Shown here piece after piece: positions 1 through 64,000 of a DNA stretch of 64,000 bases. The stretch lies in assembly GCA_021209875.1 (NCBI GenBank), contig JAGYVD010000002.1, positions 4,092,001 through 4,156,000 on the forward strand. Direction: 5' to 3'. Each line of letters begins with the position of its first letter. Positions within the stretch are counted from its first letter, which is position 1. The translations under genes were made by a program, and so were the position numbers. The DNA is from Rosellinia necatrix (Eukaryota; Ascomycota; Sordariomycetes; Xylariales; Xylariaceae). Below the pieces are notes generated by a model. The model was not told the origin of the DNA, did no database searches, and worked only from the letters and a program-made list of their open reading frames with translations.

Positions 1-727
1 GGAGTGTCTACGGTGTTGGCGAATAAAACAATGTTACCGCAATTTCCAGCCAAAAACAGAAGGACAGGTTGAATTGCATTATAACAAAAAACAGTCGTGA
101 CTACAGAAGTTGTGGCTTATTGAAGTGGGTTATGTAAGTCCAAAACTCTACAGTAGGTAGTTATTGACACTACCTAAGCTACCTAGGTAGACTCTAGCCT
201 GTCCTAAAATGGGGACCTCTCGGGTCGGTTAGTAAGTTGGGTACTACGTAGGTAAGTACCTACATGTTAGTTAGTACTTGTGCGTCTCAGCATGACACAT
301 TAACTGCCGCATACCTTTGTACCTTTCTCGCCTTGCTGGGGCAGTACACCACCTAGTACTTCATCCATAAGGTGAGGACGTGGCTAATAGGTATTTAGGT
401 ATTTAAAAACAGTGGGGCCTCCAGTGGATAGTCACCATCCTGGCTGGCCAGATCACCCATCTTAGGCGACTGCGAAAAGGAGTGCAACAGGCAGGATCGC
501 AATCTTTGGAAGTGGCTGCAGGCTACTTGCTATCTTCCTTACGACAATCAAAGCCCCGGTTCTTTGCTTCACGCCATTTTGACTTTCCGATCACCACGCT
601 CATTCCTACCCTTTCCACCTGTTCACAGTTTCGTTTCTCGGGGACTATCTCTATCATCAATCGCACCCATTCTCGCCGCACCGATAGAACTGCCTTAATT
701 TCGCCCCTCCCCTTTGATTGCGTTGCG
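1..727. other. Intergenic / 5' region of RER1
   Basis: I see no gene here. Bases 150-270 are rich in the tetramers CCTA and TAGG and in palindromes such as TACCTAGGTA, a sequence type that recurs in most spacers of this window. The last 200 bases are pyrimidine-rich, as expected for the promoter and 5' UTR of the RER1 gene that follows. Confidence 0.6.
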
Positions 728-1490
728 ATGGAGAGCACTGAGGTCGACCAGACGCCCTTTGCGGCCGTCACAGCTCAGACGTCAAAACTTCAGAGGGTCA
801 GCTCGCGCCCGACATCCCTATGGAAGAGAAAATAGCTTGGATACTGATATCTTAACAACAGCAATACCAGACGCTCCTCGACCGATCAACGCCCTATGTC
901 CTCTATCGATGGGTCGGCACAGCTGTAGCCTTGTCGGTCTTCTTCCTCCGAGTATTTGTCGCGCAAGGCTGGTATATCGGTAGGATGCATCCTGGCACCA
1001 CTATGCGACTATGTTTTGCGATTCCTAACAATTGAATGTATAGTTGCCTATGCGCTTGGCATCTACCTACTGAACCTTTTCCTCGCTTTCCTCCAGCCCA
1101 AGTTCGATCCCTCAAATGATATCCTCGACAACGAAATGGAGGATGGGTCCGCCGGCGGCCTCCCGACTAAACAGGACGAGGAGTTCCGACCTTTTATCCG
1201 TCGACTGCCCGAGTTCAAGTTCTGGTACGAGGCAACTCGCGCGGTCACAATTTCTTTCGTCTGCAGCTGGTTCGATATCTTCGATGTACCGGTCTTCTGG
1301 CCTGTCTTGGTTATGTATTGGTTTATCCTCTTCATCTTGACGAGTACGATAAGACCCCTAGTTTGTTACTATGCAGCAAGGCACGCTGACGTTGACCACA
1401 GTGCGCAAGCAAATCCAGCATATGATCAAGTACCGATACGTGCCCTTCACCTTCGGCAAGGCTAAATATGGCAAGAATAACACCTCATGA
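728..1490 (+). CDS. RER1: Rer1-type ER retention/retrieval receptor
   Basis: Rer1 is a small four-span membrane protein of the early Golgi that returns escaped ER membrane proteins in COPI vesicles. My model has four exons: 728-796, 862-979, 1044-1343 and 1402-1490, giving 191 residues, the usual family length. All junctions stay in frame and have GT donors and AG acceptors. Family landmarks are the segment YQTLLDRSTPYVLYRW in exon 2, the block GIYLLNLFLAFLQPKFDPS in exon 3, and the C-terminal core QIQHMIKYRYVPFTFGK in exon 4. The acidic stretch between membrane spans 2 and 3 and the motif FRPFIRRLPEFKFWY are also typical. Reading through the third donor gives a wrong C-terminus and loses the conserved tail, so the intron 1344-1401 is well supported. 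The start at 728 is the ATG in frame with the first spliced codons. The N-terminal 23 residues are less conserved and less certain. Confidence 0.95.
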
Positions 1491-2523
1491 GAGGAATACA
1501 GGGCTTCAGGGGCTAGGGACGATGGCAAGGGACAGGATACGACGGCTGACTGAGACGCGAATTGACTGTCCAGAAAGCCTACATATGGGTTGACCGTTGG
1601 AGGCTCAAGACGGGATGATGGGATGCGCTCGATAGGGCGTCTAGCTTTTCTGACACAGCAGAGTTCCGAATTGTACAAATTAACGATAGATGTATTGTGC
1701 GCACGACGCATGACGTGGGATGGTCACGCCTCTTTTTTTTTTTTTTTTCTCTCTGCGAATTATGGGACACGTTTGATAGCAAACAGGTTCTTACGCGTGT
1801 ACCTGAGATGGGGTACTCAAGCATGGGATTCCGGCACCCAAAAGGGATGTTTCGGCACAGAGAATGTCCATTTCTCGGATGGCTATAGATTTTTTTTTTT
1901 TTTTTTTAATAATGCGAAAAAAAACACCAAAATCTCAGCAGCTACTCCAGCTGGGTGTTTAATTTCTATGAACTGGCACAGCTGGGCTACCTTCAGTACC
2001 TACTTACTTATCTAACCAAGTACTTACCTACCTAGGTACCTAAGGTGTTTAGGCAGCACGCTTCATCAAATCCTAGGTAGGTACTTACCTACCTTAGTGT
2101 AGGTGTCCCCTAACTTATAGGCAGGCAGGTAGCATTAGTAGGTAGTTTAAGGAGTGGGCCCTGCCTATGGGGTAGATACCTACCTAGGTAATTCTAGTTG
2201 GCACCTAACTAACAGATTGTAGTGGATGGCCCGATCAATGAATGTAACGATGTCACAAAATGTTTGGCGACGCGTGAAGCTTCAGCCTCCCTCTTGATCT
2301 CTCCAATCTAACTTTTCTCAAACCACCACCTGCCTTCATCTATAGCATGCGCGAATCCACGATTCGGTCGGGCAGTACACCGAAAACATCACAGACCCTT
2401 TATTGAATTTGAGTTTTCCTATCGTTAGCATTGCGCGCTTCGCGCGACCTTTGTCCCGCGCGCGAGATCTATCTCGCCATCTCTATCCCGCCATCTTGAC
2501 CCCTTACTACCAAGGCCTTCAAG
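1491..2523. other. Intergenic between RER1 and PAF1
   Basis: No supported gene. The stretch has two homopolymer T runs (about 1732-1749 and 1890-1907). Bases 1998-2200 form a dense patch of TACCTAGG/TAGGTACC sequence. The last 200 bases are the likely PAF1 promoter and 5' UTR. Confidence 0.6.
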
Positions 2524-4056
2524 ATGGCCTCGTCGTCGCGTAGTGCGGGCGAACACCGGCCCGTCCATCAGGATTATATTGCCCGCATCCGGTATTCCAA
2601 TGCCCTCCCGCCTCCTCCAAACCCTCCGAAGCTCCTCGATATCCCGAACACCGGTCTTGCCAGCGGTCAATACACCGCACCTGGCTTTGCATCAAGGCTG
2701 GCTCGAGAACAGCCGCTGAACATTGAGGCGGATGCGGAATTGGGCATGCCATTGGATCTAATCGGGATGCCAGGCATATTCGACGGTGACGAGGGCTGTA
2801 AGATGCAACCCATCCGCGCTCCATCCGCGCTCCATCCGATCTAGCTACCGTCGAGTAATGAATGGTGTACTGATATGGTGTTGTCTTCAGCTATACATGC
2901 GCCGTCTCAGGCACCTTCCCTCCACTCCCTTAATCCCCAGGACCGCATGCTCCTACGGCCATTGCAGACCCTCGGCAAGCCGAAAATGGCAGACTCCGCC
3001 GTATCTTTCCTTCGACGAACGGAATACATATCGTCTGTCTCAACCAAGGGCAAGCACGACGCCGGGGCACTACGTTCTCTCAATCCTACTCCCTTGAAGC
3101 GGCCGACTAAACGACGATCACCCGAGCCAGATAAGGACTCACCGGCTTACGTCAAAAGAAAGATCGACCAGAGCTTTTCTATAGCTGCTGCCAACCTGAA
3201 AGATAAGAGCCGCGTAAGGCACCCTATGAAGCGCAACCTCAAGCTTGTAGATAGTTACCCCATGGTTCCTGATCTGGATGCGTTCCCCGACTACGGCGGC
3301 TACTTCACGATCAAGTTCTCCAATAACCCTGTACCTGCCTCCGGGACCTATGACAAGCGCTTGTTGAATGCTCTCGTCAAGCCCGGCACGCTGCCCGAAG
3401 AGATCGAGTCGGCATACAAACTTGCCAAACAGGCTCATGAGAGAGATCCCGCGAACAATCCTAAGCCCACCAACCCCCAAACGTATAACTACTTCCTTAG
3501 TGACTCGCTGGAGACCTCGGAGAAGTTCAACCAGCGGTTTGATGTCATGAATGACGACCGTAACGATGATGGTTTATACACGAGCAAGAACAGCGACGGC
3601 CATGGTTGTTTCCAGTTCCGATTTATCCGAACATACGAAACCAAGGACGAGATTGCGCTCGACAATACCACCAAGTACGATGAGGAGTTGCTCATTGCTT
3701 TCAATAATGATGATATGGTTGACCAGAAGGCTGTCTACTATTTACCGGTAATGCATCGCGTGGTCGTGAAACCTCAACGCTCGAGGACCATCCATCGGGA
3801 TGTGCTTACGGATGATGTTGAAGAGATCCCCGACCGGCTTGCCGTCACGGTTAACGACTTTGACGATAAAACCAGGAGCATCATGGAGAAGTGGAAGACG
3901 GACCCTTACAAGGACCCTTTCCCGAGCGAGCAGGCTGACGGAGATGATGGAGGCGAGAAGGCTGACCAACAGGAAGATACTATCAATGGCGAGGGCGAGG
4001 CTACGCGGGAGGATTCGGACGAGGACCAAGATGCCGAGGGTGATGAAGAGGAATAA
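2524..4056 (+). CDS. PAF1: RNA polymerase II-associated factor 1 (Paf1 complex subunit)
   Basis: Paf1 is the scaffold subunit of the nuclear PAF complex, which travels with RNA polymerase II and promotes elongation, H2B ubiquitination and H3K4/K36 methylation. Two exons, 2524-2797 and 2891-4056, give 479 residues. The intron has a GTAAGA donor, an ACTGATAT branch-like site and a TTCAG acceptor; the junction codon reads Ser (phase 1). Recognisable features are the N-terminal motif QDYIARIRYSNALPPPPNPP, LDLIGMPGIFDGDE just before the intron, the block VSFLRRTEYISS, and a glutamate/aspartate-rich C-terminus ending in repeated D and E, as in Paf1 of other fungi. The motif DPANNPKPTNPQTYNYFLSD lies mid-protein. 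The ATG at 2524 is preceded by AAG and begins the conserved N-terminus. The gene is in tandem with RER1 about 1 kb upstream and looks intact. Confidence 0.95.
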
Positions 4057-4814
4057 TACAGCTGCTCATATGTACATGGCCAGTCACCTTAGAGCTCTAA
4101 CAAGCTCGCTGATAGGCACTGGCGGCATTTTCGCCTCAACAGCGATTTAGTCTATTTCGAAGTGGATAAAAGCATACAGGTTAGGCGCATTAGGTTTATT
4201 GGTATCCGCTTGCTCAATAGCCTCAACATTGGCAACTAAACGTACTCTGTTTCACTCGCTAAGTGCCCGGATGCGCGGTTGAGCCATCGTCAACGAGCCA
4301 CTTTGCTGCCTTGAATAGAAGCTGTTGTGCATCATATGAAGAAAGTGCCGCAGCATACACACACGCCTTGCGGTGTCAGTGTATAAACCATCCACTTAAC
4401 GCCTCGGCCTCATTGGCCAGCGTTTTTCTATCACGCTCCTCGGGTCTTGGGGAAATATTGTTTGCTGGCCCGGTGGATGTTTTTTTGGCCCATTTAAGGC
4501 AAAACGCGGAACAGATGGATGCCCGGAGGGTACGAAAAGGTGCGATAGCTCAATGTTTCAATCGCCAACAAGGGAGTTTTATGGCCCAAGGAGACTTGCG
4601 CCTCTCGGAATAAAGCAAAAATATAAACGATACTATAAAAACGGTATATGCAACGAAGAAAAAGAGACAGCCTACGAATTACAAGGGTGAACGGGACGAA
4701 ATCCCCCCCCCCCTCCCCTTCCGAGAGCTACCCGAGAGACTCAAAAAATCTATATTTATTTTCCTTCCCCGACCCTGGACGCGACAGAGGAAAGCGCCCG
4801 TCGCGCGTTCACAC
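4057..4814. other. Intergenic between PAF1 and the catalase 3' end
   Basis: This spacer separates two convergent genes. Open frames up to about 116 codons occur but show no family motif, splice structure or codon bias that I can support. Bases around 4690-4720 contain a C-rich homopolymer run and the stretch probably holds the 3' UTRs of both genes. Confidence 0.55.
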
Positions 4815-7800
4815 TTAGGAATCCATGGGGAAGCGACCGGTGAACTTGAAGGTCCGGAGCCCGTCCTCAATGGCGCTGACGGCTTGGTCGAGGCTCGCGC
4901 CGACGAAGACGCCGGCGTCGGCGCTGCTGCTGTTGGCGGCGGCGGAGGCGAAGCCGGCGGCGAGCAGCATCTGGCTGGGGGGCGGCGCCGCCGAAGTACG
5001 CGACGGGCTTGCCGAAGAGGTAGGCGCTGTTGGCAATCTGGAGGGGCCGCATGGGCGGGTAGAGGGGCGAGAGGTGCGCGGGGGCGAAGACGCCGGCGGC
5101 GTCGGCGGCGGCGGTGACGACGACGGCGTCGAAGTCGGTGGCGTCCGCCAGCGAGTACGTCCTGTCGACGCCGCTGACCAGGCGCTCGGCTACGATGGTC
5201 GGGATCAGGCCGCTGGTGGCGAGCCGCTCCTTGAGCCGCTTGGCCTGGTCGAGGGCCGCGGACGAGCCATTGCTGGCCGCGGCGACGCTGGCGAGGATGC
5301 CGACCTTCAGCGTCGCGATGGTCGGCAGCGTGCCGGCGGTGATGGAGAGGCCCTGCGTCGTGTTGGTGTGGTAGTACGTCGGGTCGGGCGCGGGCGCACT
5401 CATGCCGAGCGCCGCGGCGACGCGCGCGGCGACGTCGTTGCTGACGCGGTTCAGCTGCCGCAGGATGCTCTCTTTCACGGCCGCGGACCGGAGGTTGCTC
5501 GTCTCGAAGCGGATGGCGTTGACGAGGAACTGCTGCTCGACCGGCTCCAACGAATTGTAGAATAGCCGTGGCTGCGTCCAGTGGTCGTCGAAGCTCGAGG
5601 ACAGCCCGCGCACGAGGTTGCCCCCCACGGTGCGGAACGGCGCGGTGAAGAAACCCCGCCCGGAGGTCTGGTTGGCCTGCCGGGGGAAGCCGCCGTTCAA
5701 CGTGTTGGGCGAGTCTGGGATGGCACGTCAGCTTACTTGTGTGGTTTCGAAGCCCGTGTGATCCCGATGCTTTTGGGCCCGGGGTAGGATCTAGAGACTT
5801 ACACGCCGCGGTGTTCTTATGAATGAATTGCTGGCCGGCGCCATCGCGGTTATTGTTGTGAATCGGGACAACGGGCCGGTTGATGGGCAGCTGCTCGAAG
5901 TTGGGACCTCCGTTCCGGTTCAATTGGGTATCGAGGTAGGAGAACATGCGTCCTTGTAGTAAGGGGTCCTCAGTCAAGTCAACGCCTCTTACGATATGCC
6001 CTGGTTGGAACTGTATGCGGCGCGTCAGCAGATGCCCTGACCTAGGAATCCATCCTACATGTTTACGCGACCTGCAATCGGACCACTTTCTCGTCCCACC
6101 ATCGAACATGTGGGATTTCATACAGAAGTGACTTGTTCGAGCGGCGAGAGCGCCGGATTTCTTCAGACCAGGGATTGACTTACCATAACCTGCTCCGTTT
6201 CGGCGAAGTAGTTAGTTGGGTTTGCATTCAACTTCATTACCCCGAGTTTTTGTAAAGGGGCAAATTCTTCCGGGACGATTTTGGTTGGGTCCAGCACGTC
6301 GATACCGAATGCCAGCGCTTGGTCTTCATCAAAGATCTGAACAGCCAGCTCCCATTCGGGGTGGTTGCCAGAAGAGATGGCGTCGAACAGGTCGGCACGG
6401 TGAGCATCAGCATTCTTGCCAGCGAGGATTTGAGCCTCCTCCCAGTAAAGGCTAGCCCGGCCCTGTTTTGTCTTCCAGTGCCATTTAACAAGCTTTGATT
6501 CACCATCATCTGTGACCAGACGGTAGGTATGAATTCCAAACCCATCCTGAACGATTAGTCAGTTGATGAAACAAGTCAAGTGCGTTGACGTCACGCACCA
6601 TATGACGGTAGCTTCGGGGAATTCCATAGCCAGCCATCGCCCAGAACAGCGTGTGAAGCGTGCTCGGCTGTTGGGAGAAGAAGTCCCATGCTGAGTCATG
6701 AGCGGAGGCCGCTTGCGGGATCTCGCTATCTGGGCTGGGTTTGACCGCGTGAATCAGGTCAGGAAAGCGGATGGCATCTTGACTGTCGGTCTGTTAGCCA
6801 TTGTAAATGAATGTATTAGATGAGGGCATCCGTGTTTGAGGTGAGGTCATATTCCTAATACGGCAAGACAACTGATGCTCGATTGGCCTATATGCATAAA
6901 AGGCGACAGATGGAGATTATACTTACATGAAAACTGTTGATCACCGGCGGGATTAGTATAATAATTCCATATCGAAGTTTGCCAGTCTAGTAAGGGAGCT
7001 AGCAAGGGTGGTTCATTGCCCTAAACAAGCAATCGGGTTTCAAGAGAAGCGAAACATATCTACTCACACTATAATCAAGAGGATTAGCAACTACTACTGT
7101 GCACGATTGTAGAAATGGGAACGGAAAACCGTAATAGGAATCCCCTGATGCGAAAGTGAGGCCGCTAGGTTTGTAAGGGAAGTAGATAACTTACCACTGG
7201 GATGTTATTTCCGACAATATCTTCATATGGAAATATTAGCAAGAGTCAGCACTGGGAATAGTAGGATTAGACCTCCGTACCAAAGTTGCCCTCATCAGTA
7301 TAGCTAAAATCTCAGTAAGCCACGAGAGTACATAGAAGTGTTCAAAAATTGTTGAGTTGTGCTTACAAACGCGTTGCGAACCCGTGGACATCCCGGGCAG
7401 TGTCGGCGCTTCCTCGGGAGCCTGCCACAGTAGAAAAACGAACAAAGACAGGCGTTTCTTTTCCAGCGCTCTTTAGGAAAGAAGCGGCGGTGATGTTATT
7501 CCAGTCGCCATAGCTCGTGAAAGTACCATGAGCTCCAGCGCCTCGAGCATGGACAGCTCGCTCTGGGACCTGCCAAATCTGTTAGCATATCCGGGCTGTT
7601 GGTAGTTTCTACGTCCCACTCATGTCTGTTTCTTCGGCGAGACCCCCGTTATTTGTTAGCTTGAGACAACTTACTCTCTCATGGTCGAAATGGGTGATCT
7701 TTTGGCGGAAAATAAAGTCCTCGAGAAGAGTCGGACCTCTATCCCCTGCTCTCAAGCTATCTTGATCGCTGATCTGCCCCCCAACATCGTCAGTTAGATA

Positions 7801-7956
7801 TCCGGAGCCATCATCAACGATGGCACCCGAGATAGGAGTCTGCGATGTATCAGCGGCTCGTGCGTGAAGATTCGCAGGATCCGCGAAGGGGCAACCAGTA
7901 GCAGAGACAAGTCCCTGAAGCCCTAAAAGGGTGGCAGAAATACTCGTATGTCTCAT
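4815..7956 (-). CDS. Secreted large-subunit catalase, with a C-terminal frameshift in this sequence
   Basis: This is a haem catalase of the large-subunit, secreted fungal type (H2O2 to water and O2). The ten-exon model is 7956-7675, 7569-7367, 7303-7281, 7220-7195, 7068 (one base), 6933-6927 (seven bases), 6782-6599, 6546-6184, 6010-5803 and 5714-4815. Residues 1-20 look like a signal peptide. The catalytic His is H101 in [13 protein letters not shown], followed by the distal GNN motif (about 173-175). The haem-ligand Tyr is Y388 in [10 protein letters not shown] flavodoxin-like C-terminal domain begins near [11 protein letters not shown]. Both tiny exons are needed to read IPVFFIQDA in frame. 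In exon 10 a run of six G (4977-4982, plus strand) puts the last ~50 codons out of frame: as written, translation ends at 4867 in an Arg-rich tail (714 residues). One G fewer would give about 731 residues ending FTGRFPMDS. This could be a sequencing error or a real mutation. Confidence 0.93.
6927..7068 (-). other. Micro-exon pair in catalase: 1-nt exon (7068) and 7-nt exon (6933-6927)
   Basis: On the minus strand the 26-nt exon ends CCAGTG before donor GTAAGT (7194-7189). A branch-like GCTAATCC precedes acceptor ATTATAG ending at 7069. One base T (7068) is followed at once by donor GTGAGT (7067-7062). The next intron has branch TACTAATCC and acceptor CAACAG ending at 6934. The exon TTTTCAT (6933-6927) is followed by donor GTAAGT (6926-6921), and the last intron has branch GGCTAAC and acceptor GACAG ending at 6783. 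Joined, the codons read Val-Phe-Phe-Ile-Gln, the invariant catalase sequence. Skipping the single T shifts the frame. Confidence 0.8.
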
Positions 7957-9885
7957 GATGTTTGCGGTGAAGACTCGAGAGTAGGGACTGGGTTGAGGTA
8001 AAGAGTTCTTGGTAACGAAACGGATGAAGGAATAGGGACACGTATTTATGTATCTAAATGTGGCACAGCTTACAAGGTGGGAAGATTAATGAGAGTCGGT
8101 ACCTACGCTATGATGAATGTCTCTATTCGGGCACCAAGCTTAGTATGGTTGTATTCTCAGCAAGAGCTTTGATTAGAATCAATGCCTAGCCAGGGGAGTG
8201 ACTCCTTACTCCTTGGTTCTGATTCGTAGTGCCTCGCCCACACCGCTGTCAAATACTCGCTTTGAGTAGCCATTTATATTTTAGGCCAGACTATGAGGTG
8301 ACGACAAGACCAAGGGTTGGGAGATAGCCCAGGTTAGGAACCCGGTGTCGTATTCTTGCGATACCTACTTACCTACTACGTACCTAACCACGGCTGGTGG
8401 ACTGTGTGAGCAGACAACAGGCAGGATACTGTGCTGGTAGGGCCAGCCAGCAACCATCGGCGCGCAGGGTGTAGCAACCAGTTGTTGGCATCGAGAAGGA
8501 GCACCATTTGATGGCAGCTTGACCTGCGAAGACTAAACTCGTACGATCTCGTTCAACCAATGTCAGGTGGGACGACGGTCGGGAGAGCCGTGCGGCCGCA
8601 CCCACAGGCGATAGCTGATGGGACATGGGAAGGAAGTGAGTTGCTCGCAGTGCTCTCTGTGTGCTCTCGCATCAAAGAACAGCATGATGGCATATCGTGT
8701 CGTTGCCAGACCCCTAAGAGCCTGGGGAGGTGGCAAGCAGCAAGGTTCCTGGTTCGGTACGCTGGGCTACCGGCCCCCCTACATGTCCCGGCACTGCCAA
8801 GAACCGTGGTCCGTGGTCCGTGGCGTGTCGATCCACGATCCAGCATTCCAGCCTAGCACTCCGGCGCTCTAGAAAGCCTGATTGCTCCTTTTGGTGTCGT
8901 TGATTTCGACCTCTCTCGTGGGCCTCTTGGCCGGCGCCTTTCTGCACGGCTATCACATCCCTTCCAGTAAGAAGGTGGTGAGATGTTGATTGAACCCGCC
9001 TGGGATGTAACATGTAACGCGGCTCCTACCGGGTAGTGGGAGAGCGGCGGGATAAGGAGCAAGCGAGGGACCAGAGGCGAACCATGGGTTGGAGATATAG
9101 CAGCTAGGTCTAATAGCTAGCAGCCGCCCCCATGCATTCGGTAGTTTTGGGGGGATTAATCCCATCTAGGTAAGGCGCACGGGGAGACTAATACATACCT
9201 ACTGGACATAGTGTATAACTATCCAGAGCAATAATACCCAATGTACTAGGGACTTGCATTCGTTTCATCTCCGGGACCCTTTTGATAGGTACCTCGGCCA
9301 TATAGAAGGCAAGGTATTGAGGGAGGTTAGTGTAAGTAGTGTGATGAAGTTACCGAGGTAGGTAAGTAAGTAACTACCTATCATACTTAAGTACCTAGGC
9401 AAGTAGGTACTAACCTAGATGGTAGTGTACCTGTTGATTGGCGGTGGAGCGCTACTGTATGTAGTAGTACTGTGCCTCTCGGAACGCTGGCCATCTGGAA
9501 TATGCCTGGTCAAGATGCTTGGATTACTCTTGTCCCGACATGATTCGTCCCAACACCCATGCACAAGCAAACTCATCACCTGCATGACGAAATCTTGGAA
9601 GATGTAAATATAGATATATAAATAAAAAAATTACATACTAGTAGCTACCACATCGGGCCAGTTATAATAATTCGTTCTAACTGATCTCCAATAATATGCC
9701 TTACCTACTTATCTGCCCGCCTGCTTGTTGGTGGTCGTGATATCAACGCTGCAACATTGGAACTGTTCATACATTGCCCAGTAGGGCAACTACCTAGGTA
9801 TGTATGTGATAAGGCCTAAGTAACACAAGCTCCCTATTTTGAACACCCCTATATCCTTGCTCTGCTACCATGCCCATTAGTAAGT

Positions 9886-9918
9886 ACCTACCTACCTACC
9901 TACCTACCTACCTACCTA
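9886..9918. repeat. (CCTA)n microsatellite
   Basis: About eight uninterrupted copies of the tetramer CCTA. The same tetramer, and its complement TAGG, make up much of the low-complexity sequence in other spacers of this window. Confidence 0.9.
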
Positions 9919-10516
9919 TTGTAGTTTATCTGGCGTTGAGGTCTGAGTGGCAGTCTTCTACACCGAGGACGGGGTCGAATTGGTCCCAGCTAACTTGGCT
10001 GTTTGAAGACCCAGTCCCCGTTTGATTGGTTAGGTCTTGGGATTTTCCAAAAAGGGTTGACCCGAGACCAAGGGTAAGAGAGAAAAAAGAAACACCCCCT
10101 CCCCGTCGCCCCTTCCCCCCAAAACCTAGGATTGGCAATGATGCACGATTTGACGGCTCAGTATTTCCTTCTTCCGGTGACATGATGGCAAATCCCAAAG
10201 CCACGTGCGTACTGACGTGCCGTAGCCGAGCACCATAATACCAATAGATTGTACACTATCTAGATGTAATAACTAAACTGTATCTATATTAATAGAAGAT
10301 GGATGGAGCGTGTGACAGATTCGGAGACGAGTTCCGCCCGGGAACGAAACGCAACTGGAAATTTCACCGGCTCCTCTGTCGTCGTTTCTATTGCCAAGCA
10401 TATGGAGGACGCGGGCATGCGTCCGCACCCCTCGCGAAAGTTCGGGAATACTGATTCCAAGGTTGCACCAGCTATATTGCAACTCTGCTCTCTATCTGGG
10501 TAGTGGAGGTAGGCGT

Positions 10517-10558
10517 GTAGTGCATGTAGTGCATGTAGTGCATGTAGTGCATGTAGTG
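10517..10558. repeat. 9-bp minisatellite, unit TGCATGTAG
   Basis: Four perfect copies plus partial copies of the 9-bp unit TGCATGTAG. It lies in noncoding sequence and is one of several spacer repeats in this window with a 9-bp period. Confidence 0.9.
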
Positions 10559-11209
10559 TAAGTCGAGCCCACACTAGGCCCGGCACTAGAGCCGGCGCTA
10601 TAGCTGACAAGTAGGTACCAAGCTGGGATTAACTCCATACCTTCCATAACGTCTTTCTGGGTCTCCACTAATGCATGCATGATAGCCTAATCAACTAGTC
10701 GAGGTTGCTGTTGAGGTGTCATATTGATGGCCACCTCTCTCGATGAAGCCTGTGATCTGACCCTACTCTGTCACGACTGGGACACGAGTCATTTTATGTT
10801 TCGGTCCTCGCGACCGCCGCCTCCCATCGAAATATACAACACTATACACGACGTGTTTTTGTTTCTAGAACTATATACTTTGGCGTTAGGACCGAGTTGT
10901 CACGCGTGGTAGGTGGAAATCACGGAAACAGGAGAAAAGATTCAATGGAAGACCGCGGCGCCAGTGGAGATTGCGCACAATCAATAGATCAAAGAGGCTG
11001 CGAGAGCACAAACCATCCCTCTGTGCCCTTTTCCCCGGGAATTCGACTACGCCCATGTTTGTATATGCCGTCTACCTGTACACTAGCTCCCGATCCCAAG
11101 ATACACAAGTTCGCCCCGGGAACGAAGCCAGCCGCATGCCATGCCCACTCGCTATTCCCCAATGCAATTAATAAAAAACAAACTGGCTGGCCGCAACACA
11201 ATGTCTTGT

Positions 11210-13023
11210 TTACATAGCAGTCAGCCGGCGTCTCCGTGGAGATCGCCGAAGCGAGCTATCCGCAGCACCGCCTTCCGCATCATCAAGAGCTAAGATCGAC
11301 AATATCGACTTCTCAACCTCGTCCCTCCCCCCCATTAGCTGATCCTCGTCCACCCAACCTATCTCAACCGCATAGCGTAGGATGTCGCTCGCGCTCTCGA
11401 ACCCGGGGACGCTCTCGTCGGCCTCCGGGTCAAGGTAAGACCACAGCTCTTTGGTCGCGCGCTTGAATGAATTGACTTCCCTCTTGGGCCCGCTGAAGTT
11501 TCGGACCATCCATTCGTACAGGTATGAAAGCCAGAGCACGTTTGTGTACGGCTCATGGATGGCCCATGTGATAGGACCATCGATGCCATCCGCATAGGGC
11601 GTCTTGTGGTCCTCAGGTGGGAGACACACGCGGTCCCCTCTTAGCAAGAACGATCTCATCTGCCGATATACGCGACACTGAGCTGCATGATCGCTTGTAA
11701 AGATGCCGAGGTCGCGTTCCAAGTCGTAGGCCACGGGCTCCGAGTCGTAGTCGGCCTGCGCCCGCGAGAGGCCGTAGTCCAGGATGGTTATTTCGAGACC
11801 GGAGAAGCCGAAATAGCAGGTCCGATCCCGTTCATCCTTTGGCACGGGCTCGCACACCTTCCGAACGCAGAGGTTCCCTTCATGGAGGTCTCGGTGCTAG
11901 GACTTATCAGTATAGATAGCATGTGGGTATGCCTCTGCGGCCAATGCTGAGTGACGCCTACCTCGAACCCTATTCTCGCCTCTGCGCGCGCGAGCGCGAT
12001 GGCAACGTGGAAGAATATATCCCATAGTTGGTCGGCCGTGGCGAGCTCGAAATCTTCAAGCGCCGTCCCCGCATCCCCCAACTCCACGACCAAAAACTTT
12101 GTATCATCAAGATACCGGCTAGGCGAGGGGTAGAATTGCAACCGGTCCGGATCTTGTCTTTTTAGTTTCTTATGGAAAGCTTGGTGCGTTTCGAGCAACT
12201 CCCGGCAGGCCTTTCCTTGGACTATGTATCGCTCTTTGTAGACCACGAACCCGGGGATATCGGCCACCCACTCGGAGATCTGGAGCTCGCCCAGCAAGTC
12301 GGATTCGCCGTGGGGTTCTTCGTCAACAAGCCCCGACCTTTGCTGTGTCTTGGTTTGCGGTTTTATCGGCGACGATAGCCGTATTACTTTTATGATGCTT
12401 GTGCCCCGATCGTTCGTCACTCGGTATACCTCTGCATAGGAGGCTTCTGCGATCTTGGCGATGTTGTCGCCCAGAGGGCAGATTTCAGCCCAGGAGAGGA
12501 CCTGTAGTTCCTTCGTCTGGTCGTGAAAAGAGAGTGCATGCTCGGTGACCGACGTCTCATCTATTTTCTCCTCTTCCTCTTCCTCTTCCTCTTCCTCTTC
12601 CTCTTCCTCTTCCTCTTCCTCTTCCTCTTCCTCTTCCTCTTCCTCCTCCTCCTCCCCCCCTTCCCCCTCTTCTGTCTCTAATTCCGGGATTGGCGGTGCA
12701 GATACAGGCTTGGGTGGCGTTAGAGGTTCAATAGCTTTGTCGCTGGGTAGGCCCAATGGCTCAGACTGCCTTGTTCTTCTTCGCAAAGGCAGGGGCGATT
12801 CTACCAGTTCTAGGTTTTCATCCTGTAGGTTAATCGAGGACAAGCCGTTCGTTAACTTTGAAACCAACTCGTCGTCGCCGTCATTGTCGAGAACATGTTC
12901 TTCTATTGGCACTGTCTTTGCTGTCCGTATAGGGGTCTGAGATAGCTCGACAAACAGGCGCCCGGCAGCCCGCGGCCTTTTGGCCTGCTTACCGTATCTC
13001 CGAGTAGTGTTTGGCTTTGACAT
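11210..13023 (-). CDS. Haspin-like serine/threonine kinase
   Basis: Haspin phosphorylates histone H3 Thr3 at mitotic centromeres and helps recruit the chromosomal passenger complex. Two exons, 13023-11962 and 11896-11210 (phase 0 junction), give 582 residues. The kinase domain fills the C-terminal two thirds: EASYAEVYRV is the glycine-rich loop, SIIKVIRL carries the ATP-binding Lys, HRDLHEGNL (catalytic Asp357) opens exon 2, and ITILDYGLSRA is the haspin version of the DFG motif. The sequence before LLETHQAFHK, with GFVVYKERYIVQGKACRE, matches haspin rather than ordinary kinases. The N-terminus starts MSKPNTTRRYGKQ, like the short basic N-termini of fungal haspins. The open frame extends upstream to 13185 but has no ATG there, which fixes 13023 as the start. 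A run of about 30 Glu lies between the N-terminal tail and the kinase domain. Confidence 0.92.
12567..12652 (-). repeat. Coding hexanucleotide repeat (poly-Glu) in haspin
   Basis: On the plus strand this is (CTCTTC)n followed by CTC triplets. Read on the minus strand it encodes about 30 consecutive Glu through alternating GAG and GAA. The unit is a multiple of three, so length changes keep the frame. Confidence 0.9.
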
Positions 13024-13485
13024 ATTCACATCTATTATTGGGATTCTTGGAGCGGTGTATCGTTCAGTATCTTGTTCACCATTTTGAGAATAATTGATCA
13101 ATGTGTATCGACGTTTGAGGGTCGAGTCAGATTTGTTTACTTCCCTCCTGAGACGTAACGGGCGACGCCCCAGCAACGGATTCACTGATGAGCCAATACC
13201 TGCTTACTCAGTAGGTATACGCCACGAACGACGCCACAGCTGACCCGGTTACCCCAATTCGTCATTACTGTAACACCAATGTGCTACCCAGTGAAATGTG
13301 GAGCCGCGCAGCACTGGACCCCAACTCCCGGGACTGCTCCATCCACCGTCAGCCGTCAGCTCCTAATTAATTCCTTGAGCTTTGTCTACGTGGTGGTCGA
13401 AGTATTGGAGTGCGTCTCTCTTCGCCCCCATTTCTCCTCAACCTCGTCGCGCAAGCAATTGCGTTCTCGCACGAGGTCCGTGAAG
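13024..13485. promoter_or_regulatory. Shared divergent promoter region, haspin / CCDC47-like gene
   Basis: The two start codons point away from each other and are 462 bp apart, so both promoters must lie here or overlap. I see no clear TATA box. The stretch nearest 13486 is rich in CT and TCTC runs, typical of fungal 5' UTRs. Confidence 0.5.
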
Positions 13486-15045
13486 ATGGCTGACTTCCTT
13501 AAAAACGTTCTCGGAGGCAATAAGCCAGCAGGTGCGCCCGCTGCCGCCAAGGCTGATTCTGGTACGTGGTCTCTACCTCACAATCCCATCTCGAGGCGCC
13601 AGCCCGTCGCGACATCCCACGACCACAAGCACCTGCCTACCTCCCTCTTGATAGTCTGTCGCGCACAAAGTCATCCCATAGCATTGTCATATTAGCGTCG
13701 CAGAAGACAGCAGAAGACAGCAGAATGGACACGCAGAATATGCTGACTGGCTGAGGTTAGATTTCGCCGATTTTGCGGAGGCGCCTCAACCCGCTGCTCT
13801 GCCCTTCCAGCCTGTCGCAGATGGCTTGGCCAACGGCGGCGCTGTCCCTACCGCGCTCCCCTATACGAAATGGTATAACGTACACGAACGCCATAGCCTG
13901 AGCGAGTTCCGCACCGAGGGCATCATCCTATCCGTTATCGTCTTCATCTGCACTCTGCACTTTATCGGCTCGCGACTTAATCGATCCAAGGCGAAGGCAT
14001 GGGCCAAAGCCCACACGCCTCTTCTGACCGGCGAGTTTTCTCTTGTGGGTTTTGGTGGCTTAGCTATCTCAGAGGATGAATCCGACAAGGTATTGAGGGA
14101 GAAGAGCTTGTTTGAGTTTGCCTCGTATGCGACTGGTCGACAGAACATCGCCTTTATGGACGTCAAGCTGTCGCTGATGAAGCGCTTCAATCCCTTTGTG
14201 CTCATCCCCGACTACATCATTGGTTTCCTCTGGGAGGGCTACCCGAGCCCAGAGGACTCGGTGGGCGCTACTATCTACCCATTTGACGGAAGAGAGGCTC
14301 AAATCGTCCCTGGTATTCCCGGTGCCGCTGAACTCCGAAGTAAGGACACGAAGAGCACCTACGATGGTTTCGTCTGGGCTATTGTGAACAAGTCCCAGAT
14401 GAAGGAGCTTCGGGACGAGCGGTACGACGTGTCCATCACCTTCACCAAAGATCACGCTAAGCTGCCTATCTGGACAACTGTCATGAGCGAAAGCGCCGAA
14501 GTCACCTCAGCCCTCCTATCAGATGAGCTGGTCGACGCTATTGAGAAGGCGGGAGAGCTGTTCGACTATCTTATCATTACCGACCAGCCCTTGGAGAAAC
14601 CTAAGACGTAAGTTGAACGCTCTAGCGAAGCTGGCAAAATTAGATCAAACCTAGATACTAACAAAGTCGTAGAATGGATGAGGCTACCCCGCGTAAGCGC
14701 ATCTTCCTTAAGTACCGACTCCCGTCATCAAACAACTATGATAACCTCCTCCCTCTATTCTCGTACTTTGTCCGACTGCCCGATCAGTTGGCGTCCGCGG
14801 CCCACTTCCGGAATGAGGTGATGCGCAAGATCAGGAGCGTACGCGATGAAAACATGAAGCAAATCCAGAAGGCTGCTGAGGACGAGAAGGCCGAGGAGCG
14901 GGCGCTTGAGCGTGACAAGGCCAGGAAAGCCAAGCGTGATGCAGAGCTTAATGCTCTTGACGCCAAGGCTCAGAAGAAATACCTTGAGAAGGAGAAAGAG
15001 AAGGAGTTGCGCAAGGCGGCTAAGAAGCAGACAGTGCGCGCATAA
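13486..15045 (+). CDS. CCDC47-type ER membrane protein (DUF1682 family)
   Basis: In animals CCDC47 is a single-span ER protein that binds calcium and forms the PAT complex, a chaperone for multi-span membrane protein insertion at the ribosome-Sec61 site. Three exons, 13486-13561, 13761-14607 and 14673-15045, give 431 residues with in-frame junctions (Asp and Thr codons are split). Family features are a short acidic/proline N-terminus, one hydrophobic span at about residues 79-95 (IILSVIVFICTLHFIG), the central domain with FNPFVLIPDYIIGFLWEG, and a C-terminal basic/acidic coiled coil (EDEKAEERALERDKARKAKR onward) ending in Lys-rich sequence. The first intron is about 200 nt, longer than most here. 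The start at 13486 follows a pyrimidine-rich leader and gives MADFLKNVLGG. The role in fungi is inferred from the family. Confidence 0.88.
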
Positions 15046-15414
15046 ACCTGACTTCCAAAATTCTTGTCCAATATATTATAGTGGCTACGAGCTAGTGTTT
15101 CTATACGGGGTTCCGCGGGGTGGGTGGTATGATGGTTACGCAGTAAGGAGAGTCACGAATAAAAGGGGCTTCTAAACAAGGCATGTATAATAGGCGCGCA
15201 ACAAAAACAAAAGGGCCTATTGCCGGGCACTATGTATGTAACTACTTTCAGACGTTCACTGGTGAAGAAATAATACCGTTTAATACGCCCTTCGTTGCGG
15301 TTGGATCTCTTTCCCCATGCCTATCAATTCTCTTCCTTGGAATTTGGTCTTGCTACCAAAGCTACGTAGTGTCCCACAAACCCCTTGATGACAATTATAC
15401 ATTTCGGGCATTCA

Positions 15415-16294
15415 TTACGAGACCAGCTTGGAGAGTATATCCTCGACGCGCTTCACCTTATCCTGAGCCGTCTGTTTCTTGTCCGTCCTATATTGCGGCA
15501 TGGTGAGAACCGTGAGAATTTGGTACAAGCCGGAATGTTGAGAGGGGAACGAGGGTCAGAGGAAGGGTAATAGAGGTATAGTCATGCCCTCGTTTAGGGC
15601 AGCCAGCTCGTCAAACAGGGAAAGGAGAGAGAGAGAGAAAGAGAGAGAGAAACGCTCTCACCTTGTGCCGACACGCATCGAACTCTGCACTCTCACGACG
15701 CCTCGCGCGTGGACGACGCTGTGGGCCTGGCCGATGACTTTCATGACCTCGTCCCAGGAGCCTTCTATCACGATGCAAACGATTCCCCACCCCCCCCCCC
15801 TCCCGGTCAGTTTGGTTGTCTTCAACTGGCGTTCCCAGAAGCATCGCCTGAAAAAGGGGGTAGGTAGGGTAGAGAACGGCGAGATGTGCCCCCTCCCCTT
15901 TTGCCAAACGACGAAAATACATACCGACTGTCGTGCCCGCCGAGTGCATCGTATACGAGAGCCCGCTCGCCCTCAGCAGCTTCTGGACCTCGGCCACCTC
16001 CTCCGCGACGGAGACGGAGCCGGTGCCGACCTGCCGGGTGTCGTATTAGATGGGTGCATCCTTGTCTTTGCCCTCGGCGCTAGGGTGTCTCCTATCATGC
16101 CGAAATCGACAGCAGCCCCCCTGCAAAAAAAAAAAGAAAAAAAAGGAAAGAAAAAAGAAAGAAAAAACCTTGGAGATGGGTGGCGATGATTGCTGCTTCA
16201 GTAGACGAAAGCGGCCATGCTAGGCGAAACTCACCGGGATCAGACAGAAGTCGGCGTAACACCGCTCGGGTGTCGCGACCTGCGTGTATTCCAT
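15415..16294 (-). CDS. ECM15: ECM15/UPF0045 (MTH1187-like) small thiamine-binding-family protein
   Basis: This gene is split into four small exons: 16294-16235, 16030-15925, 15764-15662 and 15487-15415. Joined, they give 113 residues in one frame. Residues read MEYTQVATPERCYADFCLIP in exon 1, then VGTGSVSVAEEVAEVQKLL and YTMHSAGTTVEGSWDEV across the exon 2/3 junction, HSVVHARGVVRVQSSMRVGT in exon 3, and a basic C-terminal helix ending DILSKLVS. The order ADFCLIP(V)GTGS - AEVQ - MHS.GTT.EG.WDEV - RVQSS.R.GTR is diagnostic of the MTH1187/YkoF-like family. Members are small ferredoxin-fold tetramers; some bind thiamine or related ligands, and yeast Ecm15 was named from a cell-wall screen. Its actual ligand here is unknown. 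Donors and acceptors are all GT/AG. The last intron contains a GA-rich tract. The gene is convergent with the CCDC47-like gene, 369 bp away. Confidence 0.85.
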
Positions 16295-16963
16295 TCTTTT
16301 TACGTATGCCGGTATATATGTGTTGCTTCTTTGAGGGTTGTGTTACTTTGGAGAAAACACAGAGGCCTCTCAACAAAGATCGGGATGAGTGAAGGTGACC
16401 GGCCAGATGGATTAGACAAAACTGGGGTAATGTCCTATAAGTTGCTCTGGCACCACTGATGTTGTGTAACTCCGGCAATTGAGAGATCCATGAATAAGCA
16501 CGTCCGGGACCCCACTGGCAGCTGGATCGGCTCACGACGGCCCCGGAGCAAGGAGGACAGCTGGAGCGATCAAAATGGTTGATACATCAGGCGCTGCTGG
16601 TATATTTGAATCTATATATGTATGATAATCTAATTCAACCTGATATTGGAATATGTAAGTACCCAATCGATATATGTACTGATTTCCTTATTAAAAAAAA
16701 AAAAAAAAAAGTAAAGGCAGGTGCTAGTAAGGACTTGTTCGGTTACGAATGCCAGAAAATCTCCCCTCCCTTCCCCGCCCCCCTAAAACAATGGACGCCG
16801 TCGCTATGCAGCCAATAATCAGCGCATCTTAACTAAGATAGATGGTTTGCTTTTTTTTTTCTCCCCCTTCCCCTCCCATAATTTCAAAATTGTCCAAACT
16901 CTAAATCCAAAAAAAAAACCCGCGCCTAAAGTATATACCCGACGTTTCGTTCCCGGGTCCGGT
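16295..16963. other. Spacer between ECM15-like start and PLC-like 3' end
   Basis: No supported gene. It should hold the promoter of the ECM15-like gene (left) and the 3' UTR of the PLC-like gene (right). It includes an A17 run near 16694-16711 and a T-rich and C-rich tract near 16850-16875. Confidence 0.55.
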
Positions 16964-18172
16964 TTACGCGAGCACCAACGCCGCGGCGAAGAACGCGACC
17001 AGCGCCCCCGTGCCCACGCCGGCGGCGCGCCGCGCCTCGTTGCCGGGGGCGTCGGCGTCGGACTCGGCGGCGGTGCTGTTCCGGCGGCCGACGGGGTTGG
17101 CGACGCCGTTCATGAGGTCGGCGGTGTCGACGGAGGGGCCCTCGCTGAAGAAGTCGACGAGCACGAAGGTGGGCTTGAGGCCCCACTCGGCGAGGCAGGC
17201 CTGCGCGTGGCGGCCGAGGGCGCCGGTGGCGGACGTGGAGGGGCTGTTGGTGGTGGCGATGTCGGCGACGTTGGGGATCATGATGGAGGAGCCGAGGTCC
17301 GTGTAGGCGAAGTGGTTCATGAGCGGCAGGAGGCCGGCCGAGAGCGCCGACGCCGCCGACGCCTGCGACTTGGGCCGGTCGATGCTGCAGTTGAAGCCCG
17401 ACAGCGACGTGACCTCGTACGCCGTCTCGAACACGTAGTCGAACTCGGACAGCAGGTACGGGTACGCGCTGCTGGCCGTGATGGACGCGATGAAGGTCAC
17501 GAGCCGCGTGTCGGCCGCGATCATGGCCTGCAGCGTCGGCCACCCGTCGCTCCCCGACGGTGTGAAGCCGTACTTGGAGATGCCCGAGGCCTCGAACGCG
17601 GCGCCGAAATCGGCCGTGTCCTGGCCGTCCGAGTTGACGATGAGGAGCGTCACCACCTCGTTCGGGTTGTTGTCCATCCAGAACCGAACGTTCACGAGCC
17701 AGTCCTGCAGCGGACCGGCGTCGAGCAGGACGCACGTCGTGTGGCACATCTCGATGGTGCCATTCTGGTCGTGGACCTGCACCTGCAGCAGCCGGATGCC
17801 CGCGTCCAGCGCGACCGTTGCGTTGAAGTACTGGTTGCCGGCCACCGAATTCGAGGTGCTGGCGTCGCGGAGGAAGGACGAGTCGTGGGCGCCCATGTGG
17901 GTGATGTTGCCGTACGAGCGGCCACAGAGATCCGGGGAATTGTTACAGGCCGTCACCGATGCCGAGCCTGAGGCGGCGGCGGCCGTGGAGACGGACGTCG
18001 CGGCGACGGACTCCGTGGCGACGGATTCTGTGGTAATGGATGTTGCGGCGACGACGGATGTTGCCGTCGTCGTCGCCGCCGCTGAGCCATGGTTAAAACC
18101 CTGTGGTGATGCATACGCCGCACTCGCCAGAGCGGCCAGGGTTGTCATGTAGGTGCCTAGCGAAGGGATCAT
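16964..18172 (-). CDS. PLC-like (PI-PLC X-type) phosphodiesterase, probably GPI-anchored
   Basis: Single-exon gene, 402 residues. Residues 1-21 form a signal peptide (hydrophobic, ending AYA before SPQ). Residues 30-75 are a Ser/Thr/Ala/Val-rich, likely O-glycosylated linker. A PLC-like TIM-barrel domain follows: [13 protein letters not shown] (His96, Asp97) matches the first catalytic-His motif of PI-PLC X domains, and [15 protein letters not shown] (His144) the second. The segment [20 protein letters not shown] and the later [17 protein letters not shown] are typical of fungal PLC-like proteins annotated from this family. The extreme C-terminus, [18 protein letters not shown], is a hydrophobic tail after a hydrophilic Asn-containing region, as in GPI-anchor signals. 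True phospholipase activity is not shown; many fungal members lack the calcium-binding residues. GC content is much higher than in flanking spacers. Confidence 0.85.
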
Positions 18173-19758
18173 GTTGACTAAGGAGATGGGGGATGAGGAT
18201 GCTATCTGGAGATTATCCGCCTGTGCCGTTCGCAGAAGAGGAAAGAGGAGGATGAAACAAAATAACCAAACGAGAGGCGGCGAGTGAGTTCACTATCTAT
18301 CGCCCATATAACATATAACTACAGGTTCTAACGAGAGTTCAAACTTTCAAGTGACAGGTCGGAGGAGCGTGGAATACGTAACGTCCATTCCTGGACCCCA
18401 GCTCCTGTGTGTCCTGTGTTTGATGCGCGCGAGGGTGCCGACATGCCGGACCCCTACCATTTACGACCGGCCGTATAAGTGATCTACAGGGGTCAGCGTG
18501 GCTAAAACCAGCCTAGCAGCCGCAGGACCAGGCTCGCCCGCTCACTACCTACTCTCGCCGTGGAACAACTATAGTACACTACATACACTACACTAACAGG
18601 TAAGTTACGCCTAGTCCATAGTCAACCCAGCTGGTTTAGCGGCGGCGTCTTCTGTGGGGTATGCCCACACCCAGATTCGTCTGAAGCTGAGGACTGCGCC
18701 TCTCCACGTCAGCCCCTCGCAGAGACGAAACCATGCAAACGCGCGTTCCTGCTGTCACTCGGTCGTTTCAAACCAAGTTGCGCAGCCCTTCCACGCCTCG
18801 GGGACGTACACTACAACATTTACCACCTATGTATCCCTATAATTACCTATTATACGGCTTCCCATGTGCGGGTTCATTCGTTCATTCGTTCATTCATTCA
18901 TTCATTCATTCAATTCTCGAATAGTTAAATGGTAAGGAGGGTTCAAAAGAACGAGAAAAAAAAAAAAAAAACTGCCTCCCTGGGCGTATTGTTTGTTCTC
19001 ACGACGTCCACTAGCGGCTGGAAAAGTATAGGAAACATTGCATGGCGAAGCTAGCTATCGGCTGTATAAAAAGATACGAACCACTTGGGGTTTTCCATTA
19101 CTTGGAATAGAATAAGGAGGGCTCGATACCAAATACCAACCCACTGCACTCGAATCATTCTTGTGTCATTGGACTCATTACTAAGGTATAACTACCTGTT
19201 AATTCCTAGTCTAACTACAGCACTTGTATGGTCCTGGTGAGAATACGAGAGCCCCACTAAAATAGTGCTACGTTTGGCCGTGATGAACGCCTGCTCATCG
19301 TCTGGTTTTGGCACAGCGAGACACGCGCACACACAGATACCTACACACACAGCCCCTTAACAGGGATGCCATGGTGGTAGTGATTGCGCAGAGAGTGTCC
19401 GATACATACACACGTCTGTACATATAACTAAACAGACAAAGACGCCCTATCGGAAGATCAGGTTACTGTACCAACTATTTTTAGCGAATAGAGAGGCGAC
19501 CTGAACGTTCACATGAACCGAACTACCGAGCTACCGAGCCACTCACCTATTTACCGAGCCAGAGCCTCCTCAGACGGGCACCCATGCACGAAGCAACGAC
19601 AGGTATAGCACTGTAATTGGTTGATCAGAGGTGAGATCGCCTTTCGGGGTATCCATCGCCACGTTTGCATCACCCCGCATCGACATTGATTTATTACGGC
19701 CAAATAATTAGTACAAGGACAGCCCTCTCAACACCGCCTGATGATGGGTGTCAGTGTT
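18173..19758. other. Spacer upstream of the PLC-like gene, downstream of CDC37
   Basis: No gene recognised. It contains an ATTC-type microsatellite at about 18880-18915, an A14 run near 18957, and AC-rich sequence around 19320-19350. The left 150-300 bases are the probable promoter of the PLC-like gene. Confidence 0.55.
18880..18915. repeat. (CATT)n-type microsatellite
   Basis: Roughly nine copies of a TTCA/TTCG tetramer; the early copies alternate with TTCG, which looks like a point variant that spread through part of the array. Confidence 0.85.
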
Positions 19759-21388
19759 TTACTCAGGATCATCCGCATATGACTCTGCCGTAGCCCTTCC
19801 TTCCAGCTCCTTGACCTTCTGCTTGCCTTCCTCGGTGGTGGCGTCTATGATCTGCTCTTCTAAGCTAATAATACCAGCCTACAAGGCAAATATTAGCACT
19901 CCGACACGTCAAGTGATGCGCTGGGGGCGTGGCCATCTCCTTACCTGGCTCAAGAGACCCACGACCTCCTCGGCCTCAGGGACCTTCATGTTGCCTAGAA
20001 CCTCGTTCACCTTGTCGAGGCTGCCGGATTCTAGCGCCTTTCGCATATCTGGCGCGAAGCTCTCGAAGATCTTGCGTTCGTGCCTCTCGGCCTCCCCTTC
20101 GCCGTTTTCGGGCGGGATATTGATCTTAATCTCGGTGCCCGGTTCTACAGTGTGCAGCTGAATCTGTTCCACGTCGCCAGAACCGCCATCCGCAGCCCGC
20201 TGCGCGTTAATCTCAGTCGTCCGGGTCTTAATACGAAAATAGGTGTCTTGCACGTCCTTGAAGAATACCTCATGGGCCTGGTGGCCTCTTGTGGTAATGC
20301 GCTTGAAGAAGAGCGCAACACCATCCTTTCCTAGCGAGCGACAGTACTGGAGTAGCAGGGCCTGGTGAATGTAGTTTCGTGCGAGATCATCCTGGTTCTG
20401 TAGCTGTGCGTCAAATGCCAGGACGAGGATGCCATCGGTCTCCTTCTCCGACAGAATCTTGGGATGCGAAGAGATGAAAGCATGACTTTCCCGGTACTCG
20501 GAGGCCTTGATCTTAGCGAACTTGCGACCATCGGCAGAAGCCTCGATCTCGCCATCGTCACTACTGCCGCCGTCTGATGCTGCCCCAGGCGTCTCGGGCT
20601 TGTTTATATTAAAGTCGGGGTTCAGGAGTTGGGGTTTGCCATCGCTGCTCTGCCCCCCCGACGTGGACGGCGTAGACTTTGTGACATGGGAACTATCAAA
20701 CCCCGTATGGATGCCCTCGCTTGTGATTTTGCGGCTTCCTTCCAGCTCTAACTCTGCCAGCTTCTCCTCAAGCTGCTTCTGCAGGTCCTGCACTTTCTTC
20801 AGGTGGTTCCCAATTTCCTCGACCATGGCGTCGTAGCGATTCTCCGGGTTCTTCTCGTTCAGTGTCCCATTCACCTGGTCTAGCAACGTAGCCATCATCT
20901 TAGTATAGGTAGGTGTCTGCGCACCCTCGACCCGGACGCCCTCAGGCGGCGTAGGTGGCTGGTCGTCCTCGGGATTGCCGGCAGACTCGATGACGGCGCG
21001 GAAAGCCATCTCGGCAAGGTTGGATTCGGCTTGAGCAGCGTTTGCCTGGAGAGCGGCCAAAAGCCCAGATATGCGCTTCAACAAGCCATCGTTGACCTGA
21101 CGTTCATACTTGTAGGTCTCGATCTGTAGCCGGCGCTGTTGGCGCTCGGCGTGGATCTGGTTCTGCTTGGCGCGGATGAAGGATCGTTTATCGACATTGG
21201 GGTGAACCTCGATATCGGAGTCATCGCTGAGTTCCAGTTTGTCCTGTAAAGAGAAGCGTCGCGGTCAGCCCTCGTCCGCAGCGCTTCGAGGTCCCAAGGG
21301 ATGGAGATGGGTGCATAGCAGCCGTCTATCTCGACATCTAGTTCCGTAGACGGCCCTCCCTTACCCATTTGCTGTAATCCAAAGGCAT
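19759..21388 (-). CDS. CDC37: Hsp90 co-chaperone Cdc37
   Basis: Cdc37 brings protein kinase clients to Hsp90 in the cytosol. Three exons, 21388-21365, 21243-19945 and 19878-19759, give 480 residues. The first exon codes only MPLDYSKW and joins in frame to DKLELSDDSDIEVHPNVDKR, the family's kinase-recognition N-terminus. Ser14 in LELSDDSD sits at the CK2 phosphorylation position known from yeast. A coiled coil follows (ERQQRRLQIETYKYERQ and on). The Hsp90-binding middle domain includes ESHAFISSHPKILSEKETDG and NYIHQALLLQYCRSLG. The C-terminal helical region is split, with the last 39 residues in exon 3 (AGIISLEEQIIDATTEEGKQ, ending DDPE). Introns have GTAAGG donors and CAG/TAG acceptors. The long linker between coiled coil and middle domain is Ser/Gly/Asp-rich and least certain. 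Confidence 0.95.
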
Positions 21389-21827
21389 TTTTAGCTAGTG
21401 CTGGGGCTAGATAAGCTGGGGCTAGATGAACAGTTTTTTTCTTTTTCTTTTTGGAACGAGGTGGGCTCCAAAATAACATTCGTTCGGACAGGTTTACAGG
21501 CTGGCGACCTCACGGGTGTGCATGAAGGGATAGAGATGTGTGATGAGGAACATTCTGTGATATTCTATGCGACTGGCGGTTGCGGGGTGTTTGGTGATGG
21601 GATATGGTGATTGTGCTCCATTACACAGCGAAAGAGGGGCAAACTGGGATGGCACTGCTCCAGTCAACTAGGCACCTACCTATTCTCTAACTAAGCACTA
21701 CCTACCTAGTTACCTAACCTACTAACCTACCAACCCACCTACCCGTACCTACCGTCTCAGTAAGTACCTAAGGTAGGTACCTTTGGGCCGATTGGCTGTA
21801 TTAAGGCTCCTAGCAGCCACAATCGCA

Positions 21828-21890
21828 CCATTAAAATGTAACTAGCACTGTCAGACACCTAGATTAGACGTTAATACTACTACTACTACT
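21828..21890. repeat. Dispersed ~60-bp element, copy A
   Basis: Nearly identical to 31491-31565. Both copies run CCATTAA-ATGTAACTAGCACTG, then TCAGACACCTAGA, then CGTTAATACTACTACTACT. They differ by one base near the start, a short insertion before CGTTAA and the number of CTA triplets. Both copies are in the same orientation and embedded in TAGGTACC-rich sequence. Confidence 0.85.
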
Positions 21891-22609
21891 AAGGTAGGTA
21901 CCTAGGTAGGTACCTATCTAGGTAAGTAGGCAGCCTACTTCTAAGTGGGTGTGGGTACCTAAGTGAGCAAGTGCCTAGGTACCTAGGTAATTGGAAGTAA
22001 GTATCAATTAGGTAGGTACCACCTCCCTGTGGAGGGGCTGCAGCGGGGTTATAGGTAGATAAGTAGGTAGGTACGGTGCCCATTTATCAAGGAGGTAGGT
22101 AGTTTAATTGTATTATAAATGTTGGTTATAAATCATACTTTGCCTGGGCAACAACTCCATTTATAGAGCACGGCACCCTTAATTTCGAGGTTGCGCAGGT
22201 GGAGGCACTCTTTTTGTTTTCTACAAAGAAGCGACCGGCCGGAATACTAAATTGAAATCCAATGCTTGTTACCTGTTCCCAGGAGTACACTAGCAACAGC
22301 CCTGATGACCCTATATTCCTAGATTGTGGCCGATCAATTCTGGGCACCGCGGCACGAAATGATGGAAGCCGTATAATAGCGGCATTTGCTCGACGTTGGA
22401 TCTTGAAGTCCTGTTGCTATAAATACCCCCCATCACAAATTATGAATAGGAATAATGAAGGCCCATCCCGGTTATATTCATCTGCTCGCCCGTGACCACC
22501 TACCAAAATAGTTCACAAGACAGCTTGAATAACACCTACCGAGGTAGTATTGTGAAGAGAGGGGTAAACAGTGTTTACTACAACATATCATTTGCGGTCA
22601 CGTTACATG

Positions 22610-22782
<173 letters not shown>

Positions 22783-24372
22783 CTACGGGGTTCTATAAAA
22801 TTAGGGATTGAGGGCTATGGACAGTCTTTTAATTCCTCGGCCGGCTCATCCCGTACACCCAAACCATGCTATTTATGTTTCTACGTTTTGTTTTTAAACT
22901 ACCCACCTTGCTCGCCCAACCTAGTACCGTAGAGTAGTACCTGTATGCTCCTAGATTACGTCACCCCTGTTCCTTGTGCAGGCCAACTCCCTCCTTGGTG
23001 TTAGTCATACTCTCACGCTCTATCGTACTCTATCATATTCCGTCATATTCATTCCTACGCGCGATCCATGAGGCTACCTATGGATGAACCTACTCCCCAT
23101 CCAACTCTTTGTATCTAGTTGCCACAGCGCGGCCTCGCGAACACCCACCTTCTCCGTGTCAGCCAGTCGGATCATTCTTATACGGACCCGATCTATGACA
23201 TTCACATGTCAATTCCGTATATTTCTCAGACTAATATGGTTCCGGTTACCATTCATGGGATTGATGTGACTTCTATCTAACTTACCTCAGCAGGCCGGCG
23301 GCTATGTTGTCTAATAGGGAGGATGAACGAACTCCCTCCCCCCTTATACCACTAAATTTGAACAATCTATCGTTGTGCCTTAAGGAATGCCTGATACACG
23401 TGGGTGAGTGTCGTCGAGATAGAGTTTCCCTGTCCCAGGGTCATAATCCGACTATCCAATAAGGATTCGAGGACATTCGCCTCCTGAGAAGTGAGGTGAC
23501 AGGATGTGGTGAGAGCCCCGAATCCAACGGAGCCTTAGACGGGCTTAGATGTACGGCACAAATGCTGAATACGCCGTATAACCATGACTTAACGAGTCCC
23601 AGGTTTGATGCCATTTATACTCGTATATAAGTACTTATGATAGATGTGATTACAGTCCGCCTCCTACATATACCTAGTGCCAAAGCATCCTACGGTTATA
23701 CCCTGTCAAGTGCTTCCCTTTGAGCGTGTATCCGGGGAGCTGAAGGAAGGACTAAAAAAAAAATACAATGGTACATCGATTGGCCTGAATAGGAAATAGT
23801 CCTAAAAGGGAAATAAGCTGGTGTGCCAGGATCCTATCCATAACTATCCAATGCCACCCCGAACAGGTTTAGAACCATCGTGCTTCGCCATCGGAACCGC
23901 GGCCGGATCGTCGTTGATGCAGAAGCGAGGCTCGAGGATGACCGTTAAACAACGTGCTTGGTCGGGCCGTTTCCGCATGGAACGTCGGTAATTGCCACGA
24001 TCCAACAAGGCATTCTTTCACGTTTCCGAGTCACCAGCGCATCCGGAGGATGGCCTGTGCCGTGGGAGTAAACATCTCCGCCGCGATCGTCGCTCAGCCG
24101 AGGGGCTATTATGGGACTGACAAAGACTAACTGATGATTTTGCTGGCCAAGAATTATAAACGGAGACGTGACATCGACGAGGGAGCGAGCATACACAAGA
24201 ACACCGTAGCACTGTTTTAGGACATATGCCACCAGTCGAGAGGCTTGGGGTTCGTGACCATCGTTATCGACCTGCCCATACGGCGCGCTCATCATGAGCC
24301 ATAATCTATCTACAGCTCAGGTATGCCGTTTATAGATTCATAAAGTCCTGCTCGGGATATGGATAGGTAGTG

Positions 24373-24380
24373 TATATAAG
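24373..24380 (+). promoter_or_regulatory. TATA box candidate of the small gene at 24521
   Basis: TATATAAG lies 141 bp upstream of the ATG at 24521, a normal TATA-to-ATG distance for a fungal gene with a short leader. Confidence 0.45.
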
Positions 24381-24520
24381 GGATGAGATAGACTCGAGAG
24401 GTTTGACTTGGATTTGGAAAGACCATCAACGATCTCATTCATCTCTTCATTCAAGTTCCCTCGTGTCTCCGGCAGGCTGAAGCCAAGAGCGATTCAAGAA
24501 ACCCTGCATACAATTCAAAC

Positions 24521-24897
24521 ATGGTCGTCATTCTAGCAGCAGTGGCAGTCGCCGCTACCAAAGGCAAAGGTGGCTCTGCGTCTGGGTCCTCAACTACCCA
24601 AGGCGGATCTTCCCCAGCCCCGGCACCATCACCTCCAGCACCACCGACAACATCTTCGTAAGTCATTCTCTTTCTGTGACTTGGATTACCTACAACGCTA
24701 ACAACAGTATGCTAGTTGATCTCAGAACCATCGCTCGGATGAAAGGCCTTGCTATTGATCTACTAGATGGCGATGACCTAAAGACCTCTATCTGTAAGCT
24801 TAGGAAGCTATGAGGAATGTCTACTCGGCTCTTACGTTGGCTAACACTTTCTTTGTCAGACGAGTGCCAAGGCTTTGGAATTAGAGTCGAATATTGA
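24521..24897 (+). CDS. Small putative secreted protein, function unknown
   Basis: Three short exons, 24521-24657, 24708-24793 and 24860-24897, join into one 86-residue frame. Both introns (50 and 66 nt) have strong fungal signals: donors GTAAGT and GTAAGC, CTAAC branch sites 5-17 nt before CAG acceptors. Without splicing the frame stops immediately after the first donor. The protein begins MVVILAAVAVAATKG, a hydrophobic N-terminus like a short signal peptide or anchor. A Gly/Ser then Pro/Ala-rich linker follows (SPAPAPSPPAPP). The rest is a charged segment with ARMKGLAIDLLDGDDLKTS and the C-terminus CQGFGIRVEY with one Cys. I recognise no family. A TATA box stands 141 bp upstream. The protein could be longer if there are upstream exons. 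It could be an effector-like or simply lineage-specific small protein. Confidence 0.5.
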
Positions 24898-25431
24898 TGT
24901 GTATCGATGATAGCGAATAGGAAGAAGAGAATGACACACTGAGATGCGGTGTGGTTGATGGGAAAGAGTGTAAGAAGTGCGAGACGGATGTATACATTGG
25001 GGGACTTAGAAGGCAAGGTTTCACCGGGCAACCGGGATGCATTAGACAGATCTGTTTGTTTCTTTTTTTTCCCTCTTTTTGTTCGTTAGACCATATTCAA
25101 CATAGACCTGTATTTACCAAACCAAGTCAGACTGATTTTACCTTCAACTTTGAATGTATTGTGTGAGATGAGAGTTATGAGCCTCGGGAAAGGTGTGCAA
25201 AAGAAGACCCAGTCACGCAGAAACATACTATGACGGGTTTATTACTTTAGCAAAGCCTCATCTAACTGGCAAATCAGACGATATGTAGAACTGAGAATGT
25301 TAGTCTTTATGGGTCATCCCTGGGATTTTCTATTGTTAGTGATTATTCATGCTACTTGCTAACTACTGCTCTCTAAAAGCCAGACTATCTTACACTCGCT
25401 CACTCACCCCCGCCCCGCCTCCATCTCGCTC
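24898..25431. other. Spacer between two convergent genes
   Basis: No gene seen. It is AT-rich with a T-rich tract near 25055-25080 and probably holds the 3' UTRs of the small gene at left and the GGCT-like gene at right. Confidence 0.55.
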
Positions 25432-26238
25432 TTAAAAGGCCGTTGGGGACGAGCTCCGCGGCCGCCGAAGGCTGATGCAGTAGGCGGCGAGGTCGAACTC
25501 GCCGTCCTGGAGGAGTTCGGCGGGCATGTCGGAGACGAAGGCGCGGGCGCCGCGGATGAGCTCAGGGCCCTGGCCGCCGTCGGCGGCGTCGAGCGAGATG
25601 TCGCAGTAGGCGAGGCGGTACGCGCCCGTCTCGTAGTTGATGAGCCGCGCGAGGTCGGCGGGGTCCTCGCAGCGCCACGCGACGCCGCGGACCTCGTCGT
25701 CGGGCCCGCCGGGCACGAGGGCCGGGAACGACCCCCACATGCGGACGCGCCACCCCCGGATGCTCGCGTTCTGGCGCGGCACCGGGATGGCGTCCTCGAT
25801 CTCGTCCTCGTCAGCCTCGTCCACGTGTCCGCACGCGACCCGGATCATGTGTGGCACCTGCAGCGAGCCGTAGAAGAACAGGTAGAACGGCTCGAAGGTC
25901 ACGCGGGGGAACATGCGCAGGAGGGTCGCGTTCACGTCGCCCCCGTCGTCCTCGTCCTCGTCATACGCCTCCTCGGTGAGCGTGGCCGCCGCGGCGCTTA
26001 GGTTCTTGGCGTCGAGGGAGGCGGCCAGGATGGTGGAGGCGCCCGCGGGGTGGGTCGCTAGGCTGAGGACAATATTGCTGTGGAATGCAAGCAGATAGAG
26101 TTCTCTGCCCGTGGCTGTGGTTCGTATGCCGCGGAGGGCGAGGATGGCCGTGTTGTGCGCGTCGGCCTCTGCATCGGGCTTGGACGCTGGACGCTGCGCT
26201 CCTGTCAGGGGATCCATAGCATCGGAGAGATGCTCCAT
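25432..26238 (-). CDS. AIG2 / gamma-glutamylcyclotransferase-like protein
   Basis: Single-exon gene of 268 residues. The C-terminal two thirds fit the AIG2-like/GGCT fold: FYLFFYGSLQVPHMI (about 118-132) carries the FYGSL phosphate/glutamyl-binding loop at the start of the domain, followed by IRGWRVRMWGSFPALVPG, then DEVRGVAWRCEDPADLARLI and NYETGAYRLAYCDI, whose YET..Y pattern is usual in fungal members and includes a Glu in the expected catalytic region. The N-terminal 110 residues are a separate, less conserved part with alanine-rich and acidic (EDEDDGG) stretches. Fungal relatives are often annotated gamma-glutamylcyclotransferase or AIG2-like, but few have been tested biochemically. The coding part is clearly more GC-rich than the flanks. 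A TATA box lies about 165 bp upstream. Confidence 0.82.
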   Translation of the reverse strand: MEHLSDAMDPLTGAQRPASKPDAEADAHNTAILALRGIRTTATGRELYLLAFHSNIVLSLATHPAGASTILAASLDAKNLSAAAATLTEEAYDEDEDDGGDVNATLLRMFPRVTFEPFYLFFYGSLQVPHMIRVACGHVDEADEDEIEDAIPVPRQNASIRGWRVRMWGSFPALVPGGPDDEVRGVAWRCEDPADLARLINYETGAYRLAYCDISLDAADGGQGPELIRGARAFVSDMPAELLQDGEFDLAAYCISLRRPRSSSPTAF

Positions 26239-26751
26239 GGTTAAAATAGCTGCTAGTCGGTATTCCTTAGTGTTTGTGGATTGCTCTGATAATGAATCGT
26301 TAGTGGATGGTTGGTAGATGGCCGGTGAATGGTTGGTGAAGGTAGTTGAAGGTAGGCTGATAAGGTAACGTATTGTGTAGATTCCGTGTTGTATGCGAAT
26401 CTTATATACTGAGGATCGATATTTAATTGTTCCTATACATCATCTGTGTTGCATTCTATCTATTGTTGTAAATGAAACAATTAGATATCAAGGGCAGACA
26501 ACAAAGCCCAATGTTGTGGTATGAACCCAAAGGAACTATCAAAGGATAAACAGGTAGGTGTGGTTCGTGCTGCTGTCTCATAACCATCAATAATAATGTA
26601 GACTGCGTGCGCCTCGTGAAGCTTGCATGCCTCTGCTACGGAATAATGCTTGAACCACATAATACAATAAACAAATGGTAATACCGTATTGCAACTCCGC
26701 CCGCCCTAAACCGACGTGCTCTACACACGCACAATGATCTGCCCCCTCTGC
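26239..26751. other. Spacer, promoter of the GGCT-like gene and 3' flank of SMC3
   Basis: No gene. The left half is the likely promoter of the GGCT-like gene and carries TATATAAG on the minus strand (26401-26408) plus GGTTGGTGA-like repeats around 26300-26345. Confidence 0.55.
26401..26408 (-). promoter_or_regulatory. TATA box candidate of the GGCT-like gene
   Basis: TATATAAG on the minus strand, about 165 bp upstream of the ATG at 26238. Confidence 0.5.
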
Positions 26752-29700
26752 TCACTTAGGTGCTTGGCCCTCTACGAAGTCTAGAGCCTGTTCCGTGGTG
26801 ACGCAGTTGATGGTGCTATTCTTATTTCTGAATAGGACACCATAGCATTTATCAGCCACATGAACGATTTCCGGTCGGAAGGTAGTGCAGATGAATTGTG
26901 TTCCCGCGGTGTCCGAGATAGACTGTAGAAGCCCGGCAACTGCTGTACGATACTGCGCATCGAGATTGGCGTCAACCTCGTCGAATATCACCATGGGGCT
27001 AGATTCAGTCTGCTGGAGAGCGAAGATCAAGCAGAGGGCGCAAAGACCTGACAATAGTTAGCATATATTGATCAGTGAAGACAGATTCTCTGCATGTAAA
27101 CCTACTCTTTTGACCACCAGAGAGCTGTTGGATACGCTGCTGCTCATCAGCTACCTTCGAGTTGAACGAGACACTAATGCCGACGCCCGTGTAGTTCTCC
27201 ACACTTCTCCGTTGCTCATCGTCCGACTCGTCGGGATCTACACGTCTGTCTGTCCGTCTCTGAATGACAAGGCGACCATGACCGGCAGGGACAAGCCGTT
27301 CAAATATCGTCGCAAATTCCTTCGAGACTTGTTTGAATGTCCGCTCAATGGCTTCGTCTTTCCGTTGGTCTAGATGTTGCACAAGCTCTTCGATGGATTG
27401 TTGTGACTGGTCTAGTTCCTCGCGCCTCTTCATGAGCTGTTCTTGTTGCACGGTAAAGCTGTTGTATTGCTCTAACGCCTTCTTATTGACATGCTTGTAT
27501 TTTTTGAGTGCATCTGCCACTTTTTTGAGGCGATTGCTGATCTGTTTCCGGTCCGTCAGTGCACACCATCAAAAGGGGATGGAATTTACAACTTACCGTC
27601 TTTGCATCTAGCCGTTCATATTTGAAAGCGTCGTCGGGCACGATTCCAAGGTCGCGAATGTTTTTCGCGCATTCGGTAGCTCGTGTCGTCAGTAGCGCTT
27701 TCTTCTGAATATTACGGTCTATTCTTTTTTGTTGCTTGGCGATTTCCCTTGCGACCTCTTGCAGCTCCTCCTCTTTCTGGCCCCTTTGCTTGTCTAGAGT
27801 CGCGACTTTGGACTCTGTAGATTCGAGCTGTTTGTCGTTTTCCCGGAGCTGGCCATCAACCAGAGCCGCCGCATTCTGAGCCTTCTTGAGCTCGCGTCTT
27901 GCGTCCCTTAAATCGTCACTCCCACTAGAAGCGCCGTCAATGGCTTGACCGGTGAGTTGATCGAGCTTCAGCCGAAGGTTGGTGCGCAGGTCAAGCTCGT
28001 GCTTGTTTTTACGGTTCTCAAGCTCTCGTCGATTGGCGCTAACCTCATTCCATTCCTTCTGGAGTTCTTGCACCTGAGAGCTGAGCGCCTCCAACTGTCG
28101 GTCTTCGGCGGTCGTGAGGGCTTTCTTGAAGTCCGATGCTAATTCGGCCTCGTGGGCGCCCAAAAGATCACCGAACTCTTTCATATTTTTGTCGACGAGA
28201 TTCCGCCGCCCAATAGCCGTCTCGAGCCGATCTCTTGCTAGGGCAACTTGGCCGTTTTTTGTATTCAACTCGGCACGAAGGGGTCCATGGCTATTGTCCA
28301 TCTGTCGGAGTTGTTGTTCTGCTTTACGCTCTTCGCCTTGTGCAAGGCTGACTTCTTGATCCTTCTTTTCTAACCCCTTCTGTAGGGTAGAGACGTCTTC
28401 TTGCAACTGATCGTACTTGGCCCTAGACTCCTGTAGAGAGTGTAGAGCATCTAGCCGGGAGCTTCGGGGGTCGATATATCCACCAGTCATGGCACCACGC
28501 TTATTAGTGGTATCGCCGTCGAGCGTTACAACATTGACGCCATGGCTTTTGGCATACTGACTGCCGATGGTTAGGTCACGGCAGACGATGGTTGTACCGA
28601 AGACTTGACGGAAGGCCTTCTCGTATTCAGGGTTGTATTTGATTTTGTTGAGTAGGGGTATAGCGTCTTGCGCATTTGGGAGCTTCGCGGGTTTCGGTTG
28701 TAATCTCGAGAGTGGCATGAACGTGATTCTGCCGCCAGACTGCTTCTGTAGAGCCTTGACTAAATATGTCGCTGTCTCATCGTTATCCACAACATAGTGA
28801 AATAAGCTAGCACCTGCAACCTGTTCTACAGGTAGGCGGTATGTCTCATCGACGGTTAATAGCTCTGCTAGAGTACCGTAAGCACCGGGGATGTCGAGCT
28901 TTTGCTTCAGTCGGCGTATGGACTCTAAACCCAGCCAGGTGTTAGAGTCCATGCTCTTTCTTAGGACATTTTCAGCCTTGGCCCTTTCTCCATGGGCATC
29001 CAAGAGTTCTTTGTCGAGAGCGTCGTCTTTTTTACGAAGTTGTTTTATCTCTTCCTGGAGCTTATGGACGACATCCTTAGCTTTGTTGTATCCTTCGGCT
29101 AGAGTTGCTCGGTCGGTACCAAACGCGCCATTCTTTTGCCGCAGCGTCACTATCTCATCCTCTAACTCTTGGATCGAGGTTTGGATATTATTAACCTGTT
29201 CTTCGGCATCGAGACGTGTTGCCTTTTGGGTGCCTAAGGTCATATTCAACTCGCCGATTTCCTTCTTAAGCCAATGGTCCCGCTCGGTTTTACTCCTAAA
29301 TTGGGTGCCTCTTGTTTGTTTCGTGAAGAGCCGTTGCCTCCCAGCTTCGGCGGTGTCGAGAGCCTGTCTTACATCTGCCTCCTTTCGCCTTCTCTTTTCC
29401 AACTCGGGCATTAACTTCTGGAGCTCCGTCTCCTTGGACGAGATGGCTGCCTTAACGCGGTTCAGCTCGGCATCGTGCTCTTCCTTTGCCTGTTCCTGAG
29501 CTGACATGCTGTCTGACAGGCTCTTGACGGCCAGCTCTGCCTTTGCCCTTGTTTTTGCGTTCTCGCGTCGGTCTTCTTCCAATTGTCGGCGGTCGATGCG
29601 AAGGAGCTCCATCTGTTTCTGCAATTTATGGATCTCGGCATCCAGCGAGGCGATTACTTTCTCGCCTGCATTGTAAACATCACGGTTCCCGTCCGTGTCT

Positions 29701-30548
29701 TCAATGCCGCCTTGGCGTGACTCGTCAAGCTCCTCTAAGGCTTCCTCGACCGCGACTTGATCCTTGCGATGGTATGCATATTCTAGGCAGCGGCGTTCGC
29801 GATCTTTATCCTGATAACCTCGAAGCTCCTCTTTCTCCTCCTCTAGCTCGCTCAAGCGCTCCTTGATATAATCTAGTAACTCGTCGATCTTATCTCTCTT
29901 GTTGTTCGTGTCGGTCATGATCTTGAGAGATTCGGTTCGCCGAGACTCATATACCTGCGTTCCGGCCACTTCTTTCAGCAGGTTGAGCCGATCGGATTCT
30001 TTCATATTGGTCAGGGCGGTGACGCGGCCCTGGGGGACGATATAATACGGATTGGATTTAGAGAAGCCTGCGGTTTCTAGAAGATTGGTGACATCAACTT
30101 TGGTGACAACCTTCTTGTCCAGCGAATACTCGTCCTTCTTGAGACCAATTGTCCGGCGCAAAATCACTTCCTTGTTGCCGGTATGGAATCGATCATCGCT
30201 GTTGTCGAAGACGATCTCGACGTATGCGGACATGACCGCAGAGCCGGAGCCTTCGTGTAGCAGGGCCTGGCGCTCCTCGCGACTCATCTGGGTGTAGGCA
30301 TCGCTGAGGACAAATCGAATTGCGGCGAAGAAATTACTCTTGCCCGAGCCGTTGCGGCCCACGATGACATTGGTTTTTGGCGAGAAGGGCTCCATGACCG
30401 TCTGGTCCTTGTAGCTGCACTTTTGTTAGCAACAGATGCGCGAGGAATAGCCGCCGGCCCTTGTCGTCGTCGTCGTCGTCGCCCTGGCTGCTGCGGACGT
30501 GCGCACCCACCTTTTGAAGCCCTGGATGATAATCTGCTTGATATACAT
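26752..30548 (-). CDS. SMC3: Cohesin subunit Smc3
   Basis: Smc3 is one of the two ATPase arms of the cohesin ring. Four exons, 30548-30511, 30414-27597, 27541-27106 and 27047-26752, give 1195 residues, full family length. Walker A is GRNGSGKS at 32-39 (Lys38). The acetylation dyad KK is in GLKKDEYSLDKK at residues 105-106, the same place as in human SMC3. Long coiled coils flank a hinge (around GAYGTLAELLTVDETYRL to GVNVVTLDGDTTNKRGAMTG). The ABC signature LSGGQKSLCAL is split by intron 3, and Walker B is PMVIFDEVDANLD in the last exon. The tiny first exon encodes MYIKQIIIQGFK, the usual Smc N-terminus. The first intron has a CGT/GAC triplet repeat. No key residue is missing. Upstream is the longest gene-free stretch before MOT1. 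Confidence 0.97.
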
Positions 30549-33500
30549 GGTCGCGACAAGTGCTGCCGGACGGGCAGCGCGTTCTGTGTACTCGGAGGCG
30601 TGTCGCACAATACATGAAACTGCGAATCTTCGATGGGAAGTGTTGCGCGATGGCGGTTGGGGTGGAAATGGGGATGGTGTTGGTTTGTCACGTAATTCTT
30701 TCGGGGACGCGTTTGAAGCGCGAACAATTGATGACAGTGGGGGAGAGATTCTTCATTGGCCTGGGCGTGGAGCTATCCAGGATGCGCCTACCAAGAGGTA
30801 GCAAGCCTTATCGAATCTTACGGTAGGTAAGTAGGTACTGTACCTAATTGGCACCTACATAGGCACCTTACTTTATATTCCCCTAATCGAGCTAGGTAAG
30901 ATGCCTAGTTGCTTGGGGGGCTTAGATAGGTTGTGGCTTACCAGTCCTTGGACCAAGATTTGTGGCTGCAGCTTCTCCTTCTCCTTCTCTGGGCAACTAA
31001 GCAGATAGGTGCCACTGGGCTGGGTACCTAACCTAGTGGACCTTGCTACATACAATACCTAAACTCCTACGTACTATGTGCCTACTTAGGTACTGCATAC
31101 CGCGCCTATTTACCTCGGTACTCAATAAGTTCTTACCAAGGTAGGTAGGTAATAAGGAGCAACGGTTGCCTTGAGGCAAATGTGTTTCTCTATAATGGAG
31201 TCCATCGTGAGCATCTGCCTAGGTAATAGCTATTGTGCTGTTAAGCCTTACGCATCACATGATTACTATCGGGTTTATCGGGTTTACTTAGGATATGCCA
31301 AATAGATACACTTGGCACCTTCTATATGTGCGTATTAATAGCAGCATCACGACTTAAAGGACCAATACTTTTTGTCTTGTGACATGTCATTCATTTGTCC
31401 TAGCTGAGCAATGACGTCCTTCTACGATACTTCTGCACCCACGCACATAGGTAGGTAGGTAGGTACCTAATCTACCTACCTAGGTACTTACCATTAAGAT
31501 GTAACTAGCACTGTCAGACACCTAGACTACCTAGACGTTAATACTACTACTACTACTACTACTACCTAGGTACTTAGGTATCTAAGTTTTGGGGGCGAAA
31601 TAGGTTTGAGGCAGTGCTATACATAAGTAATTTTGTAGATAGGTACCTGCCTAGATAGCTACCTAAGGTGGCCAGCATCTCAGATGCCTTTGCGAGTATG
31701 CATGTAGCAGATACAGTCATAGGTAGGTATCTAGCTCTATATTGGCTCGAGTCATTGATTTCGTCGTGGCTATATAGTCTCTGCAGGCGTTGGCTTGCAT
31801 CATTAGATCTGGGCGGAATGATTGGCAGTCTTAAGTACTGAAGTATCTAACCTTTACTTACGTATCTAACCTTAGTACATAAGGTTTGATGGCTAGACAG
31901 TTGATGCAGTGCGAATTATCGAACAGGTAGCCTGAGGCTTGCGGCTGGTCGACTGTATATTAATTTCTTGTCTCGGTCTGGAAATTGGACTGTGTGTCGA
32001 TCATGCTGTACCTGATGGAGCCTGTGGTGTTTTACCCGCTGTCCTAGCAACCTTGGAACAATTTGTTGTGTATGGGTCTATCTACGTTATGGTATGGATG
32101 CAGGTGAGCAAATAGGCAGTCGTCAAAAGGGGGACTATCAGAATACCTAGCCGATTCTGGCAGAACACAAAGGCAATTTGAGGCATAATTGTACAAGCGT
32201 AGATCCGATATCTGAGCATAGTTACTACGTACGTTGATTGTTCTCAAAATTTCATTCGTGTCGTAGGTATGAAAAGACACATCTAACAGGACTAGTATTT
32301 CGCCAAGCCACATTCCGTTCCCCAGGTCAGAGCCCAGGTTGTGCACGGCTCTGGTGGAGCCACTGTATTGCAGCGCCTAGTGCATCGGCGCATCACCATT
32401 CCCGAACGGGGTAAGGCGGAAGATAAATACCTAACCTACCCAAGGGTACCGACTAACTATTGATAACAGCCCTCGGCAGACCACAAGGAGCAGGCTTCGA
32501 GAAGAAGGAAATATTACCAAAGGAACAACAACACAGATGCTCACCCATCTGACTACCTAGGTAGATAAATGGACCTAGGTATTTTTGAGCATGGGCGGTC
32601 AAAGAAGGTTGGACATCAAGGTACATACATACTGCCCGTGTAGCTTCACGTTAATTCCGGATTGAGACAAGGTACGTGTGCTTTTAAAGTATACCTAGGC
32701 ATGTAGAACCTATGAGCCTTCAGCCTAGGACGCCCGGGACTGGAGACAAACTACTACTTTACCTACCTACCTACTTACCTAGTACCTAAGGTTGGGTGTG
32801 CCGGCAGGACGTTAGGTGCCCAGGTAGTTGTTACCAGGACGATAAAATATACTTGGGTAGGTACCTGTTCAGATAGGCACCTACCTGGCTAGATGGTCGT
32901 GGTGAATCTATTTTATTAAAGTCAACAGAACAATAGACCAAATACATATATCGGTCAAAAAGCATGGGGTTTTTTTTTTTTTTAACAAGTATTTAAAACG
33001 GAGACTCCTGACTCAAACGATGCTTGCAAAAGGGTGTTGGGGGTGGTCGGGCTTCCGGCTTCATGAGGTTGAAAGAGAGACAGGGGTGCGTTAGGGACGG
33101 GATGTCCACGGGTGTCGCCATTTAATGATGGCTTACGATGGCAGTTGGCGAGTGGGAATGACAAGCATAATTGGGTAAGGCGCAGGAGCTTGGACCAGGG
33201 GCACAAGCAGAAACTGCAGGCCCCACCCCTGGCTACGGCCCCCATCAGCCATCCTTGCAGCTACCTATAAAAGTATCAGTCCAAATACAAGAGGGACCGG
33301 CGCGCCGACTCCAAAAAGTCAGACCTCGAGCTGCACTCCGTTTCCACTGCCGAACAGCCCAGTAGGACGACAACTACCACTGGTCCCGAAAACCTAGCGC
33401 ACGTACCACCTCGAATGCAACCCAGAGACAAACTCCGAATACAGGCAACAACCACCCGTGCTGTTGGACTGTGCATCACCAGGGGTTGCCTGCCTACTAG

Positions 33501-34578
33501 GTACACAGTATTCAGTAATCAATTCCACTGCCTACTGCCGTGTCTTACTGAATAGGGCCCAGCAACATCCGCTTTAGGCAATGGGCTCTTCAAGTTGCAT
33601 CACTGTCACGGAAGCTGCAAATAATTCGAGTGCCATCGCAACTGAGCAGTTGCAGATGTGAGGCCGGGTCAATCATCGTGCATCACCAACTAAAAGGCCT
33701 CACAAGGGCCCATCCCATCTTCTTGCCTATCTGAGGTATCCTGGCGTCAACCCTTTTTTTTTCTTTTTTTTTTTTTTCTTTCCTCGTCTCTCAAATTCGC
33801 CATTACAGGTCCTTGTGGTCTTGCTCTTTCCCTTCTCAGGAAGAGCTGTTGTAAACTTCATCCATCATATTATCACAACGCCTTACTCATATTTGGCCTT
33901 CTATAATTGGGGTTGACTTCACAACAAACTGTTAGTCGTAAGTGGTGCTGCTCTCTCCTTCGATCCTACACAATTTCCGCCTGCCACCCTCGTGCTATCT
34001 TCTTGGCTGTTCAAGATCCCACTGGCCTCGGCCTGCCCTATCTACCTTTCCCAAAACCAAACATCTTCGCACATCATATCGGGCTGCGCATAGCGGGCTG
34101 CGCATAGCACAGTTGTTCGTCGATGCGCGTCAATTTCCGGGTCACCCCTCAGGTGGTGAATAGGCGGGCCGGGGGTATGCAAGTCTATCAACATTGGAAG
34201 CCCCCTTGAGGGCGTTACGCCTCCAGTTGCTTGAAGCCGCTTTGGAAGCCATACTTGCCACGTACATGTTCCTGTTACGTTATGCAATAGTATATTCTCA
34301 ACGGCAGGGAGGGTAACACCTCTACTACCCTTCCCGACGTCGCATGGACTTGTTCTCCCATGCAAGGACAGAAGAAACGTGGTGTGTGTAATCCCGATCG
34401 CAGACAGCGCTGTTAGTCATCCGGTTTGATATGGGCTTAATGCACTTTATTCTACCCACTTGGATCTGAAGAGTCGAAGAACCGGGCAAATGGGAACTAA
34501 TAATATAGTGACAGTGTAGTATCATAAGATGAACTACTCTCGGATATTGGCCTTACAGCCCCGGAGTAACTAGCAAAG
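30549..34578. other. 4-kb spacer between divergent SMC3 and MOT1
   Basis: No supported gene. Around 30820-31160, 31440-31660 and 32540-32890 it is dense in TACCTAGG/TAGGTACC. The second copy of the ~60-bp dispersed element lies at 31491. A T-rich tract with few C lies at 33752-33780. Open frames up to 107 codons exist but match nothing. The ends hold the SMC3 and MOT1 promoters. Confidence 0.5.
31491..31565. repeat. Dispersed ~60-bp element, copy B
   Basis: Second copy of the element at 21828-21890. Compared with copy A it has extra CTA triplets and an extra ACC after the CACCTAGA block. It is flanked on both sides by TACCTAGGTAC sequence. Confidence 0.85.
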
Positions 34579-37500
34579 ATGGCATCCAGGTGAGTCAATA
34601 ATCGTCCTCCGAATACGCTCTTGTACGTGCTAACGTGCTGTGTGTTCTGCAGACTCGATCGTCTTGTAACGTATGTGTCTCCAATCGACCAGCATCGTTC
34701 TTCTAACCCCTATTAATCTTCAATGACGCTCCCACCAATTCCACAGAAGCCTGAACCCCCGTTTGGGCCATCATGACTAATAGCTGGTTTAGGATCCTAG
34801 AGACAGGCAGTACCAAACTAATCAAGGACACCGCTGTCAATCAGCTTGCAGATTGGCAAAAGCAACACCCCGAGGAGCTTTTCAACCTTCTCTCGCGAGT
34901 GGTGCCATACCTTCGGCACAAAGATTGGGACACTCGGTCTACGGCCGCTAAGGCCCTGGGGAAAATTATTGAGAATGCTGCTCTCTATGATCCTAACGAG
35001 GATGAAGATTCTACAGCAGAATCGAAAGAAGAACTCAAAATAGAAACTAACCTCGTCAAGAAAGAAGAGGATGCTGAGCACTTACTGTTGGCTGAGGAGT
35101 ACTTCACGCCTGGGTTACTGGACGTGGAGATGATCCTTAGATATGGCCGGCAACTGTTGCGTACCGGCGCTAACGTCGACTATGGAATTGCGAATTTGGA
35201 CCCGCAAGCACGATTGATGCATCTGAAGAAAACTCTCAATGGCCGCTTGGGCTTGTTAGGCAGACAATTCAAGGACGATGAGGTCCCTATCCCCATTGAG
35301 ACGGCCACCAGCCCATCCACTCCACTGGAAATAACCCCCCACAACGGCGTTCCCCATCAAGAGAGCTTTCCTACCTCCGGCCCTAGCCAGCCTGTAGAGG
35401 AATCCGGATTGAGTGCTAGGCAGAAGAACGCTTTGAAGCGAAAACGCAAGAAAGAGGCTCAAAAAGCAGCGCAAGGAAAGGGTGGCTTTGGTGATCTTTC
35501 AATTAGGCGGTCTTTTACCACTGGTTGCGAGGGATTTGATGAAACTCCCGCGGCAGATGGCGACTCCAAGAAGGGCACGAAAAGCGATTATTTTAATCTT
35601 GATAGGCCGGCCGATGTCGACGAGGACAGCAAAGTTGTATCCGAATTTAAGGGCCCTACCATTGAAATCAAATCGGAAATTGAGGTAGACGAGGAGTTGC
35701 AAGGCTCCGAATGGCCTTATGAACGCCTATGCGAATTTCTGAAGCTCGACATTTTTGATCCGCAATGGGAGATTCGCCATGGCGCTGCACTGGGACTACG
35801 AGAAATACTTCGAGTTCATGGTGCGGGTGCTGGGCGTTTGAGAGGTAAATCCAAGACGGAGAACGATTCTCTCAACAGGAGATGGCTGGATGACATGGCA
35901 TGTAGGCTATGTTGCGTGCTTATGCTTGACCGATTTACAGATTATGCATCCGATACTAGTATCGCACCCATTCGAGAAACCGTTGGCCAGTCTCTGGGTT
36001 CCTTTCTAAAACACGTCCCACCAGAATCCGTATATAATATTTACCAAATATTACTCCGAATGGTCATACAGCAAGACATTGGCATTGATAAACCCATCTG
36101 GCCTGTCTGCCATGGCGGCATGGTAGGGCTACGATATGTTGTAGCTGTGAGAAAGGACTTGCTCCTTCAGCATGGCCACATGATTGATGGCGTGGCTCAC
36201 GCTGTGATGAAGGGCCTTGGAGATAGCGACGACGACGTCCGCTCTGTCAGCGCGGCGACTTTCATCCCAATGGCGCAAGAGTTTGTCCAGCTGCGGCCTT
36301 TGGCCTTGAACGAGCTCATTAGCATTGTGTGGGAAAGTCTATCCAGCTTGGGCGATGATTTGAGCGCCAGTACAGGCAAAATTATGGATCTCCTAGCAAC
36401 GCTTTGCGGGTTTCCGGAAGTCTTGGCGGCCATGAAGGGCTTGGCTGAACATGACGAGGAGAGTTCATTTACACTTCTAGTCCCCCGGCTTTACCCTTTT
36501 CTACGACATACCATAACTTCTGTTCGTTTAGCCGTCCTCAAAGCTTTAATGACATTTGTTGATCTCGGAGAGGAATCACAAGGGTGGCTTGACGGTAAGA
36601 TCCTCCGGCTGGTTTTTCAAAATATCCTTGTTGAGCGGGATTCGGAAACACTCAAGATGTCCGTCCAATTGTGGACTGCTCTGGTCAAATGCTTGGCAAG
36701 GGATCCAAATCAGCTCGCCAGCGAATTCGCCACCCACGTTGAACCGCTTATGCAACTTACGCTGCATCCCGTCGGAGTATCCCGCCAGCCCATCCCCATG
36801 AATGGTGCCCTGTTTCAAAAACCGTCCGGAGGCACTTACACCGTGCCTGGGGTTATTCCCATTGCTCCACGGAAACTTTCAGACGCTGAAGGTGGTGAAA
36901 GGGCACCAAAACGGCGTAGGAAGTCGACAAAACTTGAGGACGTGCCAACCCCAACACATTCACATGATCTTGATGGCCATATGATGCAAGGTGACGTCGA
37001 TCTTGTTGGCATGGAAACGCTCATCCGTTCCCGTGTCGCCGCTGCTGGAGCTATGGGGCTGATGATGTCCCTCGTGCCACCTCAATATCTGGAAGCTTAC
37101 GATGCACATCTCATTCCAGGACTCTGCTCTTCCTATGCCTCGACGCAACTCAGTGCCTGTGTGATCATAGACGAACATGCACGGAACTGTACAACAATAC
37201 AAACGGGAAACCAGAGGTACGTAAAGGAGCTGCTCAAAATCATCGACAATGATCGTCCGGCGCAGTACCGTGACTTGGTGAGCTATGTGCAACGGGTTCG
37301 GTCGCAATGCCAACAACTTCTCAATCTCTTCCGGGATCATGGCAAAGTGTCCCAGCAAAAGTTGCCCGCCCTAGCAGTAGTAGTGCAAGGCGAGGCCGAG
37401 GCTGGGCCTGGTGCTTTCTCCATTGCAAATGCAGAAAAATGCGTCACCGATGATTATGAGCGACTCAAGAAGGCCATGGCACCTGCTCAGCGCTTAATCG

Positions 37501-40500
37501 CCCTCCAGCAGCTCAACGAGGCCAGGCAAGATACCGTGTCAGCTATAGACGACGCAAGGGCTGCCAAGGAAGTGCGCGATACCCGCATCAGGGCAGCTGC
37601 TGCGTGTGCGCTAATCGCCATGAAGATGTTACCGAAAAAGCCTAGTCCTCTCATCAAAGCTATTATGGATAGCATTAAACTTGAAGAAAACCAGCTACTT
37701 CAGAACCGTTCTGGCGAGACAATAGCCCGACTAGTTCAACTCTTCACTGAAAAAGGTCGCCGAGGGCCGGCTGATAAAGTCGTTTCTAACCTAGTGAAGT
37801 TCTCATGCGTGGAAGTTGCTGAGACGCCCGAATTCCCTGTTCATGCCACGAAAACCAATGTCATTTTATCCATGTCCAAGGAAGAGGATAGAGTCGATTA
37901 TGGAGCTGAGGCGGCGAAATTTGCGCGCGAAGCAAAGGGCGCTCGTATTACACGTCGCGGAGCAAAGGAGGCTCTTGAGATACTATCTCATACCTTTGGG
38001 GCAGAGCTATTTACCACAGTGCCGAGCCTCAAGGCATTCATGGAAGGCCCACTGGCCCAAGCATTTGCCGGAGGACTCCCCCCTGAAGCGAAGGATGCCG
38101 GGAGTCCGTTTGGCCAGGAAGTCGTAGATGCAATGTCGGTCATTCGAACGATGACCCCTACTCTACACAAGGCCCATCACTCATTTGTGATGCAACAAGT
38201 TCCTCTTGTGATTAAGGCTTTACACTCTGAGCTGTCGGTTTTTCGGTATATGGCCGCCAAATGTTTGGCAACTATCTGCAGCATAATAACGGTTGAGGGC
38301 ATGACATCACTCGTCAAGCAAGTATTACCTTCTATTAACAATCCCCTTGATTTAAGCTTTCGTCAGGGTGCTATCGAAGCGATTTATCACCTCATAGCCG
38401 TCATGGGGGATGGTATTTTGCCCTACGTGATTTTCCTCATCGTTCCCGTTTTAGGTCGAATGAGCGACTCCGATAATGATATTCGGCTGATTGCAACCAC
38501 GTCTTTCGCCACGCTCGTTAAGCTCGTGCCTCTTGAAGCAGGCATTCCAGACCCCCCCGGATTGTCCGAGGAGCTACTCAGAGGACGAGATAGAGAACGC
38601 ACGTTCATCGCACAGTTACTCGATCCCAAAAAGGTGGAATCGTTCCAAATCCCAGTTGCCATCAATGCCGAATTGCGCTCCTACCAACAAGAGGGTGTTA
38701 ATTGGCTTCATTTCCTAAACAAATATAACCTGCATGGCATCCTCTGCGACGATATGGGTCTAGGTAAAACACTTCAGACGTTATGCATTGTTGCTAGCGA
38801 CCACTACTACAGAGCCGAGGAATTCAAGAAGTCGGGCGCCCCGGAGGTACGAAAACTCCCATCTCTTATCGTGTGCCCTCCAACTCTGTCCGGACATTGG
38901 CAGCAGGAGATCAAAACGTTTGCTCCCTTTCTTACCGTTACCGCCTTCGTTGGGCCTCCAACGGAAAGACGGGCGAAGGCGTCCCAATTTTCCACCACAG
39001 ACATTGTTGTCACCTCATATGAAGTGTGCCGTAACGACGCAGACCTTCTCGAGAAACAGAGCTGGAATTACATCGTGCTTGACGAAGGTCATTTAATCAA
39101 GAACCCCAAAGCCAAAATCAGTCTTGCAGTCAAGAAGCTTGCGAGTAATCATCGACTCATCTTAACCGGCACACCTATCCAAAACAATGTTCTAGAACTG
39201 TGGTCTCTTTTCGATTTCCTAATGCCAGGATTCCTGGGTGCCGAGAAGGTATTCCTAGATCGATTTGCTAAACCTATTGCCGCGAGTCGCTTCAGTAAAG
39301 CGTCATCTAAAGAACAAGAAGCCGGTGCATTGGCGATCGAGGCTCTACATAAACAAGTTTTGCCATTTTTACTCCGACGACTCAAGGAAGAGGTATTAGA
39401 TGATCTACCACCCAAGATTCTCCAAAACTACTACTGTGATCTCAGCGACTTGCAACGAAAGTTGTTTGACGATTTCACAAAAAGACAAGGCAAGAAGCTC
39501 ACGGAAGAGGCAGGCCGTGATGACAAAGAGGCCAAGCATCACATCTTTCAAGCTCTTCAGTACATGCGGAAATTATGTAACTCCCCTGCACTCGTCATGA
39601 CGCCCAGCAATAAATTATACGAAGATACTCAACGACTGCTCGCGAAATCCGGAACCAACGTTGAGGATCCCGTCCACGCTCCCAAGCTTACAGCACTCAA
39701 AGATCTATTAGTCGATTGTGGCATAGGAGTCGAGGGTGCCGATTCGAATGATCCTCTCTACCAACCGATCAAACCGCATCGTGCCTTAATTTTCTGCCAA
39801 ATGAAAGAAATGCTAGACATGGTTCAAAATACGGTTTTGAAACGCATGCTGCCTTCGGTCTCGTATCTTCGCCTTGATGGTTCAGTCGAAGCTAACAAGC
39901 GACAAGATATTGTTAACACGTTCAACAAGGACCCATCTTATGATTGTCTGCTCCTGACAACCAGTGTCGGCGGTCTAGGTCTTAACCTAACCGGGGCAGA
40001 CACTGTAATATTTGTCGAGCATGATTGGAATCCTCAACGTGATCTCCAAGCCATGGACCGAGCTCACCGTATTGGTCAGAAAAAAGTCGTCAATGTGTAC
40101 CGCCTGATCACGAGAGGTACATTGGAGGAGAAAATCCTGAGGTAAGCGAGCGTCATACCAGCTGTTACCTACACAACTAACATCATCAAAGTCTACAGGC
40201 TTTTAAGATCGACGTCGCTTCCACCGTTGTAAATCAACAAAACGCTGGTTTGGTAAGCATATATAACTCTTATACCTCGCCGCAAATTTCTTCTCTCGCC
40301 GCTTGGTCATTGGAAACGGGTATTAACTTTGATACAGGGAACGATGGATACAGATCAAATTCTAGACCTATTTAACTTCGGCGGTGACTCCGGCCCAAAT
40401 CTTATCTCCGACAAAGCCAAAGACGGTGTCGAAGGCCGCGAAGAAGATATGGTAGACGTTGAAACCGGAGATGTACGGGCACCAGGAAAGAAGGCGTGGG

Positions 40501-40583
40501 CGGACGATTTGGGGGAATTGTGGGATAACCGTCAGTACGAGGAGAGCTTCGATCTAGACGGCTTCCTTAAGACGATGCAATAA
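34579..40583 (+). CDS. MOT1: Mot1/BTAF1: SNF2-family ATPase that removes TBP from DNA
   Basis: Mot1 uses ATP to dissociate TATA-binding protein from DNA in the nucleus. Five exons, 34579-34589 (11 nt), 34653-34670 (18 nt), 34793-40141, 40192-40252 and 40338-40583, give 1894 residues. The first two mini-exons supply MASRLDRLVT, which joins in frame to ILETGSTKLIKDTAVNQLAD, the conserved family start. The N-terminal half is a HEAT-repeat array that grips TBP, including HGAALGLREILRVHG. The ATPase follows: ELRSYQQEGVNWL, GILCDDMGLGKTLQTL (Walker A), VLDEGHLIKNPKA (DEGH box), LTGTPIQNN and QAMDRAHRIGQKK (motif VI). Exon 4 gives the bridge LQAFKIDVASTVVNQQNAGL and exon 5 the end, DTDQILDLFNFGG to LKTMQ. 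A Lys/Arg-rich insert (KNALKRKRKKEAQK) early in the protein is a likely nuclear localisation signal. Confidence 0.96.
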
Positions 40584-41292
40584 GGCGTCACAACCGGACA
40601 TCGTACCGGCCAGCCTCAAGGAGGCTTATAATACGAAATTACCAGACTAGGCGCCATATGGCAACGCCGTGAGTGCCCTAGCTGTGTCCTGTATATAGTG
40701 TAATCATAAAAAAGCAGGGAATCCCTCAGGGCGACAGGGTCAAACGCTTGGCCCTTTCCGCCCATTCCCATCACCTTCTCAGAGTAAACGCATTGTTTAC
40801 ATACGTTATCCGGTACGACTCTGGCTACTAGCTTCTGTTTGTGATTTGAGGAAAGTGTCAACGAGCTTTCTAACATAACATTATAAACATAGAAATAGGG
40901 CTAAGGGTACCGATAAGAAGAGAGTGACGTAGAAGTAGAGAGCAGAACCTCGCAAGTATATATATATGGAAGGGAATTAACAAAGAGAGCCGAAATTCTA
41001 TCGGTACTAATATTTCCATGCATAGCTATCACTATCACTAGCATCAACAATGGTGGTAGGTATGGCTAGTTTTAATATCAACGAAGTCGAACCAAGAGGA
41101 TGATGATGATGGTATTAACGCTGACTATAGGCGCGCTACCAAGCTATCTGCTGCCCTATAATGAATCCCAACTCAGGTTTAGGGAAGAATATAAGCAATT
41201 ATTAACCATTAACTAACTTTTTAAGCTTTTTTCCCTCTTTTTTCCTTTTTTTTTTTTTTTTCTTTTTAAATACTTTTTGTTTTAACTTTTCC
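40584..41292. other. Spacer between convergent MOT1 and the His-rich gene
   Basis: No gene. It has a short TATATATATA tract near 40960, a GATGAT triplet run near 41100, and a T-rich tract near 41240-41265 close to the 3' end of the minus-strand gene. Confidence 0.55.
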
Positions 41293-42185
41293 TCAATAAT
41301 ACGGTGGCCGCCTCCAACCGCCGCCAAAGGAGTCGCGCCTACCGGGGCGGCCATCGGTGGAGTACGAATACGACGAGGGGACGGTCGAGGGCGCGAACGG
41401 GTCATCCTCCAAGATGGAACCGTAGCGGTTAGGGGGTGGTGGTGGTGGCGGCGGTTGGTGGTGGCGGTGATGATGATGAGGGGGGTAGTCGGACTCCCGA
41501 TGATGGCGGCGGCCGCGGAGGTCGTCTTCGCCTCCGTCGTCATCGTCGTCGTCGTCGTCGTAGATGGCCATACGAGAGAAGTACCGCTGCAGGTTCTCGT
41601 CCCCATCGCTGTGCACGCCGACGCCGCCGCCGCCGCCGCCGCGGTGCCGGAGAGGCGGCGACCGGCCTCGCACGCCGTGCAGGTGGTGCGGACGCCCCGG
41701 AACGTGCGTGAAGGAGGCGCGGACCGCCCCGTCCGTTCGTCCGCGCTGGTACGCGTCCTCGCGCACTCGCTCGATGTGGCTCGCCACCGAGTCGAGACTG
41801 CCCCCGCCGCCACCGCCGCCGTGGTGTGCCCGGTTGGGTGGCCCCGGCGGGTGCGGGACGCGGTGAGGCGACCCGAATCCCCGGGGCGCGCCCGGCTTGT
41901 GGTGGTGATGGTGGTGGAGGGGGAGGCGGTTGTCGTCCGGACGCACGTGGCCGTGGTAGGGGCCGTGGTCATGGGCGCGGGCGTGGTGTTTGTGGTGGTG
42001 GTGGTCGCGGTGGTGGTCGCGGTGGTGGCGGCCGTCCCGGTCGGATACTGAGGACGGAGGCGTGGTGGAGCGCCGGTGCGACGAGCGCGAGCCGGCCGAG
42101 GATTCGCTGTCGGAGCCGCTGTTTCTTGCTGCGTTCCTCCTCCGGTTCTGATTCTGATTTCTGTTCTGGTTCTGGTTCTGATTTC

Positions 42186-42231
<46 letters not shown>

Positions 42232-43281
42232 TGGCCGGCCCCCTTGGTTTGGATTCGGCCGAGGTGCGTGGGCGGCGTTGTTTGGTTGCGGGCCGGGCGG
42301 GTTGACCGGTCTGGCCTGTTGCTGGGCCTGAGTTGCTTGCGGGTTCTGGGCTGGCACCCGGGCCGGTTGGGGTTGTGGTCCGACTACAGGTTGCGGCTGT
42401 CCCTGGAACTGGGTCTGGATCGGCTGCTGTTGTATCGGGGGGAACGCAGCGTTCATACCCCTTTGGCTCTCCCACATCCGGCGGATGTCGACGTTGTCTC
42501 GCGGCACCCGTTTGAAATAAGCGGTGACTGAACCACGCTGGTACGCGGTCTTCACGCGATGGCCACCGTTCGAGTGGGACCTCTTCTTTGTGTGGTGATG
42601 GTGGTGGTGATGGTGATGGTGGCGGTGGCGGTGACGGAGGAGGTGGTGGTGTGATGAGTCCCGATGCCTTCGGGGGGAGGGCATGTCCTGATAGCCCGGA
42701 CCGCCGTCGTCGGTGTAGTAGGTGAATGGCCAGAGCTGTTGGTCGATCTGGGCAAGGACCCAGTGGAAGCTGCTCAGGTCTATCTCCCGGCTCATCAGCA
42801 TATCGGTGGTCTTGTCGATCTGCAGCTTCAGCGGAGCCGGTAGCGAGTTCTTCTTGTCGATGACGCCTTTCGTATGACGATCCAGCAGCCGCACCTTTTT
42901 GGCGGCCGCCTCCTTGGATATGCTCCGGTCCTCGATCTTGACGGCCTTCTCCCAGCCGGGCCGTTTCTGCTGTCCGTAGTCGTCACAATCGTTGTTGTCG
43001 ACCCACTTGTCGTATCGGAAGACTACGAACTCCGTGAGGTCGTCTTTCATATCCGACTCCGAGCGGACCTCCCGGCTGACGTCCGATATCTCGATGGTCG
43101 GGCCCCCACGCAGATCCAACGGAACTATGTTCCTCGGCGGGGCGAGCGGCCCTTGTGGGTACCCCAGCGGATGGCCTCCGGGGTGGCCTCCGGGGTGGCC
43201 ATGCGGTGCGAGGTGTGGAGGGCCACCAGGTCCCCTGGCCTGACCTGGCTGGGGTGCGTTGGGCCCGGGAGGATGGTTCAT
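41293..43281 (-). CDS. His/Gln/Asn-rich protein of unknown function
   Basis: Single open frame of 662 residues with no intron I can detect. The N-terminus is Pro/Gly/His-rich with HPGGHPGGHPLGYP. Residues about 50-190 are non-repetitive and look folded (PTIEISDVSREVRSE; LTEFVVFRYDKWVDNN; KAVKIEDRSISKEAAAKKVR; SSFHWVLAQIDQQLWPFTYY), and are the best place to look for homology. Then come a run of about ten His with His/Arg neighbours, a block with AYQRGSVTAYFKRVPRDNVD, a Gln/Pro-rich stretch, perfect Asn-Gln repeats (about 42120-42235), and more His, Asp and Pro tracts. A second AYQRGRTDGAVRASF-like segment near the C-terminus resembles the earlier AYQRGS segment. I do not recognise a family. 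The composition suggests a disordered, possibly metal-binding or condensate-forming protein, but that is inference. Confidence 0.65.
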
Positions 43282-43690
43282 TTTTCAGGCCACCAAGGCA
43301 GCCCTGTCTTTTCTCTACTGCTACGAGCAGTGAATAGTGCCCGGGCGAATGTGCAAAGATGAGAATGTTTTTTTTTTTTTCAAAGGTCGGGAGGTGCCTC
43401 GTGATGTTCTCACGTCGACATGGATATAAGCCCTAACAAGTTTACTGGGAGTCACCCAGGGCGCTTTGTGTACAAGTGAGTTCAAGAATAGATGAGTGCA
43501 ACTCCGGCTTTCCGTGGAGAAAGGGGAGGGAAACAACTTCGTTCTTATTAGATAGGGTATATGGGGCAGATTATAAGAGCCGCAACAGCTTCATCCAATC
43601 CGGATATAGGAGGGCTACCCTCCCCTTCCCTTCGCCCTCACCCTTAGAACCGGACTAATCTGGTTCATCGTTGTAGGATGTTTACCCTCC

Positions 43691-43742
43691 CTTCATCCCT
43701 CCATCCATCCCTCCATCCCTCTATCCATCCCTCCATCCCTCC
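43691..43742. repeat. CATCCCTC/CATC tandem repeat
   Basis: Imperfect array of CATC and CCTC tetramers (about 12 tetramers) in noncoding DNA 5' of the His-rich gene. Confidence 0.85.
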
Positions 43743-44120
43743 CCCTTACTTCGTGACAGCCACTCAAGCCGCAGCAGCAGACGGCATCGTTTTCGGGATG
43801 CCGAGTATGAGACAGTGCTGTATGATGCTGGCTGTAAGCTATGGCCAAGAGGACTGACCTAACCTAACCGGACCGAACAGGCTGCCGAAGCCAAGCCCAG
43901 CACGCTAATGGCGCCCAGCTGCCGTGTGCTGCTGTCCATGGGGAGGGAGGGATCGACAAAGCCATGCCTGGGCCGCGACCCACGCGAGGCGGAAGCGTGG
44001 TAGATGCGCCACCACCAGCGTGCCCGGCTAGAATACGCAATGAGCTATCACTGCAATCGATCGGGCGTACGAGCTCGGGGGTCTGCTTGTGTCAAGTTCT
44101 GTAAATAATGTAAGTAAGCG

Positions 44121-44182
44121 TCTACCATGTCTACCATGTCTACCATGTTTACTACCATGTTTACTACCATGTCTACTACCAT
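44121..44182. repeat. 9/12-bp repeat, unit CTACCATGT
   Basis: Three 9-bp units CTACCATGT followed by three 12-bp units that carry an extra TAC triplet (for example TTACTACCATGT). The length mix suggests a 3-bp insertion that was then amplified. Confidence 0.88.
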
Positions 44183-44390
44183 GTCCGGGCAGAAGTACGT
44201 ACGTGCATGCATCGGGGACACAATCATGATTAGAGCCCAAAGCAAATGGCATGGAAAGACATGAAATGAGCATGACGAGACGACCCTTCTGATGCGTCCA
44301 TGCGCGTATACAGTATACACGCCCACCAATGATATATCTATCCTCGCCAAGGTTGCTCGGAGAAGTGCCTTGGCGAAGAAATCAAGCTCT

Positions 44391-44425
44391 CCCGTCTTTC
44401 CCGTCTTTCCCGTCTCTCCCGTCAC
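44391..44425. repeat. 9-bp repeat, unit CCGTCTTTC
   Basis: About 3.7 copies; the third copy has CTC in place of TTT. Confidence 0.85.
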
Positions 44426-44593
44426 ACATCTCCAAGACCCAACCAAGATGCTTCTGAGGCTTGTGCACTATTATTACGATAGCCGATAACCACTGAATAT
44501 GTGCTTGCATGTATAAGCATGGTATGTTGCATGCATTTCACGGATGCATGTCTAAGCTTCGGCGTGGGTTGTGTAGTATGGGTATAGGTATGG

Positions 44594-44620
44594 GACCCTG
44601 GAACCCTGGAACCCTGGAAC
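44594..44620. repeat. 8-bp repeat, unit AACCCTGG
   Basis: About three perfect copies of an 8-bp unit in noncoding sequence. Confidence 0.85.
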
Positions 44621-44639
44621 AAGAGCTCTCCCTCAACGT

Positions 44640-44673
44640 CGACGTGACGTGACGTGACGTGACGTAACGTGAC
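44640..44673. repeat. 5-bp repeat, unit GACGT
   Basis: Six to seven copies of GACGT, one of them AACGT. Every unit recreates TGACGT, the half site bound by CREB/ATF-type bZIP factors, so the array could act as a binding cluster. The nearest genes are more than 1 kb away. Confidence 0.85.
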
Positions 44674-44965
44674 GAATTCGGTAAGTCGAGAAGATTGACC
44701 GAGTCGGGTTCTTCGTTCGCCGTTATGCTAACCTGCAACCACCAACCACCAGCCTCACAGTTCGGCATTAGGTAATGAGAACCTGTGACGCTTTGTCCCG
44801 CCCCGCGAGCAGCGCCTCCGATCATCTCGGTCTCCTCTCTTTTACTACCACGATCCTCTGGAGGGGTCCTCAAGAGGGGAGATGCACTGGATTCGGTTGG
44901 CTGACCAAGGAAAAGCAATGCCAAGGAGCTCGTCGGCGCCCCGTTAAGCCCATTGCTGCCGCCCT

Positions 44966-45012
44966 GTTGTGCCCTATTACGCCCTATTACGCCCTATTAC
45001 GCCCTGCTATGC
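44966..45012. repeat. 10-bp repeat, unit GCCCTATTAC
   Basis: Three close copies plus diverged partial copies at both ends. Confidence 0.85.
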
Positions 45013-45149
45013 CCTAGATATCCCATCAAGCACTCCCACTAACATATTACATGCATTTGTGGCGTTCCCCAGCAGAGGGCTCTTATCACCAGGCAAGCCG
45101 GGCGGTGCAAACAAGACCCGAACAACACTCGACCGAATCTGATGATAGC

Positions 45150-45290
45150 AGACAAATCAGACAAATCAGACAAGTCAGACAAATCAGACAAATCAAACAA
45201 ATCAGACAAATCAAACAAATCAGACAAATCAAACAAATCAAACAAATAAGATAAACAAGACAAAACAGACAAAACAGACCAAACGCCCGA
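45150..45290. repeat. 9-bp minisatellite, unit ACAAATCAG
   Basis: About 14 copies with a G/A variant at the last base (ACAAATCAA) distributed through the array and drift to ACAAAACAG at the right end. It is the longest of the 9-bp arrays in the window. Confidence 0.92.
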
Positions 45291-48200
45291 CGGCTTCCAT
45301 GTCCGCTGGCCCATGCGGCGAAATCACCGCATCGCACGGGTTGGCCATCGACATTCGGGATCAGCATTATAACAAAAAGCTTTCTGACCCCATCACATCC
45401 GTCCTGGCGCTGACACATTCTCCGCAACTATTGCAGCTCGTATGCCTCTTAGCGGCGGTACTAGTTGCTGCATAGGTCCTTGAACCATCACGGAATCATA
45501 TATCTTATACTCTTCGTTTTATTACAGCAACGAGGACGTCTATCTAATTGGTAGCTTGTTATCAGTCGCACACCGCCGCATCGATATCTATTATTATTAT
45601 TATATACACCTAGTTACCTAAACATCGATCTGCTCGAGTTCGTTTATGCATGGCTACTAACACCGGGGTAAGCTGCCCTCTCCCAGTCGCCCTCTTTCCC
45701 TCCGTCTCTTTTCCCTCCCTCCCTGGCCCTTGCATCTTGGCGTAGCCTAAGCTCTCGAGTCTCCTTGGTCCATGAACGGAAGTCCCCACGATGTATTGGT
45801 CCTCTACAATCCTAGCCTATTTGCCTGCAGTCATCGTTGATGATATCGCGAAGCCTCGCTGGCCCTATGGTTATTCTGTACAACCCACATATCTGAAGCG
45901 TCTTATCATGTTTCTAAACGAGTCCAATGCCAGACGTGCGTCGTGCAGGTTTGTGATATAGGCTCGACGATGGGCTTACACAACGCGCTGGGCATCAGAT
46001 TCCAATCCGCGGCCCAGGCGGCCCTGCGGAGGGTGACCCGGCCATAAGAATGGCGTTGCCATACAGGCATCTATCTGCTACACGTTCAACGTTTGGGCTT
46101 CCGCGGCCGAGTGTTCCGGGGCTGTGTGTGTCCCGGGTAGGAGGTCTTCCGGTATGCGATATCTCAATGCGACTTACTCGCCTTGTGTGCGGGCTGGTAA
46201 TAATATATATCTTGATTCCGCCCTCAACACCAATCGGAAGCATAAGAGACGGCATGGAGAAAGCCTCCTCGTTCGCATGGAAGGCGGCGAATCCGAGGGC
46301 TGGCGATGCGCCTGGTGCTATAGAAACGCAATGCCGATCCCAACGCAATCAGGCGCCGCATTATGCAAACCCACGTAGCGGCTACATATAGTATGCCGTA
46401 CGTGTTCATTAGTTTATTACGGCTGCCCAGATAGGTAGGCACGAGGTAAGCACCGAGGTCCTCTTGCTCACCGTCTCGGCCGAATACCTGCCTGGGTACT
46501 GACTACATGGCACGGCCCGCGATCTCGTCATTGTTCCAACCCCGTGGGGTAATGTCATATAGCAGATTCCAGATGTCCCAGACAGAGGGCAGACAAAGCA
46601 TCCTGACACGGCATGGAGTCACGACAGCAAGCAATAAGCGTACAAACAATGTTACGCGAAGCTGACTTGTGTGCTTGAGGTAATCACAAGACCGTGTTTA
46701 AGCTTATCCCCGTTCGCCCGTGCCCGTAACGATTGGTTCGTACGAGGTCGACGACCCCGGATAACTCGAACGGACGGCCTGGCCTGGCTATGTACGACGC
46801 GAAGTCGGCCCAAAGCTAAGGATAAATCAAGAGTGACCCCCTCCTCCCCCCCCTGCCCTGCCCTGGCAAGCGCATCTCCGCGCGCTGTCAGTGTCTCTAT
46901 GCGGATCTGAGTCCTTTGTCTACCCCGGGAGACAAGAGATACTTTGTAGATCGACTTTCACTGCTTACCCTACCTCACTATCAGGGATCCATGTACAACA
47001 AGGGCCCGACAGGCACGACGTCAATCGATTAACCCACCCCTCCCCCCCTCCCCCCTTTTCCCTTGCTTCTCCGCCTTCGGCCATGTCTATTGAAACCTTA
47101 CGAAAGCAACCAAACATTGATATATTTTGTGTCCGTAGTATAGTAGATACATGCTCCTTGTCAGATGAACAAATCTCCTCCTCCTCCTAACCCGCCTACC
47201 CGCCTGCCCCTCAACCAAGCCATGGTTAACGCCACGTAAATAAAATATGTGCTGATCAACGAGAAAGAGAGGTGGGTTGGACGGAGGACGGGTACCCACC
47301 CATCTATCTATATATTTGCACACGCAGAGACGGGCGAATCTCACGTGCCGAATTCCCCCCAACCTCGACCGGCGTACTATGTACATATCTTGGGTCCCTC
47401 CGACGGATGGGAGTGGGCAGAGCGAGGGCGAACGGGGAACGCCTCGGTCCGCGAACCAGGTTTGACTAGGTGGCGTGCATAGGGCGATAGCAAGCACATC
47501 TCGAAACGCCCGGTTGCTTAGCTGCGAGCGTCAGCCGGAGTACATATATATGTAACATGCATGACCTCTTCCAGCCCCCCCTCTTCCTTGGTTCGGACTG
47601 TCAGCCCTTCTAGTAAGGTGTGGGAGTTAACCCCGGGGAGCGAAGAGAGAAATAGGCTGGCGTGGCGGGGAGGAATTGGATGGGGGGATTGGGGGAGATG
47701 CGATGCGATGCCACACTTACTCCAAAACAAGCGTGATAACGTACATTGAGAGAGAGAGGCGTGGGGCTCCTGCGGTGGTAATGGAGAATTAGCCTATTTC
47801 TCTAGATTCTAGATTGGCGAACAATCCCTCGCCTCCTACCCTGCATTTGGTAGCTTAGCCGCCGTGGATCAGGCAAGTAACGGAGCTCTCAGGTGGTAAT
47901 TGTTAGTATTGCTCTTCCGTCGGACTTGTCGCCATTCAAGTAAAGGGGGTTGCCTGTTGTCTATAGTCGTAGCCCGCGGGGGAATTCATTGTTAAATAGC
48001 CTGTCGCGCTTCGTGTCTGGGGGCTATTTGTTCTTTTAGAGTGTGCATTTAACCCGCCTCCAAAGATTTCTGCTCCACAAGACCAATCAATATACGCCTT
48101 AGTTATCATGGTGCGAAAGAATGCTCACACATAGGGCGAAGTTCGACAAATAGGGATACAGGGAGCCAATGTGAAAAATTAAAAAAATTAAAAAATAAAA

Positions 48201-48429
48201 GAAAAATTAGAAGCTAAAGAGACCAAGAAAGGGATTGTTTTAAAATTTTGTTCATTTAGTATATACAACCAATACCCCCACCAGGCTTGGCCGGCTATGG
48301 CTCAAAACTCCAGTGCAATATATCCAATTTCTATGTACAATTCATGTAATCCGTACACGCCTATTCGTGTACGATCACTCCTACCAGGGGTATCTATCAT
48401 CCATTCCATCCATCATCATCTATCTATCA

Positions 48430-49873
<1,444 letters not shown>

Positions 49874-50035
49874 CTTGACGAGACTAATGAGACAGATTTG
49901 AAGAAGGTAAGAGGTATGACAAGAAGATGGACTCTTCGCTTCGACAACAAGGCCCGTGAATATGGGATAGGATGAGATGAGATGGAATGGGATGGTGAGG
50001 CAAACGAAGGCTTCTTGGAGGTGGAAAACGATCCC

Positions 50036-50043
50036 TTTTTATA
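50036..50043 (-). promoter_or_regulatory. TATA box of the subtilisin gene
   Basis: TATAAAAA on the minus strand, 163 bp upstream of the ATG at 49873. Strong TATA boxes are common in highly inducible secreted-protease genes. Confidence 0.6.
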
Positions 50044-51919
50044 AAACCAATATCTCCCCGCCAGAGGCTATGTTTCTTTCTTCCACATCATTTGTTCGCA
50101 TCTTCACCTTCCATCGTGGCTGATCATTCCCAATTCCAGTAGCTCCCATGGCATAATCACAGGCCAAGGTGAGGTGGATTCTTGCCAGGGGCTCTGGCGG
50201 TTGGGACCCCACTGCCGGATTTGGGGCTGGACAAAGGACCGAACAATTCGAGCTCGGATAGCTGTCCGTGGACGTGAGGCCTAGCAACCCTAGTTAAAAG
50301 GGCTATATGCCGGGTCGATCAGAGGTGGATACAGGCAGACAAAGCAAGACGTCGTAGGATGCAGTTTCCCATCCAACCAAGCGTGTTTGGCTGTTCGAGT
50401 TGGCAGATCCAGGCGGCTCAGGTCATAAGCTTTGGTGTCTGCCGGCGTTCTGCTGGAGAGGCATGCAAGCAATAGATGTCGATCATCTAATCAGGCCAGT
50501 CTTGTCACCAGGCTTCGGCGAATGATTGGGAGCAGACCAAGCATTCGCATCTCTTATCAGGTGGGGTTGAGATGAGCTGGGGGCACTGACGGGAGAAGCG
50601 CGCTCCAATGACTGCCACGAAGGTGCTAGAGCTAGAGATCTGGAGATGGCACGTTCGGCTGACGCCAAGAGATGATCAGCCTCGAGTTTTGATTGCAGTT
50701 GGTGGTAACAAGCAACTGGCCAAGCGAAACAGCCGGCCTCATGCTTGTCCTCGGAGTTTTGTCCTTCCCTATCTGGAATTGTTACCCCAACTTTTCAACT
50801 TTTAGAGACCAAGGGCCCTTCGGCCGATTCATAGAGTCTGGCGAAGATCGACGACAACAGCAGCGAGATCTCGGTACATTGCCATTGGCCCTTACATATT
50901 CCCCGTGATCGCTCAAGTAGGTAGAAATGATCCGCGAAATGGTCAGTGACAAACATTTCAGCGCCAAGACAACCTAACGACAAGCTTCGGGTGGAGCGAG
51001 TCGGTCGGTCGGTGCCATGGGAGGGAGCCCTGGGGGGCCATGGAAAAGCTTGGTCAGAGTTGGCCGAGGTACCAGATGCAACCGTTTCATCAGAAATAGA
51101 ATTCGACGAGGCCGATGCCTGCACCACAGCCTCTGGCGCTCTCAGCCGAAGCTTATGAGCTTCGCAACTCACCATGGAGCGACCGTTTTAGCCTCCCATT
51201 GGCTCACACTGCGTTATAGCCATGACCTAGCTAGTTTGTGGTAATGGACCGACTTACGAGATGCCAAGCGCCAACCGGGTCACCATACACACGCCAAATA
51301 CGTACGTAGCAGTGCTCAGATAAGGGGATGGGCCAGTTTGGTTCCCGACCGTTACCCACTCCGATCCCTCTGTGCGGTTCCGCTGCCGGAAGGCGAGTGC
51401 AAATCGCTGCCACACACGGAAACCCGCCTCGACCAGACGCATGGCCGACCTTACTCTCTGTGGAAGGACGAGGCCAGACGGTCCTGACCGGCCGGAGCAA
51501 CAACATCACGCAGGGCAACATTATCTGATAGTGAGGGAATCCGGCGCTACGATTTGCGAAGTCGCCATCCGCCAAGCCAGCCCGTCTACCGCCGATCAAC
51601 GACTTCTGGTACTGTAGCTCGGGTTCCGAGGGCCTGCTCAGTGACTTACGGCCTAGGCGATGCATTGTTCTTCGCCTATGCCGCGTGCTTCTCTCGTCCC
51701 ACGGATATCTCGAAGACGGACAGCGCAGAGGCTAGCGACCACGTAACCTGCCTAATGAGGGAGATCATCGTGTCGGCCAAGCATTTGGCGAGGATTTGAC
51801 GATGGCTTCAGCCTCGGCCCAATATACTCAATGGCGGGAAATTGGGTAGCAAGAAGCCAGCACATTTACCGTACCGGACAGGGTAACCTCGAAGGGCGCA
51901 TCTTCCATATTGCATGGCT

Positions 51920-51965
51920 GGAAACCTGGGAAACCTGGGAAATCTGGGAAATCTGGGAAACCTGA
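51920..51965. repeat. 9-bp repeat, unit GAAACCTGG
   Basis: Five copies, two of them GAAATCTGG, in noncoding sequence. Confidence 0.88.
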
Positions 51966-52627
51966 TGAGTCTCAGGTAACAATTAGGGGGCTGGTCTCTG
52001 GCCGTTTTGATGCTTGAGTATATTTCGTAATTGCGCTGATGGTAGGTAACGTTATGGTAACATCAGGTAGTCAGTCGGCCGACGGCAATTCGAGAGATGC
52101 TCATACAAGACGGATCCAGGCACGCAAGGCAAGGGCCTGCAGGCAGGGGCTCTCTCTCGGTATGTAGAGTACGTCCCGAATGGAACCCAAGACATTCAGG
52201 TACCTGCTTATGTACGTCATTGGCGTAACCTGAGCGAGTGTTACGTGCTTCCCTCCCGGCGATGGCCAAGACACTACCTACCCACCCAAGGCGGGTACGT
52301 ATACATGCCCAGATACTGAATGCCGAAACTCACTGCCCAGTAGGTACCTGTACATTCAATCGTGCGTTTTGTAAAAGGCGACATCTTTTTTGTCCGAGCC
52401 TTCGCCTTTTTAATGACCTTTAAACGCCTTTAGCTACTATACACTAGTTATACATATATTCAAATGCCTAGTACGCAAATCAATTCCCCTCCCGAGACGG
52501 TAGTCTGTTGTTGATCGATCAGATATCGGATCTAATAGCCGCGAGCGATCTTCATCAGCCTACTGATCTTCAGGGACCACCATGAACGACTACGCTTGTG
52601 CTGTGCCACAAACAGAATAATAGTTAC

Positions 52628-52672
52628 TTACGCCCCGCATGCCCACATGCCCACATGCCCGCATGCCCGCCA
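52628..52672. repeat. 8-bp repeat, unit ATGCCCRC
   Basis: About four to five copies of ATGCCCAC/ATGCCCGC in noncoding sequence. Confidence 0.8.
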
Positions 52673-53389
52673 GATCGTAGTCGCCCATCAACGCTTCCTG
52701 TCATATTTATTTAGGATATCATGCGGCCATGGTTGGTATGGTGGGCGGTGTGCTTTATTTCAGGAAGATCTTTATGCGTAAAATATGCCGGTCTGATCGA
52801 CTTAGGGATGAAGGCTCCTTCTAGTACGAGTGCTCCAATGTGTAAACATGGTAAACATGGCGAAGTCTATATTTGGTTGGCCCCGCTAACCGTGGCGTGG
52901 CGTGGCGTGGTGGCCTAAGCTGCCGATGTGGCTACGCATATCAACGAGCCACACCGTAATTCCCACTCGATCCTTTCCACTAGTCATAGCATAGTAGTGT
53001 AATATACTTTCTAACCCAGGTAGGTTAGCAATTATATGGACACTTACCTGATTTGGTGGTTCGATGAAAGTACATACACTCAATAAGTACTTACTTACAA
53101 AGCCTTCCCTGACATTTCATGTCTCGTCTTCATGAGAAACCAGAAGGCTTGTTGATCTCCAAGTTGGTGTTATAGCAAGGAAATCGCCAGTAGTCCATGG
53201 GCAATACATACTTCTCACGGTAGTATCTGCATAGTAGAGTAGATCGGTAGCAGGAACCATGGCTAATTTTAGTCGCTCTGCTGTTCAAAATCCACCACAA
53301 ACCCAGTAGAATTCCCACTGGAACCATGCATGAGGAATGATGTGATCGCCCTCATCATCTTTGAGCAACATAGCCCTTGACCGTGACCA

Positions 53390-53478
53390 GATTCCCTTTA
53401 CAGATTCCCTTTACAGATTCCCTTTACAGATTCTCTTTACAGATTCTCTTTACAAATTCTCTTTACAGATTCCCTTTG
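53390..53478. repeat. 13-bp minisatellite, unit GATTCCCTTTACA
   Basis: About seven copies. The first three and the last read CCC and the middle ones read CTC, so variants are grouped, as expected if neighbouring units were copied from each other. Confidence 0.92.
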
Positions 53479-54266
53479 GGTGTTACTATGTATGGATGGA
53501 AGCTCTTGGTGGAGTACTAAATATCCTTGTCTAGGGATATGAGGGGTTACATTAGTTATCGCAAGTCAAGCCTTATTCGGGATTCCTTCCCAGGCGAAAA
53601 CACTTGTGGAAGCAAGCTCTGGGCATATGGTGGCTGGCCTCTTAAAAATAACTTTGGATTGCAGCAGGGGGACGAGACGACTCCGTAGTATTAGTTTTCA
53701 CATCAGGCCGTGCAGGGGAAAGCAGACTGCAGCGGTTCATGATTACTTTAGTAATTTACCTACCCAGGTAAAATACTACCTAGTGTAGGTAGAATAGCAG
53801 GGATTGCATGGAGGAAAACTCCCATTTGAATTGTCAGTTTACAATACTAATAATACTGACGGCTTACACGTGTAACACTGATGATTGGAACAAAAATAAA
53901 TGCGGCCATCATAATAACACATCATTGCTACCACAATATTGAAGTTATAGCTAAAATCAAGCAATTAAAAGAACAATTAGTAAGAAGACAGTGCGTCGAC
54001 TTTAGAAAACCCCCGCTGGTATTCTTGTGTGGTAATTAACTCAGGCGGGAAGGACTAGCCGGGGCAATAGCTTACCCCAACCTAGGAATCTATCTAGCCT
54101 AGACCAGATTCGGATTGTATCTACAACACACAAATACCTACCTTAGGTACCTACCTACCTTAGGTACCTACATACAAAGCACGAACTCGCGCTCGCACTC
54201 GCACTCGCACGGTAGAAAGACCTGATTTACCGTCCCTGTGTCCAACCACATTTAACCAGCCAGAAG

Positions 54267-54977
54267 ATGTCCATTTCGATCCGAGACTCGATCCGCTGGC
54301 CGCCGGACCCGGCCTCGGAGCCCACGTCGACGGTCGTCCTGACGTCACCGGGGCGCCGCTTCGTCGACGTCCGGGTCCTCCTCCCAGAGGAGGCCGGCGG
54401 CGGCGGCGGCGGCCTCGACTGGGCGTTCGCGGGCACCTCGTCGTCGGCGGAGGTCGGGGACGGCGTGTGGCACACGACGTGGCGCCACGTCGTGGACTCG
54501 CGGACGAGCGCGCCGGCGTCGGTGGTGGACGAGGGGGACGTGCTCCCGCGCGGCGACGGGGTCACGCTGGAGACGGGCCGCATGGTGAACCCCGCCACGG
54601 GGCGCGTGGCCGAGTACGAGGAGGTGTGGGCCGACCTCGAGCCCGAGGCCGTGCCCGAGGCCGGCCGGGACTCACCAACCGGGTCGATTCGGGGCGCGCG
54701 CTACGTCGTGGTCGAGCTGAGCCACGAGGCGCGGGTGGAGAGGGGCATGGTGGTCTGCCTCGGCCGGCGTTGCCAGGGCGTGGTGAGGGTGGGCGATCGC
54801 TTCGCCGCGGAGAGGTGGCTGTGGGGAGACGGGACGTGGCAGCGCAAGTACCGGTTCGGTGGTCAGTGGATCCCCGGCCCCGAGCAGATGGGTCGTGATA
54901 CCTTGTCCGTGGGGGATGAGGTCGGGCTGCCGGACGCCCTCCAGCGGTGGACGGTCGTCGAGGTCGGCTATTTGTAA
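54267..54977 (+). CDS. HRI1: Hri1 family protein
   Basis: Single exon, 236 residues. It matches the Hri1 family, a fungal-specific protein made of two related beta-barrel halves whose biochemical role is unknown; yeast Hri1 was found as a Hrr25- and Sec72-interacting protein. Features are the start MSISIRDSIRWPPDPASEP with TSTVVLTSPGRRFVDVRVL, then LDWAFAGTSSS, GVWHTTWRHVVDSRT and EGDVLPRGDGVTLETGRMVN in the first half, and VVVELSHEARVERGMVVCLG and GVVRVGDRFAAERWLW in the second. The coding region is strongly GC-rich (many GGC/GTC codons) compared with the AT-rich desert upstream. Its stop is 53 bp from the stop of the convergent monooxygenase gene, so the 3' UTRs must overlap or be very short. 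A (CGCACT)n-like repeat sits about 60 bp upstream of the start. Confidence 0.88.
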   Translation: MSISIRDSIRWPPDPASEPTSTVVLTSPGRRFVDVRVLLPEEAGGGGGGLDWAFAGTSSSAEVGDGVWHTTWRHVVDSRTSAPASVVDEGDVLPRGDGVTLETGRMVNPATGRVAEYEEVWADLEPEAVPEAGRDSPTGSIRGARYVVVELSHEARVERGMVVCLGRRCQGVVRVGDRFAAERWLWGDGTWQRKYRFGGQWIPGPEQMGRDTLSVGDEVGLPDALQRWTVVEVGYL

Positions 54978-55030
54978 CTCTTTTCTACATAGTTCCCACT
55001 GTCTGGCTATGAATTACCCCTCGCCCATTA

Positions 55031-56634
55031 CTACCTCGCCCCCTCCTCCATGCTCAACGCCTCTCTCGCCACCTCAAAGGCGTCGTAGTGGAACAACACC
55101 TCGCGAAACTCGTCCGACCAAGGCAGTGCCTCCGGCGGCGGCAGCGGGCCGTGATAAAACCTTCGAATCTCCTCTTCGACGCCGCGGATACGTAGCGCCT
55201 CCGGTCCTCCATTCGAGACTATCATGGTGAGGTTACATCGTGGGATCCGCAGCTTGTCAAACAGTTGAAGGCGTTCTTGGACGATGCGTTCTATTCTTCC
55301 ATTTACCCCTTCCACGGGGCCCCCGGCATCCTTCTTCCCTGCCTCTGCACCGTTGTCATAACCATCGGTAGGGCTGCCCCTATAGCCTTCGAGTCCCTTG
55401 AATAACACCTCCAACACGCTCGCGCTCTCAATAGCGACCGCGCATCCCGCGGCGTGCGTCGGCAACATGACATGAGCAGCGTCTCCTATAATAGCGGTCC
55501 TTCCACGCACAAAACTCTCCAGCGGTGGACGTCTGAATAGCCGATGCACTCTGATGCCATCTTCAGAAGCCATCGATATAATACGACGAGTCGCTGGGTG
55601 AAAGTTGGATATGGTTTTGAGGACGGTTTCTTTCGCCGCCCTCGCATGCCATAGCACATCATCATACCCACTGTCTCGTTTGTCATTAAACAGCCCACTC
55701 TGAGCGTCATGGGATGGCGAAGCGTGGGTGTCGCTGGATGGAGACAGCGAAGAGGGATGATCCTCGGTATCATGCACCATGGCATTATTCAACACCCTCC
55801 CGCCACGGCAGGTATAAGTGATCCAGAGAATACGCTTCGCGTTATCAACCCAGGCGAGAAAACCCGGCGGCCTATCGCGGTACTGTCCCGCAAGCTCAGG
55901 ATCCGCCATCACGTCATCCATGGAAACAAGCCAGCGGTAGATGGAGCGGCCTGTCGGCTGGGCCGGAACCGGGCGACCGGCGAAGTTGGTCAGGAGGTTG
56001 CTCTTTTCGGACTTGTCAGCCAACGCCCTCTTCTTTTCCCCGCGGCAGAGGGGGGAGGGGAAGGGGGGAGAAATCGACTTACGTGTGCGCCGTCGGCGAT
56101 TATAACCAGATCTTTCTGCACCTTTCTCCCATCCGCCAACTCCAACACGCCGCTCTCGCAATCCACGCCCCGGACCTCGCACCCTAGATGGATGGCGACG
56201 GGCGTGCCTGTGCCGACTATGCTTCCGCCTCCGCTTCCACCGTCGCTGTCCAGCCGCTCGTCCTCCGTCGCGAGAGACCGCAGCCCGCGGTGCAGATCCA
56301 CGCGGTGGAAGCTCAGGCTCGGGGAGCCCATCGCCGCCTCGATGTCCTCGTACGTCGATTCGAACACAGTCCTCAGGTGCGCGGCCTCGGCGTACCGCGT
56401 GTGCAGGTTGGGCATGGGGTCGGCGGCGGCGAGGTCGAAGCCCCAGCGCCGCAGCGCCGCCGTCGCGTTCGGCGGCGTCGAGATTGCGGCCCCGATCTCG
56501 TGCCCGAACCTCGAGCGCTCGTATACCTCGACGCGGAGCCCCGCGCGCCGCAGCGCCACGGCGGCGCTGAGGCCGGCGATCCCGCCCCCGACTATGCCGG
56601 CCGTCGGGGGCTGCGATGGGTCTCGTGATGGCAT
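55031..56634 (-). CDS. FAD-dependent monooxygenase (salicylate hydroxylase-like)
   Basis: Two exons, 56634-56083 and 56002-55031 (phase 0), give 507 residues. It is a class A flavoprotein monooxygenase, which uses NAD(P)H and O2 to hydroxylate an aromatic or similar substrate. The dinucleotide-binding motif is GIVGGGIAGLSAAVALRRAG (residues 13-32) followed by VEVYERS. A DG motif (LVIIADGAH) ends exon 1. The second FAD-binding motif, GRTAIIGDAAHVMLPTHAAG, is in exon 2. The SFHRVDLHRGL segment after the first strand is typical of salicylate hydroxylase and kynurenine 3-monooxygenase-like proteins. Between the DG motif and GDAAH is a long low-similarity insert with Ser/Asp-rich sequence (about 55650-55790) that may be poorly ordered. 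No neighbouring biosynthetic gene hints at a substrate. The acceptor of the intron reads GAAAAG before AGC AAC. Confidence 0.86.
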
Positions 56635-57798
56635 CGGGGAGGGGGGGTGGTCTGCTTCGCTTTAGCTCGATTCGTCGGGTTTCGCCGGGGAGCAGTTGCG
56701 AGACGACAATGGTTATCAGCGTCGACGGGGTGTGCAGCAGGTAAAGCGCCCGGGAATGCGTTAAAATACGCAGATGGCTGGGTTATCGGACTTCCCCTTC
56801 TCCATTCCGTACGGGAATCCAAGCAATGGCACGCTCACGTTTGGCAGCTTAAAGAAACCTAATCCAGATCGAAGCCTTTTTACATTTTGTTCCACACTCG
56901 CGGCCGTTTTATCAAGCAGTGCTTACGCTCTCCATCCATAGGATTAATTATACCCGGGACGCACTGCAGCAGACGGGGTAGCTAGGTTATCTATCTGCCT
57001 ATAAAGCCAGTAATTGGCACCGGCTTTGTGTGGTGACTGGTCACACAGTGTCAACCCGGGCTGGGGTTATATCAATGGTGCGGATATTACCTAGCAAGCG
57101 ACTACTAGCCTGTGAACGATTGATGGATGTATTTATTGTATTATCCTGAAACGTATATCAAGACCCGGGGGACGAGTGAATATACACGTGTGGCCTCTGC
57201 CGACCGGCCGGTGGCCTAATGCCCGTTTTCCATATTAGAGTTTGGGCATGCAAAAGGCTTGTTCGCTCTGCTAAACTGTGAGGATTTACTTTGGCTATCC
57301 GGTGGCAATCCTACAGTGTGGTAAAAACCCTTGCAGTAGGCATTAAGAGGTTGTGGTGCAGTGGGAAATAGCAATTTAGAGATGGGAAAAAAGATGGGCC
57401 AAGAATGGCAATCGCCGAGAGGTGTTCTATTTAAGCTACGTGAAGGTTTTCGATTTCGCATTTCACCCTAACATCTTCCCACTTGCCTCATGGTGGACTC
57501 TCACTCTACATGCACCCCTAACTGTTTTGATATGACCCCGACCCATTCATGCTGTGATCTGAATTGACTCCGCCTTGTGCCCCTGCCTCGCTGACCATGC
57601 ATGAAAAAAAAAAAAAAAGGAGAGAAATCCCAAAGAACCAGAGTCGCCGGGCGCACGAGCAAGCCGAATCCATGCGCCTGGAATGTGACCGCGAAACCCT
57701 TATCCCAACCAGCATTCCACGTTGCAGGGTATATAGTCCCGACAGTATCCCAAACTAGAGACAAGTAGCCATATGGAGAAAGTTTAGACAGTTCCCAA
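56635..57798. other. Spacer upstream of the monooxygenase
   Basis: No gene. The left part is the monooxygenase promoter and 5' UTR and the right part is the 3' flank of the next minus-strand gene. An A14 run lies near 57604-57617. Open frames of 60-87 codons overlap and lack motifs. Confidence 0.55.
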
Positions 57799-60700
57799 TT
57801 ACCAACCTAGCACTTCAACGGCGCTGCGTGCCTCGGCTTGTGGCATAGGTTGGAAGCCAAGTTGCCGGGCTTGAGTTCCCCCCCGCAGGCGCCGCAGACC
57901 AACAGCCACCTTCCAGCCTTCCTCTTCTCCAAGAACGAATAAGAAACGTTTGCCTTCTTGGTCTTTGATGGTTGCACGCAACACATGTAAGCCGCGAGCT
58001 TTCCAATTGCCTGCTTGAGAGCCACCACGAGATGACGCAGTGCTGGATTCCATGTGAGGACCCATGCGGCAATCATCCTTACACGCGTCCAGCAGTTCAG
58101 TGAGGTAGGCATCGGCATCATCCCCCACCAGCAATTTCGGTTGACCGCGTGCTAAATACTTAAAGCGAGGGGCCGGTTTGTTCGTCACACGGGGAGATGC
58201 ATTAGAGTCGGTACTGGTATGCATAGGACACCACACCTCCATGGACTTGAGAGTCCAGGCTTTTACGTCCCACTCCCGCTGGGGAACACCTCGCACATCG
58301 TCATCGATGAAGAGGCCCTCGGTTGTAATGCGTAGGATTAGCCCGTCGGTAACGTGACCGACGCCAGATACCAGTTGAGATGCGGGCGTTTTAGAGAACT
58401 GGTTGAGAAAACCATAAACGGCTTTGATGACGATTTTGTCGGGGTCTTGCGTCGTGTATGGTCGTCGTACAGATGGTGGCGGCGTCGTTCTAGACGTAGA
58501 TTGAGATGGCGCGTATGATGACTCCGTAAAGATTGTCTCGCCGGATTTCCTGCGAGTATGCGATCTCGGTTGGTCATATGGACGATATGAATGTGTGTCA
58601 TCATCCGTGCCACGAAACGATTGGGCCGTCGGCGGTGGTGGGCGTCGAGTACTGGTAGAAGTCGCACTCGGAACCGTACTTGGGGCTGCACTCGGAGCCG
58701 TGCTTGGAGCGGCGCTTGAAGCGACACTCGGAGCGACGCTTGGGGCCGCAGTCGGTTTAGTCGGGGAGGGGGGTTGTGTAGGCGGCTTTCCGTTTGGCCA
58801 GGGGTTCGTCCGTTCACCCACAGATGAGAAGGCATATGTACTCTTTCGGGGAGTCGGTACCTCTCTCGCTTTTGCCTCTTCAGCCTCTCTAACTGCTTCG
58901 GCTTCCTTCAGCCGGGAGGCTTCCTGTTCTTTAGCCTCCCGTTCCATGGCCTCCTGCTCCCTAGCCTCTTTCTCCTTGGCTTCCCGCTCGTTGATCTCTC
59001 GTTCAAGTGTTTCTCGGAGCCTCTTCTCGCGTTCGAGCCGTTCACGAAGTACCCTCTCCCTTGCTTCCTGAAGCCTCTTCTCTCTTAGCTCCTTTTCCTT
59101 CTGCGCCTTTTCCCGTTGTTCACGCTCACGTTGCTCTTTCTCTCGTTGTTCCTGTTCACGGGCCGTTTTTTCTAATTTTTCCCTAGTTTCACGTTCGTAT
59201 TCCGCCTTTTCACGCGCCTCCTTCTCCAATCTTTGTCGAATTTCTCGCTCAAGCTCCTCTTTTTCGCGCGCTTCCTTTTCCCGCCTCTCCTGGGCAGCTT
59301 TTTCACGCTTAGCTCTCTCCTTTGCCTCCTTCTCACGTAGCTCTTTAATACGCCGAGCTATTTCTTCCTTCTTCCGTTGCTCGGCTTCTTTAGCTTTCCG
59401 TTCTTCCTCTTTCCGCCTTGTTTCCTCCCTCGCCCTCTCCCAAGAACCTTTGGTGGCCTCGACCTGTGGACGCTCTTGAGGACGTTCCGGGGGGGGTTCT
59501 ATGGTAGGTTCCTTGGCACGCTCGCTGGGCTGGCTGGGTGGCGCTTTGATTGGTTCACTGGGTGGAGCTACAGGGGGTTCCCTCGGAGTCTCTTTGCGTG
59601 GTTTCCTTGGGGGCTCTTGAAGGGATTCTATTGTAGATTCTCTGGGAGGCTCATTAGGGGGCTCGTTAGGGAGCTCACTAGGGGGTTCCTTAGGGGGATC
59701 CCTGAGAGGTCCTTTGAGTGATTCTGTTAGGGATTCCTTCCGAGGCTCCTTCCTAGGTTCCTTTGGCGGCCCCTTAGGAGGCCCCTTAGTAAGCTCCTTG
59801 CGTGATTTCTTGGACGGTTCCCTAGGTGGCTCCCTAGGTGGCTCCCTCGACGGCTCTCTCGGCGGCTCTTTAGGCGATTCTTTAGGCGGCTCTATAGGCG
59901 GCGCTATAGGCGGCTCCTTGGGTGGTTCCCTAGGGGGTTCCCTGGGGGCTTCTCTGAGTACCTCCCGAGAAACTTCTCTGGGAGCTTCCCTAGAAACCTC
60001 ATGTGAGCGCTCCTGAGGGCGCTCCCGAGGACGTTCCCGAGGCCGCTCTTGAGGTCGCTCCCGATGGCGTTCCCGGGGTCGCTCTTGGGGACGTTCCTGG
60101 GGGCGTTCCTGGGGACGTTCCTGGGGACGTTCCTGGGGACGTTCCTGGGGGCGTTCTTGGGGGCGTTCTTGGGGACGTTCTTGGGGACGCTCTTGGGGAC
60201 GTTCTTGGGGACGCTCTTGGGGACGTTCTTGGTGACATTCTTGGGGACGCTCTTGGGGACGCTCTTCAGGGTGCTCTTGCCAGGATGACTTCGATTTCCC
60301 GGATGCAGCACTATGCTGTGAAGGGCCAGAGCGGGGAGGCGGCGGGGTGCCATGTGGTGGTGGAGGTGGCGGCGGACCATCGGGATCGGGGGCTCTCGAG
60401 TGTGGTGGCGGGCCCGTGCTTGGATACGAGCCGCCTGAATGCCCATTATCCCCCGGATTGTAGCTCCACTGGTGCCTGGAGTCCCCTCTATTCGCCGACG
60501 CCGAACCACTTTCATTCTGTATCCTCCCCAAAGCCCAGGCTCCAATACCAACAGCAAGCACTAAAAGCAACATGCCCATATTCCCCATACCCTCGAAATG
60601 GCGATACCAGACCCTGAAAGCGGGGGCGAGACTCTGGAATAGTACGACTAGCACCAAGGCTGATGCAAAGCCAGCAGCGAAGCTGTTCACATTCGGCTTC

Positions 60701-60840
60701 AATGACGGCAGATAGAGAAATCCAGCACCGGAGGAATGTGGCGGTATTATAAAAATATCGTACTTCCCAGGTGGAAGATTTGGGCTCGACTTCCGCGGGT
60801 TTGTGCCATGCGGCGGCGGGGGAGGCGGTTGGTCGCCCAT
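57799..60840 (-). CDS. Large low-complexity membrane protein with ERPQ repeats and coiled coil
   Basis: Single open frame, 1013 residues. The order of parts is a Pro-rich N-terminus, two hydrophobic segments (about 52-70 and 87-105), a Pro/Gly/Ser linker, a perfect-looking array of the tetrapeptide ERPQ (12-bp units at about 60031-60262), then degenerate PREPPKEP-type tetrapeptides (to about 59500), a long charged EKEAREK-type coiled coil, Ser/Thr/Ala linkers with PSAAPST repeats, and a non-repetitive C-terminal domain (about residues 790-1013). That domain contains KIVIKAVYGFLNQFSKTPA, LRITTEGLFIDDDVRGVPQ, EWDVKAWTLKSMEVWCP and GLHVLRATIKDQEGKRFLF. I do not recognise a named family; similar long fungal proteins are annotated only as hypothetical. 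The repeats and coiled coil make homology searches unreliable unless the C-terminal domain is used alone. Confidence 0.75.
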   Translation of the reverse strand: MGDQPPPPPPHGTNPRKSSPNLPPGKYDIFIIPPHSSGAGFLYLPSLKPNVNSFAAGFASALVLVVLFQSLAPAFRVWYRHFEGMGNMGMLLLVLAVGIGAWALGRIQNESGSASANRGDSRHQWSYNPGDNGHSGGSYPSTGPPPHSRAPDPDGPPPPPPPHGTPPPPRSGPSQHSAASGKSKSSWQEHPEERPQERPQECHQERPQERPQERPQERPQERPQERPQERPQERPQERPQERPQERPQERPQERPRERHRERPQERPRERPRERPQERSHEVSREAPREVSREVLREAPREPPREPPKEPPIAPPIEPPKESPKEPPREPSREPPREPPREPSKKSRKELTKGPPKGPPKEPRKEPRKESLTESLKGPLRDPPKEPPSELPNEPPNEPPRESTIESLQEPPRKPRKETPREPPVAPPSEPIKAPPSQPSERAKEPTIEPPPERPQERPQVEATKGSWERAREETRRKEEERKAKEAEQRKKEEIARRIKELREKEAKERAKREKAAQERREKEAREKEELEREIRQRLEKEAREKAEYERETREKLEKTAREQEQREKEQREREQREKAQKEKELREKRLQEARERVLRERLEREKRLRETLEREINEREAKEKEAREQEAMEREAKEQEASRLKEAEAVREAEEAKAREVPTPRKSTYAFSSVGERTNPWPNGKPPTQPPSPTKPTAAPSVAPSVASSAAPSTAPSAAPSTVPSATSTSTRRPPPPTAQSFRGTDDDTHSYRPYDQPRSHTRRKSGETIFTESSYAPSQSTSRTTPPPSVRRPYTTQDPDKIVIKAVYGFLNQFSKTPASQLVSGVGHVTDGLILRITTEGLFIDDDVRGVPQREWDVKAWTLKSMEVWCPMHTSTDSNASPRVTNKPAPRFKYLARGQPKLLVGDDADAYLTELLDACKDDCRMGPHMESSTASSRGGSQAGNWKARGLHVLRATIKDQEGKRFLFVLGEEEGWKVAVGLRRLRGGTQARQLGFQPMPQAEARSAVEVLGW
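60031..60262 (-). repeat. 12-bp coding repeats encoding ERPQ
   Basis: About 17-19 tandem 12-bp units; on the plus strand they read like GGGGACGTTCTT with mostly silent differences. Nucleotide identity between neighbouring units is high, so the array probably grows or shrinks by slippage or unequal exchange without breaking the frame. Confidence 0.9.
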
Positions 60841-63800
60841 GATGGCAATTCGGCCACTACGAAACCAATGCTCTCTGTATTGGTTCTAATTAAGCGCCCA
60901 GTATGCGGTGCGACGTATCTTGACGATGTGGTAAACGGCTCTCACGGGTCCTAGTTATCTGTGTAACGGAATCGAGGGTATTATCGAGAAGCCATGAGGA
61001 GCCAGGACATCGTCGGGAGGTGCTCGTGCTGTTGGTCGAGTCAGTCGGGTTTCTTTTTTCCTTTTTCTTTTTTCTTTTTTTCCCTTCTTTTCTTTTTCAA
61101 TATTTCATTCTAATATGGAGGGGCAAAGTCGCCAAAGGGGTCAGTCAGGTAGTGCTGTTACTTACTTTGAAAGCGAACGAGAAGAAGTGCAAGTTAGGCT
61201 AGAATGTGAATGCAAGAGCCGATGCCGCAAAACTCTACGGGGTATGCCCACAAGGCAGCAACGGCAAACGCAAGAAATGATATACACAAAAAAAGTAAGT
61301 CGGCTGCCACGGGTGGTTAAAGAATCCGGGTTGTAAAAAGAGGCTTCCTGCGGGTATCGAGATTGTGACTTGTGCACTTTTGGCGGGAGGTGGGAGGTGG
61401 GTGGATAGATAGATGGGATGGACCTGAGGGGGGGTTATTTACACAAACGGGGCGGTATCAGCACCTCTTCACTACCGAGCCGTTAGCTAAGCAAATGGGT
61501 ATCCAATTGGATGGCTCGGATCGCTCGAACCGATCAACAAGGACACGAACGCAATTTGCGTTCGCTCGCTCGACCAAGACCCCAAAAGAAGAAGTGCTGG
61601 GTGTGGTGTGGCTGCGCATTCACTAGGTAGGTTAGGTATGTTTACACTAGATTAAAGCAGGCCGAAAGTAGGCAGCAGATTTGGGGAAGGAAAAAAAATT
61701 GTGGACCGAATTTGTTGACGCCAAGCGCAACCAGCAATCAGAGAAACCTTAAGCTCCTGCAGGACTGGCGCCACTGTGACCAGTGACAGCTTAAGCTCAT
61801 GCAGATATCCACACAATCCGCCAATTAGGACTGCACAATAGCTCTTAGCGGGAACACGTAGCGGAGACACTTACCCAGCATCAGAACCATGGCCAAAAAC
61901 ATCTAAACGTCTTGGGCAGCAACAAACCGTCCAGTCCAGCCACCTTCCGCCTACCTACATCCGCCTACTGTGCATACCTAGGTTAGGTATGTGAATAGAG
62001 CGAGCACCACGCTACCTATCTAGGTACACATGGCCTCCAGGCCATCTACACTAAATACCAAGTGAATATTAGGTCGTACCTACTGTCTTGCCGTGCTTGG
62101 TCAGATATGCAGTGAAGATAGCGAGGTCCCAATCTCCAGCGATTACCTTCCTCACGAATATATGGAGCCTTCAAATTTGATAGTTGATTCTGAACTGATC
62201 GTCGTTATCAAATTCCGAATGCGAAATAGCTGTGTAGACTATGAACTGTGACTAGAGGTTTCATCGCAGCTTGGAGAGTAGATCGCAAAAGCGATCACCA
62301 TTAGTATGTAAACATATCTGCTCCCCCTCGCGATGACATAACCCAATCACTCCTCCCCCGGGCTGCCCTGGGCTATCTGACCCAGCCTACCCATATTTTG
62401 AGGGCCATGGGAGGGGGCGGGGGGCTTTTTACACTAGATAGCGGGGGACCAATGCCAGCCAAACAAGTCGCAAGCAAGTCATGGCAACCACAGTATCGTC
62501 CGGCATCTTGGCCGTTGAGTGGCCCAAATCGTACCACAACAGCCAGGAGAAGGAAACGTCAAAGAAACGAACGACGATGGAAAGCACCCTCACTTTGTCC
62601 GGGCCGACATCCCACCATCGCAAAAATCCACGAGAATATCAATTTTCCCAGCTCCGATCGCGGATCTCGCCACTATTCAGGGGTCTGATCTGGGATTTAC
62701 CGTATTATGGTATGATGATCCCTCCAGGAATCGCTGAACGAAATCTCCAACCACCACATAGGCATATCTTCCATACTTTCCTATCCTCGATGGAGACCAT
62801 TGCAATGGAAGTGAGACATATAGATTTGAAGAAGAAGAATCCAATTGATACTTAATTAAAGATAATTAGAATCGCTAGATAAGGGAACAAGTAGTTCACT
62901 TGTTCAACCCCATACTTCTCCAATTCGTGTTGTCTAAGACACCTGCGGTTGCTAGGCAACGCCTCCGTAGAATCAAATACCAAGACCCACTACACACATA
63001 CAACAATCAGCATTCGGTAGATTCCCTGGAATAGGATAAAAACATGTTACCCAGACCACAGTCGCATCTGTTCAGTATACATCAGACGAGGCTAAAAGAA
63101 AGTAGAGGGAGGGCATGAATCGAATTGGACTGAGGTATCATTGGGCTGACGCCATACATAAATGTGTCCGCGCCACCTGCGTGCTGCGTGATGGGACGGC
63201 CCGCGAAGTTCCATGCGAATTGGGGTAGTGTCTTATGTATGCACGGGTAGTCAATTTACATGTGAAGCTGGCACAAGTGCATTTTTTGGTCTGTGTTTTA
63301 TGACCCCCGTAAAGGGGACTTATCCTTCCACCATTATGTAGTGTACGATTGGAGCTGTCTGAGGGGAGGCCGCCTATAGAGATGAAGATGTTAACGTTGC
63401 TACGAACCAACAAGACAGAGAATCGTGCAACCTATGATGACTATTGCCCACCGTGTGATAATGTTTCCCTAATTCCTTATCACCTGCATATGTATAATGC
63501 GCGCGGAGGGCGCACCCATTGGGCATGCCATAGCTAGAATCGCGAAGCGATGGGCAGTAAACTTATCCAATATCTGCTGGGCATTTCCATATGGCTGCCA
63601 GGACCAAAACAAGGGATCAAAACAAGGTCTTTCTACATATTCGGTAAACAGTATCGCAGTGTGATGCGTGTATACTCTCGAAGGCGGTGTCGAATCATAC
63701 AGGGTGCCTTCACGGACATCTTGAACGCAAAATTTGGGCTTCGAAACGGTAGTTTATACTGACACGCTGTTGAGATGACTGAGTAATTGGCATGCCCTTG

Positions 63801-64000
63801 TCGGCTATTTCTAAAGGTCAAGAATTCCCCATACCTGAGAAGGTTCTAGGATCCTAAGGGCACATCTCACTTCTTTGATAGGTATCAATGCCTAGGGGAT
63901 ATTTGTACGATTAGCACAAGACATATGGTCTAGCAAGGATCAGTGAAACTTCATACAGAAAACGTAGTTAGCAAACAGAAATCTACTTGTTCTACCATCA
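60841..64000. other. Terminal spacer, no gene recognised
   Basis: The first 300 bases are the promoter of the low-complexity gene and include a CTTT-rich tract at 61050-61105. Open frames of up to 124 codons (for example 62481-62855) occur on both strands but have no motif, splice logic or codon bias that I trust. TAGGTA-type sequence appears near 61625-61640 and 61970-62030. The window ends without a clear gene boundary. Confidence 0.5.

Follow-up and report, generated by a model that had tools for sequence, protein, structure and literature searches.

A probable single-nucleotide exon paired with a seven-nucleotide exon in a secreted catalase gene of Rosellinia necatrix

How can a catalase gene encode the residues Phe-Phe-Ile when their codons are divided by three ordinary GT-AG introns? 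The gene lies in a 64,000-nucleotide stretch of the Rosellinia necatrix genome, referred to here as the window, and the three codons would be made up of a single T (T7068), the seven bases TTTTCAT and the T that follows them in the next exon. The question raised by the locus is whether the spliceosome joins one base, on its own, into the message. The splice signals and the gene models of relatives make it very probable that T7068 is spliced in as a one-base exon of the catalase gene, ahead of the 7-nt exon. The features concerned are as follows.

4812..7956, minus strand: gene for a large-subunit secreted catalase (CatB/CAT-3 type) with 10 putative exons, from the exon model, Pfam domains and relatives
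7195..7220, minus strand: putative exon 4, 26 nt, encoding DIVGNNIPV (the D split with exon 3) and ending CCAGTG at phase 0
7069..7194, minus strand: putative intron 4, 126 nt, GTAAGT...ATTATAG, branch site CTAAT at 7087-7083
7068, minus strand: predicted exon 5, a single T, base 1 of the first Phe codon in V-F-F-I, from the splice-path search and the reading frame
6934..7067, minus strand: putative intron 5, 134 nt, GTGAGT...CAACAG, branch site CTAAT (in TACTAATCC) at 6956-6952
6927..6933, minus strand: predicted exon 6, the 7-nt microexon TTTTCAT, from the sequence and the readings in six relatives
6783..6926, minus strand: putative intron 6, 144 nt, GTAAGT...GACAG, branch site CTAAC at 6797-6793
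6599..6782, minus strand: putative exon 7, beginning T CAA GAT GCC (base 3 of Ile, then QDA)

In the exon model the lengths run, 5' to 3', 282, 203, 23, 26, 1, 7, 184, 363, 208 and 903 nt. The product matched Catalase (PF00199, 554.9 bits), Catalase-rel (PF06628, 70.6) and Catalase_C (PF18011, 96.2), all above the Pfam cut-offs, and judged by its domains and relatives it is a large-subunit fungal catalase of the CatB/CAT-3 type, secreted. The top six of the best 120 relatives are catalases of Xylaria, Nemania and a Xylariaceae species, with 84-86% identity, which places the fungus in or near the Xylariaceae. Elsewhere in the window, also on the minus strand, we noted a 1028-aa open frame rich in ERPQ-type repeats and charged stretches (57799-60885) and another in which a long run of glutamates is followed by a region that looks kinase-like by eye (11788-13203).

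The single-nucleotide site reads ATTATAG/T/GTGAGT (7075-7062, minus strand; slashes mark splice junctions), with one base between AG and GT. A preliminary description of this locus had placed exon 7220-7195, T7068 and TTTTCAT at 6933-6927 between these splice sites, and the coordinates and letters are as it gave them. It had also held that the frame depends on the T, which translation confirmed: a model without T7068 is frameshifted, loses the FFI motif and reaches a stop 11 residues past the V. Each of introns 4, 5 and 6 begins with a consensus donor, carries a branch site of the form CTAAY and ends in AG, and the distance from the second A of the branch site to the last base of the AG is 15, 19 and 11 nt respectively. 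Intron 6 has a second candidate branch site, CTAAT at 6819-6815, and its junction with exon 7 is GACAG/TCAAGATG, the first exonic base being 6782. At the one-base exon the T supplies no G at the donor -1 position.

We searched the splice paths depth-first, allowing GT/GC..AG introns of at least 30 nt and up to four introns. P-V-F-F-I-Q-D-A had one solution, which passes through T7068, in agreement with the earlier claim that only one combination gives VFFIQD. Other in-frame paths exist, for example to PVVIFIQDA and PVTDSQDA; both change the motif. In a nested search any one GT..AG intron of at least 45 nt was taken out first and the product was then spliced, and the solutions that encode the motif yielded identical mature exons only.

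Could such a site occur by chance? AG-N-GT is found once in 7194-6934, consistent with the single AG-T-GT reported in the preliminary description, but this is weak evidence by itself, since 2184 of 20000 sequences made from the stretch by dinucleotide shuffling contain AG-T-GT. The longer AGTGTRNGT arose in 44 of 20000 shuffles, and AGTGTRNGT together with a branch site and YAG in 0 of 20000. Across the genome (49.1 Mb, 12 contigs, both strands) the pattern CTAAY-N(4-28)-YAG-N-GTRAGT occurs at 53 sites, and the reversed control pattern at 31; 53 sites over 98.2 Mb of strand correspond to about 1.4e-4 per 261 nt. The full local splice signal at T7068 exceeds chance. The other 52 sites were scored for coding flanks, with a mark of 12 required on both sides. 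None of the 52 passed, whereas 5 of 60 random controls did, and the sites showed no enrichment. This score is a weak one, the catalase site itself having 1.3 and 6.7. The top three of the 52 (L059, L012 and L044) do not look like single-nucleotide exons, each site lying within an open reading frame.

The only copy in the genome of the 261-nt stretch is itself, by a search that skips simple repeats and very common words, and with no second copy found we ruled out an introner or a repeated sister stwintron. Sister copies in the genome are a trait of the repeated kind of stwintron only. No special RNA structure was found over 6770-7225 (z = +1.41; 92 of 100 shuffled sequences gave a fold as good or better). 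Within the introns there are one 22-nt direct pair of repeats (73%) and one 13-nt inverted pair (92%), which we took as chance. Three other catalase loci were found in the genome; with 22-54% identity in aligned pieces they were too distant to serve as comparators. In one of them, L001 (C2:1996319), an ordinary phase-1 intron interrupts VFFIQD one codon downstream, GTC TTC T/GTGAGT...ACAG/TC ATC, at about 2367-2277, with the donor T/GTGAGT as at T7068.

The relatives examined were the best-scoring 120 of 7999 proteins, taken as the peptides of gene models, not as genomic DNA. FFIQDA is absent from 33 of these 120 models and present in 87, two of which (P0051 and P0106) have other errors just upstream. 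We built a tree from 119 relatives and the query with the microexon region masked, P0112, which has FFIQDA, having been dropped for length. The 33 models without FFIQDA and the query formed one clade with a support of 0.963, and 0 of the 86 others fell inside it. The query shares 72-86% identity with the 33 members, which are labelled Xylaria, Nemania, Astrocystis, Ustulina and Xylariaceae sp., with one Hypoxylon argillaceum. That last model, P0041, sits within the Xylaria-Nemania clade with the same model error, and its label or strain may be wrong.

Is the gap in these models a property of the enzymes or of the models? At 296 positions kept in at least 97% of the 86, the median retention in the clade was 33 of 33 models, while F179, F180 and I181 were retained in 1, 2 and 2 of 33. 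The next lowest conserved position, 170, was present in 19 of 33, and nearby positions in exons 3, 4 and 7 were missing from about a third of the 33. The model failure is centred on FFI and is not confined to it. The solved homologue 4aue has VFFIQDA at the matching place. By this comparison of sequences, the public models of the clade are wrong at the F-F-I residues in 33 of the 33 seen.

The errors themselves carry information about the exons that were missed. We sorted the 33 models by hand into error classes and recounted the simple classes; 27 of the 33 were decoded, while P0008, P0012, P0014, P0021, P0040 and P0048 remained outside the decoding. Ten read PVxxSQDA, four read PVVNAI and five fuse exon 2 to exon 7 (TRFQDA or TRLQDA). 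In six clade models the reading suits an exon of 7 nt but not one of 8 nt, though some of these readings could have other sources. P0009 and P0016 read GNF-VFIQDA, as would be expected if a G left over from exon 3 were joined to the seven bases TNTTYAT. P0047 (STVFIQDA) and P0058 (SIVFIQDA) fit read-through of the end of intron 5, where an 8-nt exon would instead give (K/Q/E)FFIQDA. PVSSYA in P0015 fits GTG + TCTTCAT + AT GCC, and NSFYVNA in P0070 fits AACAG/TTTTTAT/GTAA; an 8-nt exon fits neither. Two further models, again as decoded from their peptides, fit a single T before GTAAGT: P0004 and P0035 read PVCNQDA, consistent with AG/TGYAA/GT, the form that AG/T/GTAAGT takes when a model places its donor four bases too far on. 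The same misuse at the query's AG/T/GTGAGT would give PVCDQDA. P0014, one of the six outside the decoding, reads GNF-VQDA and would need a one-base exon or a shifted acceptor. The unique splice path, the 33 clade models without FFIQDA and the six that fit a 7-nt exon together support the 1-nt plus 7-nt reading put forward in the preliminary description.

The most serious alternative is that a T has been lost from the TTTT run. The true exon would then be 8 nt long (TTTTTCAT), its missing base being due to a sequencing error or a recent mutation, and the AG-T-GT would be coincidental. It is the most serious because the last exon of the same catalase gene shows a one-base frame change, at this feature:

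4977..4982, minus strand: C run where the frame shifts by one base in the last catalase exon, from the open reading frames and the conserved tail

Past this run the upstream frame enters low-complexity Arg/Gln sequence, and the conserved C-terminal tail, present in 112 of the best 120 relatives, continues in another frame. The change falls about 54 codons before the end of the catalase and is either an assembly error or a damaged allele. A TTTT run is likewise a place prone to indels. Against this, an internal acceptor, donor and branch site would be expected so rarely in 261 nt, at the frequency given above, that coincidence is a poor account of them, and the window's long open reading frames, of 980, 1028 and 1796 aa, show no break. 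Loss of a T in the query assembly is further disfavoured because the errors of the six relatives, from separate genomes, fit a 7-nt exon. As decoded, the relatives' 7-nt exons also differ synonymously among themselves (TCTTCAT, TTTTTAT). We therefore consider a lost T improbable.

A second alternative takes the commonest error class at face value. Two acceptors stand in tandem ahead of exon 7, 8 nt from each other (6792-6783, minus strand), and the upstream AG (6792-6791) is in frame. If both microexons were skipped and introns 4-6 removed as one through this AG, the product would read PVTDSQDA, which the splice-path search returned as the window's own counterpart of PVxxSQDA. The path is in frame, the ten clade models of the form PVxxSQDA match it, being what an AG 8 nt ahead of the exon 7 acceptor would give, and the CTAAT at 6819-6815 could serve that AG. 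The residues before the S, however, vary from species to species (TG, IY, TH, PN, VR, TS, TN, VN, MI) and look like intron, whereas 87 of 87 other models have FFI, and the 7-nt exon seems to be kept in the relatives. The upstream AG also adjoins the better-placed branch site, CTAAC, and an AG directly after a branch site is normally too near for use with that branch site. Skipping of the pair as the normal route is, on this evidence, very unlikely.

Equally little speaks for a donor used 4 nt downstream, which would remove the need for a 1-nt exon. The junction GTGGTAA/GTTATC would give PVVIFIQDA and TTTTCATGTAA/GTATAA would give PVFSCNQDA, both in frame. In each case a GTAAGT donor would be bypassed for a poorer one, and a residue would be inserted into the motif and Phe replaced. 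Neither peptide occurs in any of the 120 relatives' models, and we give this route scant credence. Programmed frameshifting at the TTTT, restoring the frame in translation with no help from splicing, is hardly credible: the T run is in the right place, but a -1 slip would have to re-pair the Phe-tRNA on GTT and be nearly complete, and to our knowledge the site is not a known slippery heptamer.

If T7068 is a one-base exon, how would it be spliced? The single-T exon would be constitutive, and introns 4 and 5 would be excised in succession, each defined as an intron by a donor, a branch site and an acceptor of its own. What suggests successive removal is the contact between the acceptor of intron 4 and the donor of intron 5, which could not both be occupied together. 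The order would be immaterial to the mRNA: removal of intron 4 first would leave GTGT/GTGAGT, and removal of intron 5 first would leave ATAG/TTTTTCAT.

The preliminary description had offered nested stwintrons as the route, and this did not survive. A [D1,2] stwintron is one whose outer donor is interrupted between G1 and T2 by the internal intron, with no exon left, as set out in the portions of two reports consulted (PMC12403724, PMC9024468). In the catalase the internal intron would instead sit one exonic base before an intact donor. The composite donor G7195+T7068 was included in the nested enumeration, and no path through it gives PVFFIQDA. The catalase introns thus fall outside the definition, and we rejected their identification as a [D1,2] stwintron. 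The stwintrons described from the Hypoxylaceae and Xylariaceae come from the same order and partly the same family, and their two introns too are excised successively, according to the parts of those reports consulted. In the sections available of the stwintron literature searched for each term, catalase and microexon were absent.

Closer precedents are the single-nucleotide exons of other nuclear genes, of which the literature searched held three: APC11, VPS55 and CYP621A. The plant gene APC11 has a single-nucleotide exon whose authors, in the text consulted, have the introns recognised one by one, across the intron (PMC4674806). The available part of a later study describes one-nucleotide microexons of APC11 and VPS55 throughout the land plants, the GTRAGT donor being conserved in VPS55, and also has a rice gene with two adjacent microexons of 5 and 12 nt (PMC8831610). 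Like the proposed catalase exon, those of APC11 and VPS55 are spliceosomal, essential to the frame and overlooked by annotation, and they are long conserved (PMC4674806, PMC8831610, as far as the consulted portions go); the downstream donor in VPS55 is GTRAGT, as at T7068 (PMC8831610). They differ in having been proven by RT-PCR and RNA-seq and, in the consulted parts of both papers, in having no adjoining 7-nt exon; the catalase exon is predicted from sequence. The preliminary description had named APC11 as its precedent, which is sound as far as it goes, although VPS55 (PMC8831610) and CYP621A (PMC12940212) widen the company beyond that one gene.

The nearest of these is the Fusarium CYP621A exon reported by Nelson and Syed in February 2026 (PMC12940212). 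By the paper's own count it is the second example, and the first from a fungus; VPS55 goes unmentioned in the part consulted. As proposed for the catalase, one base of a fungal nuclear gene lies between AG and GT and is essential to the frame in a conserved motif; orthologues in many species carry the exon, public models are wrong, and archive reads confirm it (PMC12940212, consulted in part). The CYP621A exon is a G, which suits the consensus on both sides, in an interval of 139 nt in F. graminearum (PMC12940212, same portion). The proposed catalase exon is a T instead, its interval measures 261 nt, each of the two introns has its own branch site, and a 7-nt exon follows. The available text of the CYP621A paper has its authors proposing that a base was lost from an exon and that a cryptic one-base exon in the adjacent intron came to the rescue (PMC12940212).

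More distant comparisons are the 20-nt microexon of Trichoderma Xlr2, at first overlooked by annotation (PMC11121469), and the mitochondrial one-base exons of placozoan cox1 (PMC5436844) and between the group II introns of fungal rnl (PMC12308204), all cited from the parts consulted. The Xlr2 microexon is an alternatively spliced switch in the text seen, whereas the catalase exons of 1 and 7 nt are presumably constitutive. Catalase T7068 is probably a further nuclear exon of one nucleotide, the second from a fungus by the literature searched, and it comes with a 7-nt exon as its partner. We found no earlier publication of the catalase microexon case in the literature searched. What is new beside the precedents is the T base, the second microexon of 7 nt and the presumed clade-wide range; long conservation is not in itself new.

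A single origin, in an ancestor of the Xylaria-Nemania clade, seems likely, and the arrangement would have been retained because the F-F-I motif would tolerate no change. In keeping with the proposal made for CYP621A, an 8-nt exon could have lost one T and an intronic AG-T-GT replaced the base, or a later intron could have been inserted one base ahead of an existing donor. The Hypoxylon texense model (P0051) reads GNF-VFFIQDA, which fits an exon continuous through this place, and for that reason the introns here may be gains on the Xylariaceae side.

A more ambitious reading, which we regard as unlikely, is that the 1+7-nt pair is both old in the Xylaria-Nemania clade (Xylaria, Nemania, Astrocystis, Ustulina) and regulatory, through skipping and the order of intron removal. 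Skipping the pair via the tandem acceptor would give an in-frame, full-length and probably inactive catalase (PVxxSQDA). Skipping the T alone would send the transcript to decay, and enzyme output would be set by the order in which the introns are removed.

The constitutive one-base exon, if confirmed, would extend single-nucleotide exons to one of the major antioxidant enzymes, and a second microexon would lie 134 nt from it. The exon base, a T, gives the splice sites no help, and many fungal species would serve to test how the spliceosome handles an acceptor and a donor that touch. Since the public catalase models seen for the clade are wrong at the F-F-I residues, failure is to be expected of enzymes expressed from them.
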